Positions 1 through 64,000 of a DNA stretch of 64,000 bases are shown in pieces (position 1 is the first letter of the stretch; the number at the start of each line of letters is the position of its first letter). The position numbers and the translations under genes were made by a program. The notes under the pieces were generated by a model, which saw nothing but the letters and a program-made list of their open reading frames with translations, ran no database searches and was not told the DNA's origin. Source of the stretch: Lepidurus packardi (lineage: Eukaryota; Arthropoda; Branchiopoda; Notostraca; Triopsidae); the NCBI GenBank assembly GCA_023053545.1, contig JAKZAN010000004.1:7564001-7628000 (forward strand). Direction: 5' to 3'.

Positions 1-198
1 AAGCTTCGGAAAACCTGCTTTGCTTGCACATCTTCCAAACTGTACGTGAAAAGTTTGGAATTGTGTAACCAAGCAAAACCGACTATGCAACCCATGTTGA
101 TCTACTTGATTCATAACATACTTTACCGAATTTTGTTAGATTAATTTCATAAAAGGATCGAGTATAATAGAACTTACGTTTAAATCCTTGGGATCCAT
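1..198 (-). CDS. possible 5' end of an unrecognised gene running off the left edge
   Basis: On the minus strand, an ATG at 198-196 opens seven codons (MDPKDLN) that end at a good donor (GTAAG, from 177). A second stretch, from about position 102 to the window edge, stays open after a TAG acceptor and reads INMGCIVGFAWLHNSKLF. The acceptor lacks a clear pyrimidine tract, and other frames are also open here. I recognise no family. Treat it as a candidate only; the part that would decide it lies outside the window. Confidence 0.22.
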
Positions 199-561
199 GA
201 CCGTACTGTTTGGTAACCGTGATGTGAACCTTTATGGTGCTGATGTGAGAGGTGCACAACAACTGGCGTTGTCCAGTCGACGTCAAAAACTTGTTATAGT
301 TTCAGGAACCAGAAACACACAGAGGAGAAGCGAGGAAAAGGTTCCACAAGTTCCACTACTTCTGTTACAAAAGCTCGAGGCAAAACGATCATTCTTAGTG
401 CTTAATAAAGCACGTGCGAGAACTATAGGTTCACGTGAGGTTCAATTTTGCTTGAATATTACAATAACCGTTATAATGAATATGTTGTATGGTATAAGTA
501 TGATGAATATGGTATGAACAGGTCATTTTGATGAATAATCTGTATTGAATACGGATAAGAA

Positions 562-2777
562 TTATTCACGCAACGTTAGCTTAACACAAACGCCCCTAGA
601 TGGTCGAAGAATTAGTTCCGAATGAGGATGCATGTCCTCAGGAGCCTGTAAAGAATTAATCCAGTATTTTCGTAGCAAAGTCGCAATTACAGTTTTCAGT
701 TCCATCAAGGCAAATTTTTGTCCTATATAATTCCAAACGGTATTACTTACTATCCTTAACCATGTCAGGTTTATATACCTATGCAATTTCGTTGCCCTGC
801 ACTGAATGGAACGAAAGCGTAGGGACTTCTGTTTCGAGAATTTTCTGGTAAAAATCGCTCAGGTTGGAATTCCTCCGGGTTAGAAAATACTTGCGGGTCA
901 TGATGAGCGGCGTAAATGGATAAGAATACAGTCGTTCCTTTCTTAACCAAATACTTGTCTACAAAATGTATTAAATTTTATAAAATTATAATTTTGTCTT
1001 TTGTTAACTAGATTAGTTACTACCTAGCATGACATCTTCACTCATTTCGCGGGCAATGGTAGGCACACTTGGATACATTCGCTGAGCTTCTTTGATGCAA
1101 CATTCTAAATATTTTAGACGAGCCAAGTCTCCGAGACTGATAACCGATTCATCTTCCTTCCACACATCCTGGATTTCTTCGTAAACGCGCTCCTGTATTT
1201 CTGGATGTCTTCCCAGCAAGTACAAGCACCAGCTAATACCCGCAGCAGTCGTATCATGACCCTACAAATTATAACGGAAATATTTGGCCCTTAATTTTAA
1301 CCATGGATATGAGCTAAACCTCAAACATGAAAGTGTCAACTTCTTCCCGGATATCCTCATCACTCAGGTTGTGGCCGTCTGCCGAAGCAGTTAAAAGTAG
1401 ATCCAATAACGCTTGTCGAGGTTTTTCTGAAAGTTTTTACCGTCTCAGTCTTTTTTATGTCTTTTTTAAGAATAAGTGCAAACTTGAGACTTCGTACTTT
1501 GATTTAATTTTTCAGAAATGTTCTCAGATCGCATGGCATAGAAATCGCGCTTCTTTTCTTCAATCACTCCCAACGTGAAAGCGTGTAAAATTTTGACGTA
1601 TCTTCGGTAAGCCCTGCCTTCAGGAAATAGAGGAAATAAGAATTTGTTACGCAGCCAAGGCTTCATCGTAGCCATTGCTAAGATTTCCGCAATACTAGAA
1701 AGTTAACAAATGAGGAAACAAAAAGAAATAGAAGAGGAATCGAGTGTTACTCTGTCACTGCCTTGACGTATTGGGCATCTTTGCCATCGGACTGTTGCTT
1801 CTGAACTCCCATAGGACGACCCATGGCCGTTTCTGTTACAAATTGAGAAATTTGTAAAGGGTGATTTTTATTTTAAACGATGTTCGTTATAGCTTATTCG
1901 TTACCGCAAATGACATCAAGCGTGTACCGAGTTATGTAAGGGAAAATGTCAAAACCATCTGGATTATCTGCGACAGCCGTCTCTAATTGCTCCATTAAGA
2001 CTTCTGCTTCTTGATGGAAAACGCCTTGGAAGTCTTCCAAAACTTGGAAATGAAAGGCTGGAGTCAGCAGTTTTCTTCGCGAGTGCCATTTGGATCCTAT
2101 TGTGGGGATTAATAACGCGAAAATCGTTTTTAAATGTGTGACAAAAAAAGAAACCTGTGCTGTTGAGGAGTCCTAGGCCGAGCCACTCGTGGGTGAACGC
2201 GTAATCCCAACTCTTGTCAATTAATTTACTGCTTGACAAAATCGGCTAATTTACGTTATTAGTTTTTATCGCTGTATAATTGTGTCGAAATTTTGTTCTT
2301 ACTTCCATTGTACTAGCTTGTGTTGCGACGAGGATAGGCTCTGTTCCAACATAGATTTTGTATAAGCTGCCATACTGACGCGGGTAATCTTTGGCTAAGA
2401 GCTGGAACATTCCTTGAAGTAATAAAGAAAGAATAAAAATAATTTATGCTGAAGATCCTTATTTTGCATGTTGTTATGGGCTAAAAAGACCCTGGGAGGT
2501 TGGTTGGACGTGTGTTATTGCTTGATGGTCTAATTTTAGTCTTTTACGTAAACATATTTTTGGTTACGTTACCTTCGTTGTCTATAAAGGCGAGCTGTTT
2601 GGCATTGCCAAGCAGGGGTAAGGTTGGAGGCCCCGGAATAGCTTTCAAAAACTCGTACTCACGACGTTTCTCCATGATAAATGGTATGAGAACAATTGTA
2701 ACAAAAATTAATGTCAAAGTAGGAGTCAAATACTCGCTAAACAAAACTTCCCACATTTTTAAAACGTATAAGTACAC
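562..2777 (-). CDS. cytochrome P450, CYP4 type (gene A), complete
   Basis: Microsomal haem-thiolate monooxygenase, probably acting on fatty acids, hormones or xenobiotics as CYP4 enzymes do. About ten exons with introns of roughly 55-100 bp. The first exon (from 2777, or the second Met at 2756) has a hydrophobic membrane anchor and the proline hinge [11 protein letters not shown]. Next come [15 protein letters not shown] (C-helix region), [15 protein letters not shown] followed by [11 protein letters not shown] (I-helix with the CYP4 signature), ETAQR-like KEAQRMYP (K-helix ExxR), FQPERF and [10 protein letters not shown] (haem loop; ligand Cys codon at 783-785). A 56-bp intron (723-778) splits the haem-loop Gly codon. 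The stop is TAA at 562-564. All key motifs are present, so the gene looks functional. It is a tandem neighbour and relative of gene B. Substrate unknown. Confidence 0.9.
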
Positions 2778-2949
2778 GTTTAAAAAATATTATCTATTAT
2801 ATGTCTTCCACAATGTTATCTAGACTTAAACTGATTTTCGCACTGTCAGCTTAGCGTATAACGTGTTGCTGGGATGACGGGGAAAGCTGAATCGTACGAC
2901 ACGTACTAGCAATTCAAATCACAATTCAATTCAAATCACAGTTGTAATT

Positions 2950-4690
2950 TGAATCACAATTCAAACTTCGAAAGGATGAAAGATTTTAAATAGCACACTG
3001 AATCAAGTTTTCGGCAGTATCGTTCGACCCCACACAGGCGACTGGCGTTTTTCTCTTTTCCGTTTGTCATCAGTTCAAGGCTTTCCACTTTGGGAAACTG
3101 CAGTCTAGATATTTCATCGCGAAGTGGGACTGGAACGATGCACATTGTTGAGGGTCGGGGGGATGGGATGGGAGAATATGAATATATCTTTATATCTTTG
3201 TACAGATGCTTGGTACCTTTTAAACCAACTGGTCTGACAGGTTTTTGGTCGGATTTGAACTTTACAGATTTGACCTGCGCAGGTCTTACTGCGTGCGATG
3301 GATAGTATAAGAAGAGTTTGCCAAGTTTCTCGTTTCCTGCGGCTATCAAACGATGATAACTGAATAGATATTTTAACAATATAGGCAAACTGTCAAGGGG
3401 CAGTAAAGACATGCGGATGTTTTGCCAGACATTGGAGAGAATGTCAAGGTGATGTTTGTCAGGGTGAAGAGTGTAACATCCTTGTATAGTTTCGGGGTGG
3501 GTAAAATGGGAGGCAATTATACGGCGCAATTATAATAATTATACAATTATTAATTATCTTGGCAATTATACGGTACGGCAGTCCGACTTTGGACAGCAAC
3601 GGAAATAAAGCTGTAAAAAAAGGCCATCCGTGACAACATATCATTTCTCCTGTCACAATGTGTAAGACTCCACTGTAATTTTACACAAATTCGAACTAAT
3701 TCTAGTTTCAATTTTTTAATTCTAACGCCTTTTATAATAATGTATGATTATGTTTACGAATTTCGTCCTGTTACCGTCGTTTATTTCTTCATAAAAGGGT
3801 AAGGGTGAGGAGTCGGGTATACAAATTTGGTATTCCTTTAATGCTTTTTATTTGGTTTATTGTTATTATTTGTTTATGGCTGTAGCTGCTATTTATTAAT
3901 TTATTACTATTTCTTTCATAAAAAATTTTAATTTGTTGATTCTAATTGATGTAGTGTAATGTATGTGAACGGATCTAAGCTAGTATGGAAAACGCGTAAA
4001 CTATATTACACAATGCTTGGATAAGTTTGCTAACCAAATAATATAATATACACTATTTAGTTTAAATTAGTTTAAACTTTCTACAATCATGCTAAATTTG
4101 TAAGTTCTGCCAAACATGCATAAAATAATACTGTTATTTTAATCCTTGAAGGAGCGAAGGAACACTTCAACGATAAGCTTATTCATGGAAGCATGTAATC
4201 CGGTTTCACTCTTTTATTAGTGTCATGTCTCGTTTTTTTTCCCTCCAAGCATACAAAGTTTGCCAAATCCAAAGCTAGCCAAACGTGAGTAAGCTTGGAA
4301 CTCGTTCCTAAAGTTTAAAACCGCATGAGTTGTCCATAATCTTTCTGCTCGCCTGCGCTTGTGAAAGGGATACTGTAATTACAGCTCTGGACATGAGCCA
4401 TACAAACTTGCAGTCTCAAATCAATCTTGCACGACAATTCAACTGTTTTGTCTTTTTCTAATATAAAATGTATTTCTTGCACCCATCATTTGAGAAAACC
4501 CCCCACAAAAGAGTACGTCAGCATTGAGTATGGCGAGCGTAGGATTCTAAGGAGTCATTCGGGCACAAATCAAGCAAAACTTTCACACTTACAATAAGCT
4601 TTCTCTTTTGTTTTTACAATTAATTACCATAGTCTTTGCACCGCTTAGGACATACACGCTTTTGCTTTTTTACAGCTTCTGAGGAACAAT
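2950..4690. other. intergenic stretch between the two P450 genes
   Basis: There is no gene I can support. A 191-codon open frame on the minus strand (2954-3529) has no recognisable domain and looks compositionally random. The stretch holds AT-rich simple sequence, for example alternating CAATTCAAATC units at 2908-2965 and AATTAT runs at 3530-3570. Confidence 0.5.
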
Positions 4691-4773
4691 AAGATTTGCA
4701 GGAGGAACAATGTACAAGTGAGTTCAAAGACAGAGTTTTGTTTGCTACATACAAGTGTTGCCAAGAGCCTTTC

Positions 4774-7300
4774 TTATGCTTTGCGTGGAGTCAATTCGAC
4801 GTGAACTCCAATGGTGGGTCGCAAAATGAGTTCAGCTGCGGGACGCATTTCGTCAGGCGTGTGCAAAGACGTGAATTGAAAGTGGCGAACAGTAAGGGCT
4901 ACTGCATATTTCATCTGCATCACGGCAAACTTTTGGCCAATGCAATTGCGGGGACCAGCACTGAAAGGAACATACGCGAAGGGACTGCGATGACGACTGT
5001 TGTCGGGCAAGAACCGATCCGGATCGAAGACTTCTGGGTTGGGGAATACCTCAGGATCATAGTGAAGAGCATCGATGAGGACAAATACCATGTTTCCGGA
5101 AGGAATCTTGTGTCCATCTGCAATAAGAAAGCCAAAAAGGTAATTTATGTTAAATTTGCCTTTTTAAAAGAAAAATCGATAAAAAGCGTGGAAGTCATAC
5201 CGAGTACAACGTCTTCGGTGAGCTCGCGGCCGATGAGTGGCACACTAGGGTAAATACGTTGGGTTTCCTTGATGACGCATTCCAAATAGCGCATTTTGTT
5301 CAAGTCGTCCATGGTGATTTCCTTGTTGTCGTCCTTAAAGCCGATTACCTCTGAAACTTCGTCAAAGACCATTTGTTGGACTTCGGGGCTGCGACCCAGC
5401 AAGTACAAGCACCAAGCAATACCTACCCCAGTCGTGTCGTGACCCTATAACGATCAAAATTAAGGTAATTAAGACCCTTGTTTTTTTCTGTTAAAGGGAA
5501 TGAGTTTTGATTTACAGCGAACATGAAAGTATCAACTTCTTCGCGAATATCTTCGTCGCTCAAATTGGCACCTTCAGCATTGGCCATGAGCAGGAGATCC
5601 ATGAGAGCGGCGCGATAAGATTCTGTTGCAGGAGATAAATTATTGTTTATTAAGTTAGCATTCGAGTTAATTCCAATTAGTAGTCATTGATAACTTACTG
5701 CTGGTTTTACGACCGTCCATGCGAGCTTCTTTGTTGGCTTCCCATTCAACTTTCTTTTCGGCAATGACCTAATTTGATATGGAAGAAAACAGAAAACAAG
5801 ACATTAGAATTAAATTTCTCCAAGAGTAAGTAATTAGGGCAAGTCTCACGTACATTGCGAGTGAATCCGTGCAATACTTTCAAATATTGGTCGTGCTCGC
5901 GTCCTTCCTTGAAAAGACGGAACAAGTATTTGTTTCGGAGCCAGGGGCGATGAGCTCGGCCCATGATAATCCTGCTGATGCTATAGAGTAAAGAGGATTG
6001 TTTTAGATATATGATACTTGATGAAACTGAGTTGTAAGCTTACTTAGCTACTGCTTTGACGTAATCCGATTCTTTGTTGACCTAGTAAGAAATTTAATTA
6101 AACTATGTTCGTTTGGATAAGGAAATAATTATAGTTTACCTGGGCGCCCAGAACTCTTCCCATCGCCGTTTCTGTTTATTGGGAAATTTGGAAAATGAGA
6201 ATTTAGTTAAGAATTTATAGATATTTCTAGCAAGGATTAAGAATGTGGGTTTAAAGTGGAAGAAATACAAACCACAAATGACGTCTAGGGTGTATCGGGT
6301 AGCGTAAGGGAAGATATCAAAGCCTTTGGGCATCTCATCCGAAGCGGTTTGCAATTGTTCCATGAAAATTTTGCCTTGAGTGTGAAATGCGCGTAAAAAT
6401 CCTTCCAAAACTTGCATGTGGAATGTAGGAGTGAGGAGCTTGCGTCGATTGTGCCATCTGGAACCTATAAATGTTTCTAATATGAGCAAAGCTGTTTCGT
6501 ATTGGGCGAATTTTCAATTCTAGGATTCCTTACCCGTGCTCGTCAAAAGTCCGTAACCTAGAAAACAAAAACACCCAAAAAAACACATTGAAAAATAAAA
6601 AACTGGCTAAGAAAATAAATAAGTGAAGCATATTACCGAGCCAGTCGTGCAAGTCGTTGTAATCAGAACTCTTATTCAAGGACTTGCTACTGGTTAGAAT
6701 AGGCTATTTTTCCCGCCGGACAGGTTCCAAACGACCGCATGGATGAATAGATATAAAAAAGAAACAAAAAGACCATAGCACGTTCAGAAAAGAAGTTCAA
6801 GGTTAGAAGTTGTCATGGTCCATGGCTTACCTCAACAACTGACGCTTTACAGGCCACCACCGTTGGCATAGTCGTACCTAAGGATTAAAATATTAAGTAC
6901 ATATGGCAAATTTAAATATTGTGATTTTTTCTTTATGTTGAGGAAAGGTGTTCTTACCTAGCCAAAGCCTATATAGACGACCATATCGTTCGGGATAAAC
7001 GTGCGACAATAATTTGGTCACCTCTGCGCATCACAAAATAAATCGATTTAATAAAATAATTCAATTTAAAAAATCCAATAAAAAATGGAGAACTAAAATA
7101 TATTTACCGTCACTAGAGACGTCCAAATCCATACAGTTACCGGCCAGAAGTGTCGTAGGGGGTCCGGGGAGTTGGTTTATATATTCTGCATTCTTCTTCC
7201 ACTGCCAAAACCGATACGCCAAGTAACTGAAAGCCAGAAGGCCTAGCAGTTGCTTTACGATCGGCGCAAGGTACAAGACCTGTACTAGCCAGAGTAGCAT
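4774..7300 (-). CDS. cytochrome P450, CYP4 type (gene B), complete
   Basis: A second complete CYP4-type monooxygenase, expected in the endoplasmic reticulum membrane. The first exon (7300 down to about 7108) has a Leu-rich anchor followed by LPGPPTTLLAGN. Later exons give [81 protein letters not shown] joined to GHDTTGVGIAW, KETQRIYPSVP (ExxR), FDPDRF and FSAGPRNCIGQKF with the haem Cys intact. It has about twelve exons, more and shorter than gene A, with one of about 26 bp (GYGLLTSTG). The stop is at 4774. A TATA box lies about 250 bp upstream. Same orientation as gene A, consistent with tandem duplication. Confidence 0.9.
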
Positions 7301-7549
7301 TTTTGGGTTTTGCGGTGCTCTTTGCTAAACAATAACTTGTAATGATGTGTATGGGATGGCCTGGAATCTGTGCAATTCAAACTCTAAAGACTTGTGAGAC
7401 TGGCTAACTGGAGCGATTCTCGACGAAGTGTAGTAAAGTTATAAGATTGTGAATAATTGCACAGCGAATGCAGAAAGGACCTTTACCACAGAAAGCTTCT
7501 GCTGGTAAACTGTAACTGCACACTGATTTCCTACTTACCACAGCCTCCC

Positions 7550-7557
7550 TATTTATA
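7550..7557 (-). promoter_or_regulatory. TATA box candidate for P450 gene B
   Basis: The minus strand reads TATAAATA here, about 250 bp upstream of the ATG at 7300. That spacing allows a TATA promoter with a ~220-bp 5' leader. No other gene lies between them. Inferred from sequence only. Confidence 0.4.
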
Positions 7558-7759
7558 CCAACTCGGGGTACGCTATACCTAAACACAAAAGTTACGCATT
7601 CCCTGGATGGGACCTTGGTTTGGGTCCCGGTCCCTGGGATCAAGCATTGGAATTGCTGCAACGTCACTCGCAAAGCAGCCTCCCTCTATTTTAGCCCACC
7701 CTCATCAACTTTTTCGGGCGTTTAAGCTTTACTTAGCGTAAGACACAGTTACCCAACGC

Positions 7760-8985
7760 GAAAGGGGTTGGGCTTCGGTGGGTGGGTAGGTTGGTTTGTC
7801 TTGGCCTTCTGTGTAGTTTTGAGTGGTCTTTTAGCAGCGAACCCCGGGAGGTATCAAGCTAAAGGTATGGACTTGCCTCCACATCCATTTGAGAAAAAAA
7901 GTGTATACGTGAGAGATTTCCCGAGAAACCCAATTGTGCTCTTGTTTCTTGCTTGATGTTCAAAAGAAAATGGCTTGTAAGGGGGCCTACGGCGAGCGAG
8001 TTTAAAAACTTCCTGATTGTTACTTCTATTTTAAAGAAATAAGGTTTATAGATCGATCTGCGGGAGTAAAACATCTCACCTTGAAACTGCGACGCTTGAG
8101 TACCTTTACCATGCTCTGTATATTTTTTTATTTTTTATTTTGTGTTTTTATGTCATGGTCTACCTGGCTACTGTTATTTTCAAGCAAAAGAGACTTGACG
8201 ATGTTTGACGTCAGAATCTTAGGTGTAATTCTCACGTTTAAGCCCGTGGTCTCATGGTCGAATTGCTTTTGCTGTTTGATCCTGAAATGGAAAACAAAAG
8301 CGTCAAAAGAACGTAACCATGTTTTTTCATCTGAAAATTAGTTAACACTAGTTTGATTGCTTTTAGATTTTATTCAATATCTAGCGCAAGGTTTTTGGCC
8401 GACATTTAATCAGCATTTTCTAAAGGTAAATTCCAAGAGAATACTACACACCATTGAAGGACACTCCGCAGTTTAAGGCGATTGGTTTCCGTAGCTAGAC
8501 CTTTTTCTTAAGTTGATGACCATTAGCTTTAACGACGAAGGAATTCTTCCATTGAAAATCTTTTAAAAAGCGGGAATCTAAAGGTGTGTACATATATATT
8601 TTGTGTTAAGAATACACATGTTTATGATATCAAAAGAGATTACGTAATTTCCATAAGAAATTATGCAAATTAAGAATCTCGCAGGTTATGAACCTTTTTT
8701 CAACGCCAAGGCATTGCATAGATCTGGTTTTACCCAGGCCTAGTACCTGTACTAACCTGCAGAACATGTGCCATATAGAGTTGTGAAATCCAAAGCTTTA
8801 TGTATCCTTGTTTTTATTCTCATGTATTGTAGTGAAGAAGTAAGATATGGTAGAAGAAGTAATAAGCATATGTATGATAAGAAATGTTTTGAAGAGCATA
8901 TTCATCTAAAAGTATTTCAAAGATTATGAGAACCTGTAAAAGGAGGTGCATGATTCATTGTAGGGAATACACAAGTCTAGAGCTG
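7760..8985. other. gene-poor stretch
   Basis: Two short open frames on the plus strand (7768-7956, 8081-8341) show no domain or splice support. I see no gene here. Confidence 0.4.
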
Positions 8986-9025
8986 GTAATTACGACACCT
9001 GGACTTCCGGGTGTCGCCCAAAGGG
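8985..9025 (-). pseudogene. P450 exon scrap (GRHPEVQ motif)
   Basis: The minus strand reads GRHPEVQ (8999-9019), the residues that follow the I-helix in CYP4 proteins (gene A has GRHPEIQ). The flanks do not continue as P450 coding sequence. The flanking text resembles that around the matching motif at 12,371-12,391: both have AACA-GT-CAC upstream and GGCAAGGACAAGTA or a close variant about 130-150 bp further along. This suggests a duplicated pseudogene segment rather than chance. Confidence 0.5.
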
Positions 9026-9189
9026 TTAACACGTTCACATATACGCTTAAAATGGCCGTGGTTTTTGTGTCCCTGAGTCAAAGAGTTTGTGTAAAAATAG
9101 TCTAGACAATAATTTATTGTTATAATAGCGTAAAAAATATAGAAAAAGAAGCAAGGACAAGTAGTTACTGATAAAAAAAAAATCGTGAT

Positions 9190-10009
9190 CCTTGAAAGCT
9201 TCTTCGAAGTGTACTTGTGTATGTATCTCAGTTTAGATCGGGTGTCCTACACTTGGGCAGTGATTTTTTTTGGGGGGGGTGTTTGTATTTAAGTGAATGA
9301 GCAACATTTCATTACTGTTGAATTTTTCTAACGAGACCTAATTAGTCTAGTCACTGGTGGTATCGAAGCTTGACTTTCTGTCTTGGATATAACCTTGAAG
9401 GTAAAAATAGTTTCAAGCTTTATATTCTAAGTGTTCTAAATTGCTACGTGATTGTTTCATACTTGAACGATTGCAAGTATTGTTATATATTTAAAAGTGT
9501 AGTTCATTAGCAAAAATCTTACTAGTGGGCTCAAAAGCAAAAAAGGCAATCTAACCATATGTCATTGGTTTTTCCTGTAAAAAGCTCTCAACTTGTTTTA
9601 TGGGTTTGTCCTCCAAGTTAGCAAAACACTTCTAGCATCGTAGTTCCTTGAAGCTGCAAGGATACAGGAAATTAAAGATCCGGGGATTTTGGGCTTTTGC
9701 ATGGAAATTTATGTCATGCTTTTATTTAACATAAAGTGAAACTCTTAAAGATTACGGGGAGAGAGATAGCGAAAACTCCCGCGTTTGCAATCAACACCAT
9801 AAATTGATTCATTGAGTTTTGCATGTAGTTGTTATCCTATAAGTGAAAAAAATATATGAAGTGTGCGTACCATGACGTACCTGTTGCCCTAGTCCAATGA
9901 CATCGACTGGTCTGGAAAAACACATTCCTCTTCGGTACAAAATAACCCCAAGGTTGGTAACTTAGGGGTGATTAAAAAAATCCTAAAGATTACGGAAAAT
10001 TATTACATA
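9190..10009. other. gene-poor stretch
   Basis: I see nothing supportable here apart from a T8G8 homopolymer junction near 9265-9281. Confidence 0.35.
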
Positions 10010-10546
10010 CAGTGAAAGCCGCTCAACACGAAATCGAAGGGACCGAAAGATTTTTTCGTGCTAAAAGGAATTCGTGCTAACGGATATATGCAAAAAAACT
10101 AGTTAATAAAAAAAACTGTGGTGATAACAGATTGACACTCAAGTTTATACTCGTACATTGGCAGTCTATACATTTTAGAGCACAAACAATACATTTTAAA
10201 GCATTTTAACGGACTGTAAATAAAAAGGAAACATTTTGACTGCCCAGCAAAAACTGTTGGTGCGAGAAAGACAAAAATTTGAGCTTAAGTCAAGGATGTT
10301 GCTAAGGCTCTGCAACCCCTTCCCATTGGCAGAGGGAGACGGTTGGTAAGAAGGCAAAAATATTTTGTTGCAGCGACTATCTTGTCGTTCTTCCGAGACG
10401 CGATTTTTTTCGTGTAAAGCGGTTTTTGTTGCGTGTTAGAAGGAAACAAATGTATAGAATTACATAACGTTTTGTCCGGACGGAATACCACTTGGTGTTA
10501 ACAGGTTTTTCGTGCTAATCAGTTTCGTTTTAAACGGTTTTCACTG
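10010..10546. mobile_element. non-autonomous pogo/Tigger-like DNA element
   Basis: The left end reads CAGTGAAAGCCGCTCAACAC, followed by CGAAGGGACCGAAA and TTCGTGCTAA. The right end, reverse-complemented, reads CAGTGAAAACCGTTTAAAAC and then GATTAGCACGAAAAA. CAGT ends with a CGAAGGGACC subterminal block are typical of pogo/Tigger-type Tc1-mariner relatives. The left end is preceded by TA. The right end is followed by GA, so one copy of the TA duplication has mutated or the end is off by a base or two. There is no transposase inside the ~537 bp. Confidence 0.6.
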
Positions 10547-11510
10547 GAATACGAATTACATAAACCATATTAGATATGTGAACGAATCCTTCCATAATTA
10601 GTTAGGTGAAATACTGTGAGTCCCGCCAAAAAGAAAAGGGATTGCGACTCTGGGATATTGGTTTGACTTTTTTTAGCCTTATTTCTGCTGTTTTTTCCAG
10701 CTCAGTTACTTTTGAAAGTGGAACCATACTGAACCAATATTGCAGCGCTATAATGAGTGCAGCGTAAGGGTACTGCCTCGAAGAACGCTCATTAAAGAAT
10801 CAAGCGCCAAAAACTGGAAAGGAGTTGTGAAACGACAAACCGATACAAAGAAGCTAATACGTCATGCCCGTATCGCTGCTGATACACGCCAAGTCGTTAC
10901 GGATGGAGAACCTTCCAAAACAATCCTGTCCTTGACCGTTTGATTTGTCACAGAACCCAGTCATTTATAACGAATATTTTGCGTAACAAGGCATGTATAA
11001 TAATAGAACCAACAGAGCAGAACAGACTGATTTTTATGACTGTGTTTTAGGTTATCATCTTTGCAGTGACATGATATGCAACGTTGACTAATCTAATGTA
11101 CCAATCTACTCTATCAATGTAATCAATCTACTGGCTGTGGCAAAAAATCTTGAGATTGTGTCATAAAGTTGGTCTTAACATTGCATCAACTTTGCTTTGA
11201 TTTGTGCCCTTTTCGATATATATTTGACAAGATTCTGTTGTTCCTGTGTTTTGCCTATACTAAATCTATGGGGTAATGAGATACTTTTGCGGTCATGCTT
11301 TGATGCGTCTATTCGTGCAGTAATACTTTAATTACTACTGAACCGTTACGTAATGGGATTTTTCTTCTTAAAAAAAGTCATTCAAGACGTTTGGTCTGGT
11401 AATTTACTTCAAATTGCTTTATTTGCCAGTATTGCATAGCGGCCTTAAAATAACGCAAAAATAATGCCCTGGTAAATAATTCATTTATAGACATTCCATT
11501 TGGAACATGA
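10547..11510. other. gene-poor stretch
   Basis: A 67-codon open frame (10740-10943, plus) is rich in Lys and Arg but has no family resemblance I can name. Otherwise nothing is seen. Confidence 0.35.
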
Positions 11511-11514
11511 TTTG

Positions 11515-12990
11515 CATTGAAATGTTAGACGCTCTTGGCAGCTTATAACGATACACAAAGAAAATTTCAACCAGGAATCTAACGTGCTCTTGATTTCCAT
11601 CATGGCTAATTCCTGACCTATATCAGATTGAGTTAATTTATAATAAAAAAAAGCATTTTTTTTATATATTCAGAATTCGCGGAATGCTTACCAATGAAGT
11701 TTCTCGGGCCGGCAGAAAAAGGAATATAAGTAAAGCTGGGGCATTGAGCGGGACCAGAAAAGCGGTCTGGATTGAACGTTTCGGAGTCCGCGAAGATCCC
11801 GGGGTCATGGTGTAGAGCGTATATGTTGATAAGCAGTAAGTGTTTTTTTTCCAGTGGGTCTTTCGTGGCCTCCTGCTGATAGTTAATATGCAAATTAGAA
11901 TACGAAGAGTCAATAAACTTGTTATCCGCGTCCGGGAAAAGGATATTGTGTTTACTGAGTTTGGTATCCACGGAAATTGCACGCCCAATGATATGGTGTG
12001 GGAGGTTACAGCCGTAAGGCTTCTTTAATGCAGCATTCGAGGTAAACAAGCTAAGAACAATCTCCCGATTTTACCTCATCGTCTTCTGCTTGGCATTCTT
12101 GCACAATTTCTTCATAAAGGCGTGCCTGATTTGAAAATAGTTCAATAAATTATTTCATATTAGGGTATAAAGACAAAGCATTATATACTCAAATTTGGAA
12201 CGATTCTTTTCGGAATGAGTCCGCACACAAAAATGGCAAAAAAAAGATCAATGACACGATACTACTTCTCTCGGCTGTCAAGAAACCGGCAATAGTCCTT
12301 GTTCAGAAGGTATTTTATATAGCACATCTACTTCTTATTATGACGAAATAAATGCAATGAGTACTAATACCTGGACTTCCGGGCATCGCCCTAAGAGTGA
12401 ACATGTCCACGTCAGAACAGCAGGGCTGGTATCCTGTCCCTGAAATTCTGATGTAGTCCCTTATAATATTTTATAGACAACAGAGTTTCGTTGGGTTGGA
12501 AAGACGGCAAGGACAAGTAATTTAGTTCCTTCGTACTGACCGCAAACATGAAGGTGTCAAATCCTGGCGAATATCTTGGTCAGTTACAGTTGGATCAGCT
12601 TTTTGAGCTTGGGCGGTTAGGAGCAAGTCCAGCATGGCTAGTCTTTTTTCTGTAATAACCGAAACCTGCTGTTGAGACTGAACACATCAAGTATACATTG
12701 ACCAAGTTGGAGTGTACTTCAGTCGGAGAATCCTAATAGATTTGTATTAAGGCGAAATTGGCTCTTTTCTTTTTGGACCCCGTATGCATATATATAGTCT
12801 AGTTAATTGGTTTCCTTTATAAATTAGAGTCGAGTTAATTGGTTTCGAAGGAAGGAAAATTACTTACCTTTTGTCGAGACATTGGCGAAGTTCTCGTCCA
12901 GTTGGCGACAAACGGAGCAGGAAATTTGGCTCTTCATGTATAGCCTACGTGTAATTTTTATGGACCTCTTCTCAGGGTTTGTTATCCATG
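11515..12990 (-). pseudogene. third CYP4-type P450, decayed (gene C)
   Basis: P450 pieces lie in the right order on the minus strand. 12,640-12,550: a LDLLLTAQAQ exon whose REEVDTFMF equivalent is out of frame (CGCCAGGATTTGACACC). 12,391-12,371: GRCPEVQ. Near 12,120: LYEEIVQECQAE. 11,840-11,690: NIYALHHDPGIF, FNPDRF and FSAGPRNFIG. Near 11,610: QELAMMEIKS. In the haem loop the ligand Cys is replaced by Phe (TTC, codon 11,696-11,698), which abolishes haem-thiolate chemistry. The I-helix HDTT exon was not found. Frameshifts, missing exons and loss of the Cys together mark a pseudogene of the same tandem family as genes A and B. Confidence 0.8.
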
Positions 12991-14323
12991 GCAACCTCTA
13001 AAGCAAAAAATTTATTTTTTGTATTGATTTAAATGATAATTAATAGCACCGCAGTATCCAAGGTGAAGAGTCCCCAAAAATGGCGTGTTATCAAATACTT
13101 TCCAGACTTTTCTTCGTTTCAATTTTAGTTGTTGGATAAGGATATTTTTTTTTGTTGAATGATCGTTTAGTATTTTTCTAGCATCTTAAAGTGGAATCCA
13201 GGTGTTTACAACTTGAGGTCAGCACGCCACTTAGGCACTGCTGTTTGCAAAATATATTTTTATTTAGAAAATTCTATATTACTGAGGTATCCCTTAGGAT
13301 AAACTTTCTATTGTGCCCTAACCTAAGCAATAAGTTGATGTCTCCAATCCAATCCGTGAAGAACTCTTCGTGATACTCTATCCGTGAAGAACTACTCGTG
13401 AACTCTTCGTTGCTTTTCGGACTATGTGTCATGCTAGGTCAAATCGACTACGGTCCAAAAATAGTTTTTAAATAAATCACTTGAACTGTGTCTGCAGAAT
13501 TTGCCCGCAAATCACAAGCGTTGCAAATAACAATTTGAAGGGATACCCGCGGCCAGAACCTGTACATTACAGTCTACCGTCAGCCGTCTGGTAATTTCTG
13601 CATAATATATGGAATTGCAAATGGCCGATTTTACGAGGCTGAAACTTGATTCCGTCTTTTTCTTTGCCGTGAATTCCAGAGCATTTCCTAGTAAAAAAAG
13701 GTGGCCGGTGGCCTTGGAGTTTTGTTAACCATGGCAGCTTTTTGTCTCCCAAACTCAAATGCGCGGAAAATAGAACGACTGAACCGAAAAATGTATGTTT
13801 AGAAATAAGTGGAGGCGTAAGGGCCCTGACTGCAAACACGATCATTCTTAATCAACACTAAGAAATTATTTTTACTAAAAATAGTTAATACCGGAATGTT
13901 CCTTTATTTGGCATACCAATTTTAAAACACTTGTGCATTTTTGATTAGAGTAATAACGGGTCCAAATATCACTTGAATTCAACTTAGACAACTTATGCTC
14001 AGGTATAGTAATCTGCCTTCTACGACTCGTGAACTCCTTACGTAACTGTTACGTGACTCCTTCTTGCCTGCGCTCTTTCGACTCTTTCCAAAAACATGAC
14101 CTAGCAAGACCTGACCTAGGTCACATGCAAGTAGACGATACCCTGACACCTAACATATGGTCATCTACGATTCACGGTATGCGCCGTATCTCTGGAACAA
14201 GGGATAAAAATCCGAAGCATAGTCTTCGCTTGCAGAGGTAAACATGTATCTCTTTATCTTTATTTTCTATACTTCTTGATGTTGTTAAGCCACAGGCCTG
14301 TGATGTTGTTTCTCAACGCATCC
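12990..14323. other. intergenic stretch
   Basis: No gene supported. It contains short direct repeats of ATCCGTGAAGAACT near 13,350-13,400 and a 12-bp palindrome CACAGGCCTGTG at 14,291-14,302. Confidence 0.4.
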
Positions 14324-14326
14324 TTA

Positions 14327-14459
14327 TAGCGGGTTCCACTTGCTGCACTTGTGTAATATTTTTGACACTCAGTGTGTCAAACTTGTATATCTTTACACAC
14401 GGTGTAGCCTATACACAGTGCCAAAAATATTGCACCGGTGTAGCAAGTGGAACCCGCTA
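14327..14459. mobile_element. 133-bp MITE with ~40-bp inverted repeats and TTA target duplication
   Basis: The element begins TAGCGGGTTCCACTTGCTGC and ends with its near-perfect inverse GTAGCAAGTGGAACCCGCTA. The inverted repeats continue inward through a CAATATTTTTG-like core. It is flanked by TTA on both sides (14,324-14,326 and 14,460-14,462). A 3-bp TTA/TWA duplication is characteristic of PIF/Harbinger (Tourist-type) MITEs. The assignment rests on the duplication, since no transposase is present. Confidence 0.75.
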
Positions 14460-14773
14460 TTAGTTTGCGTACCTTATTCTCAAGAACTATCTATGGCGGG
14501 CAAAAAAGGTTCAACTATCTAAACATGTATTTAAGTACGGTTAAGATACTAAATACTTAGTACAATCAATTAAGTTACTTAAGCTAATCAGTTTCTTTTT
14601 TGTATAAGCGAATTAGGGACTTATCGTTGAATCGACCGTTTCTTTTTACCTACGTTCAGATGAAGAATCGTATCGAAGCCTCGCAAAACGATAACTATAA
14701 AACACTATCGATTAGTAACTGAGGTTGTCAACAAAGACTATTTTGCAGGAAAGTAAGTTAGTTTGTGTTTAAA

Positions 14774-15548
14774 ATGTCTTCAATTAAGTTAAAAACGACT
14801 ATTTTGGACAAATCCTTAAGTAAAGGGAAAAGTGACGTGAGTGTAACAGTATTTGCTTTGCTCTTTTCCGAGATTGTACAATATTCTCAGAATCGGAGCA
14901 TGACTGTCCCTGAACTACAAAACAGGTACTATAAACAAGTTCCTACTGCACTTACCCGTAAAATAAACGTACATATAGTCGCCAGGAATTACGCAGCATC
15001 TTGAAATTTGAATCATAGGTTATCTGAAATGGGTCAACATGTTGGCATCAGAATTCTAGATTTGTTGGTCGTACGAGACAAAGGTTACAAGAGGGAAATC
15101 AAACTATTACAAATGCTGCTCTTCATTAAATCTACAGTGTGGAAAGTATTACTACATAAATAGTTTTAAAAAATTTTAAGCTTAGGTTAAAGTTCTTATT
15201 TAATTTAGGCGTTATTCGCTAGAGAAGCAGACAAACTTGAGCATGCCAACGATGATGACAGAACCTATTACATCATTGAGAAAGAGGCTCTGGTAAACCG
15301 CTTCATTTCAGTTCCCAAAGACAAAGGCAACCTGAATTGTGCCGCCTTCACAGCTGGCATAATCGAGGCCATTCTGAATGCTAGTCATTTCGTAAGTCAA
15401 GATTGTTCAAACGAAAAACTTCTAAATTCTATTTCTGTCTTTCTAATAGCCTGCAAAAGTCACTGCTCATTGGCATAAAGGCACTACTTATATGATCAAG
15501 TTTGACGACTCGGTCATCCTACGAGAAAAGCTACCAGAAGGACGCTAA
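14774..15548 (+). CDS. TRAPPC5: TRAPPC5, trafficking protein particle complex subunit 5
   Basis: Core subunit (Bet3-family fold) of the TRAPP Rab-GEF complexes that tether ER-to-Golgi vesicles. Four exons: 14774-14925, 15019-15145, 15209-15391 and 15450-15548. The lengths sum to 561 nt, giving 186 aa, close to the 188 aa of mammalian TRAPPC5. The sequence is highly conserved: ILDKSLSKGKSDVSVT at the N terminus, FALLFSEIVQY, READKLEHANDD, YYIIEKEALVN, NCAAFTAGIIEAIL and PAKVTAHWHKGT at the end. The ATG at 14774 matches the family start. It is the only plus-strand gene between the P450 and SLC22 clusters. Confidence 0.95.
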
Positions 15549-15806
15549 CTTAATGGAATTACAGTTTTAAAAAAATCCCACAGCCTCGTGTAAGAATCAT
15601 TGATGTTGTTCACCTCATTCATTTTGAAGTACGAGTTGTATTCTCAAGTCTATACAGAAGAGCGATTCGCCTTATCTCCAGTATGTTACAAGTTCCTTTC
15701 CATTAGCTTATAATTCAAGTTCTTCTGTAACGCGATGGTTTGGTTTTGGGTTCCTTTACAAACTCATTTATTTAAGAATTCTCGGGAATATTTGTAGAGT
15801 ATTTTC

Positions 15807-17785
15807 TTACTTTCCCAAGTTCTCGCCGTCTTGGATGGTATCAGGAAGCTCCTCTTTCAAAGTCTCGGGCAACAGTAAAGCAAGTAAGCCTGCTGTAAAG
15901 GCCAAAATCCCAAAGATAATCAAGGGCAAAGGTTTCCAAACATCAGCCTGAAATATACACTTAGAATACGATACAGGCAATAAGGGAAGTGTTATAGCTT
16001 ACAAGCATGTTTATATACGGAGCCAGAATGCCTCCTACTCGACCCAGGACTGAGGCAGAGCCCATACCCACGTTCCGTACCACAGTAGGGAAATGCTCAG
16101 CTGAGAATATGTAAATAATACCATAGGCGGCTGTAATGGCCATTTTACCCACCATAGCTAAGCAAATTAGCAACCACTGAGTTTCGCTCGGCACAAACGG
16201 GGTTAACGTCAATGCCAAGCCCGCGAGAACCATAGAGCCGCATAAAGGAAGTCGTCGGCCGATACGATTTAGCGTTAGCAAAACTAGAACATAGGCAGGG
16301 ATTTCCATAGCTCCCGATATCATGAAGTTAAAATAGTCATTGCCTCCCAAGTTGGACGTATTTAGCGACAAACCATAGTAAACGCCTGAGCAGACAAACC
16401 TACCAAGTAATATTTGTGATTGTATCATGTCTTACAATAAAACTTGAAAATTTGGCGCATTCTTATGAAGATTTCTTTACCAGTTGAAGAAGATATTAAG
16501 CGATTTTCTTCGCAGGCCAGGGTACCTGAACAAGTCTAGGACGTTCGGTTTGGCAAGATCCGCCGTATTTTCGAGTTGAGACTCAGGTTGTAAGATTTGG
16601 TCGAGGAATTCAGTTTCCAACTCGACATGATTGACGTCAGCAGCTTTTTTTATAATAACGCGAGCTTTGTTATTCTTTTGCTTGGCAATCAACCACCGCG
16701 CTGACTCTGGAATGACCCTGAAAACCAGTCGAGGAAAGTAAACGTACTTGAGAGCTATGTCCACGTGATGAATTCGTGGCTCTCTTCGACAAAATAAAAA
16801 TAAAACATTACCACCAGTAAGGTATAAACACTAAGCCGGTTATTCCCATAGCAATTTGTCGCCATCTCCAACTCGTGATGAAATATGCGTACAATGGCAT
16901 GGTAAAGTAAGCAGCCGTAAAAAAGTAGTTGATCAAAGTACCAGCTAACATTCTGTATGAGGGGCCCACTAATTCGAGTCCTAAAAAATTTACGCAAAAG
17001 CAAGTAAACAACTTAATTTATTGTAAAACGCATAGTTAAAAATTTGGAGTACCTATTATGTAACCAACTAGGTAAATCCCGGAAGTTGTCCATCCCGTCA
17101 ATAAGCGAAGGAATATAAAACTGTAATAGTCTGGAACGAGTCCTGAAATGATGCTGAATAGAACCTGGAGTAACACCGAAGAACATAGGATAGGTTTCCT
17201 TCCATACCTAAATGTAATCCGTCTTGGTAAATTGTCGGAATTTCCTTTGATTATTATACTTGTCTGAAAGCGTTCCGAGTGTAATTGCTCCAATTAGGAT
17301 GCCGACCATGTAAACAGCTTGGGCTGTAGCACTCATCCAGGCTCTGTCGCAAACCAAACCCCACTATAAATGACAACACGAAAATATATATATATATATA
17401 GCGAATAGAGTTACACAAAAATGCCGGGAAAATATACCTCCATAACGGCGCTGGAAATATAGGTTGATTTGTCGTACACATATTGTTCGCAAGAAATAAC
17501 AGATCTGTTAGTGTCAAATCTGGCACATTGCGAATATCGCTGAGCATAATGGTCCCAAGGGATACTTTCGTTGAAACCTTCTTCCGATAACTGGTAACTA
17601 GTGCTTGGAGAAAGTACTTCGTCGTCAAGTTGACATCGATGTAAAGGTGTGGCTCCGGTAAACACCCACGCTAGATTATGCATTGCGGACAAAATAGTAG
17701 GCAGACAGACCAGAAAGTAGATACGTTTTTGATAATGGCCGAAATGACCTAACTTTTCCCACAAGTTGTCGAATTGGTTTGCCAT
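15807..17785 (-). CDS. organic cation transporter-like protein, SLC22 family (copy 1)
   Basis: Twelve-helix major facilitator of the plasma membrane, expected to move organic cations, carnitine-like or anionic solutes. Seven exons. Exon 1 (ATG at 17785) has the first helix and the Cys-bearing extracellular loop ([14 protein letters not shown], then [14 protein letters not shown]). Next are GTLSDKYGRKP (MFS loop 2-3 motif), a TM4-6 exon ending VFIPYWW, the cytoplasmic loop exon with [11 protein letters not shown], and the TM7-10 exon ([47 protein letters not shown]). The last exon has [13 protein letters not shown] and [13 protein letters not shown]. The stop TAA is at 15807-15809. About 520 aa, full length for SLC22. 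Closest in sequence to copy 4. Substrate not predictable. Confidence 0.9.
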
Positions 17786-18006
17786 TTTTCAAACTGGTGG
17801 TAGCTGAACAATGTATCCATTAACGGTTTCCAAATTGCACCTTTACCTGCAGTAAGACAACAATAAAGCTGGCTACCCGGTATGAAACTGCACCTTGAGT
17901 GTATGCCAAGTCATAGCGATTTCCAGCGGACAAAAGTTTTTCGTACTATGGGCGATAAACTTCCAACCAAAGTAAAATTTCCCGTTACACTTGCAGCACA
18001 AAAATG

Positions 18007-18155
18007 AACAGGACCATATTTGTTTCACATTTTGCGCTTCTTCTCCTGATGCATAAGGCAAAGCCTCGCCTACCAGTTCAGTGTCAGTAACCCCGAAACG
18101 AACGACACCGCTCTGAAAATAACTGTACGGTAATAGCTTCCAGACCACGATCTGT
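18007..18155 (-). pseudogene. degraded last exon of an SLC22 gene
   Basis: The minus strand reads VWKLLPYSYFQSG, then VGEALPYASGEEAQNVKQ. This aligns residue for residue with the last exon of copy 2 (IWKPLPLILFG, VGAALPDTLEEAQNAKQ), but the transmembrane helix and LPET motif between are scrambled. No other SLC22 exon is seen nearby. It looks like the stump of a fifth tandem copy sitting between copies 1 and 2. Confidence 0.65.
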
Positions 18156-18749
18156 CAAATGCACAAAATAGTTTGGGCTATATACATTGATATTTATGTA
18201 CTTCAAATTGGATTATAATGGTTTCAGGCTTATCCGATTAAGGGTACTAGCCTCTAGTTATGTGGTAACCGAAGAACCGGAAGATTTCCTGCAAGATAAA
18301 GCGAAGTGTTCGGAATAGAGATTACTCAAAAGCAAACGAACTAGTAGCAATTTGATATCTTAGTCTAAGGCTTTTCAATTAAGCTTTCGTCTGCTCTTAT
18401 TGCGTGATGAAATTTAGTAGGTGTCAACTTTTGTGAAGAAGGAATTTATGAAGCGCTTCGGTCCTCTGTATTATACTTCTTCTGTACCGGTATGATTTTC
18501 TATAATAGGTGCCAGGTTACAACAAAACGACTGTAATAAAGCATGAAACTGTAGGAATAGCATAGCTTATTATACATTCAAATAAGAGTGTATTTTACCA
18601 GGTCAACAATAAAATGTTTCTCGAATTTAAAAGCAATAACCGGGTAATCAGCAACCTGCAAAAACAACACAAAAGACTTCCAACGGTACGAACTCGAAAG
18701 TTACGTCTCATGTGCGTGTACGGGTACGTGGGATTGACATTCGAGTAAC

Positions 18750-21008
18750 TCATCTTTGTTTTGCATTTTGTGCTTCTTCCAGTGTGTCAGGCAAAGCCGC
18801 GCCTACTGTTTCTGGTAGGAATAGTGTCAAGAATCCTGATACGAGCGCCACAGCACCGAACAAAATCAACGGTAATGGTTTCCAGATCGTGGCCTGCCGT
18901 CGAAAAGCGTTAAGAGAACCACAATAAGTTAAAGAAATAGGAAAAGTTATAAATGAGTCTAGTCTTCTTTTTACCAACATGTTGATAAAAGGGGCTGAAA
19001 TGCCTCCAATCCTTGCACAAGTCGAAGCAAAACCCATAGCAACACTACGTACGATGGTGGGGAATTGTTCCGCTGTGAAAATGTATAGAATGCAGTAGGA
19101 CATGGTAATAGCCATCTTGCCTAGCATGGCTAAAGTCACCAGGAGCCAGTTGTAGTTGACTGCTGGTACAGCTAACGTCGAAAACAAAGCAATTCCAGCA
19201 AATATCATGCTGAGACATAACGGTATTCGCCTGCCGATTCGATCGACGACGAGGAGAACCAGTGTGTATGCCGGAAACTCGACTGCGCCCGAGATCATAA
19301 AATTGAAGTAGGCATTACCGCCCAAATTGGAAGTACTCAACGACAGACCGTAATAAATACCGCTGTTAGCGAACCTGGAGTGTGAGATTATTAAGTAAGT
19401 GAATCAAATAATCTTGCCTTCCTTCCTTTTGGAGCTTAAAATACTTCCTATATTAATAAATAAGACAGACTGGCGCATTACTTACCAGCAGAAGAAGAGA
19501 TTGAGGGATTTGTTGCGGAGCTGAGGGTTCCGGAATACATCGAGCATAGTTTTGCTTTCTTGTGGGGCCAAGTTTATTTCTTTCCCGGAATCAGGTGCGG
19601 AATTTTCACTTCCCAGTAACGATTCTGCTACTCCTGAATCGAGTTGAAGACCATTTACTTTGGCAGCTTTCTCTAAATAGCTGAGAGTTTCCTGGTACAT
19701 GCCTTTCGCTAAAAGCCATTTGGGCGATTCCGGGATTATCCTTTCGAGATTAAAAAGATATCATAATTTTGATGTAAAAAATAGTTTACATTTAAAATGT
19801 TATGCAATGTAAGGCACCAGGAAGTTGAATGTTATCTTACCATCTCCTTCATTTTTTTCATTTTTGTTTACTAACAAATATAACTAAAAAAAAACATTAC
19901 AGAATTATGCTAAAAAAAAAATGGGCACGGCAACAGGCGAAAGCTTACGCCAGTCAAAATAAAAGCAAATAAACATATGGCTTACCACCAATACGGTAGG
20001 AAAACGAAGCCGGTAAGTCCCAAGGCAATTTGTCGCCAACGCCAGTCAGAGATAAAGTACGTGTAAATGAGAATGGCAAAAAAACCTGAAGTGAAGATAT
20101 AGTGAGTAACGATGGTAACGGGCAAGCGATTCAAAGGCTTCACTAGTTCGATGTCTGTGGTAAAAAGTAAATGTAAGCTTCCATCTCACAAAGTGATTGT
20201 ACGTTTTTTTTTAGTATTATATTACTAAGCACATAGCCGACTAAGGCACTACCGGTTGCTAAACCCATAAGCCATCTTAAAAGGACGAAGGAAACGTATT
20301 CGGGGGCCACTCCAGAGAGTGCTGCAGCTGTAGCTTGAAGCATCAAAGCTGCGTAATAAACCGGTTTACGGCCCACTCTAGTTCAATCCCATTGAATGTT
20401 TACTTCTCATTTAAGGCTTGTGTCTGGTTTTGAACTTAATACTTGTCTGATAACCCGCTGATGAAAAGAGCACCGCAGAAGATCCCAAACATGTACAAAG
20501 CTTGAGCCAAAGCGTGGAGCCAAGCTCGATCGCATACCAAATCCCACTAAAAAAGCGTATTTGATTAAGATAGTTAATTTAGAATAAAATTTTAACTTAA
20601 TAAAGATAAATGAAGCTCGACTCATCAATTCCTTATTTTTTCCTAAAAAAAGGGTCTAACCTCCATGGCTGCACTAGAAGCATAAAAGGAGGTGTCGTAA
20701 ACGTAATTCTGGCAAGAAACAGCTCTGCTTTCTGAAGAATTGATATTATCGTCCCATTTCGTGCATTGCGACCATTCTTGCTGCTCAGTGTTCCACGGGA
20801 TGGTTTGATTTAGTTCTTCGATCGGAAGGTTAAACTCGGTGTCATTAGCATCTAACTGGCAGCGATGTTTCGGCACAGCTCCGGTGAAGACCCATGCCAA
20901 ATTATGCATGCAACTGATCATACTCGGAATAACTAAGAGGATTAGAATTCGCTTTTGGTATGGCCCGAAATCGCCAACTAAACTCATTATTTCCTCGAAT
21001 TTGCTCAT
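18750..21008 (-). CDS. organic cation transporter-like protein, SLC22 family (copy 2)
   Basis: Complete SLC22-type transporter with the exon plan of copy 1. Exon 1 starts at 21008 (MSKFEEIMSLVGDFGPYQKR) and carries the Cys-rich extracellular loop (PKHRCQL, SQCTKW). Then WDLVCDRAWLHALAQAL, GRKPVYYAA, TM4-6 ending VFLPYWW, PESPKWLLAKG, YYGLSLSTSNLGGNAYFNF, DRIGRRIPLC, YIFTAEQFPTIVRSVAMG and the last exon with ATIWKPLPLILFG and FLPETVGAALPDT. The stop is at 18750. It diverges more from the other copies (STSNLGGNAY rather than [10 protein letters not shown]). Its intron between the TM6 and loop exons is longer and AT-rich (about 19,741-19,985). Confidence 0.88.
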
Positions 21009-21009
21009 C

Positions 21010-21626
21010 TTATTTTGAAGGGGAAAAAATAACGTATTATGAGTTGCAGAGATTATTTTCCTTTACTGGGGTATGTAACAGTTAAACTTTAAATATAAAA
21101 TTCAATGCACTTTGCTGGTAATAAACAAAACTCTCGGGATCACTCGTTTGCTTTAGACGTTGATAAATGACCACTTAGCCGTATGCAAAGCACCACATTG
21201 TACGAAAGTACGTCTAAAGGTAATAGGGCAGTCGGTGTCTGCTACAGGGGTATTTAACTCCCAGCTATTGTATCGGTGAATAAATGCAAGCAAGCAGTGG
21301 GGAGAAAGAGAATAGAGAGGCAACAGGTGTTCGCAGAAGGTCCGAGCCAAAACGACCCCACTCTCTCAATCTAACCTGACTAATGTAACTTATTTAAATA
21401 AAACATTAGCTTTTTTATATTATTACATATAATCAATATATGTAAGTCTTCGAGTGAATATTGTATTACTGGCTCAACTACTGAACTACTAGCTCGAATT
21501 CTACAGTGGGTCATTCTGATAGTGGGTCGCCTTGGCATCGATCGTTTGTACCTCTTCTTGGAAAGAGAGACCATTTTAATGAAAACATTAGTACAGCAAT
21601 GCCCCATATCATTAGCATTAAACATG
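21010..21626. other. intergenic stretch between SLC22 copies 2 and 3
   Basis: Short open frames only; none has a domain. Probably promoter of copy 2 and 3' flank of copy 3. Confidence 0.4.
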
Positions 21627-24074
21627 TCATGGAGCGCAACGCTGTATCCAGCTGGTTAAAACTGTAATTTTCCTCTCAGTTTTAACAGGTGGTGATCTCT
21701 TGCGATGAGAGGGAGGCATTTTGAGGGGAGCAGTTTGGTCCGCATTCAATGGGCTTCCCCCTACACAATATGAATTATACATATTAGCAGGTGTTCGCGA
21801 GAAATAAACAAAAACAATAAACCTGGTAATGCGCTCGGCTTCTTCTAAAGTGTCCGGCAATTGTCTGCCTAAAGTCTCGGGCAAAAATAAGGCCAACGCG
21901 CCTGATGTCCAGGCTAAAGTTCCGAATATAATAAGAGGCAATGGACGCCACGTGTCAGCCTAATTTAAAATATAATGAAAATAATCCGTAAGCATATACG
22001 TTTAAATTAAGGTAGATAGAGTTAATTACTAAAAGGTTGATATACGGCGCGAGAATGCCTCCTACACGAGCGCAAGTGGAGGCACTTCCCATCCCCACGT
22101 TTCTCACCACGGTTGGGAAATGTTCAGCTGAGAAGATGTAAATGATAGCGTAGGATGCGGTAATTGTCATTTTACCCAACATGGCTAACGTGACAGTCAA
22201 CCAGTGCATGTCTAAAAGTTGTATGTAGAATGGTCACATTTTATTAATATCTTTGTAAATGAAAACTCGGGTTGTCGCATTACCTTCCGGCACTAATATT
22301 GTGCTTACTAGCGCCGTACCAGCGATGAGCATACATCCGCATAGGGGAATCCGACGCCCAAACCGATCGATAATCAAAAGAACCATGCCGTAACCAGGAA
22401 TTTCGACTGCGCCTGAGATCATGAAGTTTATGTAATCATTGCCTCCTAAATTAGACGTGTTTAAAGAAAGCCCGTAATACACGCCACTGTTTACCATCCT
22501 AAAAGTCATTTTTTTTAAGCTTAAGCTTTCGTGTGAGTTTTTAGTGCATCTTACCAGCAGAAAAATATGTTAAGAGTTTTCTTGCGCATTTCTGGGAACC
22601 TTACGAGATCAAGCAAGGATGGGCGGGTTTTTTCTTCTGGGGCAATTTTTTCCGTTATGTTTTCGTTGCCTTTAAGAACGGAATCCAGAAGCTCTGGTCT
22701 GAGGTCCACTTTATTAACTTTGGCGGCTTGTAGTATAACCGCCCTTGCTTCTTCCGTCCTTTTTTTCGCAATTAACCAACGTGGAGACTCGTTTAACAGC
22801 CTAGCATTTTTTGTAGCCCCACAATTAAACTGTACGACTGAAGTTACGTTGAAACCCACTTACCACCAGTACGGTAGAAATACAAGTCCAGTCAGACCCA
22901 ATGCAATTTGCAAAAGCCTCCAGTCATTTAGAAAATACGAGTATAAAGGCATGATGAAAAATGCTCCGGTATAAAAATAATGGAATAAAGTACCAGCAAT
23001 CATTCGCTTGGATGGTCCCACAAATTCCAAAGCTAATCCAAATATTCGAATACGAAAGTAAATAAATTCAGCAGTAAATTCCTTCGTCTTCTCTTTTATA
23101 AAAATACAAAATGCGGTAGTATTACCTAAAACGTAGCCTACAAGGCACACACCAGGTGTAGTAATACCCGTAATGAGTCTCATGATAATAAAACTGTAAT
23201 ATTCAGGTACGACTCCCGCTATTATGCTAACGGGAATTTGAAGCAAGATGGCTGCATACTGTACTGGTTTTCGTCCAAATCTACTCGCGGATTTAATTTA
23301 TGTTTTTTTTTGGTTTTTTGAGAAACCGATCTTGAGAAAACGATTTTCGAGTCCCGAGTTTTTACGATTACACATACCTGTCAGCTAAAGCTCCTAAGGA
23401 AGTAGCTCCAATAAGCACCCCTGCCATATACACGGCCTGGCCAGTCGCGTGCATCCAAGAGCGATCACACACCATATCCCACTATAAATAGACCCAATAA
23501 GGTACGGTATGCATCGGAAGAGAAAGCAAAATGGACGTTCACGATTCATTAATTCCGAACGAAACTTTTGTCTTTCAGGCAAAAGGTTCCAGTAGATTAT
23601 CTACCTCAGTGACGGTACTTGATTGGTAAACTTGATTATCGTAAACGTAGCCGTTGTGACACGCCACAGCGCGACTTCGATTCGACGTAAAACCTCCTTG
23701 ATCCCCGTCCACCAGATCGATTTCCCACATAGTACACTGTGACCATTTCTGCCCTACATTATCCCAGGGTATAGTAGCATTGATAATCGATTCGGGAAGT
23801 GCATAGCTCGCATTGTTTTCCGTTTCCTGTGGTAGTCGACACCGATACGGAGGTTTGGCGCCGAGAAATACCCATGCTAAGGTATGCATCGCTGCTACTA
23901 TCGTAGGCAAACAAATGAGCACAAAGCTTCGTACTTGATAGGTCCCAAAGTGACCTAAAATGGGTTAAAATTGACACTATAAATGATCTTCTTGAGTTGT
24001 TTTCTAATAGTTCGTTAATTAACCATTAACTTTTTACCTAACTCGTCCAATAAACTTTCGAACTTGCCAGACAT
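21627..24074 (-). CDS. organic cation transporter-like protein, SLC22 family (copy 3)
   Basis: Complete SLC22-type transporter. Unlike its neighbours, the N terminus is split: the ATG at 24074 opens a short exon (MSGKFESLLDEL) spliced to GHFGTYQVRSFVLICLPT. The TM7-10 exon is also split after VPEG (acceptor just upstream of DMHWLTVTLAML), giving more introns than the other copies. Motifs: [94 protein letters not shown] and LFLPETLGRQLPDT. After ITR either an intron (21,770-21,825) or read-through leads to a distinctive basic tail ending WIQRCAP and stop 21627. Both options stay in frame, so the tail length is uncertain. Confidence 0.86.
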
Positions 24075-24524
24075 ACTGAACAGAATGAAAATGCACAGTA
24101 AAATACAAACATATAAAATTCAAAGCAAGTACTAATGTTCACATTCAAATGTTTCCTCTACACTTGCTCTGGCCTGCTCTTTTACGTGGATGTATAGAAA
24201 AGGTCTGGCCAGCAGCCCAGTTGACGAGGAACTATGGAGTTACAGCCTAAGGGACCCCTTCTTTATGGATTTCCTACCCGCCCCTACCCAAAACAGGTTT
24301 CTTGGTAATGCTACGTGTCATCTTCGCACATAAAAAATAAATGTATAATAACTAAAAAAAAGAACAATACATGGAAACACGTTTTTGGATGCTCATAATT
24401 TGTACTGCTTACAAAGCTTTCGCTACATTATTAGTTAAAACCTTCGCTAACTGTTTTGCACTAGAAACGTGACATTATTCCGTTCTGCCTTCCTGTACAA
24501 TGACGAAAATTTAGGTTAAACAAC

Positions 24525-26507
24525 TTAAATTTTGGGTGAGCAGGTACACTTTTCTTCGACTCCGTCCACTTCAGCATCTTCTAAAGAATCGGGCAAAACT
24601 TTTCCCACAGTATCTGGAAGTAATAAGGCCAAAAGACCCGAGACGAATGACAACCCTCCAAATATGACTAAGGGAAAGGGCTTCCATGTGTCGCCCTACA
24701 CAGGATACATGTACTTAGTGATTTTTGAGACCAATGCAAAAATACTTAAAAACTTTTACCAGTAAATTGATGTAAGGCGCACATATTCCCCCAACACGAG
24801 CAAATGTCGAAGCCACGCCCATTCCTATGTTACGGACTACAGTAGGGAAAAGCTCTGCGGAAAAGATGTAAATGATGCCATAGGATGACGTAATCGCCAT
24901 TTTCCCCAACATAGCTAAGGTGATGAGCAACCAGGGGTGACCTTCAGGAACAGCTAAGGTTAGGACTAAGGCAATCCCGGCTATCAGCATGGCAATGCAC
25001 AGAGGAAGCCGACGACCAATGCGATTTAAGGTCAGCAGAACCAGGATATACGCCGGAACTTCCACTGCACCAGAAATGAGGAAGTTGAAGTAATCATTGC
25101 CCCCTAAATTGGAGGTGTTGAGCGATAATCCGTAATAAACCCCAGAATTAACAAACCTAAAAGTATATGATTGTTTTTTCATTTGTTAGGCTTTTTGTCT
25201 AAAGGCACAGTGCTATAGAGTTATCATTATTATTATTTTTACCAGCAGAAGAAAAGGTTGATGGATTTTTTTCGCAGCTGAGGAAAGCGCATCAGATCAA
25301 TAATGCTGTGTTTTTTGGTAGGTAACTCTTGCTGAGAATCCTGATGTATAATTGACTTAAGTAAATCAGGATCCAATTCGACTTTATTCGTTTTGGCTAC
25401 TTTAAGCAGTATTAATTCTGCTTGAGCACCTTTTCCTTGGGATACTAGCCAACGTGACGATTCTGGTAGTAACCTAAAGTCATAGAAGGCGGAAAGTTTA
25501 CTTTGAATACGCAATTTTTTTAATGGAAATCTTACCACCAATAAGGAATAAACAATAAGCCGGTTAGACCCATTGCTATTTCTAACCATCTCCAACTAGG
25601 AATAAAATACGCATATAAAGCCATGACTAGATAGCCTAGAGTATAGAAATAGTGCACTGTTATGCCAACTACCATGCGTTTTGAAGGACCAACCAATTCC
25701 AGTCCTGGAAAATAGTAAAAAATTCCGAAACATAAAAACTATTCCGAAATATGAGGCTTATCTTTTTACCTAGCACGTAACCAACAAGAAATACACCTGA
25801 AGTGGACATGCCAATGAGCAAACGTGCCATGATAAAGCTGTAATACTCGGGCATCAATCCAGCGACTATGCCAAAAACGACTTGCATGGTTAATGCCGTA
25901 AATAGCACCGGTTTTCTCCCAAATCTGAAGGCAAAAGTTTTAATAAAATCCAACTTAGCTTTGTGTCAGTTTAATACCTGTCTGCGAAGTCTCCAAAGAT
26001 AAGTGAGCCGAATAAGACTCCCATCATGAAAACCGCTTGGGCAGTAGCTTGTTTCCACGCATCATCGCAAACCAGGTTCCACTTAAAAAAGAAGTACAAT
26101 GCAAAGAAATTAGTCTGATGATAGAACTTACTAGTTTACATGTATATTACTTCGATTACTGCACTGGAAAGGTACGTTGAAGTGTCATACACCCAATCTT
26201 TGCAAGGGACAAGTTGAACAGAATCGTTATAAGCTGCGCTGTTTAAATTCCACATGACACATTGGGACCATTTATGAGATCCTTCATCCCAGGGTATACT
26301 TTCATTCACAAGACAAGATGGAGCCGTATAGGTATCATTTTCTTCCAGTTGGCACCGATGGGCAGGTTTGGCTCCTAAAAAAACCCAAGCCAGTTTGTGC
26401 ATGGCACTTGTAATGGTTGGAAGGCAGACAAGAAAATAAATGCGTTTTTGATATATTCCAAAATGACCCAAGGAGTCCAATAAGGAGTCAAATTTTCGGG
26501 ACGCCAT
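24525..26507 (-). CDS. organic cation transporter-like protein, SLC22 family (copy 4)
   Basis: Complete SLC22-type transporter and outermost member of the tandem set. Exon 1 (ATG 26507) reads [20 protein letters not shown], then [14 protein letters not shown] and a Cys-bearing loop. Later exons give [90 protein letters not shown] and a last exon [13 protein letters not shown] with [13 protein letters not shown]. The stop TAA is at 24525-24527. Seven exons as in copy 1, which it resembles most, so copies 1 and 4 may be the most recent duplicates. Confidence 0.9.
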
Positions 26508-27174
26508 TATTATAAAAGTTTAGAAAACTTTTATATTTCAATATTCGACTTCAAATACCCATTGCAGCAAGATCTAATGATTAAACGATATTAATTTAAC
26601 TTATTCACATTATCTGGGATGTTATACAAAACTAACAATGGAACACAGCGTTTAGCAAGAAAAAACAAGAGCTTCATTACGTATCCCGAGCATGCTTTGA
26701 TATTTTCCCTTCCAAAACACGTGGGTGACTGAAAATAATGCGTATGAACTAATCGTACCATTATACAAGAAAAGCTTCGGTCGACTCGGAGGGGGAGGTC
26801 TAGTCTTGGAACCATGAACGGCTGAACCAATAGCTGAAATCTGAATAATCAGGTAGTTCTTGTAAATATTCGCCGTCTCTGAGCACTTCGCCCGACTTAC
26901 GCTTCTACGCATTCGGTTTAGTCTAAACTTTGAAAGTTTACGGAAGCCGACTTGAAAAGTCGTAGGTGCTAAACGGATAAAACAAAAAAAAAGGATAAAA
27001 GACTAAGTGAGCGGCTTTCATACCAATTACCTATTGATAGTTTAAGTTTACTTTATAGCAATTGGAGTCAATAAAGTCAAATAAAACTGAGCAAATTACC
27101 TGCCGGCACACCTGTGCGGACTGCTTTAATAGGGTTTTTTGTTCATTCTCCAAAAAAAAATGACAAAAAGAGTT

Positions 27175-27288
27175 TGTCAGAAGTGGGATTTGAACCCACG
27201 CCCTCTAACGAGGACCAGAATTCACGTGTCCCTTACGGGAAAGCTATTCGCTTGAGTCTGGCGCCTTAGACCGCTCGGCCATCCTGAC
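27175..27288 (-). tRNA. tRNA-Leu(CAA) with intron, copy 1
   Basis: The minus strand reads GTCAGGATGGCCGAGCGGTC (acceptor and D arm with box A). The anticodon loop CTCAAG (anticodon CAA) is followed by an intron of about 30 nt. The 3' side of the anticodon stem is TTCTGG, then a long variable arm (class II tRNA), box B GGTTCAAATCC and the closing stem TTCTGAC. An intron after position 37 is usual for eukaryotic tRNA-Leu(CAA). The plus-strand base at 27,175 gives discriminator A. Confidence 0.93.
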
Positions 27289-27671
27289 CTACTTCAACTT
27301 TCTTTAAGTATTTATGGTACCAACATGCTTTAATAGAGAATAAATGGGCCAATCCATCGTTGCGTGCCTGTCTTATCTCTTATGGGAACTCACACGAGAT
27401 AGTGTTTCCCAGAAATCACTAGTAAAAAAAGTACGATAACAACTACACCCATTATTTATTATTAGTTTCAAAGACCTTAAAATCGTTTTTAAATTTTGTT
27501 ACAAAAATAAACATAAACTTTCCAATTGTAAGGTAAAAAGATATCACAAATTTATTTTCGCTCATATTCATCGATCAAAACAAATACTTGTCACGCTACT
27601 TTCAACAAGAATACATAAGAAATGATAACTCACCCGAAAGAACCCAAAAATAAGAACATACGAAAAAGTTT

Positions 27672-27785
27672 TGTCAGAAGTGGGATTTGAACCCACGCCC
27701 TCTAACGAGGACCAGAATTCACATACCCCTTACGGGGAAGCTGTTCGCTTGAGTCTGGCGCCTTAGACCGCTCGGCCATCCTGAC
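27672..27785 (-). tRNA. tRNA-Leu(CAA) with intron, copy 2
   Basis: Mature sequence as copy 1, in the same orientation, 384 bp further on. Only the intron differs: CAGCTTCCCCGTAAGGGGTA here against TAGCTTTCCCGTAAGGGACA in copy 1. The hairpin stem change is compensated (see findings). Boxes A and B are intact, so both copies should be transcribed by RNA polymerase III. Confidence 0.93.
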
Positions 27786-27921
27786 TTATGTGATCGTTTC
27801 GCAAGACTCTTTATAAAGAAAGCCAGAATTAATTTTAACCCCGCCTTTTTGTTATTGCTTTGTGTAGCTGCCGTCTTGTTTTGGCAGGCAGTAAATGGGT
27901 GATTTTTTTTTTTTTTGCAAA

Positions 27922-30900
27922 ATGCCTAAATGCCTAGTTTTGAGTTTATCAGCAAGCGCTGGTTTGGCTGGTTCTTTATTGTACTGGCTATGGAAAAGAC
28001 AGCAGGTAATTTAGCACCGTTACTGGTTTTAAATTGTTGCGACCCAAGTTCGATATCTGCCCGAGTTCGAGCTCGGGCAGCCCAAGTTCGTACTTGGGTA
28101 GACACTGAACTTGGGACGCGAGGCATCTGCCCAAGTTCGATGCTTAAAAGTATGAACTTTATATTTGACGTGAACATTTTGCAGAGGCGTGGCATTTTCC
28201 AAAAGAAGGGTGTAGCTTTGGATGTGACTTTATCTACTTGCAAACATGATCCGTTGGAGTCGCTGTTAATTGTATTTTCTCTCCGGTATAAAGCTTGTTA
28301 AAATTGTTATTCTTTCTTTATTCAACCCGTGAACAAAAATATAAACAAATGGTATCTCTTTTAACGGAAAAGATTTAGTGAACTTATGTGAAGTTACTTA
28401 ACTTAGACAGACACAGATTCATTTTAAATGTATTTTGTATTTATATATTTCATAGAAATCGAAGGATGCTTAAAACTTCTCATTCGACATCCAAACATAG
28501 ACCTTCGTTGTGTCAAATCTCCTACTTTCTATTCAAGTTTGTACTTGTGAATGTAACCCTTTCTTAGTGATTACACCGTTGCGTTTCATGTATTGTTCAT
28601 GCAGTTAAAATAGTGAATAAAGTGTTAATAAACTTTTTTGTTGTTGTTAAGAAAAGGAGACCGCGTTGCTCGGTCTCTTTGTATTCGCGTATTAAATAAA
28701 ATCGATACATCTGATAGAATAATAAACTTGATGAAATTAATTAACTGGTTTCTTTTTGTTCTGAAAATGCGATGAAAAAAGTGCTCTCTCTACATAATAC
28801 TGAACTTGAGCTACCCAGCATAAGTTCGAACTATTGGGTAAACATATAGCTCAAGAATTCCCCATAAGCGTCATGTTTTGAGAGAGTTTTTATAAGATTT
28901 AATAGCATACTTAACCTGTTGATGTAATAAATTAAGTGGTTTATCTTTGTGCTGTGAACATGCTATGAGAAGGGGCTTTTTCTACACAATACCGAACTCG
29001 GGTTCCCAAAAGTTAGAACTCTATCGGTAATAGCCCTATATTGTTCAAGAATTGAGACAATATTGTAAAATTTGATTGAATAAAAATCTTGCTTATGATT
29101 TTAAAAAGTTTGAGAGACCTTTCGTAAAATTGTATAAAATAATAAGCTTATTGATGTAATAAATTAAGTGGTTTATCTTTTTGTCGTGAACTAGCTGTGA
29201 ATAGTCCTTTCTCTACGCAATACTGAACTTGGGCTCCCCAAGTTCGAACTCGGGTAACCCGAGTTCGAACTCGGGGAGCCCAAGTTCAAGAAATCCCCAT
29301 AAGCGTCCTATTTTGAGAGAGTTTTTATAAGATTTAATAGCACACTTAACCTGTTGATGTAATAAACTAAGTGGTTTATCTTTTTGTCGTGAACTAGCTG
29401 TGAATAGTCCTTTCTCTACGCAATACTGAACTTGGGCTCCCCAAGTTCGAACTCGGGTAACCCGAGTTCGAACTCGGGGAGCCCAAGTTCAAGAAATCCC
29501 CATAAGCGTCCTATTTTGAGAGAGTTTTTATAAGATTTAATAGCACACTTAACCTGTTGATGTAATAAATTAAGTGGTTTATCTTTGTGCTGTGAACATG
29601 CTATGAGAAAGGGCTTTTTCTACACAATACCGAACTCAGGTTCCCAACTTTGAACTCTATCGGTTGCCCTATGTTCAAGAATTGCCTGCAAATGTCTTTT
29701 TTTAATATAATGGTGCAATATATACCAAATGTGTGTATATTTTCAAAAGTTTGGTTCACTCGGGTATGTTCACTAAATGGAATGCCTATATTTATTAAAA
29801 TTTCAATTGAACTTATGTAGCAGACAAAGCAAATAAATGCTTAGCATCGAAATTGAAAATATAATATTCGTATATGTGATGTAAAGGGAAGGGAAGTTAA
29901 GGGGATTCGTAAATGTGAAGAGTGCGCAGTGCATTTAAGGACAAGGATTTCCCCTATTGGTCGGAATATAACAATATAAGTACAGTCTATATATTCAATA
30001 TAAGTACTTGGGATGACCGTATTCCACTTCTCATTTTACTGTGGTCTTACTAAGAGCGCGAAGCTTGTTTACCATGGAAGGTATATCCTCCCATCTCCTG
30101 TGAAGGCGTTTGCTACCAATTTCGTTTTTTCTTTTCTTACAGGAAAATGCAATTTAATTGATAATTGTGAAGAGTGTCTTGGTGATGGCGACTGTGCCTT
30201 CATGGTTGGACCCAACGACGGGGACATCGTCTGTTTCAACGAAGATACGGGGCACCCGCTGGCACCCTACTATGCTCGTATTGAGCATTGCGGTAGTAAT
30301 ACATTTTCTTTTAATAGAATATGCTAAATTCGATTCTTTAGATGAAAGTACCTACATTCGAGTGGCTACAAGCCTCGTCGTTCTTGCAGTTTGTGTAATT
30401 TGCGTACTTGGAGTTATGGTTTACTGGTACGCTCTGAAATGCTTTAATTACAAAACTTTATCCTAATGATTTGTCGTTATAGTAAACGACGGCGTAATCG
30501 ACGGAATGAAATAGTATAGGAAAATTACTCATGCTTTTGATCCTCTTCATGCTTTTGTGTTTCCGGTTTTTGTAATCCAGTTTACGATTTGTAGTTTAAT
30601 CGGACATTGTATGCTTTTGATTTTTTCAATGGTTTTTATTGTGCTTTTATCATATTTTGTGATTTTTCTCAATTTTTATGTCTAAAAACTTTGAATACAT
30701 AAGTTAACCTTGTTTTTATCTATCTTGTCTGTTCGGTGAAATGTTTTAACAATTTACGCAGCTCCTTTTCCGAAATAAATTTTCCGTTTATTTACTCTTT
30801 TTGTTACCTCCTGACAACACAAATTTTACACGTTTTCCGAAGGTTTTGCCTTCGAAAGGCTTGGAAAGATACGGTCCGAAAGGGTTGGAAAGCAATGCTA

Positions 30901-33900
30901 TATCGGTTCTTCCGTCCCCCAGCAACCATCGTCGCATCCCAGCACTCAACCATCGTCGTTCTGATTTGAGGTCACACAGTGCAAACATTGTCGGCTTTTC
31001 AAAATTTAGCTTTCGTCGCTGTTTCCACAAGTTCTTTTAAAATTGCGAGCGAAATGCGATTTCGCTCGCCAATTTTGAAGACCGATTTTTAGCTCTGGGC
31101 GCAAGTACAGCTCGTCTGACCTGCTGCATGTGTGCTTCGGTTGTGTTGTGTTGAGTGTTGCTCTTGCCTCTATATTAATGTGATAGTGAGATTAAACTTG
31201 TCTTTAAGTTGTTGTCCTTTCTTTTTTAGTTATCATGTTGCTTGCAGTTTGCTAATTCTGCTCCTTACATTAAGTTTAAAATGCAGGGTCTTGGTCCTGT
31301 GGATCGCGAGAAATTTGATTTAGTGGTACGACAAAAAGCCAGAGTTCGCAACTCGGTGATTATCACCAATGAGAAATATCAGAAGATTCTTGCCGAATTG
31401 CATAAACAAAAAGAAGGGGCGACGTTAAGTAATGAAATAAGTAGAAAATTTATTTTGCAAACTGACGAAAGCGGTGAGGAATACGTTGCGTGCTTTACTG
31501 AGCCGTCCCAAAGTATGGCAAAAGGGTACGCGCGTCAACCTTTCAAGCGCGTCGTCCGGGCTGAAGAAATGTACGATTACATCAAGAAGGTGCACGAAAA
31601 TGACACGAATCATACGTCACCTAGGGCGGCGTTTCATTATGTAAGTTAATTAAGCAATATATCAAGCTTACCATACTATAACATTGTTTTAGGTGCAAGC
31701 GTATTACTATGGAGTAACCCGTTTTTTAGTTGAAGAATATACCCAAATGTGCCCGTACTGTGCAACCAAAAAAGTCCAAACAAATGCAACTCCCATGAGG
31801 CACGTGGTTGCCAGTGATGTCATGTTACAAGGACAGGTAAGTGGTCCTGAGAAGATACGGGGAAAAGCTTACAGATTTTATTTTTCTTTGGTAGCTCGAT
31901 CTGGTCCTTCTGCCGAAGAAGTCGGTTGTCGACGGGTATCGCTACATAGCCCAGTATGTAGACTTGGCGTCCCGTTTCCATATTCTATGGCCAATGCGCA
32001 AAAAAAATGGGACGGAAATCTATGAAGGCTTACTGAGATACGTGTTCAGCGTGTTTGGACCCCCAAAAAGGCTCCAGACAGATAATGGAACTGAATTTCG
32101 GGATCAAGTAATACTGTTAACATGAACATGAACGGATACCAAAGGAAGATTAATATTATTTCACAGGCGTTGGCAGCGGGCTTAAGTAATTGGCCCATAC
32201 AACATATCTTTGGAAGGGTACGACATCCCCAAAGCCAAGGAGTAGTTAAGCGGGCCAACGCTGAGCTGAAGAAATTGCTTCGTAACCGCACGCTGACCGA
32301 CAAGCAACAAAGAACCTGGCTCTACTGGCTGCCAGTAGTTCAGTGTAATATTCTTTTGATTAAACAATGAGGGATTTGGGTTTGTAATGGAATAATGTTG
32401 TATTTTATTTTCAGATCAAATGAATACGAGAAGATCACAACCCATTGGCCAACTATCTTCATTCGCGGTCATGTTTGGGAAAGCTCCGGTACCTTATGGA
32501 AGACCGGAACTAAACCCAACACCAGCTGCTGATTATACCACTACGGAACTGCCATTGGGTCCTGATTCAGAAGATAGCGAGGAAGACGGATCAGAACCTC
32601 TTCCTACTCTGTCAGCGGACTTCATTTTTCTAGATACCCTTGATGCTGTAAGTTTCTTCCAATGATGATGTTGTTCCTTCCAATGTTCCTGAGCTATCAC
32701 TTGAAAAATTATCTGTTTCGGCTCAGGAATTGGAACCTGAAGAGGACCCTTTTGCGCTAGCTTCCACGTCAACTGCCAATCCGGTCATCGAAGCCTACTG
32801 CGGTGGAGATGTGGTATGCCTGAAATCGCCGACTCAGGAGTTAATGGAACCTGAAGAGGACCCTTTTGCGCTAGCTTCCACGTCAACTGCCAATCCGGTC
32901 ATCGAAGCCTACTGCGGTGGAGATGTGGTATGCCTGAAATCGCCGACTCAGGAGTTAATGGAACCTGAAGAGGACCCTTTTGCGCTAGCTTCCACGTCAA
33001 CTGCCAATCCGGTCATCGAAGCCTACTGCGGTAGAAGTGGTGTGATCTGCACGGATGTTGAAGTCGCTGAAACGGACTCAGAGGTACTACCTGCGTGCAC
33101 TTTTCCACCAAGAAAACAAAATTACTGCCATGGTTCATCATATTTAATTTTTTTATGTATTTTTATTTTAGCTTGACGGTGTTGCACCACTAAACGAGGA
33201 TCGTCTGGCCATCTTCCGCTTTGTCCGCAGCCAAGCGGCAGCAGCATTATCCCATAGCCATGAAACTATGAATCAAAAGGCTGGGTTAAATCCGTGAAAA
33301 CGCACAACCAAGCTAGAAGTAGGGAACCACGTTACCGTGTTAATTCCCACCAAAGACCGGACAAGCTTGGAGAGCAGCCGCCTTCCAGGTATAGTCATCA
33401 GAGTGAGCGGTGATACATACCGAACCTACACCGTCCAGTCGTTCCACGGGGTACTTCGGGAGTCATATACGGAAAATCACTTAGAACTTTATGAACAGAA
33501 ATTTAAGCAACTCTACCATTGTAAAAGTTACGAAGTTATACCGCTAAGGACGGCGGTTCGACTTTTTTACGGCGGTAAAAGCAAAGTAGACATTTGCGAG
33601 TGTAAAAGTGATTGTGAAACTAAGCGGTGCAGGTGTAACCGAACGTTAAAAAATTGCACATCGGCTTGTCATGGTGGAAGGTACTGCCAAAACCAGGCGC
33701 TTTCTGAAACAAGTATGGCAGTTACACAATTATACTTTCAAGCTCTGAGGTTTAAAGTAAACGAAGTGATCGGCTCCGCATATAACCTTGCTGGTAATTT
33801 CTTCACTTTGTTTTGGGGCGAAGTGGGTAAGGTTTTGTTTTTCTTTTAGGAGATGTGAACTCTGACGATTCGAACGACTATTGCAAACCTGAATATCACG

Positions 33901-36900
33901 AACCGTACAGATCCATTCCGGTAGATGAAATGCAGGTGTTGTCGGAGCAAGGACTACAATATCGTTTGAAAGTCTCTGAAGACCATTTTTGGGATCAAGC
34001 TGGTAAGCACATAAATTATTTAAGAGAGATACAAGGCTTAAAGTCCCGACTTATTTATTTATGATCCAGATGCGACTTCTTGTAGCTGCCGTAAGATGTG
34101 TTTGAAAAAATTTTGCAAGTGCATGCAGGCCTCACGGAGATGTACCGAACTTTGCCATGGCGAACAAGCTTGCAACAATGCCGAAGCACGAGAATTAAGT
34201 GAGTTGCAAATGAATATAACAATGTCAAACTTATTCTGCGGTACAGAACATCAAGCAAAAAAATCTTCGAATGGGTGTGACTGCATTGAAGGCTGCGATG
34301 TGGCAGAAGATTGTTCCTGTCGAGCATTCTGTGATATGGAATGCACTTGCAGCAAGAACTGTTCAAAAAGTAAATCAATTTTGTGAATATATCATTTAAT
34401 CCCGTTCCATACAACAATATATAATTACATGTAGGGAAAGGCCTCCCAACCCAGAATAACCGAATCATGTGTGACTGCACGGAGTCATGTATAAACAGTA
34501 AGGAATGTGAATGCAAGAAGGCTGACATTCCGTGTTGGTCGGCTTTGTGCCATAACGGAAGGACTTGTGATCTTATCGATGAGAACATGGGTAAGTTTAT
34601 TACCATACTGCTGCAAAGAAAAACGCGAAGATGACTACTCTAATTATTCAAAACAGAAACACAAGCGGGACCACGCGATGACCAGTCAGCGATTCAGTCC
34701 GCTGAACCACAATTCACTGATGCAGACATGGGTACGCATTTTCATTCTTCCTCCTAAATTGCTGATTGATTTTTACTTTTCAATCATTTAAGCAGTCAAC
34801 GAGGAGGCTATCCCTATGGAAGACGAACCACAGCCCTTAACTGAGGATGATTTATTTAAAAAATTCAACTGCCAATGCAAAGATAATTATTGCGCACCAA
34901 AATTCTGTCCTTGTCGAACGACCGTTAATTTGCTGGATCCAACTGACCTCTCCCGTACAATAAAATCTCTTCGATGCAGCACGACATGTCATAGAGGACG
35001 ATTATGTTCAAACCAAGTTGTACGAAAAGGTAATTTTATTGAAGAATTCAAACTTACCCGATTAAGATTTAATTACTTTTTGCTCGACAGTTACTAATAA
35101 GTTGGAGACGCTTTTTCATTCCACGAAACTCAAGCATTTACGCACGGTGCTACCGTCGTTATATGCTGCATATGCATGGATTCAGGCAAACATGCATCAC
35201 TTTGAGGAGCATGTTACCATCCCCTACGTAAGGTATTCAATGGCACAAATTCCTCACCCTAAAATTCCTTTTATAGTTGGAACAAAAATGGAAATTAAAC
35301 AACAAAATGGAAAAGCGTATTAAGGAAACGGGGGCCTTGGATTACCCCACTGTAATCCTGGATCGTGATTTGGATGATTACTGGTACCGCTATAGAATTA
35401 TTGCTCACACCCCGGATGATTTAGAAATTCTGCGCGATGCAAAGATCTGTCTTCGTTGGGCTTCCAATGCTGTGACAATTGAAGCTTCGACTAACCGAAG
35501 TCCATACAAATTGCTCGAGTATCAGGTAGAAAACAAGACATCTCTGCTATAACCTAACCTAAACCATTACTTTTCGGCAGCTAGCGATGGATTCCAAATC
35601 TAAGGCTGGGAAGCAGCAGTCGTCTCATGCTACAACTGTCCTAAATTGGGCCGTAACACAAAAGGAACAAGGCAATCGCACAACGGTACGTGCGACCAGT
35701 TTTAAACATCCTTCGGTTCCGGCGTCGAGAAAATTGCGAGCCGGACCACTAAAGTTTGAAAACATGCTGCCTACAGAAAAGACGCACTTAGTGTTATCGT
35801 GGCTTCTGAAGGAATCGAGTCTGGACAAAGGAATTAAAAAACTAGAAAAGGCCGACAATAGCGATCTAAAATTAGATTCCCGGGCTATCTCGGATGGAGT
35901 TCTTGACCAGCGGGTTAACAAAGAATTTAACCGAGTATATACGTACCTCACACCGCAAGCCAAGATTACCGTAAAAAAGCTCATCGCAGAAAAGCGCGGG
36001 AAAAAGCTATTTTGCTGTCCTGCATGCAGTCTACCGGCGAAAAACAAAACTGTACAGTGTGACCGATGCTTGTCATGGTTTCATTACCTTTGTGCAACGA
36101 ATTTTCACATGGCGGAGCACAAGGATAAAGACTGGTTTTGTGGAACTTGTGGAAACAGCGACGAAAGCTAAATTTTGAAAAGCCGACAATGTTTGCACTG
36201 TGTGACCTCAAATCAGAACGACGATGGTTGAGTGCTGGGATGCGACGATGGTTGCTGGGGGACGGAAGAACCGATATAGCATTGCTTTCCAACCCTTTCG
36301 GACCGTATCTTTCCAAGCCTTTCGAAGGCAAAACCTTCGGAAAACGTGTAAAATTTGTGTTGTCAGGAGGTAACAAAAAGAGTAAATAAACGGAAAATTT
36401 ATTTCGGAAAAGGAGCTGCGTAAATTGTTAAAACATTTCACCGAACAGACAAGATAGATAAAAACAAGGTTAACTTATGTATTCAAAGTTTTTAGACATA
36501 AAAATTGAGAAAAATCACAAAATATGATAAAAGCACAATAAAAACCATTGAAAAAATCAAAAGCATACAATGTCCGATTAAACTACAAATCGTAAACTGG
36601 ATTACAAAAACCGGAAACACAAAAGCATGAAGAGGATCAAAAGCATGAGTAATTTTCCTATACTATTTCATTCCGTCGATTACGCCGTCGTTTACTATAA
36701 CGACAAATCATTAGGATAAAGTTTTGTAATTAAAGCATTTCAGAGCGTACCAGTAAACCATAACTCCAAGTACGCAAATTACACAAACTGCAAGAACGAC
36801 GAGGCTTGTAGCCACTCGAATGTAGGTACTTTCATCTAAAGAATCGAATTTAGCATATTCTATTAAAAGAAAATGTATTACTACCGCAATGCTCAATACG

Positions 36901-39900
36901 AGCATAGTAGGGTGCCAGCGGGTGCCCCGTATCTTCGTTGAAACAGACGATGTCCCCGTCGTTGGGTCCAACCATGAAGGCACAGTCGCCATCACCAAGA
37001 CACTCTTCACAATTATCAATTAAATTGCATTTTCCTGTAAGAAAAGAAAAAACGAAATTGGTAGCAAACGCCTTCACAGGAGATGGGAGGATATACCTTC
37101 CATGGTAAACAAGCTTCGCGCTCTTAGTAAGACCACAGTAAAATGAGAAGTGGAATACGGTCATCCCAAGTACTTATATTGAATATATAGACTGTACTTA
37201 TATTGTTATATTCCGACCAATAGGGGAAATCCTTGTCCTTAAATGCACTGCGCACTCTTCACATTTACGAATCCCCTTAACTTCCCTTCCCTTTACATCA
37301 CATATACGAATATTATATTTTCAATTTCGATGCTAAGCATTTATTTGCTTTGTCTGCTACATAAGTTCAATTGAAATTTTAATAAATATAGGCATTCCAT
37401 TTAGTGAACATACCCGAGTGAACCAAACTTTTGAAAATATACACACATTTGGTATATATTGCACCATTATATTAAAAAAAGACATTTGCAGGCAATTCTT
37501 GAACATAGGGCAACCGATAGAGTTCAAAGTTGGGAACCTGAGTTCGGTATTGTGTAGAAAAAGCCCTTTCTCATAGCATGTTCACAGCACAAAGATAAAC
37601 CACTTAATTTATTACATCAACAGGTTAAGTGTGCTATTAAATCTTATAAAAACTCTCTCAAAATAGGACGCTTATGGGGATTTCTTGAACTTGGGCTCCC
37701 CGAGTTCGAACTCGGGTTACCCGAGTTCGAACTTGGGGAGCCCAAGTTCAGTATTGCGTAGAGAAAGGACTATTCACAGCTAGTTCACGACAAAAAGATA
37801 AACCACTTAGTTTATTACATCAACAGGTTAAGTGTGCTATTAAATCTTATAAAAACTCTCTCAAAATAGGACGCTTATGGGGATTTCTTGAACTTGGGCT
37901 CCCCGAGTTCGAACTCGGGTTACCCGAGTTCGAACTTGGGGAGCCCAAGTTCAGTATTGCGTAGAGAAAGGACTATTCACAGCTAGTTCACGACAAAAAG
38001 ATAAACCACTTAGTTTATTACATCAACAGGTTAAGTGTGCTATTAAATCTTATAAAAACTCTCTCAAAATAGGACGCTTATGGGGATTTCTTGAACTTGG
38101 GCTCCCCGAGTTCGAACTCGGGTTACCCGAGTTCGAACTTGGGGAGCCCAAGTTCAGTATTGCGTAGAGAAAGGACTATTCACAGCTAGTTCACGACAAA
38201 AAGATAAACCACTTAGTTTATTACATCAACAGGTTAAGTGTGCTATTAAATCTTATAAAAACTCTCTCAAAATAGGACGCTTATGGGGATTTCTTGAACT
38301 TGGGCTCCCCGAGTTCGAACTCGGGTTACCCGAGTTCGAACTTGGGGAGCCCAAGTTCAGTATTGCGTAGAGAAAGGACTATTCACAGCTAGTTCACGAC
38401 AAAAAGATAAACCACTTAGTTTATTACATCAACAGGTTAAGTGTGCTATTAAATCTTATAAAAACTCTCTCAAAATAGGACGCTTATGGGGATTTCTTGA
38501 ACTTGGGCTCCCCGAGTTCGAACTCGGGTTACCCGAGTTCGAACTTGGGGAGCCCAAGTTCAGTATTGCGTAGAGAAAGGACTATTCACAGCTAGTTCAC
38601 GACAAAAAGATAAACCACTTAGTTTATTACATCAACAGGTTAAGTGTGCTATTAAATCTTATAAAAACTCTCTCAAAATAGGACGCTTATGGGGATTTCT
38701 TGAACTTGGGGCTCCCCGAGTTCGAACTCGGGTTACCCGAGTTCGAACTCGGGTTACCCGAGTTCGAACTTGGGGAGCCCAAGTTCAGTATTGCGTAGAG
38801 AAAGGACTATTCACAGCTAGTTCACGACAAAAAGATAAACCACTTAGTTTATTACATCAACAGGTTAAGTGTGCTATTAAATCTTATAAAAACTCTCTCA
38901 AAATAGGACGCTTATGGGGATTTCTTGAACTTGGACTCCCCGAGTTCGAACTCGGGTTACCCGAGTTCGAACTTGGGGGGAGCCCAAGTTCAGTATTGCG
39001 TAGAGAAAGGACTATTCACAGCTAGTTCACGACAAAAAGATAAACCACTTAATTTATTACATCAATAAGCTTATTATTTTATACAATTTTACGAAAGGTC
39101 TCTCAAACTTTTTAAAATCATAAGCAAGATTTTTATTCAATCAAATTTTACAATATTGTCTCAATTCTTGAACAATATAGGGCTATTACCGATAGAGTTC
39201 TAACTTTTGGGAACCCGAGTTCGGTATTGTGTAGAAAAAGCCCCTTCTCATAGCATGTTCACAGCACAAAGATAAACCACTTAATTTATTACATCAACAG
39301 GTTAAGTATGCTATTAAATCTTATAAAAACTCTCTCAAAATAGGACGCTTATGGGGATTTCTTGAACTTGGGCTCCCCGAGTTCGAACTCGGGTTACCCG
39401 AGTTCGAACTTGGGGAGCCCAAGTTCAGTATTGCGTAGAGAAAGGACTATTCACAGCTAGTTCACGACAAAAAGATAAACCACTTAGTTTATTACATCAA
39501 CAGGTTAAGTGTGCTATTAAATCTTATAAAAACTCTCTCAAAATAGGACGCTTATGGGGATTTCTTGAACTTGGGCTCCCCGAGTTCGAACTCGGGTTAC
39601 CCGAGTTCGAACTTGGGGAGCCCAAGTTCAGTATTGCGTAGAGAAAGGACTATTCACAGCTAGTTCACGACAAAAAGATAAACCACTTAGTTTATTACAT
39701 CAACAGGTTAAGTGTGCTATTAAATCTTATAAAAACTCTCTCAAAATAGGACGCTTATGGGGATTTCTTGAACTTGGGCTCCCCGAGTTCGAACTCGGGT
39801 TACCCGAGTTCGAACTCGGGTTACCCGAGTTCGAACTTGGGGAGCCCAAGTTCAGTATTGCGTAGAGAAAGGACTATTCACAGCTAGTTCACGACAAAAA

Positions 39901-42900
39901 GATAAACCACTTAGTTTATTACATCAACAGGTTAAGTGTGCTATTAAATCTTATAAAAACTCTCTCAAAATAGGACGCTTATGGGGATTTCTTGAACTTG
40001 GGCTCCCCGAGTTCGAACTCGGGTTACCCGAGTTCGAACTCGGGTTACCCGAGTTCGAACTTGGGGAGCCCAAGTTCAGTATTGCGTAGAGAAAGGACTA
40101 TTCACAGCTAGTTCACGACAAAAAGATAAACCACTTAGTTTATTACATCAACAGGTTAAGTGTGCTATTAAATCTTATAAAAACTCTCTCAAAATAGGAC
40201 GCTTATGGGGATTTCTTGAACTTGGGCTCCCCGAGTTCGAACTCGGGTTACCCGAGTTCGAACTTGGGGGGAGCCCAAGTTCAGTATTGCGTAGAGAAAG
40301 GACTATTCACAGCTAGTTCACGACAAAAAGATAAACCACTTAATTTATTACATCAATAAGCTTATTATTTTATACAATTTTACGAAAGGTCTCTCAAACT
40401 TTTTAAAATCATAAGCAAGATTTTTATTCAATCAAATTTTACAATATTGTCTCAATTCTTGAACAATATAGGGCTATTACCGATAGAGTTCTAACTTTTG
40501 GGAACCCGAGTTCGGTATTGTGTAGAAAAAGCCCCTTCTCATAGCATGTTCACAGCACAAAGATAAACCACTTAATTTATTACATCAACAGGTTAAGTAT
40601 GCTATTAAATCTTATAAAAACTCTCTCAAAATAGGACGCTTATGGGGATTTCTTGAACTTGGGCTCCCCGAGTTCGAACTCGGGTTACCCGAGTTCGAAC
40701 TTGGGGAACCTAAGTTCGGTATTGTGTAGAAAAAGCCCTTTCTCTGCGCAAAACAACAGAACGCAAATCAAACATCTGACCTTCACAGACAGTCGCCAAC
40801 GTAGCATAGAGAAACTCGACACCGCAATGCTAAAATTCATCAAAGAAATGCAAACAAAACGAAACGACGAAAATAGACAAATCAAAATTGAACTGGACGC
40901 CATTAACAGTACCTTGAGACACCTAACATTGAGATACCTAAGAGACACTAATGAAGGCCATTTCATACGAAGATTCAACCCCCAACTTAATTCCGAGGAA
41001 AAAACGGGGAATCCTTAACGGTGGAGGTGAAGTCTTGCGCTGGCTTTTTGGCACCCTTAGCAGCAAAGATCTAGAAGACATTAACCGAAAATTCAGCAGG
41101 ATAACAAAGGACAATAGAATGCTGTATCATTTAGAAGAACAACAGGCTACATTACTAAACGGCACGTACCTGCAGGTCCGGAAAAATGTGGACGCTATTT
41201 CAAAAATTACGAAAGCAGTGAGTAGCCTTGCCAGTAGTGTTGAAGACCTCGAAGCTGTGATTTCAGAATTTGGAGATTTTTATGCGTTTACGTGGAATTT
41301 TGCTCGAAAATTGGACAACGCTTATCATACCCTTGGTACCATTATACTTTGGTTACACCAAAACGTTAATAACATGAACACGGGCTTGTCAACAATAGCG
41401 TCAGGACGACTTTCACCAAACATAATTCCTCCAACAGAGCTATGGCAAATTCTTCAAGAAGTAAGCCGCTACCTATCCCGCAACTGGGTCGTAACAAAGG
41501 CGGCAGAACCAGGGAACATGTGGACCCATTATCAGGAATTCCGGGTGCGTTCAGCAGCAACACTCCAAGGCACACTGAAAATCTTCGTGGACATACCACT
41601 ACAAGATTTAAGTACTACACTTGATCTATATCAACTAATAGCTCTACCGACTTTTTTACCTGGAGGGAATTTCTCAGTTGACACAATACGATTATCTCGG
41701 CTTAACAAGCGACAGACAGTCGTATGTTGAATTTACTTCCTCAGAATTGGCAGAAACTTGTACAACAGGATCAGCGAAGATTTGCTCCACCAGTAAAGCC
41801 CTCACGCGTGGCATCCATGGGCGCTCTTGCTTGTATGCTGCGTTCTTTAATGATACTGTCTTGATTGCGGAATTGTGCAAAAAGACAGTCCGAATAGACG
41901 GCAGGCCATGGTGTCATTACCTTGGGAAAAACAAATGGATCTATTCAATACCTCAACCAATGCAACTTACAATATCTTGCCCAGAAGAACGACGTCCAGA
42001 AGCCTACAGCAAGAGTTCCAGTGTCCAGCTAAATGATGTGGGCATCTTAGAACTACCGGATGGCTGCTCAGCTCACTCCGGGTGGTGGACCTTTCCGGCA
42101 AACTTGGAAAAACTTAATAATTATACAATCCACACCAGCACTATAGACGTAAAAAATATCTTTTCCGATTTAGATTTTAACTTACCATATCCTGTTGTGC
42201 AACTCCCAAAACCAAATCATCAAGGATTAACGCAAATTACCAAAGACATTTTGGAAGACCTACAGAAAAAAGTACATTAGACCCAAATTGGGAAATCAGA
42301 TACAAGTTGTTCGAAAAAGCAGTTCAAGATTCAAAACCTATTTTTAATAATCTGAGTGACGAAATTTCGTATGTCTGTCTGACCCAATTTTTACTATACT
42401 GTTGGGCTGTTGTGATTACTGCCGCCACAGTATTTGCCCTCCCTGCCATCATCTATATGTTTTTGAGGCTTAGATGGCTGACAAGAAAACAAATTGAACT
42501 ACTTCGTCTCTGGCAAACCTTACTTGATGTTGATGATAAATAAGTAGGGTATATATAGTGAATTATAAATTCCAACTTGTAATTCAATATTATTATTATA
42601 ATAACCATACCTGGATATCCAACTTCTGCATGCTATACGTTTGAGCTACTGTTATTATATGAGTGAACATTAGTTACCAACAAACTTTTCAAGTACTGTA
42701 CCCCAAAAACAATAATAAAAATAATGATACATATAAATTGAGGAGTGACAAGCACAACTCTACTCTTTAGTGATGAAAGTCGACACAAGTGGCGTAAACT
42801 GCAATTCTAAGTAGCCCCTCCTAGATGCAACGCCTCCAAGTAAAGTAGTCTACACTCCACTGTAAACAAAACTTGTCATGTAAACTTCGAAGATAAATAT

Positions 42901-44729
42901 TTAAATAAGTTGTGAAATTACTGCCAAGGTAATAATGCCAAATTAAAGATAACTAAACCAATAAACTGTATTGTTAATTTCACTTGTAAAAACTGTGTAG
43001 GTGTGGAGAACTTTACTGTCAAATATTGCTACCCGAGTTCGAACTTGGGTTACCCGAGTTCGAACTCGGGTAGAGGCTCTACTTGGGTCGCAACAAAATC
43101 AAGATACAATTAAGCAATATTTACGTATGTGTTTTCACACTTAGTCGCCAAAGAGAAACTGTATCGATATAGTAAAGAAAAAACTGGTCACACTGGAAAT
43201 AATTGTGCCAGCGTATGCTGTTCCCTTATTAATTGGTAAAAGGGGGGAAGTTATTCAAGCGATTGAGGAACAAACTGACACGAAAATAATGTTCAAAGGC
43301 TCAGGTATATAAAACTTTAGATTTGTATTATATTCCAATTACTCTATCTTTATTTAAAAGGCTCGAATAGAAGATGCGTAATCTACGGATTGAAAGAAGA
43401 CGTACCTTTGGCTCAGATGCTAATAACGGAATCTGTCAAAGATCTACCACTCATCCAATCAATAGATCTTTGGCTTCCGGAGGCATGGATAGTCAAAAAT
43501 ACAAAATTCTAGCAAACTTACCCTGACCTTTCTAATAATTTCAGGCCGTTTGCGCTAAAATCTCAGAGCGTAATACCCTAAAATCTCTTACCTGGAACTC
43601 ACGTGCGAGAATTATCATAGATAAAGAGAAGCTAAACCAACCAACAAGTAATTATAATTACTTATTAATTACAATCACGCAACTTTAACTTCTTGGAAAT
43701 CGCAGGATCGCCTAAGAAGGTTATCCTACAAGGAACGCCACAACAACTGAGCGTAGTTCAAGCGTTATTACAAGACAAAGTATCTGATTTAGAAGCTCAA
43801 GACAGGTTGCGAAGTACGTCCAATGATTATCTAACGTCTCCTCCATCGAGATCGGTATGCAATCGTACACCATTTAAATAGGCAGTATTTAATGAGATTA
43901 ATCTTATAACCAGGCTAGAGTAGTCAATGAACAAAGCAACGTTGAACCGTTGGTTGCAACGAATTCCGATGGTTTTGCAGAGACATATATTTGCTCGGTG
44001 GTCAATCCTTGCAAATTTTATGCCCAACTAGTCGGTCCTCATGCCATATTACTGGACAGATTAGTTCAAGACATGACAGAGTTTTACGAGCAGGACGAAA
44101 ACAAGGAGTTGTACACTCTTCCAATCAACGTACTTACTTATTCTTCAAAATGAACTTAAAATTTCAGAAAGTCCTTAGGTGCAAAGTAATGACATAATCG
44201 CTGCCAAATTCTCTCATGACGGTTCGTGGTACCGGGCGAGAGTCCAGTCTATCAATGGCGATCTCAAACCCGCTAGCCAAATCGTGTTATTTTTTGTTGA
44301 TTTTGGCGATATGGAGCTCTGTGACGATCTCACTCACGTTTGCAAATTAGCACCCCAGTTCGAAACTCTGAAATACCAGGCTATTGAATGCTGCTTGGCA
44401 AATGTTCAGTCCAAGTATAATTATGTAGTATTATCGATTCTTTTGATTCTAAGGTTTTGAATTTTAGAAACGGGGATTGGTCTGAGCAAGCTATTGCACG
44501 TTTCGAAGAGCTGGTCTATAACGCTCAATGGAAAATTATCATGGCCAAAGTAAACGGGTATAATGAAGACCAAATCCCTCTTGTTGATTTAGTGGATACT
44601 ATCGGATCTCAGGTACAATAAGCAATAGAGGTTCAAGATTGCATTGTAATAACGTGGCATACAAAATAGGATGAGCACGTGGCCGCCGCACTGGTTGGAG
44701 AAGGTTTTGCAGAGTGGACTGATACGTAG
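27922..44729 (+). CDS. papi: Papi/TDRKH-type Tudor and KH domain protein, split by a 15-kb intronic element
   Basis: Scaffold of the piRNA pathway. In insects and mammals it sits on the outer mitochondrial membrane and binds PIWI proteins and piRNA intermediates during 3' trimming. Nine exons: 27922-28005, 43145-43304, 43361-43482, 43545-43647, 43706-43854, 43914-44129, 44179-44414, 44468-44612 and 44670-44729; they sum to 1275 nt (424 aa). Exon 1 encodes an N-terminal membrane anchor (SAGLAGSLLYWLWKRQQ). Exon 2 has KH1 with a good GxxG loop (LLIGKRGEVIQAIE). Exons 3-5 hold KH2, whose GxxG is lost. Exons 6-8 form an extended Tudor domain (NPCKFYAQLVGP, FSHDGSWYRARVQ, VLFFVDFGDMELCDD). Exon 1 and exon 2 join in phase 0. 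Intron 3 appears to use a GC donor (43,483). Intron 1 contains the mobile element at 28,035-43,095. Confidence 0.85.
28031..28034. repeat. left target-site duplication (AAAT)
   Basis: AAAT immediately precedes the TGTTGCGACCC terminus of the large element. The same four bases follow the right terminus. Four bp fits Ginger-type integrase transposons. Confidence 0.75.
28035..28090 (+). repeat. left terminal inverted repeat of the large element
   Basis: TGTTGCGACCCAAGT, a 10-nt unmatched spacer, then palindrome CCCGAGTTCGAGCTCGGG (28,060-28,077) and CCCAAGTTCG. It mirrors 43,040-43,095 with identical spacing. Confidence 0.75.
28100..28650. other. left subterminal stretch of the element
   Basis: Open frames on both strands span the terminus (27,926-28,301) but do not look like real genes. 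A hairpin, GAGACCGCGTTGCTCGGTCTC-like, lies near 28,656-28,678. Otherwise AT-rich and featureless. Confidence 0.4.
28780..29690 (+). repeat. left-arm minisatellite, about five blocks of ~200 bp
   Basis: Each block has a TTGATGTAATAAA-TAAGTGG segment, CTACGCAATACTGAAC or a CTACACAATACCGAAC variant, then a palindrome cluster with TTCGAA centres and CCCCATAAGCGTCCTATTTT. Two blocks (29,150-29,540) are near-identical; the flanking ones are the variant type with reduced palindromes. Confidence 0.85.
30074..30466 (+). CDS. small PSI-like Cys-rich/transmembrane protein, left-arm copy
   Basis: Three exons inferred from splice signals. 30074-30080 starts at accATGG. 30143-30292 encodes KCNLIDNCEECLGDGDCAFM, then more Cys residues. 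30342-30466 encodes DESTYIRV, a single hydrophobic helix (VATSLVVLAVCVICVLGVMV) and a short tail ending NYKTLS. The C-x5-C-x2-C-x5-C spacing recalls PSI domains; a PSI-like ectodomain followed by one helix is the layout of PTTG1IP-type proteins, but I see no signal peptide. The second intron would be 49 bp, short but possible. An identical inverted copy lies at 36,711-37,103. It may be captured host exons; the function is unknown. Confidence 0.5.
31281..33540 (+). pseudogene. Ginger-like integrase/transposase, two inactivating lesions
   Basis: DDE integrase of the gypsy/Ginger type, of the sort also seen in KRBA2/SCAND3-like host proteins. Exon 1 (ATG 31281 to 31640) is an N-terminal region. 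An HHCC zinc finger follows (VHENDTNH ... MCPYC). The catalytic core starts after an intron: QLDLVLLPKK (first Asp) and LQTDNGTEFRDQ (second Asp). The third motif reads HPQSQGVVKRANAEL, with Lys (AAG, about 32,248-32,250) where the catalytic Glu belongs. Next is an acidic linker with three 38-aa repeats (32,732-33,060), then an exon from 33,172. An in-frame TGA at 33,295-33,297 interrupts it, before a GPY/F-like module (VGNHVTVLIPTKDR ... LPGIVIRV). The splice near 32,343-32,414 is uncertain. The enzyme should be catalytically dead as written. Confidence 0.8.
32732..33060 (+). repeat. three 114-bp in-frame coding repeats
   Basis: The unit encodes 38 residues beginning EPEEDPFALASTSTANPVI and containing YCGGDVVCLKSPTQEL. 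Two complete units and most of a third (from 32,732, 32,846 and 32,960) show no visible substitutions until the third diverges at CGRSGV. Acidic linker of the transposase, probably a recent expansion. Confidence 0.9.
33541..35583 (+). CDS. CXC (tesmin/TSO1-like) zinc-cluster region of the transposon protein
   Basis: At least four Cys-rich segments on successive short exons: ICECKSDCETKRCRC ... CHGGRYCQN (33,590-33,700); SCSCRKMCLKKFCKC ... CHGEQACNN (34,078-34,180); CDCIEGCDVAEDCSCRAFC with MCDCTESCINSKECECKK ... CHNGRTC (34,275-34,575); and NCQCKDNYCAPKFCPC ... CHRGRLCSNQ (34,868-35,020). The CxCxxxC...CxC...C pattern is that of CRC/CXC domains, which bind DNA in LIN54 and related proteins. 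After the last CXC come LYAAYAWIQANMHHFEEH and an exon with YPTVILDRDLDDYWYRYR, which I do not recognise. An in-frame 58-bp intron (about 35,526-35,583) links it to the PHD exon. Probably the C-terminal half of one long integrase-CXC-PHD protein. Confidence 0.7.
35587..36171 (+). CDS. C-terminal PHD-finger exon of the transposon protein
   Basis: 194 codons are open from the first Met, but a CAG acceptor just upstream (35,581-35,583) suggests this is an internal or last exon joined to ...YKLLEYQ. The N-terminal part is basic and unrecognised. The C terminus is a PHD zinc finger: CCPACSLP, then VQCDRCLSWFHYLC and DWFCGTCG. PHD fingers usually read histone H3 tails, which could guide integration or persistence in chromatin; that role is inference. 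The last ~10 codons (from 36,143) lie inside the right inverted arm. Confidence 0.75.
   Translation: MDSKSKAGKQQSSHATTVLNWAVTQKEQGNRTTVRATSFKHPSVPASRKLRAGPLKFENMLPTEKTHLVLSWLLKESSLDKGIKKLEKADNSDLKLDSRAISDGVLDQRVNKEFNRVYTYLTPQAKITVKKLIAEKRGKKLFCCPACSLPAKNKTVQCDRCLSWFHYLCATNFHMAEHKDKDWFCGTCGNSDES
36711..37103 (-). CDS. small PSI-like Cys-rich/transmembrane protein, right-arm copy
   Basis: Same sequence as 30,074-30,466 on the opposite strand (coordinates mirror around 67,177). Start, splice sites and the encoded protein are the same. Both copies are transcribed inward, towards the integrase core. Because both copies look intact and identical, either would make the same product. Confidence 0.5.
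37500..40745 (-). repeat. right-arm minisatellite, 203-bp unit with higher-order repeats
   Basis: The cagtattgcg landmark recurs at 37,749, 37,952, 38,155, 38,358 and 38,561 (exactly 203 bp apart), then 38,786 (+225) and 38,991 (+205), with further copies to about 40,710. Most units carry CCCGAGTTCGAACTCGGG plus a second CCCGAGTTCGAACTTGGG. Longer units have an extra palindrome inserted. A variant block with AATAAGCTTATTATTTT occurs at about 39,061 and again at 40,352, so a 1,291-bp higher-order unit is duplicated. Confidence 0.92.
40745..42543 (+). pseudogene. F-like viral envelope (fusion glycoprotein) gene, broken
   Basis: Resembles the F-type fusion proteins shared by baculoviruses and insect errantiviruses (gypsy-type Env). 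A furin-type site RKKR at about 41,000 is followed by the hydrophobic GILNGGGEVLRWLFG, the typical fusion-peptide position. A long ectodomain follows with spaced Cys. Near the end (42,370-42,470) a hydrophobic membrane anchor is followed by a short basic tail. The frame changes near 40,960, between about 41,650 and 41,700, and again near 42,270, with a stop at 42,278-42,280, so no single intact reading frame exists. There is no gag or polymerase beside it and no LTR. It lies inside the termini of the large element, either as captured cargo or as a relic of an older insertion. Confidence 0.7.
42550..43030. other. right subterminal stretch of the element
   Basis: AT-rich, with no gene seen. It does not mirror the left subterminal stretch beyond the terminal repeat itself. 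Confidence 0.4.
43032..43095 (-). repeat. right terminal inverted repeat of the large element
   Basis: Read inward from 43,095: TGTTGCGACCCAAGT, a 10-nt spacer, palindrome CCCGAGTTCGAACTCGGG (43,053-43,070), TAA and CCCAAGTTCGAACTCGGG. It mirrors the left end with the same spacing. Confidence 0.75.
43096..43099. repeat. right target-site duplication (AAAT)
   Basis: AAAT follows the ...GGGTCGCAACA terminus, matching 28,031-28,034. Confidence 0.75.
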
Positions 44730-45377
44730 TGAAGCGGGATAGTGAAGCCCTATTCAGTTAGTAGCTCAAATTTCTTTTTGTCTCTGTTATGAAATTGGAA
44801 AATTATGCCTTTGGTTCAATACAACCGCTATTACGTGGCTATTACGGTCAATTGTTGCCTTACGCAAGGACTTTCTCTACATTAATGTGCTCTAATCTCC
44901 ATAAAATCTCTTTTCGCTAAAAAGCTTTTCCGATCAGGGAAAGTTTTTGGTAAGAGGGCAAAGAGTCAGGGCTTTTGTTTATTCAACGTGGGATCTTTCG
45001 GTACGTATTTCTTTTATCGTGAGCAGTCAAGTGCTAAATCTTGTGGGGGGTTGTACTTACTTGGAACGCGTCAAGCATTAAGGGTAAGACTAAAAACTGA
45101 AAGCTTGTAAACTGATCTTCCAAGCTGAATTTTCTACGACATGTTAGAAGAGTCGCAAGACTTGCTTGCTCGCTTTTGCCCCTGAAGGTATAATCGGGCT
45201 CCCTGTTAGACTGCAAAAAGAATAGTTTTGTAGCCGGTTTTGATGCTATGCGTGCTAGTTCATGTTATTAAGAACATAGCTCTAGTCAGTTACTCGGCAG
45301 AGGATTCCTTAGGAAGTCGATCGGATTTCTATTACAACACTGGACCTTAATAAAATCGTAGTTTCATTAAGAAATTC
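44730..45377. other. intergenic stretch after Papi
   Basis: No coding sequence seen. It presumably holds the Papi 3' UTR and the promoter of the Ras-like gene. Confidence 0.4.
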
Positions 45378-46895
45378 ATGGGTGAGTTACCCATAACTGC
45401 CGCCGTGCCTCCGCGGCTAGCTATATTAGGTGGTGCAAGTGTGGGTAAGACAGGTAAATTCCCCTTTTTATTTAAATATAAAAAAAAAAAACTTGTATTA
45501 ATGCTGACGATTTTCCTTATGTTAGCATTGGCTGTTCGATACTTAACGAGGCGATATATCGGAGAGTACAGTTCTGAACAAGGTACAAATCTTCGTTTTC
45601 TGCTTTGGATCTCTAAGACCTTTCTGACGAGTGAAGAACGGTGGTTTTATGTTTTACGGCGACGGCTTATAAGATGTTATCTCTTTTTCTAGCTAACTCA
45701 ATAAAGCGAGGAGAAAATAGAAAATCTGAATAGTTAGTAGAGCAAGAGTAGGAAAGAATCGTTTGGATTGGCGTGTCATTAACCCGTAACCTCTTTTATG
45801 GTACGCAGTTTCCTCTCCCTAGCGGTATTCGTTATATCGAATTCTTAACTCGGCATTTTATCGCACATCCTAATAACCCAACTCATAAAGTTTTCATATT
45901 ATTCTCACTTGAAAAAAAATGCAATCTTGCACTTACCTTGTAATTAAAAAACATTCTTCCTTTCTGTAGCAAATAGAGGAAAGTAGTTTTAGGTATGTGA
46001 TTGGTTTCGAAGTGCTGGTTGTCAAAACACTGTTTATGGCTTTACTTCTAAACGTAGATTGTTACTACCGGCAAAGCACAGACGTGGATGGCGCCAAGAT
46101 CGATGTAGATATTCTGGACTCGTCGCGATGCTCGGTAATTACTTTCTTTTTTAGATAAAAAATGGTAGCTCGAAAGTATATCGGATGCTTTTATAACTGT
46201 TTCTTGCCACCCTTAGCTTCTATAAAAAACAAAACAATAATAATAACGCTTATGAATTGCATTTCTAGAATTCCTGTCTGCAGGAACACGTGACTTGGGC
46301 CGATGCCTGCATTATTGTGTACAGTATCATAGACTGGGAGAGTTTCTTGGAAGCTCGGCGACAATTAGCACAAGTTGTACAATTACAAGAAGCAGGATTC
46401 CGGATGCCCGTCTTGATCTTGGGAAATCAGCGCGATTTGGAGCATTTAAGGTAAAAATAAACTCTGATTTCGTTCCGGATCACGCTGACGTTTTTGTTTG
46501 TTTTTTCCCCACCTCAATTCCCCGACTATATCCTTATTCTCAATGAATACAACAAAAGGCAAGTTCCGGCGGAAGATGGTCAGGAGTTGTCGCTCAGATG
46601 GGGTTGCCAATTTATGGAAGTTTCCGCTGCGGCTGGATGGGCCGGAGTTTTGCTCGCTTTTCAAACCATGCTACGTCTGTCTCGTAGCAACCACGTGATG
46701 CGCTCGGTGCAGCCTTTGACATTTAATTCCAGCGTCTCCTTGCCTAATTACAAGCCCAGCAGTGGCAGCAGCAGCAAAGTCAGCTCGACCTTACTCAAAC
46801 GCCGTTTATCCGTGACGTCAGCGTTGTCCCAGTTCTTCAACAAAGCTTCCAGTCACTCCAAACGCAACAACAAAAGACCTTCATTAAGCATCTAG
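45378..46895 (+). CDS. divergent Ras-like small GTPase (RERG/RASL type)
   Basis: Five exons: 45378-45453, 45526-45582, 46058-46134, 46269-46450 and 46559-46895; 729 nt, 242 aa. The P-loop is normal (AILGGASVGKTALAVRYLTRR). The switch II region reads VDILDSSRCS: the Asp is kept but the DxxG glycine and Gln are missing, so GTP hydrolysis should be impaired. The G4 motif is NQRD instead of NKxD, and G5 is EVSAA. A long basic Ser-rich tail (LLKRRLSVTSALSQFF ... KRPSLSI) replaces a CAAX prenylation box. The layout recalls RERG and RASL11/12 proteins or RGK-type GTPases, which also lack a classical switch II. Role unknown; signalling at membranes through the basic tail is plausible. Confidence 0.75.
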
Positions 46896-47674
46896 GAAAC
46901 ATGCAGGGCAGAGAGGTTTGGCCAAAAAGGGAATCAATCTTTGTGCTATAGTTCTTTTCTCCAGGTTTTTTGTCTAGCTTATTTACCATAGAATGTAGCG
47001 CCTAGTTCGTATTTGCTTTGGCAAGAAGCATGTCTAGTGAGCGTTAAAATGCTCTAATAATTGTGCAAAAAAATGCTAGAGTAATACTAGACGTTGCGAA
47101 TAAGAAAACCATGTAATGAGCAAACCAGCTGTTGGCGTCGTGGTGGGAAAAATACGAAAAAAAATCCACTGGCTTTTCCTGGGAGACGTAAGCATCTCCA
47201 GAAAAGCTAGCGTTTTCTTTTTGTTCTTTTTTTTTTAAAGATGGGTTTCCTCATTGTCGCTTTCCTTATCAGCAGCCAAAAGGCGTGAAGACTCCCGTCA
47301 CGACACAAGATAGGACTTTAATTATATGAAGTGGTTTTTATTAGAATTCGCACCATTAAAGCACATTCCGCGACCCTCGTTTTCACTTGTACAAACAAAA
47401 AATTCGACGGCTATATATATAGAAGACCCCCTGGATTCTCATTATGTACAAAATTTGTGTTTATGACTTTGGTACCAAAAAAAAAAAAAATTAAAATGTA
47501 ATCCGCAAGGAAAACTATTAAATAAAGCTGCAATGGTTATTAAGGAGTAAGAATAGCACAAATAAATGGGCGATGAGATCGAATAGGGTGGGAAGCAACC
47601 GAATTGGGGCCAGTCAGATAACAAATTTAACTTTTAAATAACCTTTTTTTTTTAAATGCAGACCATTCCTTTTT
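46896..47674. other. convergent 3' region
   Basis: Facing 3' ends of the Ras-like gene (+) and the CRIB-motif gene (-). Several A and T runs, no coding sequence. Confidence 0.4.
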
Positions 47675-48988
47675 TTACATTTGGCTAGAATATAACCGTT
47701 GGGGCTGTTTAGGACCTGGAACTAAAGCTTGTAAGGAGAAGAAAGATCCCCAATCCTGCGTGTCCACGCTGGTCACATGCTGGAAGCAACACGGTTGTGA
47801 AATATCAGATTTTTGGGGCAGTTTCTTCTTTTTAGCCTTGTCCCCGCTCGCTTTGTTGCTAGCCTTTGTCGTTTTGCTATTGGACTTCTTCTGGAACAGC
47901 TTGCGACCTTTGTTCTTGGGTGCGGACAGACTAATATTGGCCGGGTCGGACGTTAGTTGCTCTACAAAGTTCAACAACTGTTGGGCGGCGCGGAAGTCGT
48001 CGAAGCTGAAACCAGCCATTTGGCGGTGATCCGTCGATAGCCTCATGGTGTGGAAAGCGCCGTCTTGAGCTTCATAGTTGGATAAGTTATCGATGACATC
48101 TTTCCACAGGGTAAAACCTGTACCACGTTCAGCCAAAATGAAAGTAATCCGACGTCGGTCACGCGACTTGGTATCGCCCAAGTCAAGCAAAACCACTGGA
48201 ATGCCTGTATACTTCAGGTCCCAAGAAGGGATGGCAACAGGTGTTGTTTGCTGATGTTGTTGCTGTAAGAGATTGCTACATGATTTCGATAATTGCACTT
48301 TGGTTGATGTCGTACTGAAGTAGAGATTTGCTAAGGATTTGCAGACGAAGACTTGCGTTTTGTTACCTCTAAAGAACATTTCCACTCGGAGAAGTTCCAA
48401 GTCAGTTACCGCGTTCGAGTGATTCGAGTTGCGGCTGTTGTAATCATTCCTGGATTGCGCCTGTTGGTTTTGGACCTCTGGGGAGCTTACAATAACGCCT
48501 TCGTCTTCTTCGTCTGGGTCGCGCATGAGCATTTTTTGCATATGGTCGTTGAGATTCTTGAAGGAATCGTATCGTTCGGTGATTTGACGAACTGCCTGCT
48601 GCTCCAGAGGTAGCTTACTAAGTTCCATGGCAGAGGAATAAATTGGCTCGTTGGGAGGGTTATGGTGCTTGAATTTGCCATATCGTGCCGATGAAGCAGG
48701 AGAGCTGGCTCCGGAGCGGGATGAAGAGCGCGATCCATTGGAAGTGGAAGAACCAGGTTCGTAACCAGATTCTACTTCCAAGTGGTCTGATGGGCGTTGT
48801 TGTTTTGGATTAGTGTACTCCGGAGTGATATCATCTTCGCAAGGTTGGTAGACAAACAAATGAGGCGTGGAGGAGTAGTGCGAATAGTTACGGTTTTGGG
48901 AAGAAGTTGGTACACCACTTTTGGACCACATCTTGATCTTTAAACTTAGAACTCGTACAAGGTTCACCGTTGCTCTGAGCCAATGCAC
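47675..48988 (-). CDS. unrecognised Ser-rich protein with a CRIB-like motif
   Basis: Single long open frame, 437 aa from the first Met (48988); the Met at 48931 (MWSKSGVPTSSQ) may be the real start. Residues 20-120 are Ser/Pro/Gln-rich and look disordered. Next come helical charged sequence and an acidic DPDEEDEG. A globular region follows, about residues 195-345, reading LLRVEMFFRGNKTQVFVCK and later YTGIPVVLLDLGDTKSRDRR, FILAERGTGFTLWKDVI and HTMRLSTDHRQMAGFSFDD, the pattern of a PH/PTB-like beta fold. A Lys-rich linker (KKKSNSKTTKASNKASGDK region) precedes ISQPCCFQHVTSVD, close to the CRIB consensus ISxPxxFxHxxHVG. This suggests a Cdc42/Rac effector. I cannot name a family. Confidence 0.65.
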   Translation of the reverse strand: MHWLRATVNLVRVLSLKIKMWSKSGVPTSSQNRNYSHYSSTPHLFVYQPCEDDITPEYTNPKQQRPSDHLEVESGYEPGSSTSNGSRSSSRSGASSPASSARYGKFKHHNPPNEPIYSSAMELSKLPLEQQAVRQITERYDSFKNLNDHMQKMLMRDPDEEDEGVIVSSPEVQNQQAQSRNDYNSRNSNHSNAVTDLELLRVEMFFRGNKTQVFVCKSLANLYFSTTSTKVQLSKSCSNLLQQQHQQTTPVAIPSWDLKYTGIPVVLLDLGDTKSRDRRRITFILAERGTGFTLWKDVIDNLSNYEAQDGAFHTMRLSTDHRQMAGFSFDDFRAAQQLLNFVEQLTSDPANISLSAPKNKGRKLFQKKSNSKTTKASNKASGDKAKKKKLPQKSDISQPCCFQHVTSVDTQDWGSFFSLQALVPGPKQPQRLYSSQM

Positions 48989-51900
48989 TGATCCAAGGTT
49001 AACCAGTACCTTTTCGTCCCTACTCTTTTTATCTTCTGTTTTTTTGCGGGTTCTTGTTTTTTAAAGGTTTTGGGTAACAAGGCTTGATGCTTTATGTTTC
49101 TCTTGGAAAGACTTCTTAAGGCACGTTACCAGTTTTTCGCACCAAAGCATTACCTTACAAGGTCTGAGCAAAAATTCCAAAGAAACAGGAACTCACTTTT
49201 GAAATTTTAGCTTCGTTGTAGTTGATCTGGGGTTCGTAGATGGTTCACATTCAATATTCAACTTCGCTTGCTTGTCCCTCAAAAATCTCACTGACTTTAG
49301 AGCTGCAAGTTACACAGAATACTGACGTCACCTTGGTACATTGCAGTGGGTGGCAAATGCAGTACTGGATGTGAAGTTCGAATCGTGTCGGTATTCAAAA
49401 AAGTCCAGTGGGATAAGATGTTCTTGGAAAGGGTACCTTTCGCCTTTTTTGTACACAACAAATTTTTAATGCCACATCCGGGTATCCATTCTCCTTAGTC
49501 TCCTCGCCTACAAAACAAACAAAAAAAAGATTTTGAATATTCTCGCCAATATTGCGCTAACAAATAAGAAAAATAAGCCGGATTGCGTTTGCTATTTGGG
49601 ACAGGAAAAACCCACAGTTTTGTTTTGGGTCAGTTAGGTCCGTCACACAAACGATATGGGAAATGACACGTATATGGAGTTATCGTGCGTGTTTTTCTAG
49701 GGAATTCTAACCTGTGGTCTATTACGGGGAGATTCCTGGTCGACACAAAGATTATTTCTTTGCTCACAAGTTTAACTGAAACATGACGGCTATGTATTGC
49801 ATGTTCTAGATATGTCGCCAACTTCGGTTTATTTTATACAATTATAATTTAAAAATGAACATCCCTCTAGTCGTTGTTGGTTAGGTTATCATAGGGGCGA
49901 ATAATGACTCCCAAGCTCTAAACAATTCTCACAAGGTCTAAATTGTTATTAAACCTAGCTCCACTTTTAGCTGTCCAGAGGAGCCAGAGGTCATGCCAAG
50001 AGTGTTCGATGGGTATATGTAAAGAGCAGCGATGATGGAGAAAGCGCATTCCACCGGCACAAGCTCGTTGTTGCTGTGTCTAAAGATGGGCTAACAGTGA
50101 TGCCCAACTGGGAGAAAGTCGCCCAGGCAGCAAGCCCAGGACAAACCAGATCTTATTGAAAAGGCTAGACACGCTAAACCCTTGTTTGTGAGTCATCGCA
50201 AATATCAGAGTCCAACCAGACAAAAACGAAAGAGAGGGTTCTAATGAAAGGTAACGTATGCTACTATGGTAACAGAAAGATATTAAAATTAGGCATGGGT
50301 GGAACGGCTCTTCATTACGTAATGAACGAGGCTGACGCCACCACACAATACAAAAAGTTCCTCTGTTATTGTCTCTTGTCTGGGTTCGCACCATAGATCC
50401 ACATAGAAACTCAATTCATGTGCATAGGGGCGACATACGATATGATGCCTTACTAAATTAGAGGGGAAAAAAGTAGCAGGAATCTAGGCTACTAGGGAAA
50501 TTGTGGTGGATTTTTTAGAGGACATTCTCTTAAGTTCCACACATGGTAACGTAATGAGAACCTTGGAAGATGTCCTTTTTTACCGGAAATGCAAATCGAG
50601 CGAGCACTTCCGTCTTTTTATTACCAACTGCATACTTTAAAGACCTAGACGACCTGTACCGTCATACTGATCCGTATAATCTTGATGAAAAACTAGTAAG
50701 GTAGTCCTATCCTATAAAACATTTCAGAAAAATACGTTAACCACAAGCTATTCAAACCGCTTCTGAACAAACGTTTCTGGTTTTTACCTGAAAAGTTGGG
50801 ATCGGAATTTCAAACTTATTTTTATTCCAGGTTCACTCAAATAAAAACAGGTTCACTAACCAGCGATAAGATTGACTCGCAGTATTGCCCAGGAGTCACT
50901 GAAATTGTTCTGTGTAGTAGTACGTGTAGTGCACTTGGAAGGGAGTGATGCAGTACAGTATTTGCAATCCGTAATAGATTACAGAGAAGTAGAAACTTGG
51001 TCCAGCTGACGCTCACGAGCGAAGCACACTACGCACTGTATTGTATACTCGCAGCGGCAAAACTCGTTTTGCTGTGGGGATTTTTGATCGAAACATCCTG
51101 CCCTTCGCTGGTCTGCCCTGGGCCAAACCTTCGCCTGGGTCTCTGGTGCTGTGCTTTGCAGTGCAGTGGTTTCGGTTGGGTTAGAGCTGAGGGAATCTCT
51201 CATTTCCTATCCCTTTTTAGCTTGACGTCATTTCCTTTAATTCCCATGTAACTTGTAACATTTACTTTGCTCTAATTTCTTCTAAAAATGTCCACCTTCT
51301 GCTTACTGCTAATGGGACGGTTTTCTATCCTTTTGAGATCCAAATTTACGTCGCAGAGTGATTGGGCGAAAATTTATTGCCGAGTCAAGCGTCAAACAAG
51401 AGTCGCAAGGGTTCATCAGTTTTGGCGTGTCAGAATGCTAAAGTCATGGATGTAAAATAGTAGGTTTTGACTCACCCAGGACCAAATAACTGCGCAGCGC
51501 TTCACGTTCCGAGTGAATCAGCTTTACTGTAGTCTGGTGTAAACTATCTGAGTGGTCTTCGATAACAGAACCCCTTATCCTCATTTATTTAAACAGACAA
51601 TGGAAGACAAACAGCTTGTGGAACAGCTCAACACGCTAACGTGGGGTTTTTGCTGCTGGAGTAAATACAATCAATCACTTTTAAGATGATGGAATTCAAG
51701 CGAGGCGAGGGAAGATATCATGTTTTGGTACACGGGAAGCTGGTATGATGGATCCTTGACGCCTCTTGTAGGAACGATTTAATGATTGTCACGTGTTTCC
51801 CGTCATGATTCCATTGTATAGGCCACAAACTTTCACGCCGCACTACTTCACATGCTTTCAAGTCGCTAAAAGACTTTAACTACGGGAACACGTTACCTCT

Positions 51901-52500
51901 TAGCAAAGTGAAAGTAGGCGGTTTCATCCATTGTTGCAGTAGTATTTATTGAGACAACCAAACCAAGAGAAAAACATGCGGTGTGGTTAGAACATACAAT
52001 ATACATCCCAAGGTGAAACAATTTGTCAGCGTATGTGACACTGACCCTTGACCTCCGAAAACAAGTTTGGTGAGATGGTGGAGGTCAATTGTGCGAAGAA
52101 GGGAATAGCGAAAGGGTTTGCTGACCTTCGAACTATACGGCAGACAAATGCCAATTAAAATTTCCATAGATTCAAGGAGACTCGTTTTCATTCTGCATGG
52201 GAAAAAGAGATTTGCACGAAAAACCGGCTTAGAAGGGAAAGGTCATAAGGTTAGTTTAAAGATTTTTAAGTTTTAGTTCCCCTGAAAAATAAATTGTCGA
52301 CATCTACTTAACATTGTGAGTACGGTAATACTTATTTAACTTGAGACAAGGATTGACTCGACTTTAACCTTTGAGGACGAAGAGAAAACTTGTTGTGTAG
52401 GTTATGTGTTTGTAAGTAAATATTGTTGTTATGATTCTTTGAACGCAAACAACATCGGAAACTGAAACTACGCATGTATTACCACACCTTAGTAGAAAGC
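48989..52500. other. 3.5-kb stretch without a supported gene
   Basis: Only short open frames on either strand, none with domains or convincing splice chains. It probably holds upstream regulatory sequence of the CRIB-motif gene and of the secreted peptide gene. Confidence 0.4.
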
Positions 52501-52510
52501 CTGGGCATAT

Positions 52511-53041
52511 ATGCAAATGAACCTCACCCTGACCATGGGGCTTCTTCTTCTTTTTCCCTTTATCAGTTCGCTGCCTTTGTTTGGGACATGTTGCCGGTAA
52601 GGAATTTTTTAAACTTTTTTTTTTATTACAGGAAACCCCATCCCCACCATAGCCTTCGGCGTCTTGAATGCAGATCTAAAAGGTAGAAGCCTTATTTTTT
52701 TGATTTCATTAATCTATCCTTTTTCTGTTATTGCGAGATCCGTAGCTATTGTGTGGGTGATGATCTCTGAGAAACGAAGGACAAGACACGCAGCGATGCA
52801 AATGCAGGTGTTTCAATCCTTGAGTTGTGTTGTTTACGACTAGTACTCCCTAATTACAACCTAGAAACCAAGTGCCTTTCCGGTTCTTTACGAGATATGT
52901 AAGCAAGAGATGATGTCAGAACCCAATGAGTTTTTGCCCGTTGGAGACATTACAACCTGCAATGAACGTATTTTGGAGTGTGGAACCAAATTTCAATACG
53001 ATAGGACCCACCAGAGTAATATAAAGAGAAAATCAAAGTAG
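52511..53041 (+). CDS. small predicted secreted protein, 127 aa
   Basis: Four exons built from GT-AG signals with matching phases: 52511-52596, 52632-52682, 52738-52807 and 52865-53041; 384 nt in total. The N terminus (MQMNLTLTMGLLLLFPFISS) is a good signal peptide, with a second Met at 52517. It is followed by a Cys pair, a His/Arg-rich stretch (RKPHPHHSLRRLECRSKR) with a dibasic KR, and a C-terminal region with CKQEMMS and TTCNERILEC. An AATAAA lies at 53,130, about 90 bp past the stop. Six Cys and a dibasic site suggest a peptide hormone or small secreted factor. I recognise no family. Introns are very short (35-57 bp), which keeps confidence moderate. Confidence 0.45.
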
Positions 53042-53763
53042 GAACTTGTAAAAAGGTTACAGAGACCCGTCATCTCCTCAAAAGTTTAAAACCAAAAAAG
53101 GAAAAGGTTGCCGAGAGAAGAGGTGGAAAAATAAAAACGAAATCTGGGGCAGTAGGTCGTTGGCCGATAGCTCTTGACTTGAAATTTCGCTGAAGATGCT
53201 CTTGTTTAACTTCTTGCTCTTCCCATTTAGCACTCCCGTGCACTTTTAAAATTTCGCAATTTGAGACCCCTATGTCTAGCTGGTAAAGTTATGCATAGCT
53301 TGCGCAACGGAAAACAAATTCGAGCCAAGGCTTTGGCAAGCTCTTATGACGTGACGAATGAAAGACCCAAAAGTTTCTCACGCGGAGATTTGCTTCACTT
53401 TCGTGATTCACTTTTGGCCTCTAACCTGTAATTCGTCGAGCTGTTTTTTGGTGTGTTATTATTTTCGAATCCTGTGCATGCTTACAAAACTTTCAGTGTA
53501 CAAATAAGAACTGATTAGCTGTATTTCGTACAATCATAACATAATTGAAGCGAGAAAAAACACCACATTCGTGACTGTTACGCGCTTTTGTATTTCCGTT
53601 AGATTCTGTTTTATCGCCATATTTTATTAATAGGCGAGCTTGGGCGCCCCCAGTAAACCAAACTGAAACTAAGAAACGTCAGCGGAAGAATCAAATCAAA
53701 ACAAACTTTTGAGCGTCAGCTCGAATTTAAGCTTTAATATATTTCTGAAAGCGTGTTTCGATC
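53042..53763. other. intergenic stretch before PIBF1
   Basis: Contains the AATAAA of the preceding gene at 53,130-53,135. No coding sequence seen. Confidence 0.4.
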
Positions 53764-56406
53764 ATGGAAGAGAATTCAAGTGTTGTAATTAACGACCATT
53801 CTGTTCGTACTGATTTGACGGTAACGTGTACTAGTTCAATTAGCGACAATAGTGTGGATGAGAATTCCAGCTCCATGGCTTTGTTGAGTTTAAGTGCCAT
53901 ATCACCAGGAAAACGGCTCACCTGTCTGGGAAACCAGGTGAAATTGTTGGAGATTAACTTATCTAGAAAATGCGTCCTACTCAAAGTTCTGGGCGACAAG
54001 CTAAAAGCTTCGGAAATCAAATATGCGCAAGAGTTATACGCCGTAAGAGCAGAGAAAGACGCTTTGGAACTGAAACATAAGACAGACCTGGAGACCGAGC
54101 GCCAATATTTACATAAATTTCAAGAGCAAATTACGCTAGAGATGGCGACTATCTTGAATAAACAAAAGGCTTTAGAAGCTGCAAATCAGAGGTGAGTTGA
54201 GTCTGCTTTGTCTTCCATTTCTAATGCCAACAACATTATTTTAATGTGTTAAACAATCCTCAAGGACAAGGACAGCTTTTTCTTGAAGTTTGCAGCTTCA
54301 AAACCTCCATTTTGTTAGTGTCATGCAAGCCTATTAGACCATAAGTTAAAACACCCTAGCCAACAGCCGTGATCGTCTAGTGGTTAGGACCCTGCGTTGT
54401 GGCCGCAGTAACCCAGGTTCGAATCCTGGTCACGGCACTCTTTTTTCCTCATGAAATAACGCTCAATTTGATCTTGTGTTACTTTTATAGACTACAAATG
54501 GAAGAAAGGAGAAAGAAGGAATATTTAGATCAACTCCTTTTGCAAGAAAACGAATTAAGCGATTTTTGCAAGAAAGATCAAGGCGAACTAGCGTTGCCTG
54601 AATACGCGGCCGCGAAACTATGGGAAGCGAGGGAGTTAGCCGAGGATACGAGACGAGGCAATGCAGAACTGCAGTTCACCCTGGACCAAATTCGTGCAGA
54701 ACATTTGCGTTCACAAGCCGAAAACGTTGCCATGAAGGCAGCCCAAGAGAACAATCAGCGAGCTCTGGAAGAGAGCCTTGAAGAGTTGGCTGCTGCCAAA
54801 CTGAGTCTTTCGGGCAATTTATTCAGCTACGAGAACTTTGTTTCCTTACAAAAAGAACGCTGTGACTTGAAAACTGTCTTGCACGAGTGCCAGAGACAGT
54901 TGAAAAGGAGTCAAATGCAGGGTTTGGAAACTGTGGAGCTGCGAAGGTTAAATACGGAAGCTCAACGTAGTCAAGAAGCTATCATGAAAGAATTAACCGG
55001 CATAAAATTGGAATTCGATTATGTGAAAGTACAGAATCAAGAACTACACGAGAAAAATAAGAAACTAACGCGCGAATGCCAAGGTCTCAAGAAGAAATTT
55101 TCTGACGTTGCGTAAGTTGATCTGTAAATTCGTTTTTCAATAAGAATAACTTTTACTTGTTCATTATTCAAATGCATAATAATACCAATGAATTAAAATT
55201 GATTAATTAAGCTTAATTTTTCAATAAGTGAATTTTCTGGCTTAGGAATGAAGCTCAAACTAACTTCAGTGCAGAATTGGAACGTTTAAGGGAAACTACT
55301 CGATTGCAACTACACCAGTATTCTTCGGCGGATAAGGATGTAGTGCGTCAGTTGGAAAGAGCACGGGATAAAGCGCTTGAAGAGCGAGATAACTTGGAGA
55401 GAAAGTATTACTTCTTTTTTTCAATTATAAAATAACTATATTTTTTCTGTAGATGCGATGCTTACATACAAAAGTTATACACCGTCCAGAACGCTTTGAG
55501 GGTAAAAGAATTCGAGTTGGAAAAGAGCGAATTATTGCGACAAGAAACTAACAGGAAGGTTAATGCGTTAGAAACAGCGAAACTTGTATTGCGTCAAGAC
55601 TTAGAGGTATGGAAATTAAACTTTCTCTTGATTGAAGACTCTAGTTAGCGTTCTGTTACTTAGAAAGCGAAAATGGATTACCAAGAAGATAACGCTCGCT
55701 TAATTCAACAAAATAGGACGTTGATCAATACGATTCAAGATCTGCAATCTCGATTAGAAGAGCAAAAAACCATCGCTCAAGAACTAGAAGAAGCGTTCTT
55801 GCAAGTTACAGCTTTAGCAGGTACGTACTGTCGCCAAAACATGATTTTTGAAAACACCCTTTAAAACCTCAAAAAGTAAAAGTTCATGACGAGAGGTTTT
55901 TTTCCTTTCATTTAGAAGATAGCCACGTACTTAATGTATCGCCCATACTGCAACGCCAGTTCAAGCAAAGTCAAGAAGTTGGACGGCGAGTAATTGAATT
56001 GGAAAGCGTCAATCGGATCCTACACCAGACTTTGCAAACCGCTCAAGAGAAACTGAGTCAGTTGGAAGAAGACCTTCGTTCCAAAGACAAGTTACTTCAC
56101 GGCCTTTCCAACAGTGCTGTACCACAAACGATATCTTTAGTACACGAAAAAGACGCTCAGATTCGACAACTGCGGTCCTTGCTCGAAGCCAAAGACTGTC
56201 AATTGCTCGACTGTATGCGAGAGCTCGAAAACTTACGACAAGGCAACCAACGGTTAACGGAGGGTAATAACATTGTATATATACTTTACATTCTTCAGTA
56301 TTACTGACGCAAGGAGAAATTATTTTCAGATTTGGAGAAAGTACTCAAAAACCGGCAAGAGATTGAAAAGCTTAGACAACAACTGGGACAGTACGCGCAA
56401 CACTAA
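53764..56406 (+). CDS. PIBF1: PIBF1/CEP90, centriolar-satellite coiled-coil protein
   Basis: Scaffold of centriolar satellites and distal appendages, needed for ciliogenesis in animals. Seven exons: 53764-54191, 54491-55111, 55246-55404, 55453-55606, 55664-55820, 55916-56263 and 56330-56406; 1944 nt, 647 aa. Almost the whole protein is predicted coiled coil. Landmarks shared with vertebrate PIBF1: the LLEINLSRKCVLL region, ITLEMATILNKQKALEAAN, GELALPEYAAAKLWE (the family's conserved PEY block), FSAELERLRETTRLQLHQ and ILQRQFKQSQEVGRRVIELE. It is about 100 aa shorter than human PIBF1 (757 aa), mostly at the C terminus. A tRNA-His gene sits in intron 1. It faces TBCK tail to tail. Confidence 0.82.
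54366..54437 (+). tRNA. tRNA-His(GTG)
   Basis: GCCGTGA acceptor stem, box A region GATCGTCTAGTGGTTAGG, anticodon loop TTGTGGC (GTG), box B GGTTCGAATCC, closing TCACGGC and discriminator A. The G-1 of mature tRNA-His is added post-transcriptionally. A T-run terminator (TTTTTT) follows at about 54,441. It lies in intron 1 of PIBF1 on the same strand. Confidence 0.95.
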
Positions 56407-56501
56407 GACTTGCTGCTTGTTGTTCACGATTGAAGATTTTTTTGGATACCACTTTGCAACAAAAGTTTTACAAAGGCCACAACACGTAAGGTTCGTCTTT
56501 C

Positions 56502-59500
56502 TTAAACATAAACGCCCATTGAAGCTGGCACTATCAAAATAGACGTTTTGGACAAAACATCAAAGCCCTTATGCAAAACACACACTTTCGGAAAACCCAA
56601 AGCTAAAAGTGCATGCGCAAACTGCAGACTGAGGTCGTTACGACTGCTTCCTACAACAGCGAGTATCTTGGAGCCTTTTTCAGCTTGTAACGTATCAGTC
56701 TCCGTTGTTTGGACCAATGTCCCATCTGAGTTGAAAGCGCTAGCAAATGGAATGTTTAAACTGTTAGGCACAGCTCCTTTTTGGAATCTAGCGAGCATAA
56801 AAGGAATTGCATTTCGAATATTTCTGTTTCAATTAAACAAAAAGTATATAATAAAGTAATATAAATATTACTTGTCAGGATCCCGTACATCAATTACCCT
56901 TATGATAGGTTTGGGGTACTTGGATCGGTTCAAGTCCAACAGATCAATGAGATCCGCTGCACTAATGCGAGGTACTTTTTCAGACTTCAAAACCGACAAA
57001 CTTGTGGGATCCATGCCCTAAAATGGTTTTAAATGAGAGTATAATGTTTGGATATATGCCTAAAAGTAATGCTAGTAGACTTACTAACGAGGAAGAGGCG
57101 AATTCGTTGTCCCAGTGAGTTAAATCATGTACCTTTTTCTTAGAATCAGAGTTGGGTTGATACTGCCGGTATGTAATGCTTTCCGGTGTCCGGCAAAAGC
57201 AGTCTATAGAGTCTTTAACCACCTTCTCCATGTCAATTTCTAAAGCAGAGAATTAACATAATTAAAAGAAAATTAACAAAATAAATGAAATAACTTTTAG
57301 TTAAGTTCCGGGCACACAACTTACTTACCAGGCATATCAGAAAAGAGTAGGATGCACTCATTAAAGCCTGAGTCAAGTAAAGTGGCTCGTAATTGTTTTA
57401 GCACTGCAAATCCGATGCACAGAGGGAAGGAATGATTGCCCAATAGCAAATTATCCCATAAATGAAAGATTTTATGGAGCGGAAAGACATCTAACAACAA
57501 AGACTCCTCAGTGTTGGATGTTTAAAAAGAAAAATGTCATAAATTGTATGCAATCTTACGGGCAAACATGGTGAGAAACCACGGGATAGCATACAGATCT
57601 GCGACGAACCCAATGCTCTCCAAATGATTTGTTAAGTCGGGGTCGTGAAAGGCAATTAGATGTGCAAATTTTGCCAAATACTCCTGAATTATTGCAGAGT
57701 TGTCTTGCAAGAAGAATCCGTGCAAATACTTAGGAATGAAGGCTGCGACGCAGGCATAAGCCAATGCTAAGTAATTAAAAGATGAATGTGAGATTCTGAT
57801 TGTGAGATGTGATGATTGTGAGATAGAATTTAAATAACTCGATTCACTTACCTTCGTTGTTGAAGTTTAAGTAGAGGAATGGGGCACACAAGGAATCCAA
57901 GCCTTGCCAATACACGTATTGTGGATGACCAGCTACCCAGGCTTTCAAAACGCGTTTAAATTTACGATGCCCTTCAGGGGAAGCTAGCAGGTCCATATAT
58001 TGATGGCAGCGAGGGACATCCACTTCAATCTGTCGTTGTAAACCTATTATTAACACTTACAATCGTAAAAGAAGAAAAAAAACTCACTTGTCTATCAGTA
58101 ACCGTTGGTGTTTCTTTATCAATGGACGCGTACACAGATTCATAACCAGCTTCTACACGCAAAATAGACGCCCAAGTTAAACCACGGTACAGTGGAGGAA
58201 TATCTTGCCTCGCTTCTTTGACCAAAAGACTCCTTTTAGAAGGGTAAGCCTACAAACCCGATTTGTAACACAGTTGACTGATTGCCTGGGGATTTTACTT
58301 TGAGCAAGCGCTCAAAGAGCGCAATTCTATGTAATTGATACTCGATATCCTTTTCGCGAATGAGCAAAGGCAAAGATGCGGCATCTTTTAAGCTCGGTGG
58401 CCTTTCCATAGGTTCTAAAGGCGGTTGAAAGACATCACAGGGAACGCACCGGAATCGTTCATGCAAGGATTCCAGATTAACTGCGACAACAGTCGTGTCC
58501 AGGAGTGTAGCACGGTCTTGAGGCTGTCCAAAGCTTTCTCCTTCTTCCACAATCAATCTAATCCCACAAAATAAAACTTAATTATTTGATTTTTTCTTTA
58601 TCTAATATATTTCTTTGACTATTGGGTTTATTAAAATATCTGAATTCATTTCTTACATGGGCAAAGTGGCAATGGGCGGAACAGGGCGAATCAAGCCTTG
58701 TTTAACCAACTCGGTTTCAGGATCACCTCCAGCCAACTGCCACAAGTAATAGGCTTCGTGCAAAGGACGTTGAGAAAGCATACTCTCGGAAAACGTATCT
58801 ATTTTCGTTTGTCTTGTAGAGGAGGATACTACAGACGCTATTATTTGTGTTTGGGTAGATTCCAAGCAGAAAAAACAGGCCGAGGCAGTACTCGAAGTGT
58901 TGAGGTGGAAGAAAAGGCTGTGTTGTAGTAAGGATTTGGCAGAAGCGCGTTCTGAGGGCAAGATTTGCAAACATTGGTCAATAAAGTCTCGTGCACAAGG
59001 TCGTAATGCCTACAAAATAAAAACAAAACAAACATAAAGAAAATAATTCAAGATTTCTCTTTTCGAACTTTGTTAAATATAAATAATTTACCTGCCATTC
59101 CGTTTGCACTCTCAGTTCATGTATTAATCTCTCAGATGCCGAATTGGTACAGTAAATGAGCCCACATATTTTCCTCAAAACAGCACTTAATTTGCTGTTT
59201 GGCCACAATAATTTGCCAGTAATTATCTCCAATGTGATAAGGCCAAAAGACCATACATCAAACGCAGGAGAGAAGTAGGTGCCATGATCCAGAGCGTAGA
59301 ATTTGTCATCCGAAGCTGCTTTAGGACAAGTATTTGATAAAAGAATCTCCGGTGCAAAATATTTTGGAAACCTTGAGAGATATTTTTTATTTTATTTTAG
59401 GTAGCAAGGAATAGGAATGGAGTTTTACCCAATAGGAAAAGAGACAAGACTTCCTCCTTGCGTCATAGCATACAAACCATAATTGAATAACTTGGCAGTT

Positions 59501-59975
59501 CCATCGCTGGTAATAGTGATGTTTTCCAACGACAATTGACGATGACAGATTCGCTTGTCATGTAGATAGCTTAGTCCTTGCAAAGCTTGCGATAAGAAGC
59601 GGATCTTGTCTTCGAAACCGTACATAGGATGCTGGAGAATACACTTGAGATTCTTAGAATGATATTCAGACACAACAATCATTCGCTCTAGGATTAAAAA
59701 AACGGGTTAAATCGCTTAAGTGGAAGTTAGGAAATTTTACCATGCTTGCCTCGAACAAGGTCTAGATAGGTACAAAGATTAGAGTGCTTTAAGCACTTGA
59801 GTTTCTGGAAATTGCCGAGAATCTGAACCGAGTTGGGAGTGAGAGGCAGTCCATTACTTCCACATGACTCTGCCGGGTGTTTAGCGGCAAAAAATGTAGT
59901 TAAACCGAACTGGGCATCGCCTAAACTTGCTGTCCAATCAATCCAATCAGCAATAGAGGTAGTTTTCGTACCCAT
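56502..59975 (-). CDS. TBCK: TBCK, TBC1 domain-containing pseudokinase with rhodanese domain
   Basis: Component of the FERRY complex in vertebrates and implicated in mTOR signalling and endosomal transport. About twelve exons. Exon 1 (ATG 59975) has [17 protein letters not shown]. The kinase-like domain has [13 protein letters not shown] in place of HRDLKxxN and LFNYG in place of DFG, hence a pseudokinase as in other animals. Next: [17 protein letters not shown], a linker with [19 protein letters not shown], then the TBC domain with [14 protein letters not shown], the Arg finger [11 protein letters not shown] and the Gln finger [16 protein letters not shown], so RabGAP residues are present. 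The last exons encode a rhodanese fold ([25 protein letters not shown]) whose active-site loop reads VVGSSR without Cys. The stop is at 56502. Confidence 0.93.
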
Positions 59976-60059
59976 ACTTTCGAAAAATCCAAATATTAGT
60001 ATTTTATTCTGTTTATATTTTTCGAATCAGCTGACAAGGGGCGTTTTCTAGAGCAGGAC

Positions 60060-61069
60060 TAACACTTGAACCGCGTACCACACTCTGCACTTATTTATGA
60101 TGCCTAAGTTTGAACTGCTGAACCGTTCATCTGAATTTGATAGGCTGATTTAATTTTTAGCCGTTAGGTGGTAATTAGAATTTTAATTAAAATTAGGTAA
60201 CATACATTCAAGGAAGATTTGTTTACCTGGCTTCGTTTTTTTGACCACTGCACAAGAAATGTTATGCAGTGCAAATTAATATTTAATTAAATTCAGCAAC
60301 CGAAAATCTATGCCACCCCCACCCCAACCCGGGACGTAGACAGGAGGCAACCAGTGTACTCTACAGAAGGACGACGGACCACGAAACATTAACCACTGAG
60401 AAATTAGAGAATCAAACATACTTGCATACAGGCAAACAAAAACCAATGCATTATAGAACGCGAACACCTGTTCAACGAATACTCAATGGAAGCTTTAAAA
60501 GCGCTTACCCTTTACTTTTGACGAAACTATCTTTTCAAGTCTTTTAAAGTATGTTTCGAGGCTGAAAATATTTTTTTAACTCTGTGAGTAATGATGATGA
60601 CTATAGTAATATTTTATCTTGTTTCGTGTCTGAACGATAACTATTTTTGTGTAGTAGTGAAAATATATTATACGAATTGTTTATTCGAAGGTACTCGAAT
60701 TTTCCTTGACACCGATCTAATTTTTTAAAGTTAATTAAAGTAGTGTTTTAGTGACAACATTAGTTTTGGTAACAAATTCCTTCACATAGTACCGTTTCGC
60801 ACATGGTTTCGCCTTTTGGCTCATTTTATAAAGTACTTTTTGCACCTGCAGCCATCGTTTCGCAAGGTGTTTTTAATTTTGAGCGTGTCGCGTTTTTACG
60901 TTCACATTTCGGGTGTTAATAATACTCTATGTAAGGAAAAATGTTTAGTTTGCGACCAAACCGTAGGTAGACGCTGGAAACTGTTTACCAAATTTGAAAA
61001 AGCGGTTGTAGTTGGTCGGTTGTGTTTTTTAAATTTCGTTTTATTCGTCAGCCAAGTTTCCTTTTTGTT
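60060..61069. other. divergent promoter region
   Basis: About 1 kb between the TBCK start (-) and the repeat-protein start (+). Open frames here (60,276-60,467, 60,816-61,109) have no support. It probably holds the promoters of both genes. Confidence 0.4.
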
Positions 61070-64000
61070 ATGGATAGCCCAGCGGAAAAAGAGTTGTACA
61101 ACATTCTAAACAACAAATTCCTTTTTAACCTTAAAGAACCCTGGCTGGTCCCTGGGACCCAAATTAAGATTTACAGATTTTTACTGCAACTGTACGATGA
61201 GACCTGGACATGGGCATCTTCGGCAGCCGTTCTTGATCTTCGTATTGAAGACAAAGCCCATCCTTCTTATTCCATAACCAAACAATTCAAAACTGATTTG
61301 GTTATTATCAGCGGGTAAAAGTTTTGACATAAATAATAATAATAGTAAAATATATGCTAAGCATAAGAATGTATAAGTTAAAGCTACATTCATGGTTTTC
61401 TTGGGCAAATCTAGTCACTTAAACCGAATGGACTTGGGCCACCTTGTTCCCAAATTGGAAGACATATTGGCAGATGGAAAGTTCGGGAGAATCTTGTATG
61501 CATTGATAGCGAAGCTCGAAGTTCGGTTTAACAAAAAGGAGCTGTCGGACCGGGTTGGAAAGCTACGGAAAAGAGAATTTCTGCTGGCATCCAAATCTCT
61601 TGCGAAGAAAATTGCCGTTCCTAAGAAATGTTCTTCAACGCATACATTTTCCGCGAAGCCGTCTATAGCATTGCCCACTGAACAGGCAAATGTCATTCCT
61701 CTTGGAAGACAACTCCAAAGGACGCCCTTGAAACCCTCAAAGAATGATCATCCACAACCAGGAATGTTTGCCTATCCTGAGGTTGGCATTCCTTTCGTAG
61801 CAGATACGATATCATCCACCGTAACTGCACCAATAGACTATGATGAGCGACCAATACTACCATCTGAGTCGTCCAACTCAACTTTCACGATTGAACCGAC
61901 CTCTGTTCACACTGAACATAAGGAAGATATTGTAAATCTAGCTAAGAAACTTAAGCAGAAGCCCAATCCTGCTGGTAAAGCAATACAGGTCGACAAGATG
62001 CAATCTGAAGATGATGGCCATGATGATCAACCAATAAAACCATTGAAATCGTCCAACTTGAGTTTCAGTATTGAACAAACTTCTGTTCGCACTGACGATA
62101 AGGAAGATATTGTAAGTTTAGCCAAGAAGCCCAGCAGTGATGCTGATGAAGCAATACAGATCGACAAAGTGCAACCTGAAGATGATGGCCGTAGTGATCG
62201 ACCAATAAGACCGTTGAAATCGCCCAACTCAACTTTCAATATTGAACCGACTTCTCCTCTTCACATGGGAGAAAACAAAGATGCTGTAAATCTAGCTAAG
62301 AAACCCAAGCAGAAGCCCAATGCTGCTGATAAAGCAATGCTGATCGACAAAATGCAACCTGAAGATGATGGTCGTAGTGATCGACCAATAAGACTATTGA
62401 AATCGCCAAACCCAACTTTCAATATTGAACCGACTTCTCCTCTTTACACTGAAGAAAACAAAGATGTTGTAAATCTAGACAAGAAGCCCAAGCGGAAGCC
62501 CTATCGTACTAAAAAAGAAAAAGCCATGCAGATTGACAATATGCAACTTGAAGTTGCTAGCCAGTCACCTTCAAAAGCTGTAACGAAGAAAGGAAAAGCT
62601 AAACAACGAGAGGCTAAAGCTATGCAAATCGGCAACATGCAACCTGAAGAAGCTAGCAAATCATCGGTCGAAACTGAGGATCAAGTAGCAGAAAGTCCTG
62701 TTTTAACAAAGAAAGGAAAAGCAAATCGCAAAGTTGCGAAAAAGAATATTTTGGAACTTGAAAGTAATGGCACAACCATGGGCGATAGTGTCTCGACTGC
62801 TGAAAAGGAGGAAGCAACCCAAAGCCAAAAGTTGCTCGTTTCACCCAAGAAGCGCAAGCCTACTGCCAAAGTTTTGCAAAAGGACAACATACAAGCTGTA
62901 GATGCTAGCAAGTCGACGGTAACGATAATGTCTCGACTTATTCAAACTGAGGAGCAGGAAGTAGCAGTTAACCCTGTCTTAACAGCAGTTAACCCTGTCT
63001 TAACGAAGAATCCGATAGCAGCATGCAAAAATACCAAAGCTGTGAACAAAAATATTTTGGAACTTGATAGTAATGGCAAAACCGTGGGTGATAGTAGCTC
63101 GACTGACGAAAAGGGGAAAGCTACCCAAAGCGAAAAATTGCTCATTTCACCTGAGAAACGCAAACGTACTAATAAAGCTTTGCAAAATGACAACGTGCAA
63201 GTTGAAGACGCTAGCAAATCTTCAGTCGAAACTGAGGGTCAGGAAGTAGCGGAAAGTCCGGCTTTAATGAAGAAAGGAAAAACAAGCCGTAAAGCTGCTA
63301 ACAAGAATATTTTGGAACTCGACAGTAATGGCACAACCATGGGCGATATTGTCTCGACTGCTGAAAAGGAGAAAGCTACCCAAAGCGAAAAATTGCTCGT
63401 TTCACCCAAGAAGCGCAAACGTACTGCTAAAGCTTTGCAAAATGACAGCGTACAAGCTGAAGATGTTAAAAAATCCCCTGTTGAAACTGAGGAGCAGGAA
63501 GTAGTAGTTAACCCTATCTTAACGAAGAAATCAAAAGCAGCGTGCAAAAATTCCAAACCTGCCAACAAGGAAGTTTTAGAACTTGACAATAATGGCACAA
63601 CAATGGGCAATAATGTCTCGACTGCTGAAAAAGAGGAAACAGCTCAAGTGAAGGAATTGCTCGTTTCACCGGCGAAACCGAAACGGAAGCGCAAGGTCAC
63701 AAAACAGTCTGTCAGCGAGACGATCGATCTTAATGGTAATGATGACCATGAGCTTCCCTTAGCTACTCAAGCTCGTAAAATGGCAGATCTTTCCGTTAAA
63801 GCCAAAATTAAGAAGACGAAATCGGCTTCCAAAGCTACGGAGAAAGTAAATTTTAATCAGGATACTACTTCACAATCTTTTCACGTCGAAGAAGAGAAGA
63901 AGCCAACTGGAGTTCAGAATGACCCACCTGCTGCTAAAGACGAGTCCAAGATTGACTCACAACTCGCGGAAAAACCGGGAGTTTCGAGTAAGCAAGCAAA
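61070..64000 (+). CDS. large Lys/Ser-rich protein with two tandem repeat families, partial at 3' end
   Basis: Exon 1 (61070-61314) starts MDSPAEKELYNILNNKF and is spliced in frame to 61,415 onward (GG|T). From there one frame stays open for more than 860 codons to the window edge. The first ~160 residues may be globular (LNRMDLGHLVPKLEDILADG, KLRKREFLLASK). After this come two repeat families. Repeat A (from about 61,860 to 62,510, spacings 180, 171 and 183 bp) has IEPTSP, ENKD-VNLAKKPKQ and MQPEDDGRSDRPI. Repeat B (62,640-63,690, spacings 306, 255 and 264 bp) has NILELDSNGTTMGD, STAEKEKATQSEKLLVSP and KKRKR. The SPKKRKR motif is a likely nuclear localisation and CDK-site signal, which suggests a nuclear or chromatin protein. 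I do not recognise the family. Confidence 0.75.
61860..62520 (+). repeat. in-frame tandem repeat A (57-61 aa units)
   Basis: The ATTGAACC-type landmark occurs at 61,890, 62,070, 62,241 and 62,424. Units are acidic/basic mixed and vary in length by whole codons. Confidence 0.85.
62640..63690 (+). repeat. in-frame tandem repeat B (85-102 aa units)
   Basis: The landmark encoding NILELDSNG recurs at 62,745, 63,051, 63,306 and (as EVLELDNNG) 63,570. The second unit contains a small internal duplication (AVNPVLTAVNPVLT). Each complete unit has a VSPKKRKR-like basic cluster. Confidence 0.88.

What the first reader, a model, noticed from the sequence alone, without database searches (positions are those of the whole stretch)
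28035..43095. Undescribed 15-kb Ginger-like transposon with exact limits
The ends are TGTTGCGACCCAAGT in inverted orientation, with a palindrome at the same 25-bp offset on both sides and AAAT flanking duplications. Removing the element restores a phase-0 Papi intron of 74 bp, in the size range of neighbouring introns. Known Ginger elements encode a gypsy-like integrase and leave 4-bp duplications. One this large, with 2-4 kb internal inverted arms, a CXC-PHD protein and extra genes, is not something I know of.
Basis: partly seen in the sequence, partly recalled or inferred. Interest (0 to 1): 0.88.

Follow-up and report, generated by a model that had tools for sequence, protein, structure and literature searches.

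The report
Jumping gene with virus-envelope-like gene
A 15-kb jumping gene sits inside an intron of an animal gene; it is one of a family with a retrovirus-like integrase, and almost every paired copy also carries a mostly decayed gene resembling a virus envelope fusion protein, which is unusual for this kind of element.

Summary
The 15-bp ends occur 47 times in the host assembly, 38 of them forming 19 inverted pairs; 17 of 19 pairs have exact 4-bp target duplications. Removing the window copy restores a 74-bp GT-AG intron in a KH/Tudor (Papi-like) gene. The predicted transposase is a multi-exon retroviral/gypsy-like integrase (rve E=3.4e-12). It groups with CXC-tailed integrases, apart from Gypsy. 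It is Ginger-like but fails the target-site rules of Ginger1 and Ginger2.

First, a Baculo_F (envelope fusion) gene lies in 18 of 19 pairs, including short pairs without integrase. Second, the integrase block lies between ~1.9-kb inverted arms and occurs in both orientations; two 12,831-bp copies are flip isomers. Third, 36 AGTTCGAACT palindromes occur inside the element and none in 48.9 kb of flank.

Caveats: the window copy is dead (third catalytic acid lost, stop in exon 7). Envelope frames are interrupted in all 10 integrase-bearing copies assessed. My searches showed no description of an envelope-bearing Ginger-type transposon.

The parts
28031..28034 (.). left target-site duplication AAAT
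28035..43095 (+). whole element (left end to right end), 15,061 bp
28035..28104 (+). left TIR: first 15 bp identical to the right end, 56 of 70 bp overall; first palindrome 25 bp inside
28063..29480 (.). left palindrome array (units AGTTCG[AT][AG]CT)
29109..31034 (+). left inverted arm, 99% complementary to 36143-38068
30142..30324 (+). small Cys-rich ectodomain-like exon of a putative single-pass membrane protein (predicted by eye); the membrane-spanning piece is in the ORF at 30158-30466
   Evidence: found twice, in opposite orientation, at all 11 integrase places
31281..31640 (+). transposase exon 1 (predicted)
31693..31836 (+). transposase exon 2 (predicted; zinc-finger-like CxxC)
31895..32107 (+). 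transposase exon 3 (predicted; first two catalytic acids)
32167..32344 (+). transposase exon 4 (predicted; third catalytic acid, replaced in this copy, kept in 7 of 7 other fetched copies)
32415..32647 (+). transposase exon 5 (predicted)
32727..33083 (+). transposase exon 6 (predicted), acidic, with a 114-bp coding tandem repeat
33172..33756 (+). transposase exon 7 (predicted): SH3-like part and CXC-like motif; one stop codon in this copy; the open frame at this place is longer in 10 of 10 other copies matched over its whole length
34042..34386 (+). Tesmin/TSO1-like CXC ORF (TCR E=2.8e-4, just under Pfam's cut-off)
34792..35097 (+). further Cys-rich, CXC-like ORF (no Pfam match; read by eye)
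35581..36171 (+). ORF with C-terminal PHD finger (Pfam 4.3e-6; nearest solved: TAF3 PHD, 2.6e-7)
   Evidence: 13 places in the genome
36143..38068 (-). right inverted arm, carrying the second copy of the small membrane-protein exons (36853-37035)
37702..40710 (.). right palindrome array, tandem units mostly 203 or 224 bp
40942..41730 (+). envelope-fusion-like ORF, first part (Baculo_F 9.2e-9)
41642..42280 (+). envelope-fusion-like ORF, second part, other frame (Baculo_F 2.5e-6)
42181..42543 (+). envelope-fusion-like C-terminal part with membrane anchor
43026..43095 (-). right TIR
43096..43099 (.). right target-site duplication AAAT

Best explanation
It is one copy of a young, multi-copy family of cut-and-paste-type DNA transposons. 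Shown: shared TIRs, 4-bp duplications, a retroviral/gypsy-like DDE integrase gene that is nearly identical between copies, and short copies that share the ends but lack the integrase. Inferred: the transposase, through its zinc-finger-like and CXC parts, binds the TIRs and the TTCGAA-centred palindromes, excises the element, and joins it 4 bp apart at weakly palindromic targets of the type TG-GNNC-CA. The TAF3-like PHD finger may steer it to active chromatin. Short copies would be moved in trans. The inverted arms recombine, flipping the integrase block (the two isomers are shown; the mechanism is inferred). The family also carries an envelope-fusion gene and a small membrane-protein gene. The envelope gene is a resident of this family, because every match of 80% identity or more that the search returned lies in a copy. 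It is decaying, so recent copies most likely spread without it.
For: 47 exact termini against 0 for the control, 19 inverted pairs. Exact 4-bp TSD in 17 of 19 pairs; an older relative, C3:2804842-2811814, also has one (AGCA). Symmetric target preference: T at -2 in 14/17, G at 0 in 11/17. rve 3.4e-12 and PFV integrase 1.3e-10. Integrase exons 98.9-100% identical where aligned over their full length among fetched copies. Tree 91/87 with CXC-tailed integrases, Gypsy on the other side (below the tool's own mark for firm branches). Anatomy constant across integrase-bearing copies; integrase block in both orientations. Envelope gene in 18 of 19 pairs; Baculo_F 1.8e-20 on one natural uninterrupted ORF. 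Palindromes 36 inside, 0 in flanks, 129 places genome-wide with control 0.
Against: 2 of 19 pairs lack an exact 4-bp duplication (one of them adjoins an assembly gap). The window copy itself cannot be active; 3 of 11 integrase places have a frameshift in exon 3. No transcript, excision or polymorphic empty site was looked at. CXC binding to the palindromes is not tested: the CXC piece has no credible match in PDB sequences (best E=0.29). Of 21 envelope-bearing places (18 pairs, 3 single ends), only 1 reads through to the membrane anchor in one frame. In the 7 copies whose upstream part I read, the F2-like stretch lies in another frame than the F1-like ORF, with no in-frame signal peptide. dN/dS is uninformative because copies differ by under about 1.5%.
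Confidence: 0.85

Rival explanations
1. The envelope gene is a mere passenger: a piece of an envelope-bearing retroelement or endogenous virus landed in one ancestral element and has hitch-hiked since, never serving the transposon. (This concerns the role of one gene and can hold together with the best explanation.)
For: Every integrase-bearing copy whose envelope was assessed (10 of 10) has it interrupted. An older relative of the ends (C3:2804842-2811814) shows no envelope match (80 of 124 candidates scored). The same genome has a Gypsy element with a Baculo_F envelope (L060).
Against: No RT ORF or LTR-like partner was seen beside it: full-length matches of the adjacent 550 bp are all in copies, and matches elsewhere are diverged (75-89%) and nearly all partial. 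Its best distant relatives are only about 31% identical. It is kept in all 18 pairs larger than 213 bp.
Confidence: 0.55
2. The envelope gene was, or in some lineage still is, used by the element: an enveloped, virus-like DNA transposon or a transposon moved between hosts by its own fusogen.
For: Cleavage-site-like RQKR/RKKR-G followed by a region conserved with other Baculo_F envelopes and a C-terminal anchor; a second, putative membrane protein is encoded in both arms at all 11 integrase places; near-universal presence in the pairs.
Against: No capsid, polymerase or packaging gene recognised in the ORFs scanned, outside nested elements; decay of the envelope in integrase-bearing copies; no in-frame signal peptide seen in 7 copies read, though one (L050) has a hydrophobic stretch in the F2-like frame.
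Confidence: 0.12
3. Two elements combined: an outer envelope-bearing short element into which an integrase-bearing module flanked by inverted arms was inserted.
For: The short copy read whole is left end - array - envelope - right end without arms or integrase; long copies are the same plus arm - integrase - arm.
Against: The outer TIRs carry the duplications, so the integrase acts on the outer ends; duplications at the module's edges were not sought. Short copies are equally explained as internal deletions, the usual origin of non-autonomous forms (recalled).
Confidence: 0.2
4. A solo Gypsy/errantivirus or Polinton derivative, not a DNA transposon.
For: Gypsy-like integrase and an errantivirus-type envelope.
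Against: TIRs instead of LTRs, no RT in the shared parts, predicted introns in the integrase, tree; no polB or capsid match and 4-bp, not 6-bp, duplications (Polinton duplication length recalled).
Confidence: 0.03

Closest known systems
Ginger DNA transposons (Ginger1 and Ginger2/Tdd; Bao, Kapitonov and Jurka 2010, PMC2836005; abstract and Results section read)
   Same: TGTNR ends, TIRs of tens of bp, 4-bp target duplication, gypsy-like DDE integrase, introns; one listed Ginger1 has a PHD finger; short non-autonomous copies exist.
   Different: Listed Ginger elements are about 2.6-7 kb. Here 12-15 kb without nested insertions, no OTU/Ulp1 found, a CXC tail, no CCGG/CCGT (0 of 17) and almost no TATA (1 of 17) targets, inverted arms, palindrome arrays, an envelope-fusion gene and a putative membrane-protein gene.
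CXC-tailed integrase proteins (P0001 from the rotifer Didymodactylos carnosus, P0002; the KRBA2/SCAND3 type of vertebrates is recalled, not tested)
   Same: Same order: zinc-finger-like part, DDE core, SH3-like part, C-terminal CXC motif; same group in the tree, 91/87.
   Different: 27-28% identical over the alignment; whether they lie in TIR elements was not tested.
Envelope-bearing Gypsy elements (errantivirus type), one of them in this genome (L060)
   Same: Baculo_F-type envelope gene; 27% identity over 387 aligned residues.
   Different: They have RT and RNase H; there the envelope gene follows pol. LTRs of L060 were not looked for.
Sesarmid nimaviruses with a Ginger2-like integrase (PMC10871703, passages read)
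   Same: Ginger-type, intron-containing integrase plus TIRs in an integrating element that also encodes envelope proteins.
   Different: 265-285-kb endogenous DNA viruses inserted in (AT)n repeats; this element is 12-15 kb with no virus core gene recognised.
Teratorn (piggyBac-herpesvirus fusion; PMC10175614, passages read)
   Same: Cut-and-paste DNA transposon joined with viral genes including an envelope glycoprotein.
   Different: 180 kb with a whole herpesvirus genome and a piggyBac transposase.

Membership tests
Ginger superfamily | Gypsy/retrovirus-like DDE integrase as transposase | tested here: met
   rve 3.4e-12, PFV integrase 1.3e-10 on the spliced product of copy C3:2963373; third acid missing in the window copy
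Ginger superfamily | TGTNR termini, TIR about 40-300 bp | tested here: met
   TGTTG; 15 bp perfect, 56 of 70 bp
Ginger superfamily | 4-bp target-site duplication (5 bp in TDD-4/5) | tested here: met
   17 of 19 pairs
Ginger superfamily | H2C2 zinc finger | tested here: inconclusive
   one H and the CxxC columns align with P0001/P0002, but Pfam Integrase_H2C2 does not match
Ginger1 | CCGG or CCGT/ACGG target | tested here: not met
   0 of 17
Ginger1 | OTU or Ulp1 C-terminal domain | tested here: not met
   no Pfam match in 8 ORFs between 30158 and 36168 or in the spliced product
Ginger1 | YPYY and GPY/F motifs | tested here: inconclusive
   not seen by eye in the product; no profile was available
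Ginger2/Tdd | RTATAY target (TATA duplication) | tested here: not met
   TATA in 1 of 17; preference instead TG-GNNC-CA
Ginger2/Tdd | Clusters with named Ginger2 transposases | not testable with these tools
   no named Ginger1/2 sequences at hand; the tree has only proxies
Polinton/Maverick | protein-primed polB and capsid genes, 6-bp duplication (recalled) | tested here: not met
   no such Pfam match in the ORFs scanned; 4-bp duplications
Gypsy/errantivirus | RT/RNase H and LTRs | tested here: not met
   no RT in the shared parts; RT only in nested insertions of other copies

The most novel reading that the evidence does not exclude
A DNA transposon that acquired a class I envelope fusogen, and possibly a second envelope protein, and thereby became an enveloped, virus-like agent able to pass between cells or hosts: a DNA-transposon parallel to how Gypsy elements became errantiviruses.
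Probability: 0.1. Interest if true: 0.92.

Novelty: new variant of a known kind. Interest (0 to 1): 0.6.

Why it matters
Envelope capture is the classic step that turned LTR retrotransposons into viruses. A cut-and-paste transposon family in which 18 of 19 paired copies carry a fusogen-type gene would show that such capture is not limited to retroelements or large virus-like elements, and makes the question testable by looking at relatives. The family also pairs an element-encoded CXC protein with element-specific TTCGAA palindromes, and has flip isomers of its integrase block. Both are uncommon anatomical features that can be checked in other genomes.

Tried and rejected
Homologues of the envelope ORF in the protein database: none at E<=1e-3 among 6,980 candidates; none in IMG/VR by its close-relative patterns. 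Transposase homologues: 4, then 13 with an alignment; several of the 13 are Gypsy or other integrases. dN/dS on the envelope: uninformative. A LIN54-type CXC match in PDB sequences: none, so binding to TTCGAA rests on recall of LIN54's CHR site and on the palindromes alone. A nucleoprotein guess for the gene beside a distant envelope locus (L059): no Pfam match and no significant PDB match, so it stays a guess. The first element maps by blastn missed the envelope in several copies, probably because the palindrome arrays crowded the hits; the segment-wise map replaced them. A first set of exon coordinates was off by one or two bases and was corrected. Host species: not identified. Structure prediction was not run.

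Full report
Observation. The 15-mer TGTTGCGACCCAAGT occurs in the window only at 28035 (+) and 43081-43095 (-), where shuffles give a mean of 0.12 even with two mismatches allowed. Both ends are flanked by AAAT. Taking out the element and one AAAT leaves a 74-bp GT-AG intron, and the frame runs in phase 0 from an exon ending WKRQQ into a KH exon. The KH and, further on, Tudor domains are confirmed by Pfam; the name Papi/TDRKH is from recall. Each end has an 18-bp palindrome 25 bp inside it.

A family, not a single insert. In the host assembly (108.6 Mb, 344 contigs) the 15-mer occurs 47 times, against 0 for the pattern read backwards. With two mismatches allowed the count rises to 245 against 177 for the control, so weaker matches mean little. 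Thirty-eight of the 47 form 19 inverted pairs from 213 bp to 18.95 kb; 9 are single. For all 19 pairs the flanks were read: 17 have an exact duplication of 4 bp and none has more; one has 3 bp (C2:7191717), one none (C2:7991759). The last lies beside an N gap, and its left flank GTGC equals the flank of the next right end at C2:8015212, so it is probably part of a composite. Aligned on the element's orientation, the 17 targets show a symmetric preference TG-GNNC-CA (T at -2 in 14/17, G at -1 in 11/17, G at 0 in 11/17, C at +4 in 10/17). A relative with ends 81-86% alike (C3:2804842-2811814) also has a 4-bp duplication, AGCA, so the lineage has probably been in this genome for some time.

Transposase. 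Seven exons between 31281 and 33756, predicted by eye from splice sites, give a protein with a zinc-finger-like part, a DDE core, an acidic repeat, an SH3-like part and a CXC-like motif. The product of copy C3:2963373 matches rve at 3.4e-12 and prototype foamy virus integrase at 1.3e-10. A Tesmin/TSO1-like CXC ORF and a PHD ORF follow; the PHD is nearest to that of TAF3 (2.6e-7). Whether these last ORFs belong to the same protein is not settled. The two best database relatives, P0001 (a rotifer) and P0002, have the same order including the CXC tail. In a 15-row tree they group with our protein (91/87), while all 8 Gypsy integrases lie on the other side (87/79). Neither value reaches the tool's mark for a firm branch, and our row and several others are long branches, so only this coarse placing is claimed. 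Integrase exon 3 occurs at 11 places (9 of the 19 pairs and 2 single ends), 8 in full frame and 3 with a frameshift. The window copy has lost the third catalytic acid, which all 7 other fetched copies keep, and has a stop in exon 7; over that place the open frame is longer in the other 10 full-length matches. The window copy is therefore not autonomous; copies with open exons 1-7 exist.

Anatomy. Ten other large fetched pairs and 3 short ones (one whole, two in part) were mapped segment by segment. The window and the 7 integrase-bearing pairs follow one plan: left end - palindrome array - arm - integrase/CXC/PHD - inverted arm - array - envelope gene - right end. The short pair read whole (C2:5592176, 3.6 kb) lacks arm and integrase. 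The integrase block stands in either orientation relative to the ends. In the window and C3:6607576 it points the same way as the envelope gene; in the six other mapped integrase-bearing copies, and by coordinates in C5:8288566 and C6, it points the other way. C3:6607576 and C3:8525756 are both 12,831 bp and differ by this flip. Recombination between the arms is the simplest reading. Both arms are present at all 11 integrase places, and the two arms of one copy carry the same version of the small membrane-protein exon, as expected if they exchange sequence. The three large pairs without integrase contain nested elements: Helitron (C1:4385836, C3:2910473), LINE (C3:2910473) and Gypsy (C1:7275376).

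Palindromes. AGTTCGAACT occurs 36 times in the element and 0 times in the other 48,939 bp of the window. CCGAGTTCGAACTCGG occurs at 129 places in the genome, with a control of 0; the 50 places listed lie in copies or inside a single end (the other 79 were not listed). TTCGAA is, from recall, a form of the site bound by the CXC protein LIN54. The element's own CXC motifs make binding to its ends plausible, but no match to a CXC structure was found, so this step is inference.

Envelope gene. Three overlapping ORFs at 40942-42543 match the Baculo_F-type envelope: the first two by Pfam, all three by the search. A natural single ORF of 541 aa in copy C1:7275376 matches at 1.8e-20. It has an RQKR-G cleavage-like site, a region after it shared with other Baculo_F envelopes, nine cysteines and a C-terminal hydrophobic anchor. 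Of the 94 matches returned (80 of 124 candidates scored), those of 80% identity or more lie in 18 of 19 pairs (not the 213-bp one) and at 3 of 9 single ends, and nowhere else. Other Baculo_F-like genes in the genome are 23-34% identical over their longer matches (up to 43% over an 87-residue piece). One of two inspected follows RT and integrase of a Gypsy element (L060); the other (L059) has no RT among the ORFs of the 6 kb read. So the gene belongs to this family of elements. Against an active role: only 1 of the 21 envelope-bearing places reads through to the anchor in one frame; all 10 integrase-bearing copies assessed are interrupted; in the 7 copies whose upstream part I read, the F2-like stretch lies in another frame, though one (L050) has a hydrophobic stretch in that frame; and copies are too alike for a test of selection.

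Mechanism. Shown: TIRs, 4-bp duplications, a DDE integrase family, short relatives with the same ends, flip isomers. Inferred: excision and joining in trans by the transposase, end recognition through palindromes, chromatin steering by PHD. Most likely the envelope gene was acquired by the younger subfamily and is now decaying. That the acquisition came after the split from the older relative rests only on the lack of an envelope match there, whose counts are lower bounds.

Known or new. The Ginger paper (abstract and Results section read) lists elements of about 2.6-7 kb with CCGG/CCGT (Ginger1) or RTATAY (Ginger2) targets. This family shares the superfamily traits but neither target rule, and has no OTU or Ulp1 match. 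The listings of searches (20 of 4,266 papers listed) showed no envelope-bearing Ginger-type transposon; the nearest cases are the very large Teratorn and nimavirus-Ginger2 elements (passages read). A review of giant transposons (passages read) mentions envelope genes in LTR elements and Teratorn. A paper on a Ginger1-derived gene of crustaceans has no mention of Ginger2, CXC or Daphnia in its text (term search). Preprints, apart from a few held in PMC, and most subscription papers are outside this library. I rate it a new variant of a known kind.

Noticed in passing
L059 (G000:C5:11282000-11288000); further envelope matches at C5:11270043, 11313925, 11320316, 11340607, 11404310: A 718-aa Baculo_F-type envelope ORF beside a 474-aa ORF without Pfam or significant PDB match; part of that ORF is repeated in the 6 kb read, and similar envelope matches recur along C5:11.27-11.40 Mb. 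Possibly a cluster of endogenous virus-like or mobile elements.
   Followed up: partly
L009/L010, L021/L022, L011/L012: Copies of the element serve as landing sites: nested Helitrons, a LINE and a Gypsy element with RT and integrase.
   Followed up: partly
C2:7991759-8015212: Left end and second right end share GTGC, with another right end and an N gap between: probably two elements in tandem or nested within one insertion.
   Followed up: partly
C2:834788-840149, C2:690347-692343, C4:2246251, C4:4276249, C5:5851998: Older relatives of the element's end sequences (68-89% alike over parts), two of them near a weak 35-residue match to the integrase gene (53%, E about 0.008): perhaps an older layer of the same lineage.
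   Followed up: partly
C3:9732620-9732832 (L041): A 213-bp miniature copy with both ends and a GAAC duplication: a MITE of the family.
   Followed up: yes
window 32731-33072: 114-bp coding tandem repeat (38 aa) in the acidic part of the transposase, three units here and two in copy C3:2963373.
   Followed up: partly
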